This document shows positions 1-64,000 of a DNA stretch of 64,000 bases, in pieces (positions within the stretch are counted from its first letter, which is position 1; every line of letters begins with the position of its first letter). The notes beneath the pieces are model-generated. The model worked only from the letters and a program-made list of their open reading frames with translations, did no database searches and was not told the DNA's origin. The position numbers and the translations under genes are program-made. The stretch is from positions 1,966,501-2,030,500 of the forward strand of contig NC_014657.1 of assembly GCF_000166335.1 (NCBI RefSeq), written 5' to 3'. Source of the stretch: Caldicellulosiruptor owensensis OL. GTDB taxonomy: Bacteria; Bacillota; Thermoanaerobacteria; Caldicellulosiruptorales; Caldicellulosiruptoraceae.

Positions 1-1076
1 CCTCGTGTTCTTATAATCTTTGATTTTATCTCAAGTGAAGTAATTAAACTTGCAACTTTACCAGCATCCCATCCTGTTAGCATAATTAAATTTTCTACAT
101 GCATATCTCCATTTTCGTTTAAAAGCTTTATTACTATTTTCTCATCCTCTGTAAGCTCCTCTTCATCATCTCTGTCAGCAAAATTTAGCTGAGCAGGTTT
201 TAGAGAATAAATCTCCTTAATATCATCAAGAAAATCTTCATATGAACATATAATCCTTGCACCTTCTTTTATGAGCCTGTTTGTGCCGCTACTCTTTTGC
301 GAAAAGATGTTACCAGGTACTGCAAACACCTCTTTCCCCTGATCTAAAGCAAAATCAACTGTCGAAAAAGTTCCGCTCTTAGTGGATGCTTCAATAACAA
401 CCAAACATGGTGAAAACATCGCAACAATCCTGTTTCGCTGTGGAAAGTTCATTTTCTCAGGCAAGGTACCTGGCAAAAACTCAGACACAACACATCCATT
501 TTCTATAATCTGACGGTAGAGTTTCAAGTTCTCTTTTGGATATACAATATCAACTCCACAGCCCAAAACTGCTATGGTTTTACCATTTTCAAGTGCACCT
601 GCATGACAAAAACTGTCAATCCCCCTTGCCATTCCGCTAACAACCACAATTCCCAGGGAAGCTATCAAACTTGCCAGTTCTTTTGCAACTCTTTTGCCAT
701 AATAAGTAGGTTCTCGTGTACCCACCATTGATATTTTATATGGAAATTTAAGAAGCTTCGCATCTCCTTTTACAAATAGCATAACTGGTGCATGGTCAAA
801 AATTTTGAATTCGTCAGGATACAGCTTATCGTCTTCAAGTATTATATTTATACTATTTCTCTCACAAAATTCAAGAATTTTTTCAGCTTTTCTTGTATCA
901 GAATTTTTTATCTCATCTTTAAGATGTCCAAAAATACCTTCTACTTCTAAATCTTTTCTGTTCAAGTATGCCTCTTTTAGACTTCTGTATTTATTTTTTA
1001 TTTGTCTGAACTTTTTAGGCCCTATCCCTTTTATGCTGTAAAGCCATAAAGAATAAATTAGATCTTCCCTGTTCAT
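1..1076 (-). CDS. dprA: DNA processing protein DprA/Smf (C-terminus cut by window edge)
   Basis: DprA binds incoming single-stranded DNA during natural transformation and loads RecA. Translating the minus strand gives a Rossmann-like DprA core: SMVGTREPTYYGKRVAKE, then VVSGMARGIDSFCHAGAL, AVLGCGVDIVYPKEN, FPQRNRIVA and the STKSGTF segment. A winged-helix-like tail is still open at position 1. About 358 residues are visible against a usual 360-370, so only a few residues should be missing. I prefer the ATG at 1076 (preceded by GAGGGAG) over the in-frame ATG at 1088, which lacks a ribosome site. The gene starts 31 bases after rtcB stops on the same strand, so the two may be co-transcribed. Confidence 0.93.
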   Translation of the reverse strand, partial: MNREDLIYSLWLYSIKGIGPKKFRQIKNKYRSLKEAYLNRKDLEVEGIFGHLKDEIKNSDTRKAEKILEFCERNSINIILEDDKLYPDEFKIFDHAPVMLFVKGDAKLLKFPYKISMVGTREPTYYGKRVAKELASLIASLGIVVVSGMARGIDSFCHAGALENGKTIAVLGCGVDIVYPKENLKLYRQIIENGCVVSEFLPGTLPEKMNFPQRNRIVAMFSPCLVVIEASTKSGTFSTVDFALDQGKEVFAVPGNIFSQKSSGTNRLIKEGARIICSYEDFLDDIKEIYSLKPAQLNFADRDDEEELTEDEKIVIKLLNENGDMHVENLIMLTGWDAGKVASLITSLEIKSKIIRTR

Positions 1077-1107
1077 CTTCTCCCTCATCTCAAACCAATT
1101 TGTAATA

Positions 1108-2463
1108 TTAGTCCTTTCCCTTAATAACCCCGAGCGGTTCCATTTTAGCAACAGGAAGAGCAAGCCGCGATGTAATAACCGAATTTATTACAACTTCAAT
1201 ATCTTTATAACTCTGTGGACTTTCGTCCAAAAAGTCTTTGAGGTTTCTGGTGTTTATAAGTATCTCTCCATCCTGACCCTGTCTCAATGCCTTTGAAAAT
1301 TCTTCTATGGAGATTGTCTTCTTTGCCTTAGTTCTCGACAAAACTCTGCCTGCACCGTGGTTTACAGTATGATAGCTTATTATATTGTCCTGTATACCTC
1401 TCATCAGGTATGAACTTGAACCCATGCTACCTGGCAGAATTACAGGATGCCCTGTATCAACAAATTTGAGATTTGGAATCAAATAATGATCTGGCGGAAG
1501 TGCTCTTGTTGCTCCTTTTCTTATTACAAGTTTTTCTCTGTTTGCAAATCTCTCCATGTATGCAATGTTATGTGCAACATCGTACAAAACCCAAGCGTCA
1601 ATTGAGTGTTTTTCTAAGACTGATATTATGAAATTGCTCATATAGTGTCTATTTATCTTTGCATATATAGCTGCTGACTGCATAGCTTTAATATAATCTT
1701 TTGCAACCTTGTTGTCAATTGGCAAAAAGGTAAGCTGTGGATCTGGTGTGGTGATACCCTTTGATTTCATTACATCTTTAAATTTCTTCTGATAATAATC
1801 GCCAATGACCGCTCCAAATCTTCGCGAACCAGAATGTATCATCACTACAAACTGCCCATCGAAAAGTCCCCATTTCTGCGCTATATCCTTGTCCAGCACA
1901 TAAAGTTTTTGAAACTCTATAAAGTGATTTCCTCCACCAAGGGTTGCAAACTGCTCTTTGCCAATCTCATAAGCCTCATCCGGTATTGTATCAAGGTCAA
2001 AATCATAAATTAGCACAATCTTGTCAGAAATATCTTTATCAATCTCAGTATTTTGAAGATATTCTTCATATTTTGCCCTGGAAAGTACTATCCTTTTGTT
2101 CTTCTTCCCAACACCTGTTGGAATCAAGTCTTCTACCTCATCCATTATTTTCTTTAAAAGTACTTTATCTATATCATCTGCAAACTTGTCTGTTAGTATC
2201 AACCTCATACCACAGCCTATGTCAACACCAACAATTGTTGGTGAAATCCATGCCTTTGACATATCCCATACAATTATTGTACCAATTGAAGTACCTTTAC
2301 CTATGTGCGCATCTGGTGTGTATCCCAAAAACTCTACATTTGGAATCTGGGCTGCATTTTTTGCCTGCTGCAGTACTCCTTCGTCAAGGTCTTTTAAAAT
2401 CTCTTCTGTCATGAAAAAAATTGCATAGTCGTTTGTGTAAACACCTTCTCTTATCTTTTTCAT
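1108..2463 (-). CDS. rtcB: RtcB-type RNA-splicing ligase
   Basis: RtcB joins RNA 2',3'-cyclic phosphate ends to 5'-OH ends in a GTP- and Mn-dependent reaction, used for tRNA or RNA repair. The predicted 451-residue protein has the family signatures: PDAHIGKGTSIG, VGVDIGCGMRL (metal-binding Cys), GGGNHFIE, HSGSRRFG, DVAHNIAY and NHGAGRVLSR, which contains the His that is guanylated in known RtcBs. An upstream extension to 2583 stays open, but it is low in complexity and not family-like. The ATG at 2463 follows a GGTGGTGAAA ribosome site. No archease or RtcA is beside it; dprA follows on the same strand. Confidence 0.93.
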   Translation of the reverse strand: MKKIREGVYTNDYAIFFMTEEILKDLDEGVLQQAKNAAQIPNVEFLGYTPDAHIGKGTSIGTIIVWDMSKAWISPTIVGVDIGCGMRLILTDKFADDIDKVLLKKIMDEVEDLIPTGVGKKNKRIVLSRAKYEEYLQNTEIDKDISDKIVLIYDFDLDTIPDEAYEIGKEQFATLGGGNHFIEFQKLYVLDKDIAQKWGLFDGQFVVMIHSGSRRFGAVIGDYYQKKFKDVMKSKGITTPDPQLTFLPIDNKVAKDYIKAMQSAAIYAKINRHYMSNFIISVLEKHSIDAWVLYDVAHNIAYMERFANREKLVIRKGATRALPPDHYLIPNLKFVDTGHPVILPGSMGSSSYLMRGIQDNIISYHTVNHGAGRVLSRTKAKKTISIEEFSKALRQGQDGEILINTRNLKDFLDESPQSYKDIEVVINSVITSRLALPVAKMEPLGVIKGKD

Positions 2464-2660
2464 AAAAATTTTCACCACCAGTTTTTGTTTTTTAATCTTG
2501 TTGATAATACCAATTTTTTGAAAATGAAAACATAAGGAAGCATTCCTTTTTCGTATATTATCACAAAGAAGTTCTTCAATCACCCAAAATATTGTATCAT
2601 ACTTTTAGCAATTCATCTCCCACATTAAAGAGGCAGGAGTCTTCTTGCTAAATTTTTAAT

Positions 2661-2702
2661 AAAAAAGCAAGCTATCCCCCTTCTCAGGAAATAGCTTGCT
2701 TT
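2661..2702 (-). terminator. Intrinsic terminator after the radical SAM gene
   Basis: Perfect 11-bp inverted repeat (2665-2675 with 2691-2701, arms AAGCAAGCTAT / ATAGCTTGCTT) followed on the minus strand by a T tract. It lies just downstream of the radical SAM stop codon. Confidence 0.85.
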
Positions 2703-2724
2703 AAGTTACAACTCTTTCACAGGT

Positions 2725-4122
2725 TTAACTCTTGACCTCTTGAATCACAGACAAGTCAACCTTGTTCTGAGGAATACCCTGTTTTCTCTGCTCCCAGAGC
2801 TTATCTGCAACCCTGCCCCAAGCTTCTGAATATTCGATAAGTTTGTTTGCAAGTTCTTCAGCTGTTTCTGTCTCACCACCAATCTGAGTTGGACGTGCAC
2901 CAGATTCTTCAACAATCTTTTTGAGCTTGAGCGGATTGTCTATCATAGGACATGGTCGCAGATGGTTCTCATTAAATGGAATATTCCTCCTGTATGCCAT
3001 AAACAGTGGAGATTTTAAAGCATCCAAAAGCGAACATTCTTTTATATTGACATTTGAAAAATGGATAAATGCGCAAGGTTCAACATCACCGTTTGCATTG
3101 ATATGAAGATATCTTCTTCCGCCTGCAATGCACCCACCAGCAGGTTCTCCATCGTTCCAGAAATCAAGCACAAATATCGGTTTTGACCATCTTATTTCTT
3201 CTATTCTCTTGTACATGTAAGCTCTTTGCTCTGGCGTTGCCATGAAAGAGATATCTGCATCTTTTCCAACAGGGACATAAGTAAAGTACCATCCAAACTT
3301 TGCTCCTTTTTCTATCAAAAAATCTATATATTCATCAGAAGATACCTCTTCAACGTTATATCTGTGATATGTGGTTGAAAATCCAAACACAACGCCTGCT
3401 TCTTTGAGCTTTTCCATTGCAGTTACAACCTTCTTGAATACACCTTGGCCCCGTCTTTCATCTGTTGATTTTTCAAATCCATCTATGCTAATTGCAAATG
3501 CCAAGTTGCCCACTTTTGCAACCTTTTCAATAAAATCATCATCAATCAAAGTAGCATTTGTAAATGACAAAAATACTGTATCCTCATATTTTTCACAGAG
3601 TTTTAGAATATCATCTTTTCTCAGAAGTGGCTCTCCACCTGAGAAGATTATAAAGTAAATTCCAAGTTGCTGAGCCTCTTTTACAACTCTGTCAAGAACT
3701 TCATAGTCAAGTTTTGCAGCCTTGTAGTACTCTCCTGCCCAGCATCCTTTGCAATGCAGGTTACAAGCAGCTGTGGGGTCTATTAATACTGCATAAGGAA
3801 TGTTTATATCATACTTCTTGATAAGCTCAAGTTGTTTGGGAACTCCAATAAAACCAGCATTCAAAAAGAAATTAATAAGAATTCTCTCACGAACTTTTGG
3901 ATTTGTCTCCTTAATAATCCTCATTGCATAGTGATGCCATGAACTGTTAGGGTCGAGAAGATACTTTTTGGCATTTTGGATATACCATTTATCTCTATCA
4001 CGTCTTACTATCTTTTCTGTCAGATCTAAAATCTTGCCTATGTTCTCCTCAGGATTGTTTGCAAGATATCTAATTACCTGCTTTAGAACAGCTTCACCTA
4101 TTATCTTCTTTGGAAGTTCCAT
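2725..4122 (-). CDS. Radical SAM protein with C-terminal cysteine-rich region, function unknown
   Basis: A 465-residue radical SAM enzyme. The cluster-binding CNLHCKGC motif (CxxxCxxC) is preceded by the substrate-domain strand PYAVLIDPTAA and followed by the SAM-binding FSGGEPLLRKDD. Later cysteines (GGCIAGGRRYLHIN, then DVEPCAFIHFSN, ECSLLD, RPCPMIDNP) resemble a SPASM-like auxiliary cluster. The N-terminal 110 residues are helical and unassigned. SPASM-type enzymes commonly modify peptides or mature other enzymes, but no precursor peptide or partner enzyme is next to it, so I do not name a substrate. The start ATG follows AAGGGGTG. It is transcribed away from an ArsR-type regulator across a 166-base shared promoter region. 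Confidence 0.85.
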   Translation of the reverse strand: MELPKKIIGEAVLKQVIRYLANNPEENIGKILDLTEKIVRRDRDKWYIQNAKKYLLDPNSSWHHYAMRIIKETNPKVRERILINFFLNAGFIGVPKQLELIKKYDINIPYAVLIDPTAACNLHCKGCWAGEYYKAAKLDYEVLDRVVKEAQQLGIYFIIFSGGEPLLRKDDILKLCEKYEDTVFLSFTNATLIDDDFIEKVAKVGNLAFAISIDGFEKSTDERRGQGVFKKVVTAMEKLKEAGVVFGFSTTYHRYNVEEVSSDEYIDFLIEKGAKFGWYFTYVPVGKDADISFMATPEQRAYMYKRIEEIRWSKPIFVLDFWNDGEPAGGCIAGGRRYLHINANGDVEPCAFIHFSNVNIKECSLLDALKSPLFMAYRRNIPFNENHLRPCPMIDNPLKLKKIVEESGARPTQIGGETETAEELANKLIEYSEAWGRVADKLWEQRKQGIPQNKVDLSVIQEVKS

Positions 4123-4156
4123 AACTTTTTCACCCCTTCTTTCTTGCTTGACTTTA

Positions 4157-4186
4157 ATTATAACTCTTTGACTTTCAATGTGTCAA
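4157..4186 (-). promoter_or_regulatory. Sigma-A promoter of the radical SAM gene
   Basis: On the minus strand, -35 TTGACA (4181-4186) and -10 TATAAT (4157-4162) are separated by 18 bases, an almost perfect consensus promoter pointing at the radical SAM gene. Confidence 0.75.
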
Positions 4187-4190
4187 TAGT

Positions 4191-4210
4191 TATATATGCA
4201 TATGTGTATA
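4191..4210. promoter_or_regulatory. Candidate ArsR-family operator
   Basis: An AT-rich, imperfectly symmetrical stretch centred on the perfect palindrome ATATGCATAT (4194-4203). It lies just upstream of the radical SAM -35 box and between the two divergent genes. Position and symmetry fit an ArsR-type site; the assignment is inference. Confidence 0.35.
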
Positions 4211-4288
4211 AAAGTATGTTTATTTTTTTTCAAAAACGTGATATAATGATACTTGTCATAATTACTTTTTGAGCGAAGGGGAGCAAAA

Positions 4289-4606
4289 ATGACAAGGCTG
4301 AATGAAATACTATATGCACTTTCTGACACAACAAGGCTCAGAATTTTAAATATATTGGCCCACCGCGAACAAAATGTAAGTAGTCTTGTTCACTTGATTC
4401 AGGAAAGTCAGCCAAAAGTGTCTCGCCACCTTGCTTATCTTAAAAATGTTGGACTTATAGAAGCCAGAAACCATGCGCAAAAAAGAATTTATTCAATAAA
4501 AGAGGATGTGTTTGAAAAATACCCATTCTTAAAAGCTCTCATTCAAGACCTTGCAAAGGTAGATATATTTGCGAATGATTTGAGACTTTTGTCCTCTCTC
4601 AGTTAA
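4289..4606 (+). CDS. ArsR-family winged-helix repressor
   Basis: A 105-residue winged-helix regulator. LSDTTRLRILNILAHRE and the recognition helix region SQPKVSRHLAYLKNVGLIEARN are typical of ArsR/SmtB proteins. It contains no cysteine, so the usual Cys-based metal sites are absent; another ligand or redox cue must be sensed if it is a sensor. A GAAGGGGAG ribosome site precedes the ATG. Being divergent from the radical SAM gene, it probably controls that gene and itself. Confidence 0.85.
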   Translation: MTRLNEILYALSDTTRLRILNILAHREQNVSSLVHLIQESQPKVSRHLAYLKNVGLIEARNHAQKRIYSIKEDVFEKYPFLKALIQDLAKVDIFANDLRLLSSLS

Positions 4607-4631
4607 AAACTGTGCTGTAATAAACAACAAA

Positions 4632-4669
4632 GAAGCCTCCTTGCAAAAATGGGTGAGGAGGTCTTTTTT
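4632..4669 (+). terminator. Intrinsic terminator after the ArsR gene
   Basis: Stem AAGCCTCCT / AGGAGGTCTT with a single bulge, followed by a T6 run on the plus strand. Confidence 0.75.
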
Positions 4670-4683
4670 ATTTTTTGCAGGTC

Positions 4684-4712
4684 TTGATCTTTTTATCCAC
4701 AGACTCTATAAT
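4684..4712 (+). promoter_or_regulatory. Sigma-A promoter of the zinc uptake operon
   Basis: -35 TTGATC (4684-4689), 17-base spacer, -10 TATAAT (4707-4712). The predicted transcript start near 4719 falls just before the Fur-family operator at 4728-4744. Confidence 0.75.
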
Positions 4713-4727
4713 GTTAAACATAGATTG

Positions 4728-4744
4728 TTGCAAATTATTTGCAA
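4728..4744. promoter_or_regulatory. Zur/Fur-type operator (perfect 8-1-8 palindrome)
   Basis: TTGCAAATTATTTGCAA is a perfect inverted repeat with a single central base. It contains the 7-1-7 geometry known for Fur-family boxes. It sits between the predicted transcript start and the ribosome site of zur, so binding would block the whole zur-znuACB operon (inference). Confidence 0.75.
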
Positions 4745-4757
4745 GTAGGTGAAAAGG

Positions 4758-5180
4758 ATGAAGTGTCAAGATATAAAGTTAATTCTAAACTCACACAATA
4801 TAAAAGCCACGCGGCAGAGGGTTGAAATATATAAGGTTTTGCAAAAGGCACAGCAGTGTTTATCTGCTGATGAGATACTGCAAACTCTTGAAGCACAAAA
4901 CCTGAAAATTGACCTTGCAACGATTTACAGAAACCTTGAACTTTTTGTTCAAAATGGTATAGCAGTAAAATCTACTATCAATAGAAAGCATTTTTTCGAA
5001 ATAAAGAAAAGTAGCCATCATCACTATTTTGTATGTATAAAGTGCCATGAAAAAGCCGAAATTGTAGACTGTAAAATAAATCTAATTGAAAAGGAACTAA
5101 ACAAAATGAACTTTAAAATTCTGAATCACAATTTGGAAGTGTATGGGATATGCGATAAATGTTGTGGGAGGGAAGAATAA
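4758..5180 (+). CDS. zur: Fur-family regulator, probably Zur
   Basis: A 140-residue Fur-family metalloregulator: winged helix with the DNA-recognition segment DLATIYRNLELF, a histidine-rich hinge KSSHHHYFVC, and two CxxC pairs (CIKC, CDKC) that bind structural zinc. The downstream zinc transporter genes point to Zur rather than Fur or PerR. I take the ATG at 4758, with AGGTG 6 bases upstream, over the in-frame GTG at 4749. The stop overlaps the znuA start by one base (TAATG), indicating translational coupling. Autoregulation through the 4728-4744 palindrome is likely. Confidence 0.88.
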   Translation: MKCQDIKLILNSHNIKATRQRVEIYKVLQKAQQCLSADEILQTLEAQNLKIDLATIYRNLELFVQNGIAVKSTINRKHFFEIKKSSHHHYFVCIKCHEKAEIVDCKINLIEKELNKMNFKILNHNLEVYGICDKCCGREE

Positions 5181-6043
5181 TGAAGAGGATAAAGCTACTA
5201 TTTATAGTTTTGCTTGTTAGCATTATAGTTTTCTTGAGTGGATGTAAAAATGAAGCTTTAACTACCACCAAAGGCACAGTCTACACTACTATCTATCCTT
5301 TGTATTCTATTACAAAACTTATAGCAGGAGAGAAACTGACAGTTGAAAAGCTTGTAAAGGACGGTGCGGAGATTCACTCATTTGAACCATCTTCACGTGA
5401 CATTGCCAAGCTTACATCAGCAAAAGCAGTGATATATCTCGGACTTGTTGATGAATGGGTTAAAAAACCTCTTGAAGGAACAAGCGTCAAAATTTTTAGA
5501 GCATCTGAAGGTATAGAGTTTATAGATAGTGACCCTCATATATGGACATCACCAAGGCTTTTAAAGAAAATAGCAAGAAACATTGAGTATGCACTGACAA
5601 GCTTAGATCCAAAAAACAAAAGTTATTACCAAGAAAATGCTTCAAAGCTAATTGCAAGTCTTGATAAACTTGATAAGGAATTTTCTTCTGTTGTGAAAAA
5701 CTCAAAAAGAAAAGAATTTCTAATTGCCCATCCCTCTTTTGGATACTTAGCAAGAGATTATCGCCTCAAACAGTATTCAATTACAGGTGTGAATGAAGAA
5801 GAAGAGCCCTCGGCTCAAAAAATGAAAGAGATTGTTCAGCTTATAAAGGAAAAGAACATAAAGTACATTCTTGTTGACCCAAATGAGAATTTGCCTGCTG
5901 TAAAGACCATCGTAAGAGACACTGGTATCAAAATTGTAAACATCTATGGAATGGGAATTGTAAATTCATCTCAAGCAAAAAATGAGACAATACTCAGCCT
6001 TATGGAAAAGAACTTAAAAGCATTTGAGATGGTTTTAAAATAA
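5180..6043 (+). CDS. znuA: Zinc ABC transporter substrate-binding lipoprotein
   Basis: A 287-residue cluster A-I metal-binding protein. A lipoprotein signal peptide ends in the lipobox LSGC (Cys22). Candidate metal ligands are His66 in EIHSFEP, the His of DPHIWTSP, the His of IAHPSFGYL and the acid in VDPNEN. The His/Asp-rich loop seen in many ZnuAs is missing, so Zn and Mn cannot be separated from the sequence of this protein alone; the Zur-type regulator favours zinc. The ATG at 5180 follows GGGAGGGAAG and overlaps the zur stop codon. It acts on the outer face of the membrane and delivers metal to ZnuB. Confidence 0.9.
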   Translation: MKRIKLLFIVLLVSIIVFLSGCKNEALTTTKGTVYTTIYPLYSITKLIAGEKLTVEKLVKDGAEIHSFEPSSRDIAKLTSAKAVIYLGLVDEWVKKPLEGTSVKIFRASEGIEFIDSDPHIWTSPRLLKKIARNIEYALTSLDPKNKSYYQENASKLIASLDKLDKEFSSVVKNSKRKEFLIAHPSFGYLARDYRLKQYSITGVNEEEEPSAQKMKEIVQLIKEKNIKYILVDPNENLPAVKTIVRDTGIKIVNIYGMGIVNSSQAKNETILSLMEKNLKAFEMVLK

Positions 6044-6066
6044 ATGTTGCGGGAGAGAAAACCAGA

Positions 6067-6834
6067 ATGATTGAACTTATAGATGTAAACTTTTATATTG
6101 ACCAGAAAAGAATTCTAAAAGACATAAACCTCAAAGTTCAAAAAGGTGAGTTTGCTGCCATAGTCGGACCAAACGGTTCTGGTAAGACCACACTTTTGAA
6201 TATAATCTCAGGGATTTACACCCCTACAAGTGGAAAAAGACTAATATTTGGCAAACAGCATCTTACCCCGCAGGATAAGCAGAAAATATCATTTGTTCCT
6301 CAAAAGGTCACAAATTTTAACCAGAGCTTCCCTTTGAGCGTTTTTGAAACTGTACTTTTAGGACTGGTGCCAAAAAAGGGATTGTTTCAGAGATTTTCAA
6401 AACAGGACTTAGAAAAAGCCGGAAGCATTTTAGAAAAGCTTCAAATAAAGCAGCTCAAAAACAGGCTCATAGGCCACCTTTCTGGCGGACAACAGCAAAG
6501 AGTGTTTTTAGCCCGCGCGCTCATATCCGACCCACAAATACTTCTTTTGGATGAGCCAACTGTGGGGATAGACAGTCTCTCTGAACAGCTTCTTTTTGAA
6601 ATTCTTGGGGAGAAAAAGAAAGAAGGAACAACAATATTGATGGTAACACACGATGTGTATGCTGTAACTCAACATGCTGATACCATCATCTGTATGGGGG
6701 ATGGTATGATTTATACTGCCTGCAGCGCGAAAGACTTTTCCCCCTCAAAGTTTGAAAGTGTGTACAAATACAAGATTAAGAAAATTGAGCACAGACACTC
6801 TTATACTAAAAAAGAACAAAATAACAGGAAGTGA
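6067..6834 (+). CDS. znuC: Zinc ABC transporter ATP-binding protein
   Basis: A 255-residue ABC ATPase. Walker A is GPNGSGKTT, the signature is LSGGQQQR, Walker B is ILLLDEP and the switch His is in MVTHDVYAV. It is the cytoplasmic motor of the metal importer. It lies 23 bases after znuA and 4 bases before znuB. The C-terminal tail is His/Lys-rich (KKIEHRHSYTKK), which could be a local metal sensor or chance. Confidence 0.92.
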   Translation: MIELIDVNFYIDQKRILKDINLKVQKGEFAAIVGPNGSGKTTLLNIISGIYTPTSGKRLIFGKQHLTPQDKQKISFVPQKVTNFNQSFPLSVFETVLLGLVPKKGLFQRFSKQDLEKAGSILEKLQIKQLKNRLIGHLSGGQQQRVFLARALISDPQILLLDEPTVGIDSLSEQLLFEILGEKKKEGTTILMVTHDVYAVTQHADTIICMGDGMIYTACSAKDFSPSKFESVYKYKIKKIEHRHSYTKKEQNNRK

Positions 6835-6838
6835 TATT

Positions 6839-7654
6839 ATGCTTCAATATGAATTTATGCAAAGAGCTTTTTTAGCAGGTGTGCTGGTTAGCATTATGAC
6901 CTCGCTTGCAGGAAACTTTCTTGTCCTCAAGAGGTTTTCACAGATGGGAGACTCTCTTTCACACACAGCAATTGTTGGCGTTGCAGCCTCCCTTCTTTTT
7001 AATTTCAGTCCAACTATTGGTGCAATTTTCTCAACAGTTGCATTTGCCTTAGCTATTGAGTATTTCAAATCAAGATTTAAAAGGTTTGAAGAAGTATCTC
7101 TTGCACTTGTTTCAATCACTGCCCTGGGCCTTGCATCAGTTCTGTTTGGAATTTTAAAAAGCAGTAGCAACTTAATGAGCTTCCTTTTCGGAAGCATAGT
7201 CACAATTGGAAATGAAGATGTGTTGATCATCCTTGCAGTATGCCTTGTAACAGTCACTTTTATAGCCATGTTCAGAAAAAAACTTATTCTTGCTACATTT
7301 GATGAAGTTAGCGCAAAGGTCTCGGGAATAAATACAAAACTACTTGATTTTTTGCTGAGTATTGTTTCAGCAACAATAATTGCTGTTTCAATCAAGATTG
7401 TAGGTGGTCTTTTAATCTCAAGCCTAATTGTGTTTCCCACAGCAATCGCAATGAGGTTTTCAAAAAACTTCAAGATGCTTCAAGTAGGTTCACTTTCAGT
7501 GTCACTAATTGCTATAATAAGTGGTTTGACTTCTTCTTATTACATTGATATTCCCCCTGGGGGAGCAACAGTTTTGATATTTGTACTCATTTTCTTTATA
7601 GCTGAAATTATTAACATTGTAAGAAAAAGAAGGATTGCTAAAACTTTTAAATAA
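6839..7654 (+). CDS. znuB: Zinc ABC transporter permease
   Basis: A 271-residue ABC-3 family permease with about eight hydrophobic segments. It includes the typical N-terminal block NFLVLKRFSQMGDSLSHTAIVGVAAS and the C-terminal IKIVGGLLISSLIVFPTAIA. The start ATG at 6839 comes after CAGGAAGTGA, immediately downstream of the znuC stop codon; the longer open frame from 6752 is only overlap with znuC. The 3' end overlaps the convergent comM gene by 8 bases and no terminator lies between them. Confidence 0.92.
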   Translation: MLQYEFMQRAFLAGVLVSIMTSLAGNFLVLKRFSQMGDSLSHTAIVGVAASLLFNFSPTIGAIFSTVAFALAIEYFKSRFKRFEEVSLALVSITALGLASVLFGILKSSSNLMSFLFGSIVTIGNEDVLIILAVCLVTVTFIAMFRKKLILATFDEVSAKVSGINTKLLDFLLSIVSATIIAVSIKIVGGLLISSLIVFPTAIAMRFSKNFKMLQVGSLSVSLIAIISGLTSSYYIDIPPGGATVLIFVLIFFIAEIINIVRKRRIAKTFK

Positions 7655-9179
7655 TCCTTCTTTCCAAGAGCCTGTAAGAGATTGCCTCTTGCAGGTGTTC
7701 TGCTTTTATCTCGCTACTGCCTTCCAAATCAGCAATTGTTCTTGCAACCTTTAAAATTTTGGTATATCCTCTAAGCGACAGTCCCAAGGTATTAAATGCC
7801 TTTTCAAGAAGCTGCTTGTCTTTCTTTGAAAGTTTACAAAATTTGTTTACAAGAGACCCTTTCATTTGAGAATTATAAAATATGCCAAACCCTTTGAACC
7901 TTTCAAGCTGAATTTGTCTTGCTCTTTCTACCTCTTTTCTCATACCTGCTGAATCTTTGCAAATCGGAGAATTAAAGTTTTCAAGCTTTACAGACTTTAC
8001 CTCAACCTGAACATCAATCCTGTCCAAAATTGGACCGGAAATCCTGCCAAGATACTGCTTAATTTGAGCAGGTGTGCACGTGCACTCCCTTTCATCTGAC
8101 AAAAAATAGCCACATTTGCAAGGATTCATTGCACAAACAAGCATAAATCTTGCAGGATATTCAATAGATGCGTTGACCCTTGAAATTGTCACATATCCAT
8201 CTTCAAGGGGCTGGCGAAGAACCTCTATCGTTTTTTTATCAAATTCGGGAAACTCATCTAAAAACAAAACTCCATTGTGTGCAAGTGAAACCTCTCCTGG
8301 TTTTGGGACCTTACCTCCACCAATTATAGCAATTGAGGAAGAAGTGTGATGAGGATTTCTAAAAGGTCTTGCAGTGACAAGCGCCTGACCATCTTTCAAA
8401 AGCCCTGCACAGCTGTAAATTTTTGTTACTTCCAAGCTCTCTTCAAAGGTCATTTGTGGCAAAATTGTGGGTATGCGCTGAGCAATCATGGTTTTGCCAC
8501 TTCCCGGTGGACCTATCAAAAGAAGGTTGTGCATTCCCGCCACTGCTACCTCAACTGCTCTTTTGACATACTCTTGACCTTTTACCTCTGAAAAATCAAC
8601 ATCATATGTAAAAGTATCAAGAAGATTCATTTCATCTATTTCAACCTTATAAGGAGCGGCACTCTGAGGATCATCCAAAATCTCAACAGCTTCTTTTAAA
8701 GTTTTCACAGGAAAAACATCAATTCCTTTCACAATACTACATTCAGCCCTGTTCTCATAGGGAACAATAATCTTTTTGATACCATTTTCCAAAGCTGCGA
8801 TTGTCATAAGTAAAGCTCCATTTACTTTCTTGACACTTCCATCAAGAGAAAGCTCTCCAATTATTGCAATCTCATATGGACTTATTTTAGGATTTATCTG
8901 TTCAGACGACTTTAGCACAGAAATAGCTACAGGCAGATCAAAGGATGAGCCTTCTTTTTTTGTACTTGCAGGCGCAAGATTTACAACTATTTTTCTGGTT
9001 GGGAAATCAAAGCCGCTGTTCTTTATTGCCACCCTAATTCTTTCTTTTGCTTCTTTAATAGTCACATCAGGAAGGCCAACTATATCAAAGCTTGGAAGGC
9101 CGTTTGAAATGTCTGTTTCAACTGTAACAATATAGCCTTTTATGCCAAGGTAAGAAGATGTCAAAACTTTTGCAAGCAT
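7647..9179 (-). CDS. comM: ComM/YifB-type Mg-chelatase-like AAA+ ATPase
   Basis: A 510-residue ComM-family protein. The N-terminal Lon-protease-like domain (about 1-180) starts MLAKVLTSSYLGIKG. It is followed by an AAA+ domain with Walker A GPPGSGKTM and Walker B GVLFLDEFPEF, a Cys-rich segment (CAMNPCKCGY, then ECTCT), and the C-terminal helical domain. In other bacteria ComM is a branch-migration helicase acting during transformation; dprA in the same window fits a competence role. The stop overlaps the end of znuB. It starts with ATG after AAAGGAAAAGC. Confidence 0.92.
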   Translation of the reverse strand: MLAKVLTSSYLGIKGYIVTVETDISNGLPSFDIVGLPDVTIKEAKERIRVAIKNSGFDFPTRKIVVNLAPASTKKEGSSFDLPVAISVLKSSEQINPKISPYEIAIIGELSLDGSVKKVNGALLMTIAALENGIKKIIVPYENRAECSIVKGIDVFPVKTLKEAVEILDDPQSAAPYKVEIDEMNLLDTFTYDVDFSEVKGQEYVKRAVEVAVAGMHNLLLIGPPGSGKTMIAQRIPTILPQMTFEESLEVTKIYSCAGLLKDGQALVTARPFRNPHHTSSSIAIIGGGKVPKPGEVSLAHNGVLFLDEFPEFDKKTIEVLRQPLEDGYVTISRVNASIEYPARFMLVCAMNPCKCGYFLSDERECTCTPAQIKQYLGRISGPILDRIDVQVEVKSVKLENFNSPICKDSAGMRKEVERARQIQLERFKGFGIFYNSQMKGSLVNKFCKLSKKDKQLLEKAFNTLGLSLRGYTKILKVARTIADLEGSSEIKAEHLQEAISYRLLERRII

Positions 9180-9251
9180 TTTTTATATAGCTTTTCCTTT
9201 CCTTTTTTTATTAAAACTTTATCATAGCAAACTTCATTTTTCAATATAAAC

Positions 9252-9276
9252 AAAAAAGCCCTTTTTTCAAGGGCTT
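9252..9276 (-). terminator. Intrinsic terminator of tRNA-Lys
   Basis: Arms AAGCCC (9256-9261) and GGGCTT (9271-9276) with a T-rich tail on the minus strand, 14 bases past the tRNA end. Confidence 0.8.
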
Positions 9277-9289
9277 ATGTTTTTGAAGA

Positions 9290-9365
9290 TGGTGAGCCAT
9301 CCGCGACTCGAACGCGGGACACCCAGCTTAAAAGGCTGGTGCTCTGCCTACTGAGCTAATGGCCC
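9290..9365 (-). tRNA. tRNA-Lys (anticodon TTT)
   Basis: The minus strand folds as a complete cloverleaf. The acceptor GGGCCAT pairs with ATGGCTC (one G-T wobble). The D arm is GCTC/GAGC, the anticodon loop is CTTTTAA with anticodon TTT, and the T arm carries GTTCGAG. The discriminator is A and CCA is encoded. It marks one edge of the accessory region. Confidence 0.97.
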
Positions 9366-9385
9366 ATATATTAAGATGCATTGTT

Positions 9386-9414
9386 ATTATAGCTGATATC
9401 TGCTGACTCTACAA
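9386..9414 (-). promoter_or_regulatory. Promoter of tRNA-Lys
   Basis: -35 TTGTAG (9409-9414), 17-base spacer, -10 TATAAT (9386-9391) on the minus strand, about 20 bases ahead of the tRNA. Confidence 0.7.
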
Positions 9415-9550
9415 TACCAAACATTTGTTTGTAATCCTTAGATAGACGCTACAGTTTGCCAACATGAAGAGTATCAATGAAACAGCATTGGTAACTAAAT
9501 CCATCTTTTATTCTTAATAATATTAACCATGACAATTAATTGTAAAAACA

Positions 9551-9982
9551 TCAATTATTTTGGATATACTTTTTTATACAACAAATATATTCTTCGAAAT
9601 CTTTTATATTCTCTTTTAAAAAATTGTAAACCAAGTTATCGTCAATTTCCCAATAAAGATGTACCAGTTTGTTTCTGAACTTTGCCATCCGAAAAAGTCT
9701 TCTACTAAATTCATCATTAATAATGCCTAATTGAGCTAATGTTAAAAATATATCTGCATACGTTTCAGGTGTTCTTATATTTTTGCCTTTTGTTTGTTCA
9801 ATTGAAATTATTCTATTACCAATGTTAATACATGTTTCAATTGCAACTTGCAAATACCTCTGAGCTGCACCCTTTAAGATTTCATTTTTCATATATTCTT
9901 CAAAATCAACTTTTGATACGTCTTTCAACAATTCTGTATATTTTTTTAAGAGCTTTAAATGAAATAATATTTTTTCATCCAT
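9551..9982 (-). CDS. hepT: HepT-like HEPN toxin (DUF86)
   Basis: A 143-residue all-helical HEPN-domain protein. The RNase motif R-x4-H with the extra tyrosine (RNKLVHLY; Arg103, His108, Tyr110) matches HepT toxins, whose tyrosine is adenylylated by the partner MntA. It lies 31 bases after the nucleotidyltransferase gene in the same direction, the usual HEPN/MNT order. The best purine-rich ribosome site (GAGAGGAG) is 14 bases from the ATG, so translation may be weak or start elsewhere. The likely role is as an RNase toxin in a type VII toxin-antitoxin pair. Confidence 0.85.
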   Translation of the reverse strand: MDEKILFHLKLLKKYTELLKDVSKVDFEEYMKNEILKGAAQRYLQVAIETCINIGNRIISIEQTKGKNIRTPETYADIFLTLAQLGIINDEFSRRLFRMAKFRNKLVHLYWEIDDNLVYNFLKENIKDFEEYICCIKKYIQNN

Positions 9983-10013
9983 ATCTTAAAAACAAACTCC
10001 TCTCAATAAATCT

Positions 10014-10451
10014 TTACAAAGATTTTAAAAATTCCCTATAAAATTCTTCCCTATAAGGCTTTATATCAAGATACTTTGAAATGACATCTGTTTGAAAGTC
10101 AACGGTTTTTTCTATATTACTACAGTAAACTATCTTCCCAGTTTTTAATACTCCGTATCTAACAGACAAAGGTGCGTGATTAAGAACAACAAGATCAATT
10201 TCATCAGTTTTAAATATTTTCACAAGCCCATCAATAATATCATTTTCAAGTTCTTCCATTATCTCTTTAGGAAGGTCTTTGTCGAATAAAATAGCTATGT
10301 CTATATCAGAAAGTGGAGTATACGTGCCCATCGCAAATGAACCAAAAAGGTAAGCGACAACAACCTTGTTACCAAACCTGATAAAAAATTCACCTAAATC
10401 TTCAATAGCTTTTTTAGCATACTCAATATCAATTTTATTTCTCCTTATCAC
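10014..10451 (-). CDS. mntA: MntA-like minimal nucleotidyltransferase antitoxin
   Basis: A 145-residue nucleotidyltransferase-fold protein. The motif GSFAMGTYTPLSDIDIAILF contains the GSF-x(9-10)-D-x-D catalytic signature, and a third acid is in DEIDLVVLN. In characterised pairs the MNT protein adds AMP to the HEPN toxin and neutralises it. The start is GTG at 10451, with AAGGTG 8 bases upstream. The gene precedes hepT in one transcriptional unit. Confidence 0.85.
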   Translation of the reverse strand: MIRRNKIDIEYAKKAIEDLGEFFIRFGNKVVVAYLFGSFAMGTYTPLSDIDIAILFDKDLPKEIMEELENDIIDGLVKIFKTDEIDLVVLNHAPLSVRYGVLKTGKIVYCSNIEKTVDFQTDVISKYLDIKPYREEFYREFLKSL

Positions 10452-11147
10452 TTTTAAAACACCTTCTACTGCTAAATTTTTATTCTCCTGATTTTTATTT
10501 TTACCCTCGTCTAACCCCCAAGTTCAGTTTGAAAAATTATAACATGGAAAAATACCAACTAACCTTCGTACAAAAACACACTTTTGTGGATATAGTGTGT
10601 AACCAGCAAAGACAACAAGAAATCTGTTCCAAGACTGTTAGATTGCCGAAATACAAAAACAATTAAAAAATAAGAAAAACTGAGATTAGAAAAACTCCTA
10701 ACAGATAAGTGATTGCACCTTTTTTGAGTATCATTTTTTATCTATTCTCTCCTATAGTAATTCAAATTATTTTTAAATTATTTTATCAAAAATTTCTAAA
10801 CTACACAATAAAAAAGGATACCTTGGTTAGTGTTAAGAGTTTGTAGGAATAATTTAAATTTTGTAAAATTACAATTAATCAAGGATTTTAATGTTCTTTG
10901 TGACTGGTTAACTTTTTCATTCTCTATTAGATGAGGCTATCTCCTTTGTTCAATCAACTTTGCAAGGAATACCTTGCTTAATATCCTTGCATTTTAACAA
11001 AAAGAAAAGAAATAAGCAAAATATCGAAAGAAGGAATAAAGAAGGAAAGAAACTTACATAATTTGACTTCCCCAGAAAGATATTTTAACTATAAAAGTAG
11101 CATAGAAAAGTTTTTAATTATATTTTTTTAGTCATGCTTGAAAAGTG
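10452..11147. other. Gene-free AT-rich stretch (about 700 bp)
   Basis: No open frame with a credible ribosome site or recognisable protein, no tRNA-like fold and no long repeat was found. It holds the promoter region of mntA at its left end. The rest may be decayed accessory sequence. Confidence 0.5.
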
Positions 11148-12095
11148 CTAAATTTGTTTTTTATATTTAGCGCGCAACTTCACGCCCACAACAAAAACTG
11201 TTGCTAAAGCTGCTAATAATATTGCAATAGTTGCATTTTTCTTTTTTTCTCTTTCAGCTACAATTTCATATAACGGCTTACATAAATTACCACCTAAGGG
11301 AACTTTATCTGGTGATTCCTTCAGCATGTTACTCAGTTTTATTAAACTTTCTAAAATCTCTCTTGGTCTTTTATTTAATGCATCTTTTATATCTTTAAAG
11401 TTCCAAATTTGTTTCTCATATCCTTTTGCATCTGTACACCACCAATTTCCATCATCTGATACTACATATAAGGTTCCCATATCTAAAATATCAACGATTT
11501 TAACTTTTGGTTTTAGTCCTTTATCACTTAAAAACTTCTTCATGTTTTCAATCGCTTCACCTAACCCACTACTTCCTATTATTGAATAAAAGATGCTATA
11601 ATTATATTTTTCACTATCCCAGCTAATTAATAAATATCCTATGGGTTTTTCCTTGTAAAGAATTACTCTTGCCCATCCCTTTTGAACAAAATCTGTATTT
11701 AACGCATCATCTAATGATTCAAATTTTAAATTTTTTATCTTTTCTTTTATATCATCCTTAAAAACATAGTATTTACTTCCTTTATCTGATAATTTTGATT
11801 CAGCTGGAAATTGAAATAGCCTAAAGTATAAGTACTCTTCACTTAACTTAAAATTTTCAGGAATATAAGAACCTTCAAAACCAGTAGCAGAAGCTATTTC
11901 TTCCTTCAAAAGTTCATCTTTATCCAAGTTCATAAGCATAGCGTTCAAATATGTTTCAGCTTCAAGCTGTCTTTTAAATACATAAATTTCCTCATCATGA
12001 TTTATAGAAAGATTTGTCTTAGCAAATGTATATGCTGGCAAGGTAGATAATAAATAAACTATTATTAATATTGAAAACAATCTATATTTCTTCAT
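11148..12095 (-). CDS. Secreted protein with C-terminal membrane anchor, unknown function
   Basis: A 315-residue protein I do not recognise. It has a signal peptide (MKKYRLFSILIIVYLLSTLPAYTFA, cleavage likely after AFA-type TFA) and a roughly 250-residue extracellular part rich in Lys, Asp and Glu. A single C-terminal transmembrane helix (ATIAILLAALATVFVVGVKL) ends in a basic tail KLRAKYKK. There is no LPxTG sorting motif. It starts 25 bases after the papain-like peptidase gene with a strong GGGGGGAAAG ribosome site, so the two are very likely one operon. An inhibitor, substrate or anchor for the peptidase is possible but unproven. Confidence 0.6.
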   Translation of the reverse strand: MKKYRLFSILIIVYLLSTLPAYTFAKTNLSINHDEEIYVFKRQLEAETYLNAMLMNLDKDELLKEEIASATGFEGSYIPENFKLSEEYLYFRLFQFPAESKLSDKGSKYYVFKDDIKEKIKNLKFESLDDALNTDFVQKGWARVILYKEKPIGYLLISWDSEKYNYSIFYSIIGSSGLGEAIENMKKFLSDKGLKPKVKIVDILDMGTLYVVSDDGNWWCTDAKGYEKQIWNFKDIKDALNKRPREILESLIKLSNMLKESPDKVPLGGNLCKPLYEIVAEREKKKNATIAILLAALATVFVVGVKLRAKYKKQI

Positions 12096-12120
12096 TTCTC
12101 TTTCCCCCCTATGACATTAT

Positions 12121-12741
12121 TTAAGGTCTATAAACTCTTATAGCATCTAATAAATCCCAGTTATAATTAGTATCTCTCAATTCTTCATCTTTGACAGTTA
12201 TTACACTACCACTCCATGGGTCCATGATCCTCACACAATTTACCAAACTTCCGTTTGAGTCAAAATATTGCCATACTCCGCACAAAACAGCAAAATGAGC
12301 CGAAGGTGTTACAACACTTATTCCTATAGGGCTTTGTAAATTTATTATTTGCTGACATATCTGACCGTAGGTTATTGTATTGCCGCTTACAGGATACATA
12401 CGCGAAGAACCAACACCATAATAGCTGAGTGCTCTTTGTATATCATAAAGGGTTGCACCTTGATTTACGTAACTTCCATAGACGTACAGTACGATATCCC
12501 ATTGAGTTGCTTCTCTCCCAAAACCTAAATATCTTGAACAATAATACAATATCGATTCACTTCCTGCTGCCCAGCACCAATTCGAATATGCTTGCCTTAC
12601 CTTTTTAACTGGAAGTTCAACATACGTAACTGTATTTTCTGCAAATGCAATACTGAGGTTCAGTAAGATCATTGTAAAAAACACAATTGCACTAATCGTA
12701 ATTTTTCTGTACCTTCCCTTTTTTAGTAATTTTTTAACCAT
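12121..12741 (-). CDS. Secreted papain-like cysteine peptidase (C39-like/C70-like fold)
   Basis: A 206-residue exported protein with an N-terminal signal peptide (FFTMILLNLSIAFAENT). The catalytic-cysteine block is VRQAYSNWCWAAGSESILYY, the catalytic-His block SAHFAVLCGVW, and IMDPWSG supplies the Asp/Asn-type third residue. NWCWAA is typical of papain-like peptidases in the C39_2/C70 groups. No bacteriocin ABC transporter is present, so it is not a leader-processing C39 domain. The start ATG follows AAGGGTGAG. It is the first gene of a two-gene unit with the anchored protein downstream, within the slot between tRNA genes. Confidence 0.75.
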   Translation of the reverse strand: MVKKLLKKGRYRKITISAIVFFTMILLNLSIAFAENTVTYVELPVKKVRQAYSNWCWAAGSESILYYCSRYLGFGREATQWDIVLYVYGSYVNQGATLYDIQRALSYYGVGSSRMYPVSGNTITYGQICQQIINLQSPIGISVVTPSAHFAVLCGVWQYFDSNGSLVNCVRIMDPWSGSVITVKDEELRDTNYNWDLLDAIRVYRP

Positions 12742-13149
12742 ATCTTCTCACCCTTTCGTTTTTTAAGTATATTTTTTAGCTAAGAACCTTTAATTATAAT
12801 CTATAGCTACTGCTTTTAATTTCAATTCATAATATTGTTTTTTTTTTTGCAATATTTTGCACCCAAATTTGCATTATTTTGTCTTGTCAAAGTAAAAAAA
12901 ATTTACCTCTTATTGCTTTCTGTTGTTAAATCAAACTACTAATTTTATTTCTTGCATTCTAATTACACACTTATAAAACAAATATAAATATAAAGGAAAA
13001 AATTACCTGAAATGATTGTGGTGAACTGAGTCAAAGAAAGTTTTTTGAACAATCTGACTTTTATGATTTAAACCCCATTCAACCAATCTAACAACCTAAA
13101 TTTTTTATATGCTTACTCTGCATAAAATCAAAGATACTTTATTGGACAT
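12742..13149. other. AT-rich intergenic region
   Basis: No gene is supported on either strand. It contains the upstream region of the peptidase gene and ends at the terminator of the tRNA-His/Gln unit. Homopolymer T/A runs are frequent. Confidence 0.5.
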
Positions 13150-13196
13150 AAAAAAACACCTCTCGCAAAGTTTTTAAACTCTGCGATTGGTGTTTT
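13150..13196 (-). terminator. Intrinsic terminator of the tRNA-His/tRNA-Gln unit
   Basis: Arms AAAACACC (13153-13160) and GGTGTTTT (13189-13196), with extra inner CGCA/TGCG pairing and a T7 run on the minus strand. It is about 150 bases past tRNA-Gln. Confidence 0.75.
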
Positions 13197-13349
13197 GATT
13201 TCTTCAAGAGATTGTATTTTTTACTCTTCTTAAAATCCTGCACCATATTTTGCTTTAAAAATTGGCTGCAGGACTTGATGTTTTTATTTGCCATTTTACA
13301 TTTTTTAACTGTTCCCTGTAACACTTGAGAATACTCTATAAAACAAAAA

Positions 13350-13425
13350 TGGCTGGGGTGGGTGGATTCGAACCACCGGAATGCAGGAGTCAAAGTCCTG
13401 TGCCTTACCGCTTGGCGACACCCCA
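13350..13425 (-). tRNA. tRNA-Gln (anticodon TTG)
   Basis: Cloverleaf on the minus strand. The acceptor TGGGGTG pairs with CACCCCA, the anticodon arm is CAGGA/TCCTG with loop CTTTGAC, the T loop is TTCGAAT, and GCCA ends the gene (CCA encoded). It is transcribed 12 bases after tRNA-His. Confidence 0.97.
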
Positions 13426-13437
13426 ACATAATTTAAA

Positions 13438-13515
13438 TGGGGTGGATAATGGGACTCGAACCCATGACCTCCAGGGCCACAACCTGGCGCTCTAACCAAC
13501 TGAGCTATATCCACC
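13438..13515 (-). tRNA. tRNA-His (anticodon GTG)
   Basis: Cloverleaf on the minus strand. The acceptor GTGGATA pairs with TATCCAC, and the encoded extra 5' G (position -1, base 13515) faces discriminator C, a tRNA-His hallmark. The anticodon loop is TTGTGGC and CCA is encoded. First gene of the two-tRNA unit. Confidence 0.97.
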
Positions 13516-13537
13516 ACCTCTTTAACAAGCAGATTAT

Positions 13538-13566
13538 ATTATAAAAGCAACTGCCCAATCAGTCAA
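13538..13566 (-). promoter_or_regulatory. Promoter of the tRNA-His/Gln unit
   Basis: -35 TTGACT (13561-13566), 17-base spacer and -10 TATAAT (13538-13543) on the minus strand. Confidence 0.75.
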
Positions 13567-13634
13567 TAGCGATTATGTGTTTGTAGTTATTTAAAAATGT
13601 AAAACGGCTTTTCACAACCTTCATGTATGTTTTA

Positions 13635-14048
13635 TCAAATATCTATTGAAAATACCTCTATATCATCCCTCTTCTGAAAACCCATTTTTGACCAGAAACT
13701 TTTTCCTTTTTCATTATTTTTCATTACAAAAATATGACATTTGTGTATTCCTTGGTTTTTGAGCTCTTCTAAAGCTTTCTCGACCAAACGTTTACCTATA
13801 CCTTGTAATCTAAAATTCTCAGCAACCGCCAAATGATATATAAAGCCTCGTCGACCATCATGTCCACACATGATGGTAGCTACTATATTGCCATCAATTT
13901 CACACACAAAGCTCATACCTTTATTCCTATTGAGGAATTTTTCTAAACCTTCTTTTGTATCACTTCTACCAATGCCAATACCTTCTGTGTTTTGCCACAA
14001 AGATATGACTTTTGACCAATCATCTGGATTCATTTCACGAATTATCAT
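13635..14048 (-). CDS. GNAT-family N-acetyltransferase
   Basis: A 137-residue GCN5-related acetyltransferase. IYHLAVAENFRLQGIGKRLVEKALEEL is the acetyl-CoA-binding motif A (R/QxxGxG/A as RLQGIGKR), and KMGFQKRDDIEVFSIDI is the C-terminal strand. The substrate cannot be told from the sequence. It lies 31 bases after truD on the same strand. Confidence 0.85.
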   Translation of the reverse strand: MIIREMNPDDWSKVISLWQNTEGIGIGRSDTKEGLEKFLNRNKGMSFVCEIDGNIVATIMCGHDGRRGFIYHLAVAENFRLQGIGKRLVEKALEELKNQGIHKCHIFVMKNNEKGKSFWSKMGFQKRDDIEVFSIDI

Positions 14049-14079
14049 TTATAATCACCTCACATATAACTTTTCAAAT

Positions 14080-15240
14080 TTAAACAGTTAAACTTTTTAT
14101 AAGCATTGTAGCAAAGGAGCCCGCAGGAAGGTAGAATTTTATCCTCAGCTTATAATACCCTTCATAAAAATCATCCTCTTCAAAGCTTGAAACCTCAAGC
14201 TTTTCTGGAAAAACTATGGCAGGTCTTAAAAATGATTTAAAATACCAACTTTTGATTTTCTTTGTATCAAAGTCAGAAGGCTTTACTCCTCTTTCATTTA
14301 AAATCTCTAAAATAGCGTTATTTACAATATCACTTACATAAGGTATTTTTGATGAAACAGTTGGAATCTGAAGGTTTTTTAAGCTATTTAAAGACTTTGT
14401 TGAAAGTGTAGTGTAAATCAAGTAGTCCATAATTTTTCCTTTTACAGGTTTTAACAAATCAACATAATAGGGCAAAACTGCAATTAATGTCCTGTTCCAA
14501 ATATAGCTCTGATAAGCAGAAAGAAAAATGGACATCTCTTCTTTGGGAATAAGATTGAGTGCTTCAATTAAATAGTGTCTGCTCTTGCCTTTTAGGAGAG
14601 TTTTTATAATATCCCTTTCTACCTTTGTCTTACAAAGAGGCAGTATCTTTTCAAAATCTCCCCAAAGCTCAGAGATTTTTTTCTTCCTCTCCTTTTCTTC
14701 TTTCTTATCTTCAGGATGAATGGTTGTAAAGTAAAGTTTGAGAGCGCCGTTGTAATGCTTTTTAACAATTTTTTCGCCTATGAACTCATCTTCATTTTGG
14801 GTACTTCCAAATCGCTGGTCGTCAAAGTAGTTGGGAAAACCAAACTTCTGTACTTCATTCAGTCTGCGTAAAATTTTTTCATCCTTATTTTTTAATTTTC
14901 TTATTGTTATTTCAAAAAAATTCCCTTCGAGAATCAAAGGGGATACAAAATCATCTGAATACCCTATGAATTGAGTCTTTACATTTTCTTTGTTAAAATC
15001 CACGGTATACTCTCTTGGTACAGAAATATACTGAAAAGTAAGTGCGTGTCTGTCTTTTCTGCCTGCACAGCCAATTTTCTCAAGTGGAATATTGTTTCTC
15101 TTTGAGATGAACCTGAGCGCATCAACCGTGTTCCAGTGCCTTTTTGTTAAAAGATAAATTTTGTATCTGCCCGACGGTTTTATCTCAAGCTTAAGTTTCT
15201 CTCTCACAACAAAATCCTCTGGTAAAACCTTAATCTTCAA
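14080..15240 (-). CDS. truD: tRNA pseudouridine synthase TruD
   Basis: A 386-residue TruD-family enzyme, which makes pseudouridine at position 13 of tRNA-Glu-type tRNAs. The catalytic Asp63 lies in GCAGRKDRHALTFQYISV; the NYFDDQRFG block and the inserted TRUD-domain segment (AYQSYIWN) are present. TruD is common in proteobacteria and archaea and patchy in Firmicutes, so lateral acquisition is possible. It begins with ATG at 15240, divergent from bpsA. The GNAT gene follows at a short distance. Confidence 0.9.
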   Translation of the reverse strand: MKIKVLPEDFVVREKLKLEIKPSGRYKIYLLTKRHWNTVDALRFISKRNNIPLEKIGCAGRKDRHALTFQYISVPREYTVDFNKENVKTQFIGYSDDFVSPLILEGNFFEITIRKLKNKDEKILRRLNEVQKFGFPNYFDDQRFGSTQNEDEFIGEKIVKKHYNGALKLYFTTIHPEDKKEEKERKKKISELWGDFEKILPLCKTKVERDIIKTLLKGKSRHYLIEALNLIPKEEMSIFLSAYQSYIWNRTLIAVLPYYVDLLKPVKGKIMDYLIYTTLSTKSLNSLKNLQIPTVSSKIPYVSDIVNNAILEILNERGVKPSDFDTKKIKSWYFKSFLRPAIVFPEKLEVSSFEEDDFYEGYYKLRIKFYLPAGSFATMLIKSLTV

Positions 15241-15283
15241 ACTACTATCACCCTTTTAAATCCACAATTTTTCAAAACTCTTA

Positions 15284-15311
15284 TTGACACCTTATTTTAT
15301 TATGATATCAT
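15284..15311 (+). promoter_or_regulatory. Promoter of bpsA
   Basis: -35 TTGACA (15284-15289), 16-base spacer, -10 TATCAT (15306-15311). The predicted transcript start falls at the 15318-15330 palindrome. Confidence 0.6.
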
Positions 15312-15317
15312 TATATA

Positions 15318-15330
15318 TTGTTGTCAACAA
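15318..15330. promoter_or_regulatory. Perfect 6-1-6 palindrome at the bpsA transcript start
   Basis: TTGTTGTCAACAA, with a further half-like TTTTGTTGAA at 15335-15344. A repressor site or a small 5' RNA hairpin are both possible. Confidence 0.4.
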
Positions 15331-15384
15331 ACTATTTTGTTGAAAAAACCGGGTAACAATAAATATTATGAGGAGGTGGTAGAA

Positions 15385-16452
15385 GTGGATGTATTAAAGG
15401 GTGCTGTGGATTTTGTACAGAACAAGACAAAGGTTGAGGTAAACCAAAGAGATATAGAAAAAATACTGTCAGCGCTGAACTCCACAAACCATTTTTGGGA
15501 AGTTATTTTCCTTTCACAAAAACCATTTGCTGTGGTAAGAGAAACAATCAACTATCTAATTTCAATAGATTTTGTTAAGACAGATGAATCGGGAAATTTG
15601 ATATTAACAGAAAAAGGAAAAGAATTCATAAGCGCTAACAACATTCCTGTTGTAAAAAATTACACCTGTTCCTGCTGTGAAGGAAGAGGAATAGTTTTCT
15701 CTGAAATCAAAGATGCTTATGAAAAATTTAAAGAAATTGTCAAGACAAGACCTGATGCAATAGTTGAATATGACCAGGGGTATGTCACAGAAGAAACAGC
15801 ATATTCACGAATTGCGCTGATGATTAAAAAAGGAGACTTGGTTGGAAAAAGGCTAATAGTTTTTGGAGACGATGACCTTGTATCAATCGCAGCAGCACTG
15901 ACAAAACTTCCAAAAGAGGTCATAGTTTTAGAGATTGACAAACGTCTTGTTGACTTTATAAATCAGGCTGCAAAAGAACACAATTTAAACCTCAAAGCTA
16001 TTGAGTATGACTTTAGAAACAAACTTCCTGATGATTTTGTAAAAAGCTTTGACACATTTACAATAGATCCGCCAGAGACAATTGAGGCTTTAGACCTTTG
16101 CTTTACAAGGACAATTTCAAGCTTAAAAGGTGCAGGCTGTGCAGGCTACTTTGGTCTTACAAACATCGAAGCTTCACTTTCAAAATGGTATGAATTTCAA
16201 AAACTTCTTTTGAACAAGTTCAATGCGGTTATTACAGACATCATTGAAAACTTCAATCATTATGTAAACTGGAACTATCTCTTGCCGTCGCTGGAAAGTA
16301 GTTTTGCTTTTGTAAATGTTCAGCCAAAGCTCAACTGGTACACATCAAGCATGTACAGGATCGAGCTTGTAAAAGATGTAGACATCAAAAATGAGTATAT
16401 CAACTGTGAGCTTTATATAGACAAAGAGGCAATCCTTTATAAAGAAAATTAA
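15385..16452 (+). CDS. bpsA: N4-bis(aminopropyl)spermidine synthase (branched polyamine synthase)
   Basis: A 355-residue member of the BpsA/DUF43 family. It adds aminopropyl groups from decarboxylated S-adenosylmethionine to the internal N4 of spermidine, giving the branched polyamines of thermophiles. An N-terminal winged-helix-like part carries a CSCCEGRG cysteine knuckle. The Rossmann core has LIVFGDDDLVSIAAAL, VLEIDKRLVDFI and the acidic FDTFTIDPPETIEALDLC active-site region with GYFGLTNIEAS. The start is GTG at 15385, with AGGAGGTGG directly upstream; the longer frame to 15337 has no ribosome site. Divergent from truD. Confidence 0.87.
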   Translation: MDVLKGAVDFVQNKTKVEVNQRDIEKILSALNSTNHFWEVIFLSQKPFAVVRETINYLISIDFVKTDESGNLILTEKGKEFISANNIPVVKNYTCSCCEGRGIVFSEIKDAYEKFKEIVKTRPDAIVEYDQGYVTEETAYSRIALMIKKGDLVGKRLIVFGDDDLVSIAAALTKLPKEVIVLEIDKRLVDFINQAAKEHNLNLKAIEYDFRNKLPDDFVKSFDTFTIDPPETIEALDLCFTRTISSLKGAGCAGYFGLTNIEASLSKWYEFQKLLLNKFNAVITDIIENFNHYVNWNYLLPSLESSFAFVNVQPKLNWYTSSMYRIELVKDVDIKNEYINCELYIDKEAILYKEN

Positions 16453-16535
16453 TCCTTGCTCTTTTTCTCTTTTTTATGTTAAAATATTGTGTGGCTTTTT
16501 TAAGCTTTTGTTGAGAAAAGGGAGGGAAATCAGAG

Positions 16536-16724
16536 ATGGCAATGTGCGAAGTTTGCGGTAAAAAAGTTGCTTTCGGAAATAAGGTCAGCCACTCAAATAA
16601 GAAATCAAGAAGAACATGGAAGCCAAATGTAAAGAAAATAAAAGTTCTCCTGCAGAATGGTCAGAGAAAGAGAATATATGTGTGCACAAGCTGTATAAAG
16701 GCCGGCAAGGTTGTCCGTGCTTAA
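16536..16724 (+). CDS. rpmB: 50S ribosomal protein L28
   Basis: A 62-residue L28 protein: MAMCEVCGKKVAFGNKVSHS, then RRTWKPNVKKI and CTSCIKAGKV. Both CxxC pairs are kept, so this is the zinc-binding (C+) form. A GAGGGAAA ribosome site and a downstream terminator frame a monocistronic gene. Confidence 0.96.
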   Translation: MAMCEVCGKKVAFGNKVSHSNKKSRRTWKPNVKKIKVLLQNGQRKRIYVCTSCIKAGKVVRA

Positions 16725-16730
16725 AAATAT

Positions 16731-16773
16731 AAAAGTTCAAGATAAGCAATCAAAGTTTATCTTGAACTTTTTT
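16731..16773 (+). terminator. Intrinsic terminator of rpmB
   Basis: Long stem AAAGTTCAAGATAA / TTTATCTTGAACTTT followed by a T run on the plus strand. Confidence 0.9.
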
Positions 16774-16857
16774 CTTTATTTATCATCACTTATTTTAAAC
16801 AGCTTTTTTATTAACTTGCTCAAAAACCTTGGCATTTTCAATACCATGATTCTCATT

Positions 16858-17034
16858 TTACTTCCATCTCCCATCTTTCAAAAATAGATATATTCCTGCA
16901 CCTATTAATAAGACTGCGATTATAAATGCCAAAAGCCATGGAGGCATCAGTAGCGATATCAGAATCCCTATACCAATGAGAAGTAGTGCAAGACCAAACC
17001 ATTTTTTGTTTTTGTGCGAAAAATGCTTGCTCAT
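16858..17034 (-). CDS. Small membrane protein, unknown
   Basis: A 58-residue protein beginning MSKHFSHKNKKWFG. It has two hydrophobic helices (LALLLIGIGILISLL and LLAFIIAVLLIGAGIYLFL) joined by a short MPPW turn and a basic C-terminus. An upstream TTG at 17061 would add nine residues but has no ribosome site. It is not assignable to a known function; a small membrane-stress or transporter-associated protein is conceivable. Confidence 0.55.
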   Translation of the reverse strand: MSKHFSHKNKKWFGLALLLIGIGILISLLMPPWLLAFIIAVLLIGAGIYLFLKDGRWK

Positions 17035-17104
17035 ACCATAAAATATATTCTTTCTATACAATTTGTTTTATTCTATTATATTCACTTGAAAGCAGATAGG
17101 TGAC

Positions 17105-17141
17105 AAAAAAGGGTGGAAACTTTTTTTGTGTCCACCCTTTT
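17105..17141. terminator. Bidirectional terminator
   Basis: Arms GGGTGGA (17111-17117) and TCCACCC (17131-17137), flanked by A6 on the left and T-rich sequence on the right. It serves the hydrolase gene on the minus strand. Confidence 0.8.
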
Positions 17142-17151
17142 GTATTTTTTA

Positions 17152-17910
17152 TCAATCCTTTAAAAACTCAACCGTTTTATCAAGCACTAATCTTTCCCAT
17201 TCATACTTGTTAAATGTATGGTCAGCACCTTCAATTTCAATAAGCTCAGCCCTATCCCCTAAAATCTGTTTATATTTTCTTCCAACCTCGATGGGTACAG
17301 CTTGATCATTTGTACCGTGCAAAATCAAAACCTTACCAGGATATCTTTTTATTTCTTCAAAGAAATCATACTTTTGCAAATCGTAATAAAAATCCTGAGA
17401 AAGTAAAAGTCCTCCCAAGTCTATATATCCCTTCTCTTTGATGGTTGGATTTGTCTCAACCACATTTTTTGCAATCTCTTTCATATTACCTGCAGGCGCC
17501 CACAGAACGACCTTGTAAAGTTTTTCTTTATACTCACCAGCAAGATAAGAGGATATTGCACCACCAAGCGAAAGTCCAACTATTGAAATCTTCTGCTTGT
17601 CAACAAAATCAAGAGAAAATAGATACTCTAAAATACAGCGGGCATCGTCAATTTCACGCGTAACTGTCATGTCGTAAAACTCTCCATCTGACTCGCCAGA
17701 ACCCGCAAAGTCAAACCTCACGCTTGCAATCCCATGTTGTTCTAAAAGCCGCGAGAGCTTTACAAAGATAAAATGCGGCTCCATTTTGTTTCCTGTAAAC
17801 CCGTGAAATATAGCAACAGCAGGAATTTTCCCCTCATATTCACCAGGAGTATGCAAGTAACCTCTTAGCACCTGACCTATTTTGTTTTTGATCTCAACAT
17901 GCTTTTGCAT
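17152..17910 (-). CDS. Alpha/beta hydrolase, feruloyl/cinnamoyl esterase-like
   Basis: A 252-residue alpha/beta hydrolase. The oxyanion region is FHGFTGNKMEPHF, the nucleophile elbow GLSLGG, the acid in LHGTNDQAVP, and the catalytic His in EGADHTFNKYEWE. This arrangement resembles cinnamoyl/feruloyl esterases, which would fit a hemicellulose-degrading bacterium, but there is no signal peptide, so it would act on imported esters. It lies 17 bases downstream of a LacI-type regulator in the same direction and may be its target. Confidence 0.75.
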   Translation of the reverse strand: MQKHVEIKNKIGQVLRGYLHTPGEYEGKIPAVAIFHGFTGNKMEPHFIFVKLSRLLEQHGIASVRFDFAGSGESDGEFYDMTVTREIDDARCILEYLFSLDFVDKQKISIVGLSLGGAISSYLAGEYKEKLYKVVLWAPAGNMKEIAKNVVETNPTIKEKGYIDLGGLLLSQDFYYDLQKYDFFEEIKRYPGKVLILHGTNDQAVPIEVGRKYKQILGDRAELIEIEGADHTFNKYEWERLVLDKTVEFLKD

Positions 17911-17927
17911 TCAAAATCCCCCTGGCT

Positions 17928-18941
17928 TTATATTGCTCTGCAGGTCTCCCCCTCAACAATTGAGTGCTGAACAATCAGTCTTTTGTACGTCTTGTAGGGC
18001 TCTTCAAGTTCTTTTATTAGCATCTCAGCAGCATAATATCCTAAATAAAATACGTTGGTGTTGATGGTTGTCAGCCTTGGCGAGGATAGCTTCGAAAAAA
18101 TTGACTCGTTAAACCCTATCACAGACACGTCATACCCTACTTTCAAATCAAGCTCCCTGCACGCTCTAATTAGCGCATATGCAACAACCTCGTCAATACA
18201 AACAACAGCTGTTGGCCTGTCAGGAAGCATCAACATCTGCTTTGCCTTTTCATACGAGCTTTGTTCATCAAACTCAGTAAACATAATATATTGGTTCTCA
18301 ACTGGAATTTTGTATTTACTAAGTGCACTTTTGTAACCCGAAAGCCTATCTTGAGTGAGAACAAGATTTTCCATTCCACCCAGAAAACCTATTTGAATAT
18401 GTCCAAGTCGAATTAGATACTCTGTTGCATCAAACGCAGCTTTTTTATTGTCGTTATCAACCCAGTTTACATAGTCTTTGTCCTTGTCAGGTGAACCTAT
18501 CAGCACAAAAGGAAATTTTAGATTTCGCAGGTATTTTATTGCATAGTCGTTTATACGTGACGTCAAAAGTATAAACCCATCAACTTTCTTGCTTTTTATC
18601 AGCCTCTCTAAACTCTCCTTTTCCTTTTCTGGAGGCACAATCGAAAGCACTATTTCATATTCAGTGTTATTTATATAACTGCAGATACCAGAAACAACCT
18701 GGTCAAAAAATGTAGATGTTAACGCTTGCTCAAGCTTTCTTGGCATAAAAATGCCCACTGAATAAGCCTTCTTCATAACAAGACTTTTGGCACTTGCATT
18801 TGGAATATATCCAAGTTTTTCTATAGCTTCCATCACCCTTCTGGTGGTCTCAGGAGAAATCTTTGCTTTACCAGATAGCACTCTTGACACTGTGGAAGGT
18901 GAAACACCTGCTTCTCTCGCTATGTCTTTAATTGTTACCAT
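17928..18941 (-). CDS. LacI-family transcriptional regulator
   Basis: A 337-residue LacI/GalR regulator. The N-terminal helix-turn-helix is TIKDIAREAGVSPSTVSRVL, followed by the hinge helix and a periplasmic-binding-like sensor (VGIFMPRK, GFILLTSRIND, IGFLGGMEN, VSVIGFNES, TTINTN). The ligand is unknown; a sugar is usual. Its coupling to the esterase-like hydrolase suggests a carbohydrate ester regulon. Confidence 0.92.
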   Translation of the reverse strand: MVTIKDIAREAGVSPSTVSRVLSGKAKISPETTRRVMEAIEKLGYIPNASAKSLVMKKAYSVGIFMPRKLEQALTSTFFDQVVSGICSYINNTEYEIVLSIVPPEKEKESLERLIKSKKVDGFILLTSRINDYAIKYLRNLKFPFVLIGSPDKDKDYVNWVDNDNKKAAFDATEYLIRLGHIQIGFLGGMENLVLTQDRLSGYKSALSKYKIPVENQYIMFTEFDEQSSYEKAKQMLMLPDRPTAVVCIDEVVAYALIRACRELDLKVGYDVSVIGFNESIFSKLSSPRLTTINTNVFYLGYYAAEMLIKELEEPYKTYKRLIVQHSIVEGETCRAI

Positions 18942-19047
18942 CTTACTCTCATCCCAACTTTTTTTGCATTTCTTTTCTTAAAGATTAATTTTAATAATAC
19001 CAAATATTCAGAAAAATTGCAAATTATCCTGAAAAGTTTGATTAGCT

Positions 19048-19962
19048 TTAACTCTCAAAAGATTGTATCTCAGGCAAAGTCATCTCAATCACAAAATGAT
19101 TGTCACCGGTTGAATATGTCAGCAGATATGTACCCTCAGGATAATACAGTGCAAACTTGTTTTTGAGAATATTCATCACTTCTTCAATCTTTTCATAGTT
19201 TTTTACGACATCATTGTAATATATTCTTATATTCAGCCTCCCTGATAGTTTAAATATCGAAAGCTGTATTACACTTTTAATTGGCAACTGCCTCTCTGAA
19301 CAACTGGTAAAAAGCTTTGCAATAAAACTCAGTGTTCCATGAAGTACAAGCTTTTCTTTCAACCTATCATCATGAAAGTTTACGACTATTTCAAAATTGT
19401 TCTTAAGTGAATAAACACAGCCAGAAAGAATTGTTTGAAACAACATTACCTCATACCACAGAGGAACAAATATACGATTAGAATACCCGCTTGCTTCCAG
19501 AGTATCCAAGAGCGACCTTGCAAGCCCTTCAATTTCTTTCTGTCCCTTGTCAGCTGCTATTCCATATATTAGCTGGATATTTCTTGTAATTATCTCTTTG
19601 TAATCAGTAATAAATTGACTTTCAACTTTTCCTTCGTTTTTTAACAAACAAATATTATTTTGTATCGAATGTAAAGTATTTTCAAATTTTGCATTATCTT
19701 CAACATAAAATTCAAAGTCTTTCTCCAGTACTTTCAAAATACCTTCTAATTTTTTAACCCGTACACCAAATTCACTTATAAAAGGTAAAATTCCAAAAAC
19801 ATACCCTGCAGTAACAATTAAGCTCAAACTTGTACAGATTAAAATCCATGATAGCAATGAATATGTATTAGTTTGAAACTGAATGTATAAAACCAATCCA
19901 AAAAACAGCAAAAGTTCTGTAAACGTAACTATCCAATATATCTTGCTAAACTTTTCTCTCAT
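19048..19962 (-). CDS. Membrane protein with cytoplasmic helical domain, unknown
   Basis: A 304-residue protein. Two adjacent transmembrane segments (IVTFTELLLFFGLVLYIQF and LLSWILICTSLSLIVTAGYVFGI) are followed by a coiled-coil-like stretch (KKLEGILKVLEKDFEFYVEDN) and an alpha/beta C-terminal domain. The layout recalls a histidine kinase, but no H-box, N-box or G-box is visible. I therefore regard it as a possible degenerate kinase-like sensor without assigning function. The start at 19962 follows GGTGAAAAG; an ATG at 19995 is less well supported. Confidence 0.5.
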   Translation of the reverse strand: MREKFSKIYWIVTFTELLLFFGLVLYIQFQTNTYSLLSWILICTSLSLIVTAGYVFGILPFISEFGVRVKKLEGILKVLEKDFEFYVEDNAKFENTLHSIQNNICLLKNEGKVESQFITDYKEIITRNIQLIYGIAADKGQKEIEGLARSLLDTLEASGYSNRIFVPLWYEVMLFQTILSGCVYSLKNNFEIVVNFHDDRLKEKLVLHGTLSFIAKLFTSCSERQLPIKSVIQLSIFKLSGRLNIRIYYNDVVKNYEKIEEVMNILKNKFALYYPEGTYLLTYSTGDNHFVIEMTLPEIQSFES

Positions 19963-20095
19963 ACTCTTTTCACCAACTGCTAATCCCTTTCTCATAATAT
20001 TTAATCAAATATAAAGCTTTTAAAGTATTCTGTATGTTAATTCAATTTTAATATTATTCAAACGGTATTATCAACTACTTTTTGATTGTAAAATT

Positions 20096-21313
20096 TCACA
20101 AAAATCTAAATACAACTTTTATACTCTTTTCATTACCCTTTGATGAGGCAACTTCAATTGCTTTTTGATAATCTTCAAGTTTAAAATAATGGGTAATTAA
20201 CTTTTCATACGGAATTCGGTGTTGCTGAATAAGATTCAACGCAAGCTGATATGTAGACATCTTGTATTCATTTATGTTTTCTGTACTGTAACAGTAAGCA
20301 CCTTTAACATTCAGTTCTTTGAACCAGATTGGTGTTAAATCCAAATTTTCTACAACTGATGCAAGTCCTACAAGAATATAGCTTCCTCGCTGTTTTGTAA
20401 GCCACATACCGTCTCTGATGGTCTTTTTTGTTCCTACACAGTCAAATACTTTGTCAAACCCACCAAGCAAAACCTTATCACCAATCATTGGTCGAAAAAC
20501 TTTGGCTTGGACTACCTTAGCAAGGTCATCTAAATACCCTTCTCTTGGCTTTACAACTCTGTTTGCACCAAACTCTAATGCAAGTTCTGCTTGAAAATCG
20601 TACTTCGCAATAACCGTAATATCAGCGTTGCTCCCAAACTTCCTCAAACTCCAAACAACCAAAAGACCAATTATCCCAGCCCCATAAACCAAAACTTTTT
20701 CATCATCCTGGGGATAATTTCTTACTACCGGGTGGAGTGCAGAGGCCAAGGGATCTACCAAAATTGCTTCCTCATCTCTAACAGCAGAAGGTACCTTTAT
20801 AACCTGTGACTTGTGCGCAACAAAATATTCTCCCCACGACCCACCTGTTGTGCTGCATGCTCCCATAATTGTGCCAGGTGAAAGCTTTCCTTCTGTTATA
20901 TTAAGACAAGTTGAAAACTCCTCTTCCTGACAGGACAGACATCTTGGAAGTTCGCGCGCGTCACAATCAAGCACAGGGTCAACAATGACTCTGTCACCTA
21001 TTTCAAACCCGGAAACAGCTTTGCCTTTTTCAACTATCACTCCAAGATTCTCGTGCCCTATGACAAAAGGGAATGAAGCAAAAGGTGAGGTTGAGGGTGA
21101 GTCGTGCAAAAATATGAGGTTCAAGTCAGAACCGCAAATCCCTGCATAGGTAGTTTTTATCTTCACATAGTTTTCTGAAGGAAGTTCAGGTTCAGGAATG
21201 TCCTTCAATTGAATACATGAAAATCTATTGTAATAAAACTTCTTGGAAATTTTACCAAGCAAAAGAGTTCTTATGTACTTTGCAACATTCGCATCAAACA
21301 CAACTGCTTTCAT
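20096..21313 (-). CDS. Zinc-dependent medium-chain alcohol dehydrogenase (threonine-dehydrogenase-like)
   Basis: A 405-residue MDR-family dehydrogenase. AGICGSDLNLIF and VIGHENLGVIVEKG carry the catalytic-zinc Cys and His-Glu. The region CDARELPRCLSCQEEEFSTC supplies four structural-zinc cysteines. VLVYGAGIIGLLVVW is the NAD(P) fold. The family includes threonine and sorbitol dehydrogenases. Position after a Kbl-like gene suggests L-threonine oxidation to 2-amino-3-ketobutyrate, though an intervening hairpin means it may be separately expressed. The exact substrate is unproven. Confidence 0.8.
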   Translation of the reverse strand: MKAVVFDANVAKYIRTLLLGKISKKFYYNRFSCIQLKDIPEPELPSENYVKIKTTYAGICGSDLNLIFLHDSPSTSPFASFPFVIGHENLGVIVEKGKAVSGFEIGDRVIVDPVLDCDARELPRCLSCQEEEFSTCLNITEGKLSPGTIMGACSTTGGSWGEYFVAHKSQVIKVPSAVRDEEAILVDPLASALHPVVRNYPQDDEKVLVYGAGIIGLLVVWSLRKFGSNADITVIAKYDFQAELALEFGANRVVKPREGYLDDLAKVVQAKVFRPMIGDKVLLGGFDKVFDCVGTKKTIRDGMWLTKQRGSYILVGLASVVENLDLTPIWFKELNVKGAYCYSTENINEYKMSTYQLALNLIQQHRIPYEKLITHYFKLEDYQKAIEVASSKGNEKSIKVVFRFL

Positions 21314-21360
21314 TGATTTTCAATCTCCTTTCATTTATTAAGAGTTTACCTAAAAACTTT

Positions 21361-21391
21361 AAGAGGCTGCACAATATCATTTGCAGCCTCT
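21361..21391 (-). terminator. Hairpin between kbl-like gene and dehydrogenase
   Basis: Perfect 10-bp arms AGAGGCTGCA (21362-21371) and TGCAGCCTCT (21382-21391). The following minus-strand sequence is only moderately T-rich, so termination may be partial. Confidence 0.6.
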
Positions 21392-21413
21392 CACAACTCA
21401 AAAAGCTTATATA

Positions 21414-22664
21414 TTAAATTATACCGTATTTTTTACCCAAGTGTTCAAGAACATCTAATGTTCTGTCAAGATGTTCTTTTGTATGCCCGGCTGTGACAGA
21501 CATTCTGATTCGCGAAAGTCTTCTTGGCACAGCAGGATAAAATACAGGATTTACATATATCCCTGCTTCATGAAGCTCTCTGCACATCTCTTTTACCTTA
21601 TAATCATCCCCTATAATTATTGGGAAGATAGCAGTTTGCTGGTTGCCAAGATTAAAGCCGAGCTTTAAAAGGTTTTCTCTAAAATACCTGATGTTGTCCC
21701 AAAGTCTTTGACGAAGCTCTGGTTCTTCCTCAATAACATTTAACGCTTCAATTAAAGAAGCTGTTGCCTGGGGTGTTGGTGCTGTTGAGAACATGTATGC
21801 TCTTGAATAAAAGTGCAGGTAGTTTACAAGCTCTTTATTGGTTGCGATAAATCCACCAACAGCGCCAAGTGCTTTGGACAAAGTTCCAGCAACTATATCA
21901 ACCTTGCCTTCAACGTTACAATGTTCAGGGGTTCCTCTCCCATTTTTCCCAATCACACCTGTAGCATGTGCCTCATCAACCATTACAAATGCCCCATAGG
22001 CATGTGCTATTTCAACAATCTGGTCAAGCGGCGCAATGTCGCCGTCCATGGAATATACACCATCAACTATCACAAGTTTTGTGTTGTACTTGTCCTTAAC
22101 CTTCTTCAGAACCTTTTCAAGAGAATCCATATTGTTGTGTCTGAAAAACTCTACATTTGTGTTCCTACACCCATCAATTATGCTTGCATGAACATACATA
22201 TCAAGTATAGCAACATCTTTTTCGTGCAAAATTGCTGAAATTGTCCCTAAATTTGAACCATAACCACTTGTGTAAACGAGAGCATCTTCACACCCTTTGA
22301 ACTTTGCAAGCTTTTTTTCCAATTCCACATGAATGTCAAGTGTTCCACCAAGAAGTGGCACAGACCCTGCACCCGTTCCGTACTTTTTGACAGCTTCAAT
22401 CCCTGCTTTAATTGTTCTTGGATGTTTTGTAAGGTTGAGATAATCATTTGATGCAAGGTTTATCATCTCTTTTACCTGACCTGTATAGTGGTCAATAATC
22501 TTCATGGTTGGACCTGAGCCTGTGATTGAAACTCTTCTGTATTGATAATGTCTTCTTCTGACATAATCTTCCTTGTACTCCCAGAACTCTTTTGCAAGCT
22601 CCATGATATTTTTATCTTCACTCTTCATAAAATCTGCAAGTGAAAATTTTGTGGTATCAATCAT
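21414..22664 (-). CDS. kbl: Alpha-oxoamine synthase, probable glycine C-acetyltransferase
   Basis: A 416-residue PLP-dependent alpha-oxoamine synthase. LASNDYLNLTKHP, GTGAGSVPLLGGTLDIH, VDEAHATGVIGKNGRG and the PLP-lysine motif VAGTLSKALGAVGGFI are all present. The family contains 2-amino-3-ketobutyrate CoA ligase (Kbl), BioF, HemA and serine palmitoyltransferase. No biotin or heme genes are here, whereas a threonine-dehydrogenase-like gene and fhs are, so Kbl is favoured. The N-terminal 45-residue extension is a little longer than in E. coli Kbl. Confidence 0.78.
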   Translation of the reverse strand: MIDTTKFSLADFMKSEDKNIMELAKEFWEYKEDYVRRRHYQYRRVSITGSGPTMKIIDHYTGQVKEMINLASNDYLNLTKHPRTIKAGIEAVKKYGTGAGSVPLLGGTLDIHVELEKKLAKFKGCEDALVYTSGYGSNLGTISAILHEKDVAILDMYVHASIIDGCRNTNVEFFRHNNMDSLEKVLKKVKDKYNTKLVIVDGVYSMDGDIAPLDQIVEIAHAYGAFVMVDEAHATGVIGKNGRGTPEHCNVEGKVDIVAGTLSKALGAVGGFIATNKELVNYLHFYSRAYMFSTAPTPQATASLIEALNVIEEEPELRQRLWDNIRYFRENLLKLGFNLGNQQTAIFPIIIGDDYKVKEMCRELHEAGIYVNPVFYPAVPRRLSRIRMSVTAGHTKEHLDRTLDVLEHLGKKYGII

Positions 22665-22724
22665 GTTTTTTCAACCTCCTTCTGAACACATTTTTGAGCA
22701 CATGCAAAGTCTAAAAAAAAGAAC

Positions 22725-24386
22725 TTACTTAAAAATGGGATTTCCGCTACTGTCAATGTCAAGATGAAGAGCTGCAAAGTCTTTCCCAAGTCCTGGCATT
22801 GCTATTACATCACCACACATGACAACTACAAACCCAGCTCCATTTTTTATTTCTATATCTGTAACATTTAGAACAAAATCCTTTGGTCTTCCAAGCGCTT
22901 TCGGGTCATCAGAAAGCGAATACTGGTTTTTTGACATACAAATTGGAAAATGTTCAATCTTGAGATTCTTTATAAGCTCAAGTTTTGATAAAGCTACTTT
23001 TGAGAACTGTACATCTTTTGCACCATAGATGATCGTCGCAACTTTTTTAATTTTCTCTTCAATAGAATCACTATCCTGGTAAATAAAGTTTACCTTTTTC
23101 CTTTTATTGCTCACCTCTATAACCTTTTCAGCAAGATCAAGCACACCTTCTGAACCGTCAGCATACGCAGTAGATACTGAAAATTCTACACTTTTTTGAT
23201 CGCAAAAAGACTTTATGGCTTCAATCTCTTCTTCTGTATCATCCGGAAATTTATTTAAAGCCACCACTGTCTCAAGTCCCATGACTTTGAGATTTTCAAT
23301 GTGCTTTTCTAAATTCTCAAGCCCTCGTTGAATAGAATTTACATCACTCTGCAGCCCACCATTTGCTTCAATTCTCGCATGATATTTTAATGCTTTTACT
23401 GTCACAACCAGAACAGCAGCATGTGGATATATCCCAAATTTTCTTGCAACAATGTTAACAAACTTCTCTGCACCCAAATCAGAACCAAAACCTGCTTCAA
23501 CAACAACATAATCAGAAAGTTTTTGAGCAATTCTTGTTGCAACAATGCTGTTTGTACCGTGTGCAATATTTGCAAAAGGACCACCATGAACGATTGCTGC
23601 AGTATTTTCAGATGTCTGGACAAGATTTGGCTTTAATGCATCTTTCAGCAAAAGTGCCATACTACCCTGGACATTTAAATCCTTTGCATATACAGGCTTT
23701 TTATCATAGGTAAAACCTACCAAGATACTACCAAGTTTCTCTTTTAACTCTTCATAATTCATTGAAAGGCACAGAATTGCCATCACTTCAGAAGCAACAG
23801 AGATAACAAAACCATCTTCTCTTATAGCACCTTTTTGGTCATCTGAAAGCCCAACTATGATGTGCCGAAGACTTCTATCATTCATATCTATTGCTCTTTT
23901 TATGGTTATAGATTTTGGATTTATTCCAAGGCTATTTCCATGATAAATGTGGTTGTCAACTGCAGCACAAAGAAGATTGTTTGCACAGGTAACTGCATGA
24001 ATGTCTCCTGTAAAGTGAAGATTTATATCAATCGAGGGTAAAATCTCACAAGCACCGCCGCCTGTCGCCCCGCCTTTCAAACCCAAAAACGGTCCTAAGG
24101 AAGGTTCTCTTAAAGTAACAATAGATTTAAACCCCAGCCTGTTTATTGCCATAGAAAGACCAATCGCAGTTGTTGTCTTCCCCTCCCCAAAAGGTGTTGG
24201 GTTAATAGATGTCACCAGGATAACCTTGCCGTCTTCTTTGCCTGCTTTTTTCTTAAGCACATCTAAACTGATTTTTGCCTTGTACTTTCCATAAAGCTCA
24301 ATGTCATCCTCGTCAAGTCCTATTTTCTCTGCAATCTTGGATATAGGCTCAAGTGTGGCATGTTGTACCTTTGATATGCCTTTCAT
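22725..24386 (-). CDS. fhs: Formate-tetrahydrofolate ligase
   Basis: A 553-residue ligase making 10-formyl-THF from formate, THF and ATP. The ATP loop TPFGEGKTTTAIGL, the REPSLGPFLGLKGGATGGG block, and the VVEAGFGSDLGAEKF and FAALHLDIDSSG C-terminal motifs are all intact. The length equals the family norm. It starts 9 bases after the thioesterase gene and precedes the kbl-like gene, giving a glycine/one-carbon operon. Confidence 0.97.
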   Translation of the reverse strand: MKGISKVQHATLEPISKIAEKIGLDEDDIELYGKYKAKISLDVLKKKAGKEDGKVILVTSINPTPFGEGKTTTAIGLSMAINRLGFKSIVTLREPSLGPFLGLKGGATGGGACEILPSIDINLHFTGDIHAVTCANNLLCAAVDNHIYHGNSLGINPKSITIKRAIDMNDRSLRHIIVGLSDDQKGAIREDGFVISVASEVMAILCLSMNYEELKEKLGSILVGFTYDKKPVYAKDLNVQGSMALLLKDALKPNLVQTSENTAAIVHGGPFANIAHGTNSIVATRIAQKLSDYVVVEAGFGSDLGAEKFVNIVARKFGIYPHAAVLVVTVKALKYHARIEANGGLQSDVNSIQRGLENLEKHIENLKVMGLETVVALNKFPDDTEEEIEAIKSFCDQKSVEFSVSTAYADGSEGVLDLAEKVIEVSNKRKKVNFIYQDSDSIEEKIKKVATIIYGAKDVQFSKVALSKLELIKNLKIEHFPICMSKNQYSLSDDPKALGRPKDFVLNVTDIEIKNGAGFVVVMCGDVIAMPGLGKDFAALHLDIDSSGNPIFK

Positions 24387-24395
24387 AAGTATTTC

Positions 24396-24827
24396 TCACC
24401 TTACCTTTTGATAGGTTTTATTTAAAAATCTTTCACGGTCCACAATAAACCTTTCGTGAATACCTTCTCCAATCTTTTCAAAACTATCATATGTCTCAAC
24501 CTTGAATGTCAGTTTTCTGTCTTCAATAGAGATAAGTTCAGCCACTACTTTTACTTTCATTCCTTTTGGGGTTGGTGCTAAGTGCAAAACATCTACTTTA
24601 CTTCCAACAGTAGTATAACCTTCTTCCAAGTAGCTCTCTACACAAAGAAGTGCTGTTTTTTCCATAAGAGCTATCATCGAAGGAGTTGCAAATACATCCA
24701 AAAGTCCGCTTTGAAAATATGAAGCAAGCATGTTATCAGTTACCTCTTCTTCAACCTTAAAGTTGAGCCCAACTTGAAGTTCTGGCTTTTTCAATTTAAA
24801 CGCGCCTCCTTTAAATACTGCTTCCAT
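24396..24827 (-). CDS. FlK-like hotdog thioesterase
   Basis: A 143-residue hotdog-fold thioesterase. The FlK-type triad can be read as Thr48, Glu56 and His82 (ATPSMIALMEKTA and VDVLHLAPTP). The spacings of 8 and 26 residues equal those of fluoroacetyl-CoA thioesterase (T42, E50, H76). The natural substrate is likely an acyl-CoA rather than fluoroacetyl-CoA (inference). First gene of the unit with fhs and kbl. Confidence 0.8.
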   Translation of the reverse strand: MEAVFKGGAFKLKKPELQVGLNFKVEEEVTDNMLASYFQSGLLDVFATPSMIALMEKTALLCVESYLEEGYTTVGSKVDVLHLAPTPKGMKVKVVAELISIEDRKLTFKVETYDSFEKIGEGIHERFIVDRERFLNKTYQKVR

Positions 24828-24949
24828 GCTTTTACCAGGCTATTTAAAATATGCTGATTTGGTGCACAATTTTGTTCACAATATGCGCTTTAATAAATAT
24901 ATTACTTCTATTTTGTGGAATTGTCAATTCTATTATCAAAAAGTTTGAC

Positions 24950-24978
24950 TTGAAAATGCTGATAAGATGAATTATAAT
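24950..24978 (+). promoter_or_regulatory. Promoter of tRNA-Ser
   Basis: -35 TTGAAA (24950-24955), 17-base spacer, -10 TATAAT (24973-24978), 23 bases before the tRNA. Confidence 0.75.
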
Positions 24979-25001
24979 TGATTTTGCAAAATAAAAAAGG
25001 C

Positions 25002-25094
25002 GGAGAGATGGCCGAGTGGTCGAAGGCACACGACTCGAAATCGTGCGCACCCCCAAAAAGGGTGCCGTGGGTTCGAATCCCACTCTCTCCGCCA
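25002..25094 (+). tRNA. tRNA-Ser (anticodon CGA)
   Basis: Class II cloverleaf. The acceptor GGAGAGA pairs with TCTCTCC, the anticodon loop is CTCGAAA, there is a long variable arm (CACCC/GGGTG), the T loop is TTCGAAT, and G plus an encoded CCA end the gene. Confidence 0.97.
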
Positions 25095-25120
25095 TTATTA
25101 TTTTTGAGGAGCTGACCATA

Positions 25121-25951
25121 GTGATTGCTCAAATTTTAGTTGTGTCTGTCATTGCAGGATTTATTGGTTCTCTTCTGGGAATTGGTGGAGGTCTTATTGT
25201 TATCCCATTTTTGTCAATCGTTTTTAAGTTCAATATGCATCAGGCTGCAGCAGCCGGGCTTGTATCAGTCATTGCAACATCGTCTGGAGCTGCATCTGCT
25301 TATGTCAAAGACAGGCTTACTCATCTTAGAACAGGAATGTTCTTGCAGCTTGCAACAGTTATTGGCGGTGTACTTGGAGCAATCTTGAGTGGTATTTTCC
25401 CTACGAAAATTTTATCGCTCATATTTGGAATTCTTCTTCTATACAATTCATTTTTAATGATAAAAAATAGAAAATCAGACGAAAAAATACAACCAGCTAT
25501 CTTGCAAATATCTAAATGGGCAAAAAAACTAAAACTTTACGGTAGATATTTTGATAAGATCCAAAATAGAGAGATAGAATATAGCGCACAAAATATTATA
25601 GGTGGTTTTCTGATGATGATATTTGCTGGAATCATGTCAGGTCTTCTTGGTATTGGCAGTGGTATATTTAAAGTTTTAGCACTTGATACCATAATGAAAC
25701 TTCCTTTTAAAGTTTCAACAGCAACAAGTAATTTTATGATGGGTGTAACTGCTCTTGCAAGCATAAGCATATACCTTGCAAGAGGAGATATTGTGTATGA
25801 CGCATGCGGTGCTGTTGCAGTAGGCGTTCTTATCGGATCTACAATTGGCGCACGTGTTATGCCTTATATAAAATCAAGGTATCTTAAAATTGCATTTGCG
25901 CTGATTCTAATTTATACGGCTGTTGAAATGATCAGAAAGGGGCTGTTTTAA
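25121..25951 (+). CDS. TauE/SafE-family anion exporter
   Basis: A 276-residue membrane protein of the TauE/SafE (DUF81) family. The two repeats each hold a GLLGIGxG-type motif (GSLLGIGGGLIVIPFLS and SGLLGIGSGIFKVLAL), with about eight transmembrane helices. Members export sulfite, sulfonates or related anions. A GTG start at 25121 follows GAGGAGCTGA; the open frame further upstream runs through the tRNA and is not coding. It begins only 26 bases past tRNA-Ser and is coupled to the next gene. Confidence 0.85.
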   Translation: MIAQILVVSVIAGFIGSLLGIGGGLIVIPFLSIVFKFNMHQAAAAGLVSVIATSSGAASAYVKDRLTHLRTGMFLQLATVIGGVLGAILSGIFPTKILSLIFGILLLYNSFLMIKNRKSDEKIQPAILQISKWAKKLKLYGRYFDKIQNREIEYSAQNIIGGFLMMIFAGIMSGLLGIGSGIFKVLALDTIMKLPFKVSTATSNFMMGVTALASISIYLARGDIVYDACGAVAVGVLIGSTIGARVMPYIKSRYLKIAFALILIYTAVEMIRKGLF

Positions 25952-26251
25952 TTGAATAATAAGAAAACAATGATTTTAGAAGATATTATAAGTTTAGTTT
26001 TAAGAGCTGGAGTAGTTCTGAGTATATTTGTAATATGCATAGGACTTTTTTTGCATATCTTTTTTAATCTTGCTGCAGGGAGCTTAATTATAAAGATAGG
26101 ACTGTACATACTTTTTTTAACTCCTTTTGCACGACTTGTTGTTTCTTTATTTATGTTTTTAATTGAGAAAGACTTGATATACTTCTTTATAACGCTTGCT
26201 ATAATTGTAATTATAATTATAAGCAATTTTATTGCGCAGACAAAAATTTAA
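25952..26251 (+). CDS. DUF1634 membrane protein
   Basis: A 99-residue protein with three hydrophobic helices, typical of DUF1634, whose genes commonly sit beside TauE/SafE transporters. The TTG start directly abuts the TauE stop (TAATTG), with AGAAAGGGG inside the upstream gene as ribosome site. It is probably an accessory subunit of the exporter. Confidence 0.75.
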   Translation: MNNKKTMILEDIISLVLRAGVVLSIFVICIGLFLHIFFNLAAGSLIIKIGLYILFLTPFARLVVSLFMFLIEKDLIYFFITLAIIVIIIISNFIAQTKI

Positions 26252-26268
26252 AATATTAATTAAAACTG

Positions 26269-26305
26269 TAAAGCCACGGGACTTTTTATTTTTCCCGTGG
26301 CTTTA
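26269..26305. terminator. Bidirectional terminator between converging genes
   Basis: 13-bp perfect stem TAAAGCCACGGGA / TCCCGTGGCTTTA, serving DUF1634 on plus and the TDT transporter on minus. Confidence 0.8.
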
Positions 26306-26358
26306 CTTATTTTGAGATAAAACAAATTAAGTAGTTGCAAACAAGAATTATAGCTATT

Positions 26359-27396
26359 TTACCTTATTAAAAGTTTTTTATTAAACACATTTTTAAGTGT
26401 TATAAATAAATTATATATCCACACAATACATAAAACCCATACAACAGACTTTGCAAAAAAGTTTAAAAACCAAAAATTATAAGTTAAGTTTACTTTAAAA
26501 GTTGCAAGCGCAAATATCCCAACAGGAAATACATACGCCCAGTATGCAAGGCTAAAAGGAGTTTTCAGATTTTTCAACAGTAAGATAAAAAGTGCTATTA
26601 ATATCCAAAATCCAAATCCCCATAACGCTGTTACCACCATGTTTATTAAAGCAGGTAAAACTGAATCATTCATTATCCCTGTAAGTTTGAGGCTCTGAAC
26701 AAAACCTTTCAAAACAACAATTATAGCACTTACAGGTGCAAGAAAGATAAACATGGTTGGAAAATGTCCTTTTTCAACAGGTTCATGTAAAATAAATCTG
26801 CCTTTGATTATTGGCAAATAACTCAAAAACAACATAAATCCTATTCCAAACATGGCTAAGTTAATAAAAGCTATTACACTTTTTTGATTTCCATCTATCA
26901 AAGTTCTGCTTATAATCTCATTTCCAAGTATTGGTGCAATTAAATTTCCAACGGGCGGCATAAAATATGCAAAGTTTAAAACTGAGCTTGGTATTTCTTT
27001 TTTGGAAAGATGAACTAAAAATGTTATTATAGAAAATACTATCATTAGAAAACTTCCTAAGTAATAGGAAAACTTTGCAAAAGAAGCTGAGAAATTGCTT
27101 CCAAAGTACTGTTGATTAATCAAAATGTTCAATCCTACAATCAAAAGAGAAATAGGCATTGTAGCAAAATAATTTGACAAAAGAGGATTAGTTAAATCCT
27201 TTTTTACATCTTCAAAACTTACAAACCACCTTATAAACCAAATTAAAAATATCATTGCAAAAAATATAATGTTAATCAAAGTAAAGACATAAGACAGAAA
27301 GTTTTGTCCTTCAGCTTTAAAAAGATTCACCATTATTCCAGTACCCATACAAACAACAAACCATGATGGATAAAAACTTTTGATAATATTTTTCAT
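26359..27396 (-). CDS. TDT/SLAC1-family (TehA-like) transporter
   Basis: A 345-residue integral membrane protein with about ten helices. FYPSWFVVCMGTGIMVNLF at the start and the central NFAYFMPPVGNLIAPILGN are typical of the tellurite-resistance/dicarboxylate (TDT) superfamily, whose members move sulfite, malate or other anions. The ATG at 27396 follows AAAGGTGG. Its neighbour is the TauE-type exporter, so both may handle small anions. Confidence 0.8.
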   Translation of the reverse strand: MKNIIKSFYPSWFVVCMGTGIMVNLFKAEGQNFLSYVFTLINIIFFAMIFLIWFIRWFVSFEDVKKDLTNPLLSNYFATMPISLLIVGLNILINQQYFGSNFSASFAKFSYYLGSFLMIVFSIITFLVHLSKKEIPSSVLNFAYFMPPVGNLIAPILGNEIISRTLIDGNQKSVIAFINLAMFGIGFMLFLSYLPIIKGRFILHEPVEKGHFPTMFIFLAPVSAIIVVLKGFVQSLKLTGIMNDSVLPALINMVVTALWGFGFWILIALFILLLKNLKTPFSLAYWAYVFPVGIFALATFKVNLTYNFWFLNFFAKSVVWVLCIVWIYNLFITLKNVFNKKLLIR

Positions 27397-27563
27397 TGTT
27401 TTTCCACCTTTCATAATTGTATAAGAATATAATTATATTATAATACATGAACCAACAAATTTCAAAAAAATTTTCAAACAGCAAAAAGAGTATTATAATT
27501 TTTTTGGGACAATAAACAAACCTCAAGTTTAGAATATTTTTTATTATGAAGGGATGGTCAATA

Positions 27564-28370
27564 ATGATACCTCTTTGGGAAAAACAAAATGATATTCCTC
27601 TTTTTGACTCTAAAAATCCTTTTGAACCTCATCTTGTACCTTACATACTTGAAAGTGGCAAAAAACTCCCTTGCATAATTGTATTTCCCGGCGGTGGATA
27701 CACACACAGAGCACAGCATGAATCAGAACCCGTTTGTCTTTGGCTAAACTCAATCGGAATTTCAGCATTTGCATTAAACTACAGAGTACATCCTTACAAA
27801 CACCCTGCTCCTCTTTTGGATGCCAAAAGAGCAATTAGACTTGTAAGATACTTTTCTAAAAAATGGAATATTGATCCAAATAGAATTGGTGTTTTAGGTT
27901 TTTCTGCAGGCGGGCACTTGGCATCTTTGATTGGTACACATTTTGACAGCGGTGACAAGAAAAACAATGACCCTGTTGAAAGAATTTCTTGCAGACCCGA
28001 CTGTATGGTCCTGTGCTACCCTGTGATAAGCCTTGCTGAGTTTGCCCACGAAGGCAGCAAAAAAGCTCTGCTTGGTGAAAACCCCGACCCTGTTCTGGTT
28101 TGGACACTTTCGTCCCACAACATGGTTTCAATCAAAACACCACCAACATTCTTGTGGCATACAAGCGATGATAGTAGCGTACCTGTCGAAAACTCTCTAT
28201 TGTTTGCAATGGCTCTAAAAAAATACGGGGTACCATTTGAACTTCACATCTTTCCTCATGGAAGACACGGGCTTGGTCTTGCCACTGATACCTTATATGT
28301 CAAAGAGTGGACAAAGCTTTGTGAAAAATGGTTTGAAAGTATAGGGTTTATAAGATATAATGGTGGATAA
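27564..28370 (+). CDS. Alpha/beta hydrolase, acetyl(xylan) esterase-like
   Basis: A 268-residue cytoplasmic esterase of the BD-FAE/acetyl esterase group. It has an oxyanion loop VFPGGGYTHRA, nucleophile GFSAGGH, an acid in HTSDDSSVPV and catalytic His in FPHGRHGLG. Such enzymes deacetylate xylo-oligosaccharides or other sugar esters. The ATG at 27564 follows AAGGGATGG. No signal peptide, so intracellular action is expected. Confidence 0.75.
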   Translation: MIPLWEKQNDIPLFDSKNPFEPHLVPYILESGKKLPCIIVFPGGGYTHRAQHESEPVCLWLNSIGISAFALNYRVHPYKHPAPLLDAKRAIRLVRYFSKKWNIDPNRIGVLGFSAGGHLASLIGTHFDSGDKKNNDPVERISCRPDCMVLCYPVISLAEFAHEGSKKALLGENPDPVLVWTLSSHNMVSIKTPPTFLWHTSDDSSVPVENSLLFAMALKKYGVPFELHIFPHGRHGLGLATDTLYVKEWTKLCEKWFESIGFIRYNGG

Positions 28371-28409
28371 GAAAAGTATAAATTAAAACTTTCAGGAAAG
28401 GGATTGTAA

Positions 28410-29012
28410 ATGCTTCTTAGAAAAGAAGGAAGAAGAGCTCAAAAAAAATTAATCAAGGAAAATAAACTTTTGGATGCTGCATATCATCTTTTTGTTGAAA
28501 AGGGAATTACAGCTACTGCAATAGATGAAATAGTAAAGAAAGCTGGCGTTGCAAAAGGAACTTTTTATCTTTATTTCAAAGACAAAGAGGATATCTTAGA
28601 AAAGTTAATTCTTAAAAAAAGCAGCGAGATTGTCAAAAAAGCATTGCAGGAAGTCTCAAACAAAGAATTTCCTTCGCCTGTTGACAAATTCTTGTTTTTT
28701 CTTGAGTATATTATAGATTATCTTAGCAAAAACAGAATGTTATTTAGATTCTTAAAAAAGGATTTTTCATGGGTGTTTTATAAAAAAATTACCGAAAATG
28801 ATCAGCTTGTTGAAATTAAAAAGGCAAAAGAAATGTTTTTGAAAAATTTCAATACAAACTATTCTCAAGAAGAACTTGAAATGGTAATATTTATGATACT
28901 TGAGCTTGTAAGCTCACTCACTTACTCAAGCATTGTCAATAGCGAACCTGCTCCAATTGAAAAGGTAAAACCTCTTCTTCTGTCTACAATTCGAAAAATT
29001 CTTGAAAATTAA
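28410..29012 (+). CDS. TetR-family regulator
   Basis: A 200-residue TetR-family repressor. The helix-turn-helix is AIDEIVKKAGVAKGTFYLYFKDKEDIL, followed by a helical ligand-binding domain. It lies upstream of apbE and the Fe-S/FMN membrane protein in the same direction and probably controls them. Three TTTCACAAT repeats lie in the 119-base gap behind it. Confidence 0.88.
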   Translation: MLLRKEGRRAQKKLIKENKLLDAAYHLFVEKGITATAIDEIVKKAGVAKGTFYLYFKDKEDILEKLILKKSSEIVKKALQEVSNKEFPSPVDKFLFFLEYIIDYLSKNRMLFRFLKKDFSWVFYKKITENDQLVEIKKAKEMFLKNFNTNYSQEELEMVIFMILELVSSLTYSSIVNSEPAPIEKVKPLLLSTIRKILEN

Positions 29013-29052
29013 ATTTCACAATTTTTTAATTTTATTTCACAATCTTTTCACA
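29012..29052 (+). repeat. Three direct TTTCACAAT repeats before apbE
   Basis: Copies at 29012-29020, 29033-29041 and 29044-29052, with starts spaced 21 and 11 bases, close to two and one helical turns. A degenerate fourth copy (TTGTTCACAC) follows. A regulator-binding array is plausible. Confidence 0.5.
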
Positions 29053-29131
29053 ATTTGTTCACACACCATCTCTTTTTTTGCCTTATAATAAATATTACAA
29101 AAACTGCACAGAAGGAGCTTGATCTGAAGTA

Positions 29132-30124
29132 ATGAACACAGCCTTGATTTCAAATGAGATAAAGACTATAAAATCAATGTTTGCACTTGGCACAGACATT
29201 CATTTTGTTTTTTATCAGCCAAACTTTGAATGTGCATTTGACAGAGTTCATAATTTTATTTTAGATATGGAAAATAAGTTGTCAGTTTTCAGTTCAAAAA
29301 GCTCGGTATCAAAATTAAATAGATATGGAAGTTATATCCCCATAAAGGTTTGTCCTGATGTTTATAATCTCATAAAAAAATCGCTTGAATACAGTAAATT
29401 TTCAGAAGGCTATTTTGACATAACAATAAAAAGACTTATGGACCTGTGGAAAGAAGCAAAACAAAAAAACCAAATGCCGTCAAAAGAAGAAATAGAACTT
29501 GCTCTTACTTTTTCAGGCACAGAAAATATACAGATTTTACCAGGTTATAAGGTAAAGCTTAAAAACAAAGTCAAGCTTGACTTTGGAGCTATTGCTAAAG
29601 GTTTTATTGCAGACAAAATACGTGAGATTTTTGAACAGGAAGGTATAAACTCAGCAATTGTTGACCTCGGGGGGCATATACTGACAGTTGGAAAAAAACG
29701 CAATGAATCTTTTTGGAAAGTGGGAATTCGTCATCCTTTTAAAACAAGAGAAAATATAGTTGGTTTTTTAGAGCTTGGTAGTACTTCAGTTGTAACCTCA
29801 GCAAGTTATGAAAGGTATTTTACAATTGATGCTAAAATTTTATCACATATTATTAATCCAAAAACTGGTTTTCCTGTGGAAGATGATATTGCAAGTATAA
29901 CCGTTGTTGATACAAATTCGACATTTGCAGATGCAATTTCGACTGCCCTTTTTGCCATGGGATTAAAAAAAGCCATAAATTTTATACAAAGCAAAAAAAC
30001 TATTGAAGCAGTAGTTGTTACTTCTTTTCGAGAAATATATATAACACCAGCGCTTGCACAAAGGTTTACCCTGTGCGACAGCTCATTTAGAGTTATCAAG
30101 ACAAATGAGGTGATTGTTCTGTGA
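29132..30124 (+). CDS. apbE: ApbE-family FAD:protein FMN transferase
   Basis: A 330-residue ApbE flavin transferase, which links FMN to a Thr/Ser of target redox proteins. The motifs DFGAIAKGFIADKI, AIVDLGGHIL, VVTSASYERYF and SHIINPKTGFPV are present. Unlike many ApbEs there is no signal peptide or lipobox at the start. It overlaps the next gene by 4 bases (GTGA), and that gene encodes a protein with a flavinylation motif, making an obvious enzyme-substrate pair. Confidence 0.9.
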   Translation: MNTALISNEIKTIKSMFALGTDIHFVFYQPNFECAFDRVHNFILDMENKLSVFSSKSSVSKLNRYGSYIPIKVCPDVYNLIKKSLEYSKFSEGYFDITIKRLMDLWKEAKQKNQMPSKEEIELALTFSGTENIQILPGYKVKLKNKVKLDFGAIAKGFIADKIREIFEQEGINSAIVDLGGHILTVGKKRNESFWKVGIRHPFKTRENIVGFLELGSTSVVTSASYERYFTIDAKILSHIINPKTGFPVEDDIASITVVDTNSTFADAISTALFAMGLKKAINFIQSKKTIEAVVVTSFREIYITPALAQRFTLCDSSFRVIKTNEVIVL

Positions 30125-31407
30125 CAAAAAAAGTAATGCCAACACAAATACTAAGGTTTTTCATCCAGCTTATTTCACTTATTTTCTTTCCTTTTTCTTT
30201 TGCAATGCTTCTATCTCAAATAAAAAGCCTGTATTTAGTCTTTTTGGGCAAGGAAAACTTTCAATTTAATCAAAACTTTATAATGCTTATTGTAACCTTG
30301 ACTATAACAATCTTTTTAGGAAGATTTTTTTGCGGCTGGGTATGTGCATTCGGAAGCATTTTGGAATGGACACATTTTTTGACCAAGAAAATCTTTAAAA
30401 TGAGATTTGAAATACCTAAAAAATTAGATAGCTTTCTTAAAATGATAAAATACCTTGCACTTGTATATCTCATCGTTATTGTGTGGACGATTGGAAAAAC
30501 TTTTTATGCTGAACCATGGGATGCCTTTGACAACCTGCTATCTTTGAATTTTGATATAAAAACATACTTGCCAAGCTTTGTATTTTTTGTGTTTGTATTA
30601 ATCTTGAGCCTTTTTGTAAACAGAGCTCATTGCAGATACTTCTGCCCACTTGGTGCAATTTTCAACATAATCTCCAGAACAAAACTCCTATTTGTTAAAA
30701 AGTCAAACAAAAACTGTGGAAAGTGCAGTATATGCAGTAGTATGTGCCCAATGGGAATAGATATGAACAATGTTGAAAGTTACAAAGGTGAGTGCATAGC
30801 ATGTGTAAAATGCGTTGAAAGCTGTCCAAGGTTAAATATTGAGCTGAACTTCGCAAAAACCAAAATAGAGCCACAATACACCTCTGTAGCAGCCATTGCA
30901 GGTGTGTTTTCACTCGCAAGCTTTTTTGCAACTTCTTCTTCTATTGAATTATTTAACCAAAAATTTTCACCTTCAAAGCCTTCAACAACTTTTTCACAAA
31001 GTATTCAATCTGAAAATAACTCGAGCTTGCAAGAAAATCTAACCGAACCAGAAAATACAAGCTCTGTTACACAAAATTCTCAGGAAACTACCACACAAAA
31101 ATCTGCCTCTAAAATTTATAAAGATGGAACATATACAGGTGAAGGTTTTGGATACAGACCGGGGCTTGTTGTGCAGGTTACAATTAAAAACGATAAAATT
31201 ACAGATATTCAAATAATCTCTCATCATGACACACCAAACTTTGCACAGCTGCCATTTGAGATTATTCCTAAAGAGATAATAGAGTCACAGTCAACAAATG
31301 TTGATATTATTTCTGGTGCAACAAGAACCTCTTATGGTATTATCATGGCAGTAGAAGATGCTCTCAGGAAGGCAAAGATTGAAAATACTGAATCTGCACA
31401 AAATTAA
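30121..31407 (+). CDS. Membrane Fe-S protein with C-terminal FMN-binding domain (NosR/NapH-like)
   Basis: A 428-residue redox protein. Four transmembrane helices enclose cysteine motifs GRFFCGWVCAFGS and CRYFCPLGA (NapH/YccM type). Two ferredoxin-like sets follow, CGKCSICSSMCPM and CIACVKCVESCP. A fifth helix (VAAIAGVFSLASFFA), a Ser/Thr/Gln-rich linker and an FMN-binding domain come next; its DIISGATRTS matches the ApbE target motif DxxSGATxT. It probably passes electrons across or along the membrane to an outward-facing covalent flavin. The start is GTG, overlapping the apbE stop. Confidence 0.82.
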   Translation: MTKKVMPTQILRFFIQLISLIFFPFSFAMLLSQIKSLYLVFLGKENFQFNQNFIMLIVTLTITIFLGRFFCGWVCAFGSILEWTHFLTKKIFKMRFEIPKKLDSFLKMIKYLALVYLIVIVWTIGKTFYAEPWDAFDNLLSLNFDIKTYLPSFVFFVFVLILSLFVNRAHCRYFCPLGAIFNIISRTKLLFVKKSNKNCGKCSICSSMCPMGIDMNNVESYKGECIACVKCVESCPRLNIELNFAKTKIEPQYTSVAAIAGVFSLASFFATSSSIELFNQKFSPSKPSTTFSQSIQSENNSSLQENLTEPENTSSVTQNSQETTTQKSASKIYKDGTYTGEGFGYRPGLVVQVTIKNDKITDIQIISHHDTPNFAQLPFEIIPKEIIESQSTNVDIISGATRTSYGIIMAVEDALRKAKIENTESAQN

Positions 31408-31416
31408 AAAGCTCAC

Positions 31417-31457
31417 GGGCTGCTCAAAATCAGAAGGGTTTAGCAGCCCATTTTTTG
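31417..31457 (+). terminator. Terminator of the ApbE redox operon
   Basis: Arms GGGCTGCT (31417-31424) and AGCAGCCC (31442-31449) followed by a T6 run. Confidence 0.85.
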
Positions 31458-31471
31458 TTGTTTTTTATCTT

Positions 31472-32224
31472 TTAGCACACCCACGGCCGTTCAAATTTTT
31501 CTATGCTCAGTAAATACTCTGCAAAACTCCGCTGTTTAAACTCAATGTTATCAATCCGCAAAACAGGGAAAATACCTGCTATACTGCTTGTAACAAAACA
31601 TTCGTCCATATTCTTAATATCTTCTATTTTCAAATAAACCTTTTTTACCATGTATCCTAACTCCTCTGATACCCGTATCACATGTTTTCTTACAATGCCA
31701 GGAAGCAGGCCACACAAAATGTGAGGTGTATAAATCATTTTATCTTTCCTAAAAAAAATGTTAGCAAACGCTGCTTCGCATATAAAATTATCTTGATTGA
31801 GAAAAAGACAGCTGTCAAATCCTTTTCTCATGGCGCTTTTTTCTTCAATCAAATTGATACCTATGTTGGTAGTCTTTATGTAGTTTAATATATTAGCTTT
31901 ATCCTTTTTTGCCCGTGCGACTTTTAACTCTAATCCCTTTTTGAAAAGAGCTTTACTATACCTTACTTCCTTTTGTTCCAAAATTAAATTACCATCAAGA
32001 TACAAAATTCTTACCCCACCATAATCTTTTCCACAGCAGGCTATATACCTCTCCAAGGTCTCCCTGAACTTTTCAAATCCTAAATCAAATTCAAGTCCAA
32101 GTATCCAAAAAGCCCTTTTAAATCTCATGAAATGGTCATACAAAAAATGTCCACCCTTTTTGTCAAAATAAATGGTTTCAAAAGGAAATAAACCAAAACT
32201 ATATGAATGAAAGAATTCTTCCAA
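31472..32224 (-). CDS. pabC: Aminotransferase class IV, aminodeoxychorismate lyase-like
   Basis: A 250-residue class IV PLP enzyme. The N-terminus has SFGLFPFETIYFD, the PLP lysine is in NYIKTTNIGIN, and ICEAAFANIFF and CGLLPGIVRKHVI are conserved blocks. As the third gene after pabA and pabB (16-base gap) it is best read as the lyase that converts aminodeoxychorismate to p-aminobenzoate for folate synthesis. Confidence 0.8.
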   Translation of the reverse strand: MEEFFHSYSFGLFPFETIYFDKKGGHFLYDHFMRFKRAFWILGLEFDLGFEKFRETLERYIACCGKDYGGVRILYLDGNLILEQKEVRYSKALFKKGLELKVARAKKDKANILNYIKTTNIGINLIEEKSAMRKGFDSCLFLNQDNFICEAAFANIFFRKDKMIYTPHILCGLLPGIVRKHVIRVSEELGYMVKKVYLKIEDIKNMDECFVTSSIAGIFPVLRIDNIEFKQRSFAEYLLSIEKFERPWVC

Positions 32225-32240
32225 ATTTTAAACCTCCTTC

Positions 32241-33560
32241 TCAGGCAAATGTAAAATGGTTTATCCCCAAAATTTCAAAAAACGGTCTTCCCTTATAGAC
32301 TGTCTCCCACCACTCATCCTCTTCTTGAGAGTCCCATACAATACCGCCGCCAACACTAAAGTATGCTGTGTCACCTTCTACAACAAGCGTTCTGATTGCA
32401 ATGTTAAAATCCATGTTGAAACTGTTTGAGATATAACCAATAGAGCCGCAGTATATTCCTCGCGGACACTTCTCAAGCTCCTCTATAATCTTTATAGCAT
32501 TTAACTTTGGTGCACCTGTTATTGAGCCGCCAGGAAAGGTTGCTTCAATTATCCTTTTCAAATCTACACCGCTTAAAAGATTGCCCTTTATTGTTGAGAC
32601 AAGATGAAAAACTGTTGAATACTCCTCAACATCAAATAATTTTTCAACCTCAATTGACTCTGGAATACATATCTTAGCAAAATCATTTCTCTCAAGGTCA
32701 ACAATCATCAAAAGTTCTGACCTGCACTTTATATTGTTATATAATTCATCTTTCAAAGCCCTGTCTTCTTCCGGGGTTTTCCCGCGCTTAGATGTACCTT
32801 TTATTGGTTTGGTTATGATAGTATCCCCTCTTTTTCTCAAAAAAAGTTCAGGCGACGTTGATATTATTGATGCTTTCGGAAAATTTATATACGCATGGTA
32901 ACAGCCATAGTTTCTCTTTCTGAGGTCAAAATACAAAAAGTCAGGATCAAATACGCCTTTTACAAAAAAACGCTGTGAAAGGTTTACCTGGTAAACATCA
33001 CCTTCAAAAATATAGTCTTTTATTCTTTTTACTGCCTGCATGTATTCTGACTTTTCAAAGTTGCACCAAGCTCTTTCAACCTCAGACTTTTTAAAGCTTG
33101 GCAGAGCAAGGTTTCCACTTTTTAGTATCTCTTCAAATTTCCTTGCCAGGGATTTGGATGTAAAAGAAGCATATGTCTTTTTTTCAAAGTGGTCAATAAC
33201 TATAAAATCTTCAAAATATCCAAAATATGCTTTTGGTGCATAAGATGTATCTTTTTTTCTTTTAACTTCAAAAAGGTCAACACCAAAGTTATAGGAAAAG
33301 TACCCTGCAAATCCCCCATTGAAAACAAAGTCAGAAGGGTCATATTTTCTTACTACTTCGTTTGAAAGTCTGTTTAAATATTCAAAAACATCATCTTTAT
33401 CGCTCAAGAGATAAACTTCCTTAGGATTCAAAAACAAAAAAGAATATCTTCCAAAATTTTTGTTCAACATACTGCTCTCAAGCAAGATTGAAAAATGGCT
33501 TTTCAGATGATAAAAAACTAAAAATGGATCACAAATTTTGTCATATACTACCATCTGCAA
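32241..33560 (-). CDS. pabB: Aminodeoxychorismate synthase component I
   Basis: A 439-residue chorismate-binding enzyme. FAGYFSYNFGVDLFE lies in the N-terminal region, KPIKGTSKRGKTPEED has the PIKGT lysine that separates PabB from anthranilate synthase TrpE (PIAGT), and VDLERNDFAKIC and PGGSITGAPKLNA form the active site. The start is probably TTG at 33560, eight bases after AGGGTGAG; an ATG two codons later is an alternative. Translationally close to pabA. Confidence 0.92.
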   Translation of the reverse strand: MQMVVYDKICDPFLVFYHLKSHFSILLESSMLNKNFGRYSFLFLNPKEVYLLSDKDDVFEYLNRLSNEVVRKYDPSDFVFNGGFAGYFSYNFGVDLFEVKRKKDTSYAPKAYFGYFEDFIVIDHFEKKTYASFTSKSLARKFEEILKSGNLALPSFKKSEVERAWCNFEKSEYMQAVKRIKDYIFEGDVYQVNLSQRFFVKGVFDPDFLYFDLRKRNYGCYHAYINFPKASIISTSPELFLRKRGDTIITKPIKGTSKRGKTPEEDRALKDELYNNIKCRSELLMIVDLERNDFAKICIPESIEVEKLFDVEEYSTVFHLVSTIKGNLLSGVDLKRIIEATFPGGSITGAPKLNAIKIIEELEKCPRGIYCGSIGYISNSFNMDFNIAIRTLVVEGDTAYFSVGGGIVWDSQEEDEWWETVYKGRPFFEILGINHFTFA

Positions 33561-33569
33561 CTTAAATTC

Positions 33570-34133
33570 TCACCCTCTTAAAAAATTTTTAAGCATCAAA
33601 AGTCCATGTTCAGTTGCAATTGATTCAGGATGAAACTGAACTCCCTCTATTTTAAATCTATTATGTCTTATACCCATAACCTCTCCCTCTTTTGAGACTG
33701 CTGTGATGGTAAGCTCTTTTCTGTCAATATCATCTATCACAAGAGAGTGATATCGAACAACACTCAGAGGGCTTTTAAGGTTTTCAAATATTCCTTTTTG
33801 GTCATGAAATATTGTATCAACAATCCCATGCATGGGTCTTTTCGCTTTTTTTAGTTTTGCTCCAAAGTACATGCCAATTGCCTGATGTCCAAGACATACA
33901 CCAAGAATATTTTTTGACTCCTTAAACTTATCTATGATTTCAAACAAAATTTTATCATCAGAAGGTCTTCCCGGACCGGGCGACAGAACAATATGCGTCG
34001 GGTTTAACTTGTACATATTTTCTATAGTAAGCTTGTCACGGTTTATCACTTTAGTATCTACTTTAAGCCTTAAAAAATAATTGTAAAGGTTATATGTAAA
34101 TGAATCAAAATTATCAATAATCAAGACTTTCAT
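33570..34133 (-). CDS. pabA: Aminodeoxychorismate synthase component II (glutamine amidotransferase)
   Basis: A 187-residue class I amidotransferase. LIIDNFDSFTYNLYNY, SPGPGRPSD, the nucleophile in GVCLGHQAIG and the His-Glu in VQFHPESIATEHG are intact. It gives ammonia to PabB. The ATG at 34133 sits 9 bases after GGAGGG. First gene of pabABC; no trp genes are near, and PabA may also serve TrpE. Confidence 0.92.
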   Translation of the reverse strand: MKVLIIDNFDSFTYNLYNYFLRLKVDTKVINRDKLTIENMYKLNPTHIVLSPGPGRPSDDKILFEIIDKFKESKNILGVCLGHQAIGMYFGAKLKKAKRPMHGIVDTIFHDQKGIFENLKSPLSVVRYHSLVIDDIDRKELTITAVSKEGEVMGIRHNRFKIEGVQFHPESIATEHGLLMLKNFLRG

Positions 34134-34366
34134 TCTCAAAATCCCTCCTTTTTTAAAAAAAACCTTTTTGCTCAGTATCCTTTTTGATACTTTATAACAT
34201 AAAAGTGCATTCTTGTACTCCTTTACTTTTCACTATTATACTATAACTTGCAAAGGTGCACATCAATATTTTGCAACTTTCTTTTAAAATTGAGATGTTC
34301 ACAAATTTCAAAAAAGGATTATAATTTTACTTACCCGAAATTTTTGAAAGGAGTTGAAAAGGTAAA

Positions 34367-35488
34367 ATGGCAAAATCAAAGGTATATTTTACAGATTTCA
34401 AAACCAAGCCCGGACTTAATATGCTTGACAAGCTTGAAAACCTTGTAAAAAAAGCAGGAATTGAAACAATCAATTTTAAAAATAAGTTTGTTGCAATCAA
34501 AGTCCATTTTGGAGAACCAGGAAATCTGGCATATATTAGACCAAACTATGTTGCAAGGATTGTAAAGCTTATCAAAAGTCTTGGCGGCAAACCTTTTGTC
34601 ACAGACGCAAACACTCTCTACACTGGAAGAAGAAGCAACGCTTTAGACCATTTAGAAGCAGCTTACGAAAATGGATTCAATCCGCTTGTGCTTGGCTGTC
34701 ATGTGATAATTGCAGATGGTCTTAAAGGAACAGAGTACAGAGAGATTGAGGTAAACCTCAAACATACACAAAAAGCAAAGATTGGTTCTGCCATTGCAGA
34801 TGCTGACATTATAATCTCAATGAACCACTTCAAAGGTCATGAGATGACTGGTTTTGGCGGTGCTATTAAAAATATTGGAATGGGCTCTGGTTCTCGTGGT
34901 GGGAAGCTTTTTATGCACTCATCATCAAAGCCGGTTATAAAGGTTTCAAAATGTGTCGGGTGTGGAATGTGTGTCAAAAGCTGTGCGCAGCTTGCTATAA
35001 CTTTGAATGAAAAGAAAAAGGCAGTCATTGACTATGAAAAGTGTGTTGGGTGTGGTCAGTGCGTTGCTGTGTGTCAGTTTGGCGCAGCAACTGTCAAGTG
35101 GGATGAGGCAGCATCGATTGCAAGTGAGAAGATTGCTGAGTATACTTATGCAGTGCTCAAAGACAAGCCTAATTTTCATATAAATTTTATAATGAACATT
35201 TCTCCTGACTGTGACTGCTGGTCACACAACGATATTCCTATAGCACCTGATATTGGTATTGCAGCATCATTTGACCCTGTTGCACTTGACAAGGCATGTG
35301 TTGACCTTGTAAATAGCTCTACATTTATCCCTGCTGGTTCTATATTTGAGAAAGCAAAGCACATAGAAGTTGATGGCAAGATTGACAGGTTCAAAAGTAT
35401 CCATCCCGACACAGACTGGAGAGTTGCACTAAAACATGCTCAAGAGATTGGACTTGGAAGTTTGGAGTATGAGCTGATCAAAGTTTAA
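34367..35488 (+). CDS. DUF362 ferredoxin-type Fe-S protein
   Basis: A 373-residue protein with a DUF362 domain (KVHFGEPGNLAYIRP, FVTDANTLYTGRR, ISMNHFKGHEMTGFGGAIKNIGMG). It is split by two 4Fe-4S motifs, CVGCGMCVKSCAQ and CVGCGQCVAVCQ, which lack the usual proline after the fourth cysteine. The C-terminal part resumes the DUF362 fold (ISPDCDCWS, IGIAASFDPVALD). DUF362 proteins are widespread in anaerobes with unknown redox function. It is monocistronic with a terminator behind it. Confidence 0.82.
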   Translation: MAKSKVYFTDFKTKPGLNMLDKLENLVKKAGIETINFKNKFVAIKVHFGEPGNLAYIRPNYVARIVKLIKSLGGKPFVTDANTLYTGRRSNALDHLEAAYENGFNPLVLGCHVIIADGLKGTEYREIEVNLKHTQKAKIGSAIADADIIISMNHFKGHEMTGFGGAIKNIGMGSGSRGGKLFMHSSSKPVIKVSKCVGCGMCVKSCAQLAITLNEKKKAVIDYEKCVGCGQCVAVCQFGAATVKWDEAASIASEKIAEYTYAVLKDKPNFHINFIMNISPDCDCWSHNDIPIAPDIGIAASFDPVALDKACVDLVNSSTFIPAGSIFEKAKHIEVDGKIDRFKSIHPDTDWRVALKHAQEIGLGSLEYELIKV

Positions 35489-35504
35489 ATTGCGCAATAA
35501 ATTT

Positions 35505-35540
35505 AGGGGCTGTCCAAAAAATAGGTGGAGAGCCCCTTTC
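35505..35540 (+). terminator. Terminator after the DUF362 gene
   Basis: Arms AGGGGCT and AGCCCCT with a short T run. Confidence 0.7.
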
Positions 35541-35555
35541 ATATAATATTTTCTA

Positions 35556-36119
35556 TTATCTCAAATTTGCTATACATTTATTTTTCAGTAATAGAGAATA
35601 TATATCAATACTATTCAATGGACTATCCTTACCTGTTTCAAAACAAACAAAATGAATATAATATTCTTTACCAGCTTGCCAAATACTTACGGCTACGTTT
35701 TCAGGAATTTGACCTGGCAAAAACTCTATACGCTTTATGGCATTATTGCCATAATAAATTTTGTGATATTCAGCTTCAAAAAGAGGATCCTCATCAGCTT
35801 TAAATCGTCTCACAGTACTCCATCTCATCCATCCAATAACTGCTAATTTATTAGAAGAAGATGGTGTAAAATATCCAACCTTCCAAAATCCAAATTTGTT
35901 TTTAACTAAATAAACAAGCACAATATCACTCTTTTTCGAATTTGTTTTTATGATTCTAATTTCATTGCCATTATCATCAAAACTCCTCGCTAATGTTTGT
36001 ATGTTAGCAGAACTAAACCCTGCTCGCCAAAGCGTAATTGAAAAACTTCCCTTTACGATAGTAATAAACACAAATACCAAAATCAATATCGCCAATATAA
36101 CTATATGAAATTTTTTCAT
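35556..36119 (-). CDS. Membrane-anchored or secreted protein, unknown
   Basis: A 187-residue protein starting MKKFHIVILAILILVFVFITIVKG, an uncleaved anchor or signal peptide, then a 160-residue domain with Trp and Tyr patches (WMRWSTVRRFKADEDPLFEAEYHKI). I recognise no family. The ATG at 36119 is preceded by only a weak GGGA; upstream in-frame ATG at 36134 and a start at 36191 are alternatives. It converges on the DUF362 gene. Confidence 0.5.
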   Translation of the reverse strand: MKKFHIVILAILILVFVFITIVKGSFSITLWRAGFSSANIQTLARSFDDNGNEIRIIKTNSKKSDIVLVYLVKNKFGFWKVGYFTPSSSNKLAVIGWMRWSTVRRFKADEDPLFEAEYHKIYYGNNAIKRIEFLPGQIPENVAVSIWQAGKEYYIHFVCFETGKDSPLNSIDIYSLLLKNKCIANLR

Positions 36120-36251
36120 TTTATTTTTTCCCATCTTTTTGATTAAAAAGTATTTTATTATTTTTATACCTTTACATTGTAATAATAACATTTAAAATAA
36201 AAGAAATCAAGAGTTGTTTCTCTTTTTTTCTGAATATTAATTCTAAATCTC

Positions 36252-36280
36252 TTGCATGCTTTCTTTTCCTTTGGTATCAT
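36252..36280 (+). promoter_or_regulatory. Promoter of the riboswitch-controlled gene
   Basis: -35 TTGCAT (36252-36257), 17-base spacer, -10 TATCAT (36275-36280). The predicted start near 36287 is just before the riboswitch P1 stem. Confidence 0.6.
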
Positions 36281-36300
36281 AATGTTATCATAATATCAAA

Positions 36301-36431
36301 AAAGCTGAATTCCTGTGGTAATATCCACAGGATAGGGGGGACCCACTTTTTTGGGGTGAATCAAGGTATTTTGCCTTGTAGGGCAAATATACCCTTTCTG
36401 CCCGAACCCGTCAGCTAACCCCCGAAGCTTT
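36301..36431 (+). ncRNA. c-di-AMP riboswitch (ydaO/yuaA class)
   Basis: The conserved ydaO blocks occur in order: GGGGGGACCCA, TTTTTTGGGGTGAATC, a CAAGG/CCTTG stem, AGGGC, then GCCCGAACCCGTCAGCTAACC. The P1 helix pairs AAAGCT (36301-36306) with AGCTTT (36426-36431). A CCTGTGG/CCACAGG hairpin fills the variable arm. In known members c-di-AMP binding lowers expression of the downstream gene. The ribosome site of the next gene (GGGAGG, 36436-36441) begins only five bases after P1, and I see no terminator in between. Confidence 0.94.
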
Positions 36432-36451
36432 GAAAGGGAGGTATGTATCTT

Positions 36452-37810
36452 ATGAATGTCAAATTTAATCAAAAGACTCACATTCTTGAGATTGAGTATC
36501 AGTTCAGAGATGTTGAAGAACCAAATCTTTTCAGGAACATCTATCCTTATAATGAAGTACCAAGGCTTGTTTTCAACCACAGAATTGTGCCCATGAACGT
36601 CCCAGAAAGGCTTTATATTACCGACACAACCTTCAGAGATGGCCAGCAGTCGCGTTCGCCTTACACTGTTGAGCAAATCTGTAGAATTTATGACTACTTG
36701 CATGAGCTTGACAATGGAAGTGGTGTAATACTTCACACAGAGTTTTTTGTGTACTCAAAACAGGATAAGGAAGCAGTCTTAAAGTGCTTAGAAAAAGGAT
36801 ATGATTTTCCAAAGGTGACTGCCTGGATTCGTGCAAAAAAAGAGGACTTTGAAATTGTAAAAAACCTTGGTATCAAAGAGACTGGAATACTTGTGTCATG
36901 TTCCGACTATCACATTTTTAAAAAGCTCAAAATGACACGAAGCCAGGCATTGAAACAGTATTTAGAAATTGTATCGTCAGCTTTAGAAGCAGGAATAATT
37001 CCAAGATGCCATTTTGAAGACATCACACGCGCAGACTTTTACGGATTTGTTCTGCCATTTATAAATGAGCTTATGAAGCTTTCAAAAGAGGCAAAGATGC
37101 CTGTAAAAATCAGAGCCTGTGATACTTTAGGACTTGGCTCACCCATACCTGGTGTTGCTCTGCCAAGAAGTGTTCCGCAGATAATCTATGGAATCGTAAA
37201 CTATGGTGAAGTGCCTTCTGAGTGGCTTGAGTGGCATGGTCATAACGATTTTTATAAAGCAGTTATAAATTCAACAATGGCATGGCTTTACGGTGCTTCA
37301 ATGGTCAACACATCTCTTTTGGGAATAGGCGAACGTACGGGTAATACCCCATTAGAAGCAATGGTAATGGAATACATTCAGATAAGAGGAACAGCAGATG
37401 GCATGAACGTTGCTGTCATCTCTGAAATTGCAGATTATTTCAAAAAAGAGATTGGATATGAAATTCCACCAATGACACCATTTGTTGGTGACAACTTTAA
37501 TGCAACAAGAGCTGGAATTCATGCAGATGGACTTATGAAGGATGAGGAAATATACAATATTTTTGATACAGGAAAAATCTTGGGCAGACCTCCAAAAGTT
37601 ATAATTGATGCCTACTCAGGCATTGCTGGAATTGTTATTTGGATTAACAGGTACTTTAAAGATAATGGAATTGATTTGCAGGTTGATAAAAAAGATCCAA
37701 GAGTTCAAAAAGTAAAAGAATGGGTTGACTCCCAATATCAAAGTGGCAGAAATACATCAATAAGTGATGATGAGTTGAAAGAGGTTGTAAAAGAGGTATT
37801 TGGAATATAA
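36452..37810 (+). CDS. Re-type citrate synthase-like enzyme (isopropylmalate synthase superfamily)
   Basis: A 452-residue HMGL/DRE-TIM enzyme. ITDTTFRDGQQSRSPYT has the metal- and catalysis-linked DTTFRDGQQ. HFEDITRADFYG, KIRACDTLGLG and EWHGHNDFYKAVINSTMAWLYG contain the metal-binding HxH-type histidine, and LLGIGERTGNTPLEAMV ends the barrel. This pattern and length match the Re-citrate synthases of clostridia and related anaerobes rather than LeuA, NifV or CimA, and no leucine genes are near. It would form citrate from acetyl-CoA and oxaloacetate, leading to 2-oxoglutarate and glutamate. The ATG at 36452 is 10 bases after GGGAGG; the ATG at 36443 is too close to that site. Confidence 0.8.
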   Translation: MNVKFNQKTHILEIEYQFRDVEEPNLFRNIYPYNEVPRLVFNHRIVPMNVPERLYITDTTFRDGQQSRSPYTVEQICRIYDYLHELDNGSGVILHTEFFVYSKQDKEAVLKCLEKGYDFPKVTAWIRAKKEDFEIVKNLGIKETGILVSCSDYHIFKKLKMTRSQALKQYLEIVSSALEAGIIPRCHFEDITRADFYGFVLPFINELMKLSKEAKMPVKIRACDTLGLGSPIPGVALPRSVPQIIYGIVNYGEVPSEWLEWHGHNDFYKAVINSTMAWLYGASMVNTSLLGIGERTGNTPLEAMVMEYIQIRGTADGMNVAVISEIADYFKKEIGYEIPPMTPFVGDNFNATRAGIHADGLMKDEEIYNIFDTGKILGRPPKVIIDAYSGIAGIVIWINRYFKDNGIDLQVDKKDPRVQKVKEWVDSQYQSGRNTSISDDELKEVVKEVFGI

Positions 37811-37813
37811 AAT

Positions 37814-37846
37814 GCACAGGGCTGCAAATTTATAGCAGCCCTGTGC
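37814..37846 (+). terminator. Terminator of the citrate synthase gene
   Basis: 12-bp perfect stem GCACAGGGCTGC / GCAGCCCTGTGC with a 9-base loop; the tail is only moderately T-rich. Confidence 0.75.
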
Positions 37847-37896
37847 TATTTGTATAATAAAGCCTTTTTGTGCTGGGGGTTGGTTTAAAAATATGC

Positions 37897-38541
37897 TCAT
37901 TTTTGTCCATATTTTGTCATGTATCTCTCATGAGCTCTTTTGACCTCTTCAGGTGGAATCTCGATAGGTTCTCCCATCATCCTTGCAATAAATACAGTTT
38001 TCGCTACATCTTCAACCATTACAGCCGCTTTAACTGCCTCATCAACTGTCTTTCCTATTGTAAAAACTCCATGGTTTTGAAGGAGAATTGCAGGGCTTGA
38101 ACCTATATACTCAACTATAACCTTACCTATGTCCTCACCTCCAATCTGAGCGTACGGTCCGCATGGAATCTCACAGCCAAACTCATCAGCAATAGCTGTC
38201 AAATACACTTTTATTGGCTGACCCAGTGCTGCAAATGCTGTTGCATAGTTAGAATGTGTATGGACAACAGCATTTATATGCGGCATGTGTTTGTATACAT
38301 AAAGATGAGTTAGAGTATCTGTTGACGGTTTTAAATTACCTTCAACAACATTTCCGTCCATGTCAACAACCACCATCTTATCAGGTGTCAAATCATCATA
38401 CATAACTCCAGATGGTTTTATAACAACAAGGCTAGTCTCAGGGTCGCGCGCTGACACATTACCAGATGTCCATGTGACAAGGCCAAATTTTGGAAGATAA
38501 AGATTGTATTTGCAAACAAGCTCTTTTAAACTCTCAAGCAT
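37897..38541 (-). CDS. araD: L-ribulose-5-phosphate 4-epimerase
   Basis: A 214-residue class II aldolase-fold epimerase. TWTSGNVSARDP, IKPSGVMYDDL, VVHTHSNYATAFAALG (zinc His-x-His) and LLQNHGVFTIGKT are present. It converts ribulose-5-P to xylulose-5-P at the end of arabinose use. ATG at 38541 is nine bases after GGAGG and three bases beyond the araR stop codon. Confidence 0.92.
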   Translation of the reverse strand: MLESLKELVCKYNLYLPKFGLVTWTSGNVSARDPETSLVVIKPSGVMYDDLTPDKMVVVDMDGNVVEGNLKPSTDTLTHLYVYKHMPHINAVVHTHSNYATAFAALGQPIKVYLTAIADEFGCEIPCGPYAQIGGEDIGKVIVEYIGSSPAILLQNHGVFTIGKTVDEAVKAAVMVEDVAKTVFIARMMGEPIEIPPEEVKRAHERYMTKYGQK

Positions 38542-38543
38542 TT

Positions 38544-39599
38544 TCAAAATCCTCCTTTTGTTGAATTTCTGAAGATTATCTCACATTCGATCTCTGCTTT
38601 GACACCTGCTCTATTCTTCTTTATCATTGCAATTGCTGCTTTTGCTGCCATCTCACCAAGTTTTTCTTTTGGATGATCAACTGTTGTGAGTTTTATATCT
38701 GTTAATGTCGAAAGAAGTGAGTTGTCGTATCCAGTAACAGATACATCTTGAGGAATCTTAAAACCCATCTCCTTTAACTTTACACAAAGAGGAAGAGCAA
38801 TCTTGTCATTATAACAAACAGCTGCATCAAATTCTTCGCTTGAGATGATTTCAGCAGCCTTTTTATGAATAAAATTATATTCCTCGCTTGTGAAAAAAAC
38901 TGCATCAAACTCTGAACCTGCTTCCCTGCACGCTTTTTCAAAACCACTGTATCTTTTTATCCCCTGCAAATCGTCGCCTTTGAAAATGCCAAGAAGCTTT
39001 TTGCAACCGCTTTTTATGAGGCTACATGTAAGCCTGTAAACAGCTGACTGGTCTTTGGTTATTATGTAGTTTTGAGCAATGTCTTCTAAAATAGTGTTGA
39101 TGAAAATCACAGGAATGTCTTTTTGTATGAGTTTTTTGTAAAGCTCTTGATTTTTGGAAGGCAAGGCGCTTTTTGTAGGTTCTATTATGACAGCGTCTAT
39201 GTTTGGGTTGTTTATTATGCTCTCCAAGTGATACCTCTCAAATTCGTAGCTGTTGTCTGTCGAAAACAGCAAAAGTCCGTACCCTTCATGTGCTATCACC
39301 TTTTCAATTCCTCTTATAATCAGTGGAAAAATGTAGTCTGATATAAATGTTGTCAGAACTGCAATGCATTTAGAATTGTCTGCAGTTTTTTTTGAAACAA
39401 AAGTACCTTTCCCCTTTTGTGATACTAAAAGTCCTTCAAATTCAAGTTCCATTATAGCTCTTCTTACAGTATGCCGTGAAACCTTAAATTTTCGCGCCAG
39501 CATATTCTCCGAGTAAATTTTCTCGCCTTCTTTGAACTTGCCAGAGTTTATTCCCTCAATAATAAAACTTTTTATAACCTCATATTTAGACTTGTTCAT
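38544..39599 (-). CDS. araR: AraR arabinose repressor (GntR DNA-binding + LacI-type sensor)
   Basis: A 351-residue chimeric regulator. The N-terminal GntR winged helix (KFKVSRHTVRRAIMELEFEGLL) is followed by a LacI/GalR-like effector domain (IAVLTTFISDYIFP, DAVIIEPTKS, VSVTGYDNSLLS, LTTVDHP). This is the AraR architecture of Bacillus, in which L-arabinose releases the repressor. ATG 39599 starts a typical GntR N-terminus; upstream residues in the open frame overlap the operator. It is co-directional with araB and araD, with its own promoter and operator. Confidence 0.92.
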   Translation of the reverse strand: MNKSKYEVIKSFIIEGINSGKFKEGEKIYSENMLARKFKVSRHTVRRAIMELEFEGLLVSQKGKGTFVSKKTADNSKCIAVLTTFISDYIFPLIIRGIEKVIAHEGYGLLLFSTDNSYEFERYHLESIINNPNIDAVIIEPTKSALPSKNQELYKKLIQKDIPVIFINTILEDIAQNYIITKDQSAVYRLTCSLIKSGCKKLLGIFKGDDLQGIKRYSGFEKACREAGSEFDAVFFTSEEYNFIHKKAAEIISSEEFDAAVCYNDKIALPLCVKLKEMGFKIPQDVSVTGYDNSLLSTLTDIKLTTVDHPKEKLGEMAAKAAIAMIKKNRAGVKAEIECEIIFRNSTKGGF

Positions 39600-39609
39600 T
39601 TTATCATCA

Positions 39610-39662
39610 TCTTGTCCGTACAAGTTTGTATTTATAATACCACCGGACAAGATTAAAATCAA
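39610..39662 (-). promoter_or_regulatory. araR promoter with AraR operator
   Basis: Minus strand: -35 TTGATT (39657-39662), 17-base spacer, -10 TATTAT (39634-39639). The near-palindrome ACTTGTACGGACAAGA (39610-39625) follows and closely matches the Bacillus AraR box ATTTGTACGTACAAAT. An extra half-site CTTGTCCG lies in the spacer. It indicates autorepression of araR-araD. Confidence 0.75.
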
Positions 39663-39680
39663 TAGCATTTATTTAAGTTG

Positions 39681-39730
39681 CAGGCTACCTGAAAACAAGT
39701 TAGACTATACATAAGGTAGCCTGCCTTATG
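39681..39730 (-). other. Two overlapping, mutually exclusive hairpins between araB and araR
   Basis: Hairpin A pairs CATAAGG (39710-39716) with CCTTATG (39724-39730). Hairpin B pairs CAGGCTACCT (39681-39690) with AGGTAGCCTG (39714-39723). They share bases 39714-39716, and the loop of A is part of an arm of B, so only one can form. It may end araB transcription or act as an attenuator. Confidence 0.45.
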
Positions 39731-39754
39731 AAAGCTTAAAAATCCAAAAATTTA

Positions 39755-41425
39755 TTATAGTTTTGAAACCTCATCTTTTATCTCTTTTAATCTTTTCATC
39801 ACATCATTTGCCCCTCTACCAAAGTAATCATGTAATGTTCTGTATTCTTTGTAAAGCTTATTATAAATTTCGTGATTTTGTGGATTTGGTTTGTAAGAAT
39901 AGTCTTTTAGTTTTGCCATCTTTTTTGCAGCCTCAAATATACTATCATACCCACCTTTTTCTTTTCCTGCAGCCACAGCCCCAAACATAGCAGAACCGAG
40001 TGCTGGTGTCTGAGGTGACGCTGATACCTTTATCTCAAGTCCTGTCACATCAGCATAAATCTGCATCAAAAGCTCGTCTTTCTCAGCAATTCCACCGCAC
40101 GCATAAAGCTCTCTTACCTCAACGCCATGTTCATTGAAGTTGTCAATTATTATCTTTGTACCATACGCTGTTGCCTCAATCAGTGCCCTATACATCTCCT
40201 CTGGCTTTGTTGTAAGTGTCATGCCAAGCATCATACCTGTCAGGTCTGCATCAACTAAGATTGACCTGTTACCGTTCCACCAGTCAAGCGCCAAAAGACC
40301 GCTCTGCCCAGGCTTTAAAGCCTTTGCTTTTTCTTTGAGTAGTTGATAGATATTTAGTCCTTTTTGCTTTGCTTCATCATAGTATGTTGGTGGCACGCAG
40401 TTTTCAACAAACCACTCAAAATGGTCTCCAACACAGCTTTGACCTGCCTCATACCCATAAAAACCAGGCAAAATTCCATCTTCAACATATCCGCAAATAC
40501 CAGGCACCATCTTTTCCTCGTTCCACAAAAGCATGTGGCATGTAGATGTTCCAATTATCATCAGCATCTTGCCAATATCAGTAATCCCAACAGCAGGAAC
40601 TGAAACATGAGCATCCACATTTGCAATTGCAACAGCTGTCCCAGGATTGAGTCCCATTAGCTTTGCCATCTCCTCTGTGAGCTCTCCTGCTTTCTGACCA
40701 ATAGGATATATGTCGCGTGACAGCTTCTCATCAACCACATTTTCAAGTCTTGGATGAAGTGCTTTGAAAAACTCTTTTGAAGGATAACCTTCCCTCTTGC
40801 TCCAGATAGCTTTATATCCTGCTGTACATGAGTTTCTCTTTTCAACACCTGTCATCTTCATTACAACCCAGTCAGCAGCCTCTATAAACTTGTCTGCCTC
40901 TTCGTAAATTTCAGGTGCTTCTTCTAAAATCTGCATGATTTTTGGAAAAAGCCACTCAGATGAAATTTTTCCACCGTATCTTTGTAAAAACTTCTCTCCT
41001 CTCTCCTGTGCTATTTGATTTAATCTGTTTGCATACTTTTGAGCAGCATGATGTTTCCATAGTTTTACATAGGCATGAGGATTTGACTTGAATTTGTCTA
41101 TCATACAAAGCGGTGTTCCATCTTTTTTGATAGGAAGCATTGTGCAGGCTGTAAAGTCAATCCCAATACCAATCACATCGTCTTTTGAAACTCCTGCTTT
41201 TTTCAAAACATCTGGAACAGTTGTTGCCAAAACCTCTATATAATCCTGGGGATGTTGAAGTGCCCAGTCGTGAGGAAGTTTTGTGCCGTCCGGAAGACTT
41301 TCGTCCATAACTCCATGAGTGTACTCTTTCACACTTGTTGCAACCTCTTCACCTGTCTCAACATTAACAAGCACTGCTCTTCCTGACTGTGTACCAAAAT
41401 CAATTCCAATACTAAACTTTGGCAT
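39755..41425 (-). CDS. araB: L-ribulokinase
   Basis: A 556-residue FGGY-family kinase. [20 protein letters not shown] opens the ATP domain, [12 protein letters not shown] follows, [14 protein letters not shown] is a substrate-domain block, [19 protein letters not shown] and [16 protein letters not shown] are C-terminal signatures. It phosphorylates L-ribulose from the arabinose isomerase reaction; araA is not in this window. ATG 41425 follows AAAAGGGGGA. It is the first ara gene in the leftward direction. Confidence 0.95.
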
Positions 41426-41502
41426 AAAAATCCCCCTTTTCTCCTTTGCCTGTGCATACATGTTTTTTCTAAAAATATAGTAACATATATGCAAAAAGAA
41501 CA

Positions 41503-41555
41503 AAAGAGAAGGAGTGAAAAAAGTTGTACGTGAACAATTTCACATCCTTCTCTTT
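41503..41555 (-). terminator. Terminator-like hairpin after cheA
   Basis: Stem of 11 + 6 bp with one bulge (41503-41519 with 41538-41555) beginning at the cheA stop codon, then a T-rich minus-strand tail. Its loop holds the arabinose-associated motif described separately. Confidence 0.65.
41523..41538. promoter_or_regulatory. Inverted-repeat motif upstream of araB
   Basis: GTTGTACGTGAACAAT has TTGT-N6-ACAA symmetry, about 98 bases upstream of the araB start. It matches 15 of 16 bases of the motif before the GH127 gene. Confidence 0.55.
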
Positions 41556-43336
41556 CAAAGCCTGAAATATTCAGGATTCAAGACAAGTATAACATTTCCT
41601 TCATAGTCTATAGTTGTTCCAAGAAGAAGTTTGTTATTTTCAAGTGCCTTTGGAAGAGGTTTTAAAACAAACTCCTCATTTTGCATAAGTTTCTCAACAC
41701 ATAAAGCAATCTTTACACCTCTTATATTCAAAATTACAATCGACAGCTCATTATCTTTCGAAAACCTTCTGATAATCTCTTCATTGCACAAATCTTCCTG
41801 ATAAAGCACATACGAAATAGGATAAAGAGGAATTGGCTCATCTCTAACATCTACAAGAAGTCTGTCAACATATCCATAAACATTCTTCATATCTATTTTT
41901 ACCGTCTCTTCAACAAACTCAAATGGAATTATAAACTTCTGGGAATTATATATAACTACAATACCCTGAGAAAGAGCAGCAGTTGTTGGAATCTCAAGAA
42001 TTAACTTGCTTCCCTTACCTGCCTCTGTTTTTACTTCAACCTTCCCTTTTAAAGACTCTACAGTATTTTTAACAACATCCATCCCGACACCTCTGCCAGA
42101 AATCTCATCTGCAACATCCTTGGTAGAAAACCCGGGTTCAAATATAAGTTTTATAGCTTCATCAGCAGACAAATTCTTTGCTTGCTGCTCTGATATAATA
42201 CCTTTTTCAATTGCCTTTTTGATAACTTTTTCAACATCAATTCCCCTTCCATCATCAGAAATCTCTATGACAATATTCTGTCCCTTGTAGTAAGAAACAA
42301 GTTCTACTTTTCCGTGTTCTGGTTTACCCAACCTCTTTCTTTCAGAAACTTCTTCGATGCCATGGTCTATGCAGTTTCTTATAATGTGCATGAGAGGTTC
42401 GCTAAGTTTTTCTGCTATATTTTTGTCTATCACAACATCTCCGCAAGCGCACGAAAATTTTACTTTTTTTCTTGTCTTTTTAGCAGTCTCCCTTACAAGC
42501 CTGTTAAACCTCTTTACCACCATCTCAAAAGGTATCATTCTTATTTTCATTATGTTATCCTGCAGAATTTCAGAGGTCCTCTGTATAGAACGGAAAAGTT
42601 CTCGAAATTTCTTAGAAAGGTCCATATCATACTTTTCAAGTTCTTTTACAAGATAATAGAATGTGCTTTTAGTAGTTATAATTTCCCCAACAAGTCCAAG
42701 CATCTCATCAATTTTATCATAACTTATTTTAACCTCATTCAGTTCAGAAGACAGAGCTGAGGTTGTTGAGGCAATAACCTGTTCAATAGTATCTTTTTTA
42801 CCAACAGCAGCAGACATATCATTTTGATTTTGTTCTTCTACCTCTAAACTTTCTTCTTCAAAATTTGACTCTACAAACTCTTCTTTCTCATCCCGAGCCT
42901 TTAAAATCTCTCTTTCTATAAGCTCATTTTTCTCTTTTTCAAAAAGTTCTAAATCAATCTCTTCTTCTATCTCAATAGCACCTTTTTCAGCCTTTCGTTT
43001 TTCACCGAGTTTAAGAACAATTCTTTTTATTACATCATTGCCTTTTAATAAAAAATCCACAATTTCACTGCTGACCTTTATTGTTTTGTTTCTTATCTTC
43101 GCCAGAACATCTTCAACAATCTGACACAGCAATGTAAACTCACTCATTCCTTCAAAAAATCCTGATAATCCTTTTATTGAATGGTATTTTCTGAAAAGAC
43201 TGTTTACAAGCTCTTCATCTTCTTTTCTCTCTTCAAGTGCTAAAATCTCTGCTTCAATATTGTTCAAATACTCATTTGACTCTGATAAAAAATCCTCCAG
43301 TATCTCAAGTTCATCTTCCTTCACTAAAACTCTCAT
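41555..43336 (-). CDS. cheA: Chemotaxis histidine kinase CheA
   Basis: A 593-residue CheA. The P1 Hpt domain has phosphoaccepting His52 in FRKYHSIKGLSGFF. An acidic linker (about 130-190) replaces a clear CheY-binding P2 domain. P3 dimerisation, a P4 ATPase with HIIRNCIDHGIEE, EISDDGRGIDVEK and SGRGVGMDVVKN, and a P5 CheW-like end follow. ATG 43336 follows GGTGATTTT two bases past the cheR stop. Last gene of the chemosensory operon. Confidence 0.93.
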   Translation of the reverse strand: MRVLVKEDELEILEDFLSESNEYLNNIEAEILALEERKEDEELVNSLFRKYHSIKGLSGFFEGMSEFTLLCQIVEDVLAKIRNKTIKVSSEIVDFLLKGNDVIKRIVLKLGEKRKAEKGAIEIEEEIDLELFEKEKNELIEREILKARDEKEEFVESNFEEESLEVEEQNQNDMSAAVGKKDTIEQVIASTTSALSSELNEVKISYDKIDEMLGLVGEIITTKSTFYYLVKELEKYDMDLSKKFRELFRSIQRTSEILQDNIMKIRMIPFEMVVKRFNRLVRETAKKTRKKVKFSCACGDVVIDKNIAEKLSEPLMHIIRNCIDHGIEEVSERKRLGKPEHGKVELVSYYKGQNIVIEISDDGRGIDVEKVIKKAIEKGIISEQQAKNLSADEAIKLIFEPGFSTKDVADEISGRGVGMDVVKNTVESLKGKVEVKTEAGKGSKLILEIPTTAALSQGIVVIYNSQKFIIPFEFVEETVKIDMKNVYGYVDRLLVDVRDEPIPLYPISYVLYQEDLCNEEIIRRFSKDNELSIVILNIRGVKIALCVEKLMQNEEFVLKPLPKALENNKLLLGTTIDYEGNVILVLNPEYFRL

Positions 43337-43340
43337 AAAA

Positions 43341-44180
43341 TCACCATCCACAATCACATTCTTTGTAGTAGAAAAAGTAATCATTTATCCTTCTGACACA
43401 GAATTTATCAGAAAGCCTGCCAACAGACTCAGAATGCCCCAGAAAAAGATATCCTCCACAGTTTAAAATCTCATACATCCTATCAATAACCTTTTTTCTC
43501 TGTTCATCGCCAAAATAAATAAGAACATTCCGACAAAATATAAAATCAGATTTTGAAAAAATAAAATATTTCGAAAAATCTACTAAGTTGTGATATATGA
43601 ATTTTACATTCCTTCTAATTTCATCTCTAACTTTGAACTTTCCATCTTTTGTAATATCAAAATACACATTTAAGTATTGATGATGAACAAATCTTACATT
43701 TCTTAACTCATAAATACCTGTTTCTGCTATTTTCAATGCTTCTGTATCTATATCAGATGCAAAAATTTCAACATTAATATCCTCTTCCAAAAACTCATTT
43801 AGGATTATTGAAATGGTATATGCTTCATCACCTGTAGCACACCCTGCAACCCAGATTTTTATTCTATTCTCTCCTCTTTTTCTTTTAAACTCTACAACTT
43901 CAGGTAGTATTACCTCTGCAAAAGCTTTTAGCTGTTCAAATTCTCTGAAAAAATATGTCTCATTAACTGTTAAAAAATTTATAAATTCTTGAAAGACCTT
44001 TTCGTTCGTTGTGAGATTATAATAAAAATGATTTAAATCCTTTAGTTTACCCTCATTTATCTGCCTGTTCAATTTCTGTAATACCATGTTAATTTTTTGC
44101 TCGTTAAGCAATATTCCAGTTTTATCTAACACAAATTTCTTTATCCTGTCAATTGAAGCAGCATCAATATCCTGTTTCAT
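43341..44180 (-). CDS. cheR: Chemoreceptor methyltransferase CheR
   Basis: A 279-residue CheR. It has the N-terminal helical domain, then FLTVNETYFFREFEQL, the SAM-binding IKIWVAGCATGDEAYTISI, IFASDIDTEAL and FIFCRNVLIYFG. It methylates receptor glutamates using SAM. There is no TPR extension. Three bases separate it from the preceding cheX-like gene. Confidence 0.94.
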   Translation of the reverse strand: MKQDIDAASIDRIKKFVLDKTGILLNEQKINMVLQKLNRQINEGKLKDLNHFYYNLTTNEKVFQEFINFLTVNETYFFREFEQLKAFAEVILPEVVEFKRKRGENRIKIWVAGCATGDEAYTISIILNEFLEEDINVEIFASDIDTEALKIAETGIYELRNVRFVHHQYLNVYFDITKDGKFKVRDEIRRNVKFIYHNLVDFSKYFIFSKSDFIFCRNVLIYFGDEQRKKVIDRMYEILNCGGYLFLGHSESVGRLSDKFCVRRINDYFFYYKECDCGW

Positions 44181-44183
44181 ACA

Positions 44184-44657
44184 CTAATCTTTCCTCCAAA
44201 AACTAATGTTGATACCAATTGTTCCTTTTTCTGTTGCAAACTTTATATCAACAGATTCGTATCTTGTCATCATGACGTATACTCCACTGCCCATGACAAG
44301 TGTTGGTGGAGTTATGTCTACTTTTTCCCCTCCAAGTTCAGCAGACATATTGTTTGCAATATAAGCAGAGAGCATATTACCAAGTTCTAAGATGGTGCTT
44401 CTTGCCATAGGATCATCCAGAGTATTTAAAAACCCACCTGTCATTATGCTAACAAGTTCCTCTGCTATGGCTTCATTTAATCCAATTATCACATAACCAT
44501 TTATCTTCCCCAGAAATCCTATAGTAACATTTACAGGATAATCACTTTCGTTATTTTCCTTCTGCTGATAAAAAGAAAGCCTTATATCACTTATACCAAA
44601 CTGTTGAAGAATTGTAATTGTTGCATTTTTTACAGCTTCAATTATATTCTCATTCAC
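44184..44657 (-). CDS. cheX: CheX-like phosphatase domain protein (copy 1)
   Basis: A 157-residue CheC/CheX-fold protein. The segment STILELGNMLSAYIANNMS carries the E-x2-N catalytic pattern of CheY-P phosphatases, and PPTLVMGSGV is the following conserved strand. It probably removes phosphate from the CheY encoded two genes upstream. It is a diverged paralogue of the next gene; tight packing (3 bases) indicates one operon. Confidence 0.8.
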   Translation of the reverse strand: MNENIIEAVKNATITILQQFGISDIRLSFYQQKENNESDYPVNVTIGFLGKINGYVIIGLNEAIAEELVSIMTGGFLNTLDDPMARSTILELGNMLSAYIANNMSAELGGEKVDITPPTLVMGSGVYVMMTRYESVDIKFATEKGTIGINISFWRKD

Positions 44658-44660
44658 CTT

Positions 44661-45128
44661 TTACATTCCCCTTTCAAAACCAACCTCTATAAACATCTTT
44701 CCCAACTCAAATATATATTCTATTTTTTTCCTCTGAATTTTTGGTGATACCACAAGCATATTTTCGCCCAGAAAAATTGAAGGCGGAGTTGGACGCAACG
44801 CGGTACTGAATGTATTTTTACACTCTACCAGCGTATTTCCAACAATCATGTTAAACATCTCATACGACACCTCAAGCATATCATTATTCGTCACAACATC
44901 CTCGTTATAAATCATCCTTACAAGATGCGCACATAAATTAAAATCAATACCAATTATAACTCTTCCTTTTAAATCTCCTATTGTACCCAGAACACCAACA
45001 ATGCCTGAATACCAAAATTCATCTAACTCGGGAATAGATTCCTCTGTTCCCTTTACTTCTATATTAAAATTTTCAGATAATATATTTCTTGCAACACTAT
45101 CAGCAATCTTCAATACCTCATCTATCAC
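44661..45128 (-). CDS. CheX-like protein (copy 2)
   Basis: A 155-residue CheX-type protein. LEVSYEMFNMIVGNTLVECK keeps an ExxN-like helix (E-M-F-N) with the following VGN. PPSIFLGENMLVVSP matches the conserved strand of copy 1. It could be a second phosphatase or a heterodimer partner. Located 2 bases after cheY. Confidence 0.75.
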   Translation of the reverse strand: MIDEVLKIADSVARNILSENFNIEVKGTEESIPELDEFWYSGIVGVLGTIGDLKGRVIIGIDFNLCAHLVRMIYNEDVVTNNDMLEVSYEMFNMIVGNTLVECKNTFSTALRPTPPSIFLGENMLVVSPKIQRKKIEYIFELGKMFIEVGFERGM

Positions 45129-45130
45129 TT

Positions 45131-45496
45131 TTACTGCCCTCCAAATGCCATATTTATAGCATTTTGTATGTCTTCGCCTTTGAAAGGCTTTTTAATTATG
45201 GTCACAACATTTGATGTATCACTTAAATTCAAAAGCTCCTTATCCCCTATCGCAGTCAAAAATACAACTTTGCATGACTTATCTTTTTCGCATATCTTGT
45301 TATATGCCGCATCACCTTCTAATACTGGCATTGTAACATCCATGAAAATAAGGTCTGGTTTGAGTTCAAAATATTTCTCCACAGCTTCCTGCCCGTTTGT
45401 TGCACAGTAACAAACCTCATGCCCCAGCTTTTCTATTTCTTTTTTTAAAAGTTTGTGAATCATTGGGGAATCGTCTACTATCATAATCCTTTTCAT
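45131..45496 (-). CDS. cheY: CheY-type response regulator
   Basis: A 121-residue single receiver domain. Acid pocket in IMIVDDSPMIHKLL, phosphoacceptor Asp in PDLIFMDVTMPVL, switch Thr in VVFLTAIGD and Lys in TIIKKPFKG. There is no output domain, so it acts by protein contact. It is encoded between cheB and two CheX-like genes. Confidence 0.93.
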   Translation of the reverse strand: MKRIMIVDDSPMIHKLLKKEIEKLGHEVCYCATNGQEAVEKYFELKPDLIFMDVTMPVLEGDAAYNKICEKDKSCKVVFLTAIGDKELLNLSDTSNVVTIIKKPFKGEDIQNAINMAFGGQ

Positions 45497-45517
45497 AAAT
45501 TTATCAGCCCCCTTACT

Positions 45518-46582
45518 TTATTCTTGCTCAACAAGTTCAACAAGTTTTTCTGCAATCTTATAAGACGGAAGTACATAATCAGCTCCACCACGCAAAATTG
45601 CTTCCTTCGGCATCCCAAAAACTATCGCAGTCTCTTCTGATTCTGCAATTGTAATGCCGCCTCTCTGTCTGATTTTTACCATTGCATCAGCTCCATCATC
45701 ACCCATACCTGTCATCAGAACTCCAATCGTATTCTCACCAAACTTTTCCAATACAGACATCATACATACATCAACAGATGGCATAAATCTATGCTCAGGT
45801 TTTTGTGTAAGTCTTATCCTCAAATTCTCAACATTGTTTCCATATAAAGTAAGATGATATCCACCTTTGCCAACATAACATTTTGACTTTTCTACTTTCA
45901 TTCCTGCAGAAGCTTCAACCACTTCAATCTGGCAGTTCTCGTTTAGTCTTTTTGCATACTGAGCAGTAAAAGTAGGCGGCATATGTTGAATTAAAAACAC
46001 ACAAGCATTCAAATCTGCAGGAAGAGAAGGTAAAACATCCATGATTGTTTTCGGTCCGCCTGTAGAAATACCTATAACAATAGCTTTAAAAGATTTTTGG
46101 CCATTTTGCTTAGCTAAATCCTGCTCTTTTTTGCTTACCTTGGCAGTAAATTTTCGAGCGGTATCTTTTTCCGTAACAAACTTGCGTGAAGATGTTGCAG
46201 CAGCTTTGACCTTTTCGATAATATCCTCTTTCACCCTGTCTATATCAAGAGAGATGGTCCCACCCGGTTTGGGAACAAAATCAAATGCTCCCATCTCAAG
46301 AGCTTTCAAAGTAATTTCTGCACCTTCCTGGGTGAGAGAGGACACCATCACAACAGGCGCAATCTTTTTCTGCATCAAAATCTTCAAAGCAGTAAGCCCA
46401 TCCATCCTCGGCATGTTAATGTCAAGAGTGATTACATCAGGCATATACTCCTCAGCTTTCCTGATGGCGTCCTCTCCATCTCTTGCAGTTGCAACAACTT
46501 TAATATTCGGGTCACTTTCCAAAATCTCTGTGAGTTTTTTGCGCATAAAAGCTGAATCATCAACAACAAGTACCTTTATCAT
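45518..46582 (-). CDS. cheB: Chemotaxis methylesterase/deamidase CheB
   Basis: A 354-residue CheB. Receiver domain with DDSAFMRKKL and phosphoacceptor Asp in DVITLDINMPRMDGL. The esterase domain has catalytic Ser in GISTGGPKTIMD, His in LIQHMPPTFT and Asp in TGMGDDGADAM. It demethylates receptors when phosphorylated by CheA. Confidence 0.96.
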   Translation of the reverse strand: MIKVLVVDDSAFMRKKLTEILESDPNIKVVATARDGEDAIRKAEEYMPDVITLDINMPRMDGLTALKILMQKKIAPVVMVSSLTQEGAEITLKALEMGAFDFVPKPGGTISLDIDRVKEDIIEKVKAAATSSRKFVTEKDTARKFTAKVSKKEQDLAKQNGQKSFKAIVIGISTGGPKTIMDVLPSLPADLNACVFLIQHMPPTFTAQYAKRLNENCQIEVVEASAGMKVEKSKCYVGKGGYHLTLYGNNVENLRIRLTQKPEHRFMPSVDVCMMSVLEKFGENTIGVLMTGMGDDGADAMVKIRQRGGITIAESEETAIVFGMPKEAILRGGADYVLPSYKIAEKLVELVEQE

Positions 46583-46615
46583 GAAAAATTCTTTCTCCTC
46601 GCTCTGTTAAAATAT

Positions 46616-48052
46616 TTATTCTTCTAAAATTATATCAGGATCAATTTGAATAATTAAATCATCGTTTTGTTTTATTACAGCCTTTATATACTTTATGTCA
46701 AGGCTGCTGAGTTTTTCCTGCATATACTCATCTTCAAAAGTCTGCTCAACCTCAACAACATTTTCAGCAGATACCTTTGATACACTCAAAACTTTCTTTG
46801 CCAGAATTCCAAATTTTTCTCCCCTTAGTTCCACAATTATAACCCTTGAAGAGTCATTGAGTTGTGTCTCTTCACCATACAAAAGTGAACAAAGGTCAAT
46901 TATAGCTATAACATCTCCGCGTAGATTTGCAATTCCTCTCAAATACATTTTTTCATTTGGCACTTTGATAATACTGGGTATTCGGTTTATCTCTTTTACT
47001 TTTTGAATGTCTATTGCAAACTTTTGATTGTTTAACTCAAACAACACAACCTGCTTTTCATCTCCAGTCTTGATCATTTCCACAGCCTCTTCTTTCTGAT
47101 TTTTTATCTCTTCATAAATAGCATTACTGACCTTTTCAAAAAGCTTTTCGATATTCAATATAATATACATTTTATCATCTGACTTTATTGTACCAGAAAA
47201 AATATTTTCAAAGTTTGCAACAGTTGGCAGTAATTTTATTTCTTCTTCATTCGCAGAAATTACTGATAAAATCCTGTCTACTACAAATCCAAATTTGATT
47301 CCTGAGCTATTAGCAATTACAATTTTTGTTTCGTCATCAATTTCCTTGTTGTTTGCTTTTAGAAGTTTTTGAATATTTATTATGGGAATAATTTCATTTC
47401 TTAAATTTATAATACCCAGTATATCGTCGCTTTCAGATGGAACTGCTGAATAATCAGAAAATCTTATGATCTCTTGAATATTAGCAATATTGAGTGCATA
47501 ATTCTGATCATCAATTTGAGCTAAGATATATCTTTCTTGCTTAGATACTTTTTGTTCATTCTCGTCCATCTTTGAAATGGCTGATTCTATATTAATCTTT
47601 TGAAAAACAGAAAGTGCAAGGCTCTCTTCAACAATTTTATCACTGTCTATAAATGTAATTAGCTTATCCCCTTCTTTCTGCTTTATAACAGCTTTTACTT
47701 CTTCAAGGGTTGTAATCTTGCACTCATTCATCTGTGCCTGCTCTATACTGCTAATATTTAAAACCTTGTCAACCAGAACACCAAGCTTAAATCCATTTTT
47801 TTCTATAATAATTATCCTTGCATCTTCACTTTTGATATAACTTTCTAACTTATACTTTTCTCTTAAATTTAAAACAGGAATAACCTCACCTCTTAAATTT
47901 ATAAGCCCTGCTACATGACTTTTGGCAAGTGGAACCGGAGTGATAGATGGAACTTTTATAATTTCTTTTATATTATCAAGACTAAATGCAAAATTCTGCT
48001 TGCCTATTTGAAAGATTATAACATTCAAATCAAGCGTTCCTATCTTGCTCAT
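46616..48052 (-). CDS. Adaptor with three tandem CheW domains
   Basis: A 478-residue protein built of three CheW domains. Repeat starts: VIIFQIGKQNFAFSLDNIKE (about 9), YILAQIDDQNYALNIANIQE (about 175) and VVLFELNNQKFAIDIQKVKE (about 330). Each holds the glycine-rich core (AGLINLRGEVIPVLNL, LGIINLRNEIIPIINI, RGIANLRGDVIAIIDL). There is no receiver domain, so it is not CheV. It would link receptor and CheA, possibly bridging several partners at once. No single-domain CheW is encoded in the cluster. Confidence 0.88.
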   Translation of the reverse strand: MSKIGTLDLNVIIFQIGKQNFAFSLDNIKEIIKVPSITPVPLAKSHVAGLINLRGEVIPVLNLREKYKLESYIKSEDARIIIIEKNGFKLGVLVDKVLNISSIEQAQMNECKITTLEEVKAVIKQKEGDKLITFIDSDKIVEESLALSVFQKINIESAISKMDENEQKVSKQERYILAQIDDQNYALNIANIQEIIRFSDYSAVPSESDDILGIINLRNEIIPIINIQKLLKANNKEIDDETKIVIANSSGIKFGFVVDRILSVISANEEEIKLLPTVANFENIFSGTIKSDDKMYIILNIEKLFEKVSNAIYEEIKNQKEEAVEMIKTGDEKQVVLFELNNQKFAIDIQKVKEINRIPSIIKVPNEKMYLRGIANLRGDVIAIIDLCSLLYGEETQLNDSSRVIIVELRGEKFGILAKKVLSVSKVSAENVVEVEQTFEDEYMQEKLSSLDIKYIKAVIKQNDDLIIQIDPDIILEE

Positions 48053-48070
48053 CTTTTATCATCCCTTTCG

Positions 48071-49966
48071 CTACATGGCTAATATTTCTTCGGCCAAGCT
48101 TGCAACATCTTGTATAGCCGAAAGTAGCTCATCTGCTCCAAGTCTTTGTTCATTCACAGCTCTTGTTGCCTCTTCAAGTGATGCAAGGTTTTCTTGAGCT
48201 GCAGCCGATATATTTTCTATTCCCTTTGTAAGCTGCTCTAAAGCAGATTGAATCTGTAATATCTCCATGTTTATAGCGTTTGTTGCCTGTTTCATGTCTC
48301 TTATCATATCCTTTGTTTGGTTTAAAACTTCTATGTCTCGCTTTGACCTGTCTACCATGTTTGAGGTCGAAAGGGTTAAATTCTCTATATCTCCTGTAAA
48401 TCTTAAAACCTTTCTCTGAGTATTCTTTACAATATCTTTCATCTTCTGAGCATTTTCAGAAGATTCATATGCCAGGTTTCTTACATCGTTAGCAACAACA
48501 GAAAATCCTCTTCCATACTCACCTGCTCTTGCCGCTTCAATTGAACCGTTTACTGAAAGCATATTGGTCTGAACAGTCACAAGAGATATCTGTTCTATGA
48601 GTTTTTCTAAATCAGCAATATAACTATCCAAACTCTCAACAAACTGTAATACTTTACTATTTGACTCCAGGACTTTAGATAAGTCAGATATGAGACTAAC
48701 AGTTTTCTCAATCACATCATTCATCTGGTCATTGAATGTATTGATAATGTCATTTAACTCATTTGAAAGATCTCTATTTTTCCTTGATTCAGCAACTATC
48801 TCGCTTATGTTGTTTTTGGCAAGGTTAGCATTTTCAACCTGGATTTTTGAACCTGTCTCAACCTGAGAAAATGCCTCTGCTATCTGAGTTAAAGACTGAG
48901 AAATCTCCTCAACTGCAGATGAAAGTTCATCAGAAGATGCTGAAATTTTTGTTGCATCTTTTTCTACAGCAGTTGAAACTCTCATCTCTTCTGCCAACTG
49001 GTTCAAATTTTCTGTCTTCTCACTTGCAATCTTATAGGCTTTAACCTGTTCGTTTACTGTCTGGCTAATTTCTTCAATTGCCGCTCCTATCTGTTCTGAC
49101 GCAGACGCAATGCTTGTCATAAGTTTTAAAAACTCGTCCATAGAATTTGAAGTCCTCTGGGAAGATTTTTGTATTTCATTTGCACTTGCTAAAACCTTTT
49201 CAAAAATCTTTGTTGTTTGCGAAAGCTTTGAAAGAACTTCTTCACCAACTGCCGCTTTTGCATTTTCATACTCGACAGACTCTTTTATCTCTTTATCAAT
49301 ATTCTTAATCTCCTCATTTATCTTGGCAACATTTTTTCTAACACCGTCTGTGAGTTTCTCGACTACTTCTGCCAAGTTCCTTATCTCATCTGCAACAACT
49401 GCAAAACCACGTCCATACTCGCCAGCCCTTGCAGCTTCAATTGCAGCATTTAAAGCTAAAAGATTTATCTGGTCAGCAATCTTGCCAACTGAAATTACAA
49501 TATCATTTATATCCCTTGCAGATTCATTTAGCTGTTTCATAAACTCACTTGCCTGAAGTTTTTTGTAGGCAGAAAGTTTTACTTCTTCAATTATCTCCTG
49601 AATTTTTCTTGCTGTATCCATAACAGAAATGTTCAACGTCTTTGCTTTGTCAACAAGGTCAATTGCGTTTTGAAATGCAGTATTTGCTGATTTTTTAATC
49701 TCATCTGTTGCAGTTTTTGACTCTTCAACAGAAGCTGCTGTCTCCTCTGCAGCAGCAGCAAGTTGTTCAACATTTTTATTGAGTTCTTCAACCGCTGCAG
49801 TTGACTCTTCAATCCCCGCCATAAGCTGAGCTGCTGCCGCTGCAAGCCTTTCTGAAAGCTGTTGCTGACGAAGAAGTACCTTTGTCTTTGCCTTTTCCTC
49901 AGCTTGCTTTTTGCTTTCAACTTTTTTTGTTGCAGTAAAGTCATTCTTTAAAAGTTTCTTTTCCAT
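48071..49966 (-). CDS. Soluble methyl-accepting chemotaxis protein with two signalling tips
   Basis: A 631-residue receptor with no transmembrane helix and no recognisable ligand domain. Two separate receptor hairpin tips are visible. The first, near residue 187, contains [19 protein letters not shown] and [17 protein letters not shown]. The second, near residue 488, contains [19 protein letters not shown] and [17 protein letters not shown]. The rest is Ala/Glu/Ser-rich coiled coil with Gln/Glu pairs suited for methylation. ATG 49966 follows GGGAGG. It leads the cluster, 18 bases before the triple-CheW gene. Confidence 0.87.
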
Positions 49967-50109
49967 ATACAAACCTCCCTACCTACAAAAATTTTTGTTG
50001 ACATTTTATTTAAAATTGTTTCTACCTCTAAATATACCCTTTTCTTTAGCTACTGTAAACTTTTTTTTTGTTGTATAAATGTAATAATATGGTTTTGATT
50101 ATTTCAACA

Positions 50110-51819
50110 CTACATTTTCACACTTTTTATTTCTTCAACTCTCATCGGTTTTGAAAAATAGTAACCCTGAAACTGGTCGCAGCCAAGTGCCTTTAAAATC
50201 TCATACTGCTCTTTTCTCTCAACACCCTCTGCAATTGTTTTCAATCTCATCTCTTTTGCCATATTAATGATGCTTTTTACAATGATATATTCATTGCTAA
50301 ACAACTCTATCTTGTCAACAAATTTCTTGTCAATCTTGAGTGCATAGATTGGAAGTTGCAAAAGAAGTTCAAGCGAAGAATAACCTGTACCAAAATCATC
50401 AATAGAAATTTTTATTCCTTTTTTATTCAAACTATCAAATACTTGTCTTGATAGCTCAAGATTATTTAAAATTACCCTTTCTGTTACCTCTATCTCTATA
50501 TCTTCAGGTGCAATGTTGTGTTTCTTCAAGTGTTCATTTAAAACTCCTATCATATTATACATAGCAAATTCTTTGCCAGACAAATTTATAGCAACCGATA
50601 CGTTTTTGAAAGCATTTTCTTTTATAAATTTTATATCTTTGCATACAATGTCAAGTACAAGCCTGTTTAAGTCATACACAAGCCCGCTCTCTTCTGCAAT
50701 TTGAATAAACTTGTCTGGAGTCAAAATTCCTTTTTGGGAGTTCCATCTCAGAAGTGCCTCAAAACCCACTACCGTGCTACCATCAGAAGATATTTTTGGT
50801 TGATATACCAAAAAGAACTGTTTTTTCTGAATACCTCTTGAAATTTCAGACTCTATCTCAACTCTCTTTAAAATCTCTTCTGACATTGACTTAGAATAAA
50901 ATTCATAAAGGCTTTTTCCTATATCACTACCACGCTTTTTTGCTGTAGTCAAGGCAATCTCTGCATTTTTTAAAAGCACATCTTCAAGTTCTCCATCCTG
51001 TGGATAACCTGAAATACCAATATTTATATTTGCATATAACCGTTTTCCCATTACATTCCAGGGTCTTGAAAACCTTTCTATTAGATTCTCTGCTATCCTC
51101 GCCACAGAACCTTTATGAACACTTGTTGTCAGTATCACAAACTCGTCTCCACCAAATCTAGAAAAAGTCCAATCTCTTGGCAAAAGCTTTTTTATCTCCA
51201 ATGCTATTGATTTTAAAAACTCATCTCCTACAGTGTGCCCAAACAGTTCATTGATATAGCTAAAATTACTAACTTCAATAAACATTAACCAAAATATACC
51301 ACCAGAGTTCTTGCTTCCTTTCAACCTTTCATTTAATATCTCTCTTAAATAGTTTCTATTGGGAAGTCCTGTCACATCATCATAATATGCAATAAGTTCT
51401 ACGTACCTACTCAATCTCAAATCGCACGCAACATGTGGAGTTACATCTTCAAATGTTCCAGCTATTTTCAAAGGCTTTTCTTTTTCACATAAAATAGTAG
51501 CACAAATAAAAATCCACCTGTTATCTTTGAGTTTTACCCTTAATGAAAAACCATTTTGTCTGCTCTGTATACTTTCCCCCGCAACTTTTAAGAGATAGTC
51601 AAACTCATTCTCAGCCATAATTTTTTGAAGAAGGAAAGCTAAGTTGCTATTTGCTGCCGCAAGATATTCAGAACCGTCAGAAAGATAGAGCATCTTTTCT
51701 TTTATATCATATAACCAGAATCCTCTTTCTGATTTTGCTATTTTTTCTAATTGTTCAGGTGGAATTTGGGAAAAAGCTTTAAATTTGTTTATCCACAAAT
51801 CGATTGAAGATTCACTCAT
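50110..51819 (-). CDS. PAS-GGDEF-EAL cyclic-di-GMP turnover protein
   Basis: A 569-residue cytoplasmic protein. A PAS-like N-terminal domain (about 30-130) is followed by a GGDEF domain with intact RFGGDEF (near residue 223) but no RxxD inhibition site at the usual place. An EAL domain follows with GFEALLRW (near 354), NLSGKEF, IDDFGTGYSSLELL and KIDKKFVDKI. Both activities may be functional. It lies 143 bases upstream of the receptor gene in the same direction, linking c-di-GMP to the chemosensory cluster. Confidence 0.9.
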   Translation of the reverse strand: MSESSIDLWINKFKAFSQIPPEQLEKIAKSERGFWLYDIKEKMLYLSDGSEYLAAANSNLAFLLQKIMAENEFDYLLKVAGESIQSRQNGFSLRVKLKDNRWIFICATILCEKEKPLKIAGTFEDVTPHVACDLRLSRYVELIAYYDDVTGLPNRNYLREILNERLKGSKNSGGIFWLMFIEVSNFSYINELFGHTVGDEFLKSIALEIKKLLPRDWTFSRFGGDEFVILTTSVHKGSVARIAENLIERFSRPWNVMGKRLYANINIGISGYPQDGELEDVLLKNAEIALTTAKKRGSDIGKSLYEFYSKSMSEEILKRVEIESEISRGIQKKQFFLVYQPKISSDGSTVVGFEALLRWNSQKGILTPDKFIQIAEESGLVYDLNRLVLDIVCKDIKFIKENAFKNVSVAINLSGKEFAMYNMIGVLNEHLKKHNIAPEDIEIEVTERVILNNLELSRQVFDSLNKKGIKISIDDFGTGYSSLELLLQLPIYALKIDKKFVDKIELFSNEYIIVKSIINMAKEMRLKTIAEGVERKEQYEILKALGCDQFQGYYFSKPMRVEEIKSVKM

Positions 51820-52112
51820 ACATCTTTTTCATCCTTTCTAAAATATTGATTTTTATCTCGTACATGTTTTTATTTTAATCTTTTTATATTTCCAGTTCAA
51901 TAGTATCTATTAGTCTACAAAAAATGAATTGAATCTCTTCAAAAAATTGTTCTTGATTTGATACACAGGTTAACTATAATTATTACTTATGTATACTTGA
52001 AGTCATATAGCAAAATTTTTGTAGGTGTCCGTCTAACAGGGCTTTTTAACCTGCTGTGGCTGTTATACTAACCTTGAACCATTAGATTGTTTGTGAAATG
52101 GGGGTTTGATAC
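51820..52112. other. Left flank of an ISLre2-type remnant
   Basis: No gene. The right half (about 51980-52112) leads directly into the truncated ISLre2 transposase and is probably the left end of that element; I could not define its terminal repeat without a second copy. Confidence 0.4.
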
Positions 52113-52637
52113 ATGAGCGAAATTAATGAGAAAGAAACAATCCTTGTGGAAAAGTTCAAAAAACTTTTGCAAGAGGCACCAGAAATGCTTGAGCACCAGA
52201 AAGATTTGGATAAGTTTGCTGAAGAGGTGAGCAAAACTCTCTATAACTTTCTTATTGAAATTCTCGTATATTCAATTGAAAAGCTTGACGACAAAATCAA
52301 GGAATCTGAAGAAGTAAAAGAAAACTGGAGAAATATCAAAAGAGACTATAGAACAATTCTAATGCCACATGCTGTTGTTGTTTACAAAAGGCGTTATTAC
52401 CAACACAAACAAACAGGAGAGTATGCATACCTTGTAGATAAATTTTTAGGAATTGATAGTTATCAGCGTCTCAGTCAGCATTACGAAGAAAAGATTATAA
52501 GCCTTTTTAAAGTCCATAAATCTTTTGCAGGTGTTTTGAAAGAACTTGCAAGGGCATCAAATTCAACTGAAATAAGTGCCCAGACAGTTAGAAATAAAAT
52601 TTCAAAGAAAAAAAAAGATGAGAAAAAACAAAACTGA
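52113..52637 (+). pseudogene. Truncated ISLre2-family (UPF0236) transposase
   Basis: A 174-residue fragment matching the N-terminal part of ISLre2/UPF0236 transposases (RDYRTILMPHAVVVYKRRYY, VDKFLGIDSYQRLSQHYEEK, ISAQTVRNKI). The family is normally about 450 residues; the catalytic C-terminal half is missing. The frame ends in an unrelated lysine-rich tail (SKKKKDEKKQN). No more of the element follows before the next gene at 52713. Confidence 0.8.
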
Positions 52638-52712
52638 TAGTCACTTTTTTTGAAGAGTGATATAATATTATATTAGGATTTCATCTTTTCAAAATCCTTG
52701 GAGGTGTAATAA

Positions 52713-53765
52713 TTGAAAAGTTTGGTAAGGGTGATTTCGGCTATTGTTACAATTTGTTTTATAACCTTTTTACTATCATCTTCAATTTTTGCTTTATCAA
52801 GTCAGCAAACTCAGCTATCCATGTTAGAAAAAAACTTTAAAGCAGAACTTGCAAAAATTCTAAACCCTGATTCTCCTATTTCGTGTGACATAATCGCCAC
52901 TTCAACCGGGCAAAAGTCAATAGGCTATGGTCTAAGTCTTATGGTCAATCAGACAAAAACCTGCAAAGTTATTTTTGATAGAAAAAACAAAAAGTTTTTT
53001 GTTCAGACTAAAAAAGACAATACAAATCAAATAGTCTTCTTTAATGGGCAAAATATTTATACTTTAGATCCAAAGGATAACAAGTATGTGCTTAGCACTA
53101 TACCAGCTTCTCTCTGGATGAGCATCAATATGCTTGATAGCACCATTTCTCAGCCTATGAGCAAGTTTTACCAGACCATATTGAACTACCTGAGTTCTCA
53201 GGCATCTTCAATCGTAAAAAGTGCGTACAAGACAACAACATCTGTTGGTTCAAAAAAGATAAGCTGCTGGGCATTAAATAGCGTTCTGCCAAGCAAGGTT
53301 TTAGAACCTGCATTTAAAGAACTTTTGGCTGCAACTTCAAAATCTGTACTTTCTCAGCTAAGCATTATACTTGATGTTTATTTAAAATCTTTGACAGACG
53401 ATGAAAAGAAGGCTTTGAGCTCTTTAAATATCGATGTAAGTAAACTCTCACCAGGCGAGATTTCAAAACAGCTTGAAAGCAATCTTTCCAAGTTTATTAG
53501 CTCAATAAAACTGGATGATTATAAGATAAGCTTTTATGTTGATGAAAAGACAGGAAAAGTTGTAAAGATAATAATTAAAAATTCATCTGCAACCGGTGGT
53601 GGAGTTTCATCAAGAGTTGAAATAACAAATATCTTGGCAGGTGCGGAGGTTAAGTTCCCGCAAATTTCTCCAAACATGACAAAACAGTCAACCAATCAGA
53701 TAGACATAGTTGGTATTTTGAAATTGATTGAGAATTTTTTAACTAAAATGCAGCAAATTAAGTAG
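52713..53765 (+). CDS. Secreted protein of unknown function
   Basis: A 350-residue protein with a signal peptide (VRVISAIVTICFITFLLSSSIFA). The mature part alternates beta-rich segments (CKVIFDRKNKKFFVQTKKD, IVFFNGQNIYTLDPKDNKYV) and helices, and ends YKISFYVDEKTGKVVKIIIKN. This recalls LolA-like lipoprotein-carrier folds of Gram-positive secreted proteins, but I make no firm assignment. It starts with TTG after GGAGGTG. Confidence 0.55.
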   Translation: MKSLVRVISAIVTICFITFLLSSSIFALSSQQTQLSMLEKNFKAELAKILNPDSPISCDIIATSTGQKSIGYGLSLMVNQTKTCKVIFDRKNKKFFVQTKKDNTNQIVFFNGQNIYTLDPKDNKYVLSTIPASLWMSINMLDSTISQPMSKFYQTILNYLSSQASSIVKSAYKTTTSVGSKKISCWALNSVLPSKVLEPAFKELLAATSKSVLSQLSIILDVYLKSLTDDEKKALSSLNIDVSKLSPGEISKQLESNLSKFISSIKLDDYKISFYVDEKTGKVVKIIIKNSSATGGGVSSRVEITNILAGAEVKFPQISPNMTKQSTNQIDIVGILKLIENFLTKMQQIK

Positions 53766-53877
53766 ATTGATAGAATATAAAGAAAAATGAGGTTATTCAA
53801 AAACAAAATTTTGTAATTCTCATTTTGCAATATATAGATAAAAGTAACCATGCCAAAAACTATATATAGCAAAGAAA

Positions 53878-53915
53878 GGGGGCTATCCAATCATCTTCTT
53901 GGACAGCCCCCTTTT
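53878..53915. terminator. Bidirectional terminator between the secreted protein and GH127
   Basis: Arms GGGGGCT (53878-53884) and AGCCCCC (53905-53911) with an inner TCCAA/TTGGA. T-rich tails on both strands. Confidence 0.85.
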
Positions 53916-55872
53916 ATTTGACATAAAACCACACCCTCATCTCACCAACTCCTCTGTTTGCCCAGGCATAATAAGGAATAAGCTTTATTTTTGCTGGCAC
54001 AAACTTTGGCTTGTAGCTCTTGTAAAGCTCTTCTCCAAAATCATTTTCTGCCATCTTAAAACCATCAACTTCAACCGTGTACAAACCTCCTAAAACATTG
54101 CTATCCAATTCTAACTTGCATTTGCCATTTACATCAACAAAAAGCATATGCAAATCCTTGCCATTGTCTGCTTCTTCTGCACAAAATACAACGGGGCCTT
54201 TCACAACTGCCACTTTGCTTACATTACTCCTCACCTGCGGGTGTGAACTTACCATCTTAACCTCTGTTGGAATCTTTAATACAACCTGGTTATTTTCTGT
54301 CCACAACCTCTCAATGCAAACATAGCCGCTGGGCAGTTTCTGCATTTCTTCTTTCTTCTCATTTACATAAACCTCATATTTTTCACACCAGCTTGGAATC
54401 CTAAGATAAAGCTTAAATCTTGCTTCTTTTGAAGTTTTTAAATCTATCTTGACCATGTCTTCAAAAGGATAACCTGATTCTTGCTGGAGCAAAACTTTAG
54501 CACTACCTACTTCAACCTGGACACTGCTGCCAATGTATAAATTTACGTAAATCTCTTCCTGGTTATAGCTATAAATATATCTTCCCAAAGACGCCAAAAG
54601 CCTTGCAACATTTGGTGGACAGCACGCACACCCAAACCACGGCTGGCGCTCAGGCTTTACATGGCGTCTATCAAACCTTTTTTCCACTTCTTTCGGATAC
54701 ACCTCAAGAGGGTTCACATAAAAATACTTTTTACCATCCTGCGACATAGAACCAATAACGGTGTTATAAAGAGCTCTTTCTACAGCATCGTAGTACTTGG
54801 CATGTGGCTCTATTCTGTTTAACCGATGTGCAAAAAAGATAAGGCCTACAGATGCACAGGTCTCAGCATACGCTGCATCATTTGGCAAATCATACTCAAA
54901 TGTAAATGCCTCACCATGCGCTGATGAACCAATTGCACCTGTGATATACATCTTTCGATTAACTATGTCATTAAAGAGAGTCTTGCATACATCAAAAAGT
55001 TCTTTATCATGTGTATATGCTGCAACATCTGCTGCCCCAGAATAAAGATATACTGCTCTGACTGCATGCCCAACAGCCTCTCTCTGTTGCCGTAAAGGTT
55101 TGTGAGCCTGTAAATATTCTCTACCAAGACCTTTAAATCCATTCCAATGACTTTTTTTGCCTCTTTCTTCGTATTCTATATCAAAGTAATACGGCTCTTG
55201 ACCTCTTTCATCAACAAAAAACTTTGAAAGCTCTAAATATTTTCTATCTCCTGTCACCTCATAGAGTTTTACAAGCGCTAGTTCAATCTCTGGATGACCA
55301 TCATACCCAGGGATTTTACCTTCTTCTTTGCCAAAAATGCTGTATATGTGGTCAGCAAGCTTTTTTACAATCTCCAAAAGGTTTGTTTTGCCAGTTGCCA
55401 GAAAATGTGCACAACCTGCCTCTATCATGTGCCCCGCAGTGTAAAGCTCATGACACTCCTCCAAATTGGTCCACCTTTTACCCTTTTCTTTGATGGTAAA
55501 ATATGTATTGAGGTATCCATCTTCCCACTGAGCCTTGCCAATCAGCTGTATAACCTCGTCAACTTTTTTTTCCAAATCAGGGTTTGGATACTTTTCAAGA
55601 ACATATGATGCTGCTTCAAGCCATTTTGCAACATCGCTATCTTGAAAAACAAATCCTTCAAACTCTCCTTCTTCAAGTCCTGCTGCTATCCTGAAATTCT
55701 TTATTGCATGGCTTTTGATAGGAATATCCACAAGATCATTGAGTATCTCCCATTGATATGGAACTACCACATCTTTCACAAGGTCTATGTATTTTCCCCA
55801 AAAAGGATCTGTGATTGAAACATCTTTTATTCTGGGAGAATTCAAGTAGCTTAAAAAATTTTTATCATTCAT
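53914..55872 (-). CDS. GH127 beta-L-arabinofuranosidase (DUF1680)
   Basis: A 652-residue cytoplasmic glycoside hydrolase. The zinc/cysteine active site of GH127 is visible as YAETC (near residue 336) and FGCACCPPNVARLLASLGRY (near 416), matching Glu338, Cys340, Cys417 and Cys418 of Bifidobacterium HypBA1. An (alpha/alpha)6 N-terminal part and a beta-rich C-terminal part follow the family. It should release L-arabinose from imported arabino-oligosaccharides. No signal peptide. A motif shared with araB lies 89 bases upstream of its start. Confidence 0.9.
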   Translation of the reverse strand: MNDKNFLSYLNSPRIKDVSITDPFWGKYIDLVKDVVVPYQWEILNDLVDIPIKSHAIKNFRIAAGLEEGEFEGFVFQDSDVAKWLEAASYVLEKYPNPDLEKKVDEVIQLIGKAQWEDGYLNTYFTIKEKGKRWTNLEECHELYTAGHMIEAGCAHFLATGKTNLLEIVKKLADHIYSIFGKEEGKIPGYDGHPEIELALVKLYEVTGDRKYLELSKFFVDERGQEPYYFDIEYEERGKKSHWNGFKGLGREYLQAHKPLRQQREAVGHAVRAVYLYSGAADVAAYTHDKELFDVCKTLFNDIVNRKMYITGAIGSSAHGEAFTFEYDLPNDAAYAETCASVGLIFFAHRLNRIEPHAKYYDAVERALYNTVIGSMSQDGKKYFYVNPLEVYPKEVEKRFDRRHVKPERQPWFGCACCPPNVARLLASLGRYIYSYNQEEIYVNLYIGSSVQVEVGSAKVLLQQESGYPFEDMVKIDLKTSKEARFKLYLRIPSWCEKYEVYVNEKKEEMQKLPSGYVCIERLWTENNQVVLKIPTEVKMVSSHPQVRSNVSKVAVVKGPVVFCAEEADNGKDLHMLFVDVNGKCKLELDSNVLGGLYTVEVDGFKMAENDFGEELYKSYKPKFVPAKIKLIPYYAWANRGVGEMRVWFYVK

Positions 55873-55960
55873 CTTTTTTTCACCTGCCTAAAATATTTTT
55901 TATTTTTAAAACTAATTTTCTAATATTTTAATCCAATTTTCAATGTCTTAAGTATAAATA

Positions 55961-55976
55961 GTTGTATGTGAACAAT
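55961..55976. promoter_or_regulatory. Inverted-repeat motif upstream of GH127
   Basis: GTTGTATGTGAACAAT, differing by one base from the motif at 41523-41538 ahead of araB; same orientation and similar distance to the start codon. Confidence 0.55.
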
Positions 55977-56000
55977 TAATTTTTAGTACTTTCAAAATAA

Positions 56001-56040
56001 AAAGGGAGCTGATCTGCCTTGAGATTCAGCTCCCTTTTTT
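56001..56040. terminator. Terminator of the xylanase gene
   Basis: 12-bp perfect stem AAAGGGAGCTGA / TCAGCTCCCTTT, with T-rich tails on both strands. Confidence 0.9.
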
Positions 56041-56044
56041 TATG

Positions 56045-59000
56045 TTATTTCTTTAAATTGCTCAGTGCCCTGAAAAGCAATGTCAAAAATTCTGCTCTAG
56101 TAATTTCTTTATTTGGTTTGAACGTTCCATCTGGATATCCTTTAACAATACCAAGTTTGTATGCCTTTGCAAGATATTCAACATCAACTAAAGATTGCTC
56201 AGAAATATCACTGAACTCAACTTCATCAGATTCTACACTTACTCCAGCTTTTTCTAGCGCTTTCATGATTATTGATACTGCTTGAATTCTCGTAATCGGC
56301 TTGTTAGTATTATCTATTTCAGCAAAAATCTCATTGTCAAGCAAAGCTTTAATAGCAGTTGCTGCCCAGCCAGGAACATCAGGAAGTTTATCTGTATCCT
56401 TTGGTTGAACTTCAAATGCCCGTTGGACTATAACTGCTGCTTCAGCAAGTGTTACATTCTTTGCAGGCTTTAATGTCATGTCATTATAACCTACAACTAA
56501 ACCAGAAGTCACTGCCTGTTTAAATGTGTCATATGCCCAGTGATTCTTTGTTATATCTTTATAAACCTCATCAAGCTTCGCAGCAACAACTACAATTGTT
56601 CCCTCTTTGTTTGTATTTATAACAACTTTGTTTACATCTTTTTTGACAGGAACAAGTGTCAATTTATTTGTCTCATCTACAACGAATGCTACAGGTATTT
56701 TGTCGTCTTTAAAGTTAACTGGATCAACTTTTACTTCAATCTTAACAGGCTTTATCAAATCTGCATTCTCAACATTGAGTTTAACAGCCGGAGCAACTAT
56801 TGAACCAATTCCAACATTTACTGAAACTTTTTCGACTTTTTCTACACTGATAACCGCATTCGTATTTGTTACAGCATCTGGCGTTACAATAACTTTTGTG
56901 TCCTGCCCAAGATTTACAGTTGTTGGTTTGCCATCTTCAAGTTTAATTGTGGCTGTATTTTGAGAAGTTGCCGGTTGTGTTTGTTGTTGCTGTTGCACAG
57001 TGGTTTGTGTTTGTGTCTGTGTTTGTGTCTGTTGCTGCTGTTGTTGTGTCTGCTGAGGCTCTTGTGTTGTAGTTGGTGTAGAGGTACCTGTAGACGGTGT
57101 TGATGGAATTACTGTTGTTGGTGAAGTTGTTGTCTGTGCATTTCTTGTAACTGTTATTGTATAAATCTTTTCAGAATTATCATCTGCAACTACCTTTACT
57201 CTTATTATATTAACACCAACGTTCAATGATATAACTTTTGTATTACCCTGAACATCATTAATGTAAATCAATGATGATGGAATTTCCGGTACAGCTGTCA
57301 CCGTAATTGAAGATGTCTCATAAGGTACTGTTACAGTATACGCTGTTATATCTTTACTAAATCCAGGTGACAGAATACCCGGACTGACAGCAAGCTGTTT
57401 AAGATTTGCATTCTTAAATAGTGCCAATTCAATGCACCCAAATCCAGTAGTGTCTCTCCAGTCATTCCCGCTTCTATCGTTCCACGTTATGACATTTACT
57501 CGTCTGCCTGTATGGTCTGCATCATTCACCTGAACATCAAAGCCTATTATTGTACCCTCAGAAAGGGTTGTTGTCCTCATATAAACTTTTGCTTCAACTG
57601 TATAACCAAATGGAGTTATCTTTGTACTTGTTACAAAGTTTTGCGCATAACCATTTGTTCCAAATGTCTGGGTATTCTCATAATTTACTCTATATTGAAC
57701 ATCATCATCTTCATAGTATGGTGTCTTATGATTGTTTTCGTCTACAAAGATCTCTATTGAATCCTGCTCCCATGGATTTGCATTAGCTTTGTTCAAAAGC
57801 GGATCATATACATCTGCCCAAACGTAAATCGCAGTTTCATCCCACAGAAGTTTAACATTAGCATAAGCCGCTGCGTACACAGTTCCACTTACCTGAATAG
57901 GTGTTTCTGTCTTAATCTGTGTTGCAAACTCCCAAATAGGATCTTCGTTCCCATCAATCTTGGGTGTTCCTTTATAAACTGTTGCAAATTTTATATTGTC
58001 TGACATACTTAAAATACCATAATTGTCTGTTGTATATAACTGCGAATTTGTCTTATCGTTCCAGCTATATACGTTGGCATCATCTCTTACTGCCAAATCA
58101 AATCCAATATTAGCACCCTTAACAAGTTGATTATCAAGAATTATCTTTGCTTCAACAACATATGAATCCTGCTGTGTTACAACTTTATATGCTGCAATTT
58201 TCCCATTTTGAAGCTCTGTCAAAACACCACCTCTTGTTATAATAGCCCAGAAATCATCAGGTTTAAGTTCAGGAAGTTTTGCATTGTCCTGGTCAATACA
58301 TACCATTACAAAGTCAGTATCCGGGTTATAAGTTGAATCATTTACATTGACATACAAGTACAATTCGTTAGCATTCCAGAGCATCCTTGCTACAGCTTTT
58401 ATATTCCCTGCATCATCTTTAATCTCAACAGGAATAGCACCTTTGTATTCTCTGTCCATAATTCCATCTATTGTAGCTGTTGCATTTAAAGCACTTGCTT
58501 TGTTAATAGCAAGTGGCAAAACTGATGGCTCTACAATTGCCCAGTAGTTATATTTTGCCTGGTAGTTGCTGTCAAAAAGTAATGGCCAGTTATTTCTATC
58601 CTTTGAAAGCCATGAATAATCGTCTTTAAGTCCCCAGAGTGTTACATTTGTAACTCTGTCGCTGTGTCTCTTTAACATCTCAAATAACTCTTTAAACTTC
58701 ATTGCTTGTTTTATCATTACATCCTGTGGAAGTGTATCATAACGCTGACTGCTACCTGTGTAAACGCTTATATCAAGCTCTGTTATTTGAATTTCAAGTC
58801 CGGGAATTGTCGAGAATAGATTAATTGTAGTCTCTATATCTTTCACTGTTGGAGAATCAACGTTTATATGCCCTTGTAAACCAACACCGTCAATTAAACC
58901 CATTTCATGCAGTTTTGTTACCATGTTGTATATGAACTGTCGCTTCTTAGGAGTTTCTGTATTATAGTCGTTATAGAAAAGTTTTGCATCCGGGTCTGTT

Positions 59001-61072
59001 TGTCTTGCATACTGGAACGCAAGTACAATGTATTCTGGTATACCATTTGTCTCAGGTGTTGGACCAAGTATTCTGTACCATTCACTTCTTCTATAACCAT
59101 CAGGCTGGCTTTCATCTATTGCCTCGTTTACAACATCCCATGCATAAACTTTCCCTTTGTATCTCGACATAACAGTTTGAATATGATTTTTCAATCTATC
59201 TCTCAAAAGTTGCTTATCATCGGGGTTGTTCGGGTCAAGTGGAGTTCCATCACTGTGCTGGAAGAACCAATCAGGTACCTGGCTGTGCCATACAAGAGTA
59301 TGCCCTCTAATTCCAATACCGTTTTGCTGTGCAAAGTTTACATACTGGTCTGCTATATCGAATGTAAAGTTCCCTTCTGTTCTTTGCAGAGCGTCAGGTT
59401 TCATCTCATTTTCAGCTGTTATACTGTTGAAGTGTTTTAACACCATTGCTCTTTCAACCGGATTTTGAAGTACTCTATATGGTATTGCAACACCTATTGA
59501 GAAATACTGACTGTATTGCTGACAAAGCGACGGAATTTCCCATTCAGGCTCTTTTGCTGCAGTCGGGACTGTAATCGGGTTTTTATCAATTACTGTAAAA
59601 TCATCAAGGTAGAAGTCAAAATTAATATTCGGTGATTCAACATAGAATATAAGCTGTGTTGCTGTCTGCGGCACTGTGTATGAACCTGTTACTTCTGTCC
59701 ACTGCCCTGATGCTACTGTTTGCTGCCACTTTATCGTGTCATAATTTGTACTATTATCTTCATTCTTCCTTTGCATCGTAAGGGTTATCTTCTGCTCACT
59801 TCCACTGTTTTGATATACCCATATGCTAAACTGATACTCCTTGCCCTTCTCAAGCAAACTTGTCATGTCTATCTGGGCACCCTGCCATGTGGCTGTCCTT
59901 CCTGTCACATACAATGCTTTTGTTGGAGAATGATAGTATACACCATCGACAACTGTCAATGAAGCTGAACCTCTCTGAACAAAACCCTCAGTACTACCGC
60001 TTTCAAATGTGCAAGACTTAACAAGCCCCGGGTTTACAACAGGTGGGTTTTTATCAACTGCTGTAAAATCATCAAGGTAGAAGTCAAAATTAATATTCGG
60101 TGATTCAACATAGAATATAAGCTGTGTTGCTGTCTGCGGCACTGTGTATGAACCTGTTACTTCTGTCCACTGCCCTGATGCTACTGTTTGCTGCCACTTT
60201 ATCGTGTCATAATTTGTACTATTATCTTCATTCTTCCTTAGCATCGTAAGGGTTATCTTCTGCTCACTTCCACTGTTTTGATATACCCATATGCTAAACT
60301 GATACTCCTTGCCTTTCTCAAGCAAACTTGTCATGTCTATCTGGGCACCCTGCCATGTAGCTGCCCTTCCTGTCACATACAAGCTTTTGCTACCTGAATG
60401 CGCAACTGTATCAACCACAGAAACTTGAGCATCTGAACCTGTTCCTCTTGCTTGCCAGCCTTCTGTGCCACCACTCTCAAATGTACAGGACTTTACCAAC
60501 CCTGATGAAGCTGGCTGTGCTGAAGTAACAATCACATTGTCAAGAAAGAACTCCAGAGATTTGTTAGATGGAACACACACAAGAAGTTCAACTTTTTGAA
60601 CTGGATTTGCTGTTGCAATTGTAAATTTACCAAAGAGCTGCTTCCAGAAGTTTGGCATAACAACCTTGTCTGCAATTTGAATGTATTTTTCACTGCTACC
60701 ATCTATTACACGAGCATAAACTGAAAATCTCTGAGGTTTTATATCACTGTGACGGACAAATAAAGAAACCGTATAGGTAACATTTGCTGAAATACTTGAT
60801 GTGATATCAACAACTGCTCCATCCCATGTAGAACTTCTTCCTGAAACCTTTAAAGAATAACTCCCTTCATAAGCTTGCTCGTAAACGGTTGCAATAGTTG
60901 TTGAAACACCTCTTGGACCCCAACCTTGAGTACCGTTTTCAAAGTCAAATCTTAAATTAGTACCACCCGTTTGAGCCTTAGCAACAGGGGTCAAAAACGA
61001 AAAGTACGCAGGATTTACTATTGATAGGACAAAAACCAGCACAATTAGAAAGGCTACCAATCGTCTCTTCAT
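56045..61072 (-). CDS. S-layer-anchored multidomain GH10 endo-xylanase
   Basis: A 1675-residue surface enzyme. Signal peptide (cut after VAKA), three CBM22 modules (about 40-175, 195-340, 352-497), then GH10 catalytic barrel (about 504-854) with acid/base Glu near 649 in WDVVNEAID and nucleophile near 767 in [10 protein letters not shown]. Two CBM9 modules follow (about 856-1020 and 1021-1217), then a cadherin-like beta-sandwich (about 1221-1307), a Thr/Gln-rich linker (1307-1371), a beta domain, and three SLH repeats (about 1500-1675; the first [16 protein letters not shown], the last [18 protein letters not shown]). It cuts xylan outside the cell while tethered to the cell wall. SD AAGGAGGT precedes ATG 61072. 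CBM22 copies 2 and 3 are almost identical. The architecture is known from Caldicellulosiruptor surface xylanases. Confidence 0.95.
59581..59914. repeat. Internal duplication, copy A (CBM22 module 3)
   Basis: About 334 bp nearly identical to 60049-60382, offset 468 bases (156 codons). Only a handful of single-base differences were seen (for example near 59591, 59774 and 59849). Confidence 0.9.
60049..60382. repeat. Internal duplication, copy B (CBM22 module 2)
   Basis: Partner of 59581-59914. Homology ends abruptly on the right, where the module N-termini differ ([14 protein letters not shown] against [15 protein letters not shown]). Confidence 0.9.
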
Positions 61073-61247
61073 TATTTAATTCTACCTCCTTAATAAATAG
61101 TCACCTGACATTATTAATCATAAACTACTAAATTATCATCTCAAACCCCAAAAATTTGAGCAAAATACCCTATAAATTAAATAAATTTTAATTTCAATTA
61201 TGGCTAAATTTTTCTTAAATTCTTTAATATTTTATTTATAACAAACA

Positions 61248-61286
61248 AAATAAGCACGGGTTTTTCTCAGTTTACCGTGCTTATTT
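61248..61286 (-). terminator. Terminator of the iron alcohol dehydrogenase gene
   Basis: 12-bp stem AAATAAGCACGG / CCGTGCTTATTT with a T-containing minus-strand tail. Confidence 0.8.
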
Positions 61287-61318
61287 CATAATAAAATCAT
61301 TTATAATCACAAAACTTT

Positions 61319-62506
61319 TTATCTATACGCCTTTTTCATAATTTCAACTGTCTCTTCAAAAGAAAGCTTATACGGGTCAACCTCAAAAAGCCCGCCCATT
61401 GTTTTTATGGCGTTGTCAGCGAGCTTTTCAATCTCATCCTCTTTAATTCCATAGTCAGACATCTTTAAATTCCCAACACCACACTCTTCCTGAAGCTTTT
61501 TCATTGCCTTGACAAATGCAAATGGTCTTTCATCCTCTGGCAAAGAATCTACATCAACACCCATAGCTTTTGCAAGCTGGATATATCTTTGAGGCACTTT
61601 TGAAGCAAAGAATGTATGGTATGCTTCAGATAGCATTATAAGCCCTGCACCGTGTGGTAAATCCGGGTAAAATGCAGAGAGTGCATGTTCCATTGAATGC
61701 TCTGAGGTACAGCTGGAAGTGGATTCTACAAATCCTGCTAAAGTGTTTGCAAGAGCTACATATGTTCTTGCCTCAAGATTGTTTCCATCTTTTACACAAA
61801 TCGGCAAGTATTTTGCTATAAGCTCAACACTCTTTAAAGCAAACATATCACTTATTGGCGTTGCAATCTTTGCAATGAAACCTTCAACTGCATGGAAGAA
61901 AGCATCAAACCCCTGATATGCTGTCAAATGCGGCGGTACACTTAGCATAAGCTCTGGGTCTACAACTGAAAGTGTTGGAAATGTATACTGGTTTCCATAA
62001 CCAATCTTTTCATTTGTCTCTTCATTTGTAATAACAGTCCATGGGTCAGCTTCTGTTCCAGTTCCAGCTGTTGTTGTTATTGCAACAATTGGAAGTGCTC
62101 CACCTGATGGGAATTTTCCTTTTCCACTTCCACCAACAATATAGTCCCAGTAGTCACCATCATTTTTTGCCATAAGAGCAATGCTTTTTGCAGAGTCGAT
62201 GCTGCTTCCGCCACCAAGCCCAATTACAAAGTCACAGCCCTCTTGTCTCGCTAACTGTGCACCTTCCATAACATGCTTCTTTATTGGATTTGGCAAAATC
62301 TTGTCAAACACAACATAGTCAATACTTTTTTCTTTTAGTATCGCTGTGAGCCTGTCCAGATAACCATACTTTTTCATAGACGTTCCAGCAGATATTACAA
62401 TCAGTGCTTTTTTGCCGGGCAAAGTTTCATCTTTGAGCCTGTTTAAACTCCCTGGTCCAAACAAGATCTTTGTGGGTATAAAATAATTGAAAACCAAGTT
62501 TTCCAT
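61319..62506 (-). CDS. Iron-containing alcohol dehydrogenase
   Basis: A 395-residue group III dehydrogenase. NAD(P) motif GLGGGSSIDSAKSIA, the AITTTAGTGTEAD block, and metal ligands in FDAFFHAVEGF and SEHSMEHALSAFYPDLPHGAGL. It reduces aldehydes to alcohols (butanol-dehydrogenase-like), probably for NAD(P)H balance or aldehyde detoxification. ATG 62506 follows GGAGGG. Divergent from an HxlR regulator. Confidence 0.9.
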   Translation of the reverse strand: MENLVFNYFIPTKILFGPGSLNRLKDETLPGKKALIVISAGTSMKKYGYLDRLTAILKEKSIDYVVFDKILPNPIKKHVMEGAQLARQEGCDFVIGLGGGSSIDSAKSIALMAKNDGDYWDYIVGGSGKGKFPSGGALPIVAITTTAGTGTEADPWTVITNEETNEKIGYGNQYTFPTLSVVDPELMLSVPPHLTAYQGFDAFFHAVEGFIAKIATPISDMFALKSVELIAKYLPICVKDGNNLEARTYVALANTLAGFVESTSSCTSEHSMEHALSAFYPDLPHGAGLIMLSEAYHTFFASKVPQRYIQLAKAMGVDVDSLPEDERPFAFVKAMKKLQEECGVGNLKMSDYGIKEDEIEKLADNAIKTMGGLFEVDPYKLSFEETVEIMKKAYR

Positions 62507-62565
62507 TGCGTATTCCCTCCAAATTTTTAATCTGTAAATGCCAAAACACAATCTCTTTTAAGTTT

Positions 62566-62593
62566 AGTATAATATACTTGATGTCATTTACAA
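62566..62593 (-). promoter_or_regulatory. Candidate promoter of the alcohol dehydrogenase
   Basis: Minus strand -35 TTGTAA (62588-62593), 16-base spacer, -10 TATACT (62566-62571). Confidence 0.5.
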
Positions 62594-62616
62594 AGAGCGC
62601 ACTTTTTTAATATTAA

Positions 62617-62632
62617 GTATCATAGATGATAC
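62617..62632. promoter_or_regulatory. Candidate HxlR operator
   Basis: Perfect palindrome GTATCATAGATGATAC (7-2-7) between the divergent dehydrogenase and regulator genes, about 20 bases ahead of the regulator start. Confidence 0.55.
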
Positions 62633-62652
62633 CAAAGGAAGGTGTTTTTTCT

Positions 62653-63039
62653 ATGTCCCAAAAGCAGAAGGTCAAAGAAGCAACGTGCGAGATTGAAGTT
62701 GCATTTGAAGTAATAGGTGGAAAATGGAAACCTTTGATTTTGTGGTATTTGGGAGAATACGGAACACTTAGATTTGCTCAGATTCAGCACCTTATTCCTG
62801 ACATCACTCACCGCATATTAACCAAGCAGCTGAGAGAACTTGAAGAGCATGGACTAATTAGAAGAAAGGTGTATCCTGAAGTTCCTGTGAAAGTAGAGTA
62901 CAGCCTCACTGAAAAAGGAAAAGAAGTACTGCCAATTTTAGATATGATGTGCGACTGGGCAGACAAATACGATTATTTTGGATATAAAATAAAGTACAAC
63001 TTGTGCAATGAAGAGCTGTGCAACCTGCAAGAAGAGTAG
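62653..63039 (+). CDS. HxlR-family regulator
   Basis: A 128-residue winged-helix protein. CEIEVAFEVIGGKWKPLILWYL is the family hallmark and contains the N-terminal cysteine that senses electrophiles or oxidants in several HxlR proteins (YodB, HypR). DITHRILTKQLRELEEHGLI is the recognition region. ATG 62653 follows AAGGAAGGTG. It probably controls the divergent aldehyde/alcohol dehydrogenase in response to aldehydes (inference). Confidence 0.88.
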   Translation: MSQKQKVKEATCEIEVAFEVIGGKWKPLILWYLGEYGTLRFAQIQHLIPDITHRILTKQLRELEEHGLIRRKVYPEVPVKVEYSLTEKGKEVLPILDMMCDWADKYDYFGYKIKYNLCNEELCNLQEE

Positions 63040-63086
63040 GTTTCTTCAAAATTTTAACAAATAAAATTTGGAGGTAGTATGTAAAA

Positions 63087-63443
63087 ATGTATCTTTTTGT
63101 ATATGGATCTCTTCTTTCACATAATAGTCATAATTATTTGCTAAATGGCTGTAAATTTATTGGAAAAGCAGTTTTAGAAGGCTACGGGCTCTACAAAGTC
63201 AGCTGGTACCCTGCAATAGTGCCAAAAGAAGGCTCGAAAGTGCTCGGTGAGGTATATGAAGTTAATGAGACTTTAATTGAGAAAATAGACAACTTTGAAG
63301 ATGAGGGTGAGCTTTACAGACGGCAAGAAGTAGATGTCATTTTGAATAATGGTAATGTTTTTAGGGCATGGACATATGTTTATTTACTTGATGTTGATGA
63401 AAAATGCTATATTCCTTTTGAAAACCAGCCATGGAGAGAATAA
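63087..63443 (+). CDS. Gamma-glutamylcyclotransferase-fold (AIG2-like) protein
   Basis: A 118-residue GGCT-fold protein beginning MYLFVYGSLL. The catalytic glutamate is likely in IDNFEDEGELYRR. The glycine that usually follows YGSL(M/R)xG is absent (YGSLLSHNSHN), so substrate preference may differ. It lies 47 bases after the HxlR gene in the same direction. Confidence 0.75.
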   Translation: MYLFVYGSLLSHNSHNYLLNGCKFIGKAVLEGYGLYKVSWYPAIVPKEGSKVLGEVYEVNETLIEKIDNFEDEGELYRRQEVDVILNNGNVFRAWTYVYLLDVDEKCYIPFENQPWRE

Positions 63444-63610
63444 GCATATATCTTATTTTCAGCTCTCTAAATCATTTTAAAAACTATAACTTGAAAGCAA
63501 TCTGTACAAATAGTAAAAATAATATAAATTGGTCTTTAAATTTTGTAGAAAATATACATTTTTTTTGGCTCTATAATAAATATTGGGGTGGATAGATAGG
63601 GAAAAAATAT

Positions 63611-63698
63611 AGCACTTATTCTGAATGCCTGCTATAATAAAATTGTTTTTAAGACAAAAGAACAAAAAAAAAGAAAGGAAGCATCCAGAATAAGTGCT
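63611..63698 (+). repeat. 18-bp inverted repeat around the transposase start
   Basis: Left arm AGCACTTATTCTGAATGC (63611-63628), right arm GCATCCAGAATAAGTGCT (63681-63698), 17 of 18 bases pair. The right arm contains the GTG start codon; the 52-base loop contains a TATAAT at 63633-63638 and the AAAGGAAG ribosome site. Confidence 0.85.
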
Positions 63699-64000
63699 TA
63701 ATTATAATTATATCACTGAACTTTTGAAATCAAAAGATATTATTCTTCATGAAATAATTGAAAATGAGAAGGAAGTAGAACTACACATAAGTCAGGGGCA
63801 AAAGCCTCATAAATGCCCCAGATGTGGGAGGATTACAAGCAAGATCCATGATTATCGTGTTCAACGAGTAAAAGACATACCAATGATGGGCAAAAAGACG
63901 TATTTAGTTTTAAGAAAGCGAAGGTATATTTGTAAAGAGTGTGGGAAGAAATTTTTTGAACATGTAAAGTTTTTGGGTAAACACCAAAGGATGACAAACA
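63694..64000 (+). CDS. ISL3-family transposase (N-terminal part, truncated by window edge)
   Basis: 102 codons are visible. They include a zinc-finger pair typical of ISL3 transposases, KCPRCGRITSKIHDY and YICKECGKKFFEHVKFL, with the intervening VKDIPMMGKKTYLVLRKRRY. The best start is GTG at 63694; AAAGGAAG is 13 bases upstream, rather far. The DDE catalytic domain lies beyond the window. Confidence 0.85.
   Translation, partial: MLNYNYITELLKSKDIILHEIIENEKEVELHISQGQKPHKCPRCGRITSKIHDYRVQRVKDIPMMGKKTYLVLRKRRYICKECGKKFFEHVKFLGKHQRMTN

Follow-up and report, generated by a model that had tools for sequence, protein, structure and literature searches.

A c-di-AMP riboswitch precedes a second Re-citrate synthase-family gene in Caldicellulosiruptor owensensis and may tie it to an osmolyte regulon

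Caldicellulosiruptor owensensis OL, a thermophilic cellulose degrader, carries two genes of the Re-citrate synthase family, and one of them, copy A, lies directly behind a c-di-AMP riboswitch. We consider it probable, if not assured, that this RNA is an OFF-riboswitch controlling a dedicated second Re-citrate synthase within an osmolyte regulon. The best reading of the sequences is a small c-di-AMP-repressed regulon that would comprise copy A, an enzyme forming beta-glutamate, and a cell-wall hydrolase. The window, the whole stretch of DNA analysed, spans 64,000 nucleotides of contig NC_014657.1 (positions 1,966,501 to 2,030,500). Coordinates without a genome or locus handle refer to the window, except those of copy B and its neighbors, which lie elsewhere in the genome.

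The aptamer (RF00379, ydaO/yuaA leader) occupies positions 36293 to 36445 on the plus strand. A sequence-only reading of the window had called a ydaO-class riboswitch here, and comparison with the Rfam model bears this out. The match covers the complete model (positions 1–134 of 134) immediately 5′ of the enzyme gene, and its 98.6 bits (E 3.8e-22) are far over the gathering score of 38. The core blocks GGGGUGAAUC and CCCGAACCCGUCAGCUAACC are both intact. A second aptamer model, R1, was built from 22 sequences. It gives 121 bits at this site and no match elsewhere in the window, support that is not independent because the window aptamer is among the 22. No Na+ riboswitch exceeded the Rfam threshold anywhere in the window. 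A likely promoter, read from the sequence as TTGCAT - 17 nt - TATCAT, lies just upstream (36252 to 36280, plus strand). It is not among the sites listed by the consensus rule of the promoter scan; many sequences of the genus alignment have a TTGCxA-N17-TAT(C/G)AT block at this position.

The 3′ tail of the aptamer forms a pseudoknot that reaches the ribosome-binding site. Its 5′ strand, the anti-Shine-Dalgarno CCCUUUC (36392 to 36398), pairs with GAAAGGG (36432 to 36438), and this 3′ strand overlaps the Shine-Dalgarno sequence GGGAGG (36436 to 36441), 10 nt before the ATG at 36452, all on the plus strand. Covariation and the genus alignment both bear on the pairing. Across the 22 aptamers, 95% of cells are paired and all 7 pairs show changes on both sides. 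The covariation of 0.42 is higher than in every shuffle (0.24) and every slid control (0.29 or less). The block GAAAGGGAGG, at the pseudoknot 3′ strand and Shine-Dalgarno, is identical in 11 of the 12 genus genomes. No terminator was found between the aptamer and the copy A start, unlike in both aminomutase leaders (see below), where strong intrinsic terminators are present. Since the pseudoknot covers the Shine-Dalgarno and no terminator precedes the start, a translational OFF switch acting by Shine-Dalgarno occlusion is the straightforward prediction for this leader; we infer both the response to ligand and its direction. The distance from aptamer to start is 66–271 nt in 29 of 32 inspected RF00379 leaders. 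Copy A has one of the three short leaders, and another belongs to the NlpC/P60 gene of the same genome. A diadenylate cyclase is encoded in 12 of 12 genus genomes.

The riboswitch precedes copy A in all 12 genomes of the genus, directly in 11, so a survey of relatives, as the earlier reading had suggested, finds the arrangement kept throughout. These 11 genomes show hardly any variation in the core, the pseudoknot, or the distance to the start, although sequence further upstream has diverged. Such constancy is hard to reconcile with an aptamer that is a leftover beside copy A, its regulation lost. We regard that explanation as highly improbable, even though in one genome, G007, an insertion splits the switch from a gene that is still under purifying selection. 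The G007 insertion has uncoupled the gene from its switch naturally: about 1.7 kb parts a complete riboswitch from copy A (G007:C1, L159 4581-6342, minus strand). A 492 aa ORF within it looks transposase-like by eye and has no Pfam match.

The gene behind the aptamer (36452 to 37810, plus strand) encodes a 452 aa enzyme that we place in the Re-citrate synthase family from its Pfam match, curated cut-offs, a tree, motifs, and dN/dS. An alternative start, ATG 36443, would give a 455 aa product (ORF 36443-37810) with no gap after the aptamer. ATG 36452 (MNVKF...) is more likely the conserved start, because MNVKF is kept, the length is 452 codons in 12 of 12 congeners, and GGGAGG lies 10 nt upstream. 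Copy A matches PF00682 (HMGL-like) with 115 bits. Its scores fall far below the curated cut-offs for NifV (159 versus 463 bits), LeuA (109 versus 599), and citramalate synthase (65 versus 450), and the cut-offs for archaeal homocitrate and isopropylmalate synthases are likewise far above it. All curated cut-offs therefore rule out copy A as LeuA, NifV, or CimA. LeuA and CimA-like proteins of the same genome are encoded by separate genes at 419-423 kb of that genome. Copy A stands apart from them on the tree, though LeuA and CimA have terminal branches of great length; the grouping with LeuA or CimA that could have overturned the original call is seen neither there nor in the cut-offs. The active-site motifs DxxxRDGQQ and HGHND are present and partly common to LeuA and CimA, in which Asp61, Arg65, Asp66, His265, and His267 of copy A also occur. 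A dN/dS of about 0.02 across the genus indicates strong purifying selection.

Genomic context points the same way. Si-citrate synthase (PF00285) was detected in none of the 12 genus genomes, whereas 13 of the 14 control genomes have it. Among 80 homologues drawn from named records, 32 have an aconitase gene immediately after them, as do several others. The description of a DRE-TIM enzyme with Re-citrate synthase features thus stands, given the PF00682 match, the fit to the family, and a genus lacking Si-citrate synthase. Re-citrate synthases fall into two divergent groups (PMC12016533), and our tree contains no biochemically proven Re-citrate synthase by name. Membership of copy A in the family is for this reason probable rather than proven, with contextual support.

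The second gene of the genome, copy B (G000:C1:433523-434875), is 71% identical to copy A and has no riboswitch. Downstream of it lie an aconitase gene (438794-439996) and, nearby, a gene of the isocitrate/isopropylmalate dehydrogenase family (440796-441770). This aconitase/isocitrate dehydrogenase context belongs to copy B and to other homologues, not to copy A itself, and in other genomes aconitase directly follows a B-type or single copy (L157, L141, L232). Copy B thereby looks like the housekeeping citrate synthase. It had been proposed that c-di-AMP gates the entry of carbon into citrate. That cannot apply to all of the carbon, because an unswitched copy sits near the genes for the next steps. 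Several congeners contain, in addition, either a Re-citrate synthase-like third ORF that is shorter (about 335 aa, with 43-47% identity) or fragments of the C-terminus (63%), at G009:C1:2604514, G005:C1:2730845, G001:C1:540508, G008:C1:564144, and other loci.

Copies A and B fall into separate clades of the tree. The A clade (SH-aLRT 99) holds the copies A of the genus and of its sister genus (G012), a decayed copy from another family of the phylum (G048), and four MAG sequences. The most marked difference between copy A and its relatives is found at positions 97-98, which are Leu-His in 13 of 13 copies A of the family. Among 112 other homologues, 107 have Arg97 and 109 have Gln98. His98 corresponds in the alignment to the Glu in the LeuA-type IEAGF strand, an active-site position in the superfamily. 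Because the Leu97-His98 pair lies at such a position, copy A may differ in kinetics, feedback, or specificity. A stronger version of this idea is that copy A has been neofunctionalised and makes another 2-hydroxyacid for stress, under c-di-AMP control still but no longer yielding citrate. The fixation of Arg97Leu and Gln98His in the family and their near absence elsewhere would fit such a change. We nevertheless think it quite unlikely, as the other catalytic motifs are intact, identity to copy B remains high, and the decayed G048 copy has Arg-Gln at 97-98 in the same operon place. A citrate-forming copy A remains our preferred reading.

The genome contains three RF00379 riboswitches, located before copy A, an aminomutase gene, and a gene for an SH3/NlpC-P60 hydrolase. 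The aminomutase scores 668 bits against TIGR04368 (glutamate 2,3-aminomutase), over the cut-off of 650; homologues from G012 and G048, at 644 and 625 bits, are just below it. The protein has Lys343 and Asn380 where lysine 2,3-aminomutase 2A5H has Asp. In this enzyme family, these two sites have a role in choosing lysine as the substrate. A riboswitch is present at 25 of 45 distinct loci encoding the Lys/Asn-type aminomutase, this family included, and absent from the remaining 20; it is found at 0 of 8 lysine-type loci. The sequence-only reading had noted that ydaO-class RNAs mostly control osmolyte, potassium, and cell-wall genes. With a second RF00379 on glutamate 2,3-aminomutase, and both genes sharing a row in two genomes (see below), copy A is no departure from this rule.

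The pairing of a c-di-AMP riboswitch with a Lys/Asn-type aminomutase spans many clostridial families (L160-L209, L239), and outside this family it commonly occurs without copy A. In G040, a distant KamA-family homologue (34%; L106 633-1415) lies just upstream of the riboswitch of the aminomutase. In two genomes that belong to a single family (G027:C12:44882-45250 and G013:C37:42548-42937), two c-di-AMP aptamers stand in tandem, about 120-140 nt apart, before a gene that encodes about 366 aa. Divergent c-di-AMP riboswitches on opposite strands occur at G058:C1:597226-597999, in a genome with nine of these RNAs.

Gene order in two other genomes connects the aminomutase to copy A. In the sister genus G012 (L149), a single riboswitch (3138-3280) stands at the head of an operon in which the aminomutase gene (3476-4687) is followed by copy A (4725-6101). 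The order of riboswitch, aminomutase, and copy A is the same in G048, where copy A is decayed. These two arrangements indicate that the three elements belong together. The simplest history would start from a single operon whose halves later separated, an aptamer standing before each; that the change ran this way is likewise our reading of the gene orders. The decayed G048 copy (L150 2967-4120, minus strand) is interrupted by several stops and has lost an internal segment at a repeated DFY motif.

The link between the riboswitch and the enzyme is specific to this lineage. Within the available flanks, a riboswitch was found at 0/80 other homologues, 0/13 B copies, and 0/3 further homologues, and the absence from all 80 leads us to reject a general association of Re-citrate synthases with c-di-AMP riboswitches. 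Neither a riboswitch nor an aminomutase accompanies the four MAG homologues in the A clade. We thus also reject a strict tie between this clade and the aminomutase; its link to beta-glutamate does not hold everywhere.

From these observations we propose the following model. At high c-di-AMP, signaling osmotic or K+ sufficiency, the aptamer would fold, CCCUUUC would pair with GAAAGGG, and the buried Shine-Dalgarno would block translation. Osmotic stress would lower c-di-AMP and so allow synthesis of copy A, whose citrate would come on top of the basal supply from unswitched copy B. Aconitase and isocitrate dehydrogenase would take this extra citrate to 2-oxoglutarate, and glutamate would be formed from that. 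Low c-di-AMP would also let transcription of glutamate 2,3-aminomutase proceed past the sister riboswitch, and the enzyme would convert glutamate to beta-glutamate, an osmolyte that is metabolised poorly. What the enzymes do, the build-up of beta-glutamate, and the role of the regulon in the cell are all deduced here from sequence.

Osmotic or K+ status had been linked to the glutamate pool in the sequence-only reading. The osmotic link to glutamate is favored by our analysis, but the likely end product shifts to beta-glutamate, since the aminomutase has an RF00379 riboswitch of its own and, in two other genomes, stands in one row with riboswitch and copy A. The switched copy A and the switched aminomutase look like an overlooked pathway for salt or sugar stress. 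More tentatively, as a proposal we hold with some reserve, c-di-AMP may control both ends of this pathway, copy A with its altered active site and the aminomutase, through two RF00379 riboswitches whose expression platforms differ, Shine-Dalgarno occlusion for the one and termination for the other, which would make beta-glutamate the unrecognised compatible solute of Caldicellulosiruptor. The same RNA and enzyme could also serve another purpose, in which the overall supply of citrate, and of alpha-glutamate as a counter-ion for K+, is what the riboswitch adjusts and beta-glutamate has no special role. In Bacillus subtilis, glutamate has known links to both K+ and c-di-AMP (PMC8822347). This explanation seems unlikely to us: it is copy B, unswitched, that lies near the aconitase/isocitrate dehydrogenase region, and the switch is common to glutamate 2,3-aminomutase, with an operon-like row in two other genomes.

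The RNA class and the enzyme families are already known, and the proposed regulon resembles several described systems. As in other RF00379 riboswitches, the full aptamer and pseudoknot are matched, and the sister copies sit on usual targets, an NlpC/P60 hydrolase and an osmolyte enzyme. What differs is the target, a citrate synthase paralogue, and an aptamer that itself covers the Shine-Dalgarno. The closest parallel for the aminomutase is the tandem Na+/c-di-AMP riboswitch on ablA of Dehalobacter, where a c-di-AMP riboswitch acts on an aminomutase for a beta-amino-acid osmolyte, as is predicted here (PMC9337991). In vitro, c-di-AMP terminates transcription in that lysine 2,3-aminomutase leader. 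Both kinds of riboswitch have been described for ablA, and the Na+ kind for eam as well (PMC9337991). Dehalobacter combines lysine 2,3-aminomutase with a Na+ switch; in C. owensensis the enzyme is a glutamate 2,3-aminomutase and a second switch lies on citrate synthase. For carbon supply, the precedent is pyruvate carboxylase, which c-di-AMP inhibits in both Listeria and Lactococcus and controls through DarB in Bacillus, limiting carbon for glutamate as we predict here (PMC8822347). That control is on protein activity one step upstream, at oxaloacetate, whereas ours would be RNA control of citrate synthase synthesis. Copy A also resembles the Re-citrate synthases of Clostridium kluyveri, Syntrophus, Clostridioides, and Heliomicrobium, homocitrate synthase-related DRE-TIM enzymes from hosts without Si-citrate synthase (PMC12016533). 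It differs from them in being duplicated, riboswitch-controlled, and marked by Leu97-His98.

Beta-glutamate is established as a slowly turned-over osmolyte in methanogens, where it is not made by an aminomutase, and is known from few bacteria (PMC1224877). C. owensensis has been reported to lack known compatible-solute pathways, its osmoadaptation left unexplained (PMC8557575), and the main texts of that study and of one on C. bescii osmotolerance (PMC7071700) do not mention the aminomutase or the riboswitches. If the model is true, the regulon would fill this gap, predicting solute, route, and signal, in a genus whose industrial use is limited by osmotolerance. It would also mean that c-di-AMP acts on central carbon metabolism not just by way of proteins such as pyruvate carboxylase but also by a riboswitch, at the citrate synthase step. 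In the literature searched, we found no tie of a c-di-AMP riboswitch to a Re-citrate synthase and none to glutamate 2,3-aminomutase specifically, though either association may have been noticed earlier.

Elsewhere in the window, an apparent pabA-pabB-aminotransferase-like cluster (31472-34139, minus strand) lies beside a gene for a DUF362 ferredoxin-domain protein (34367-35488).
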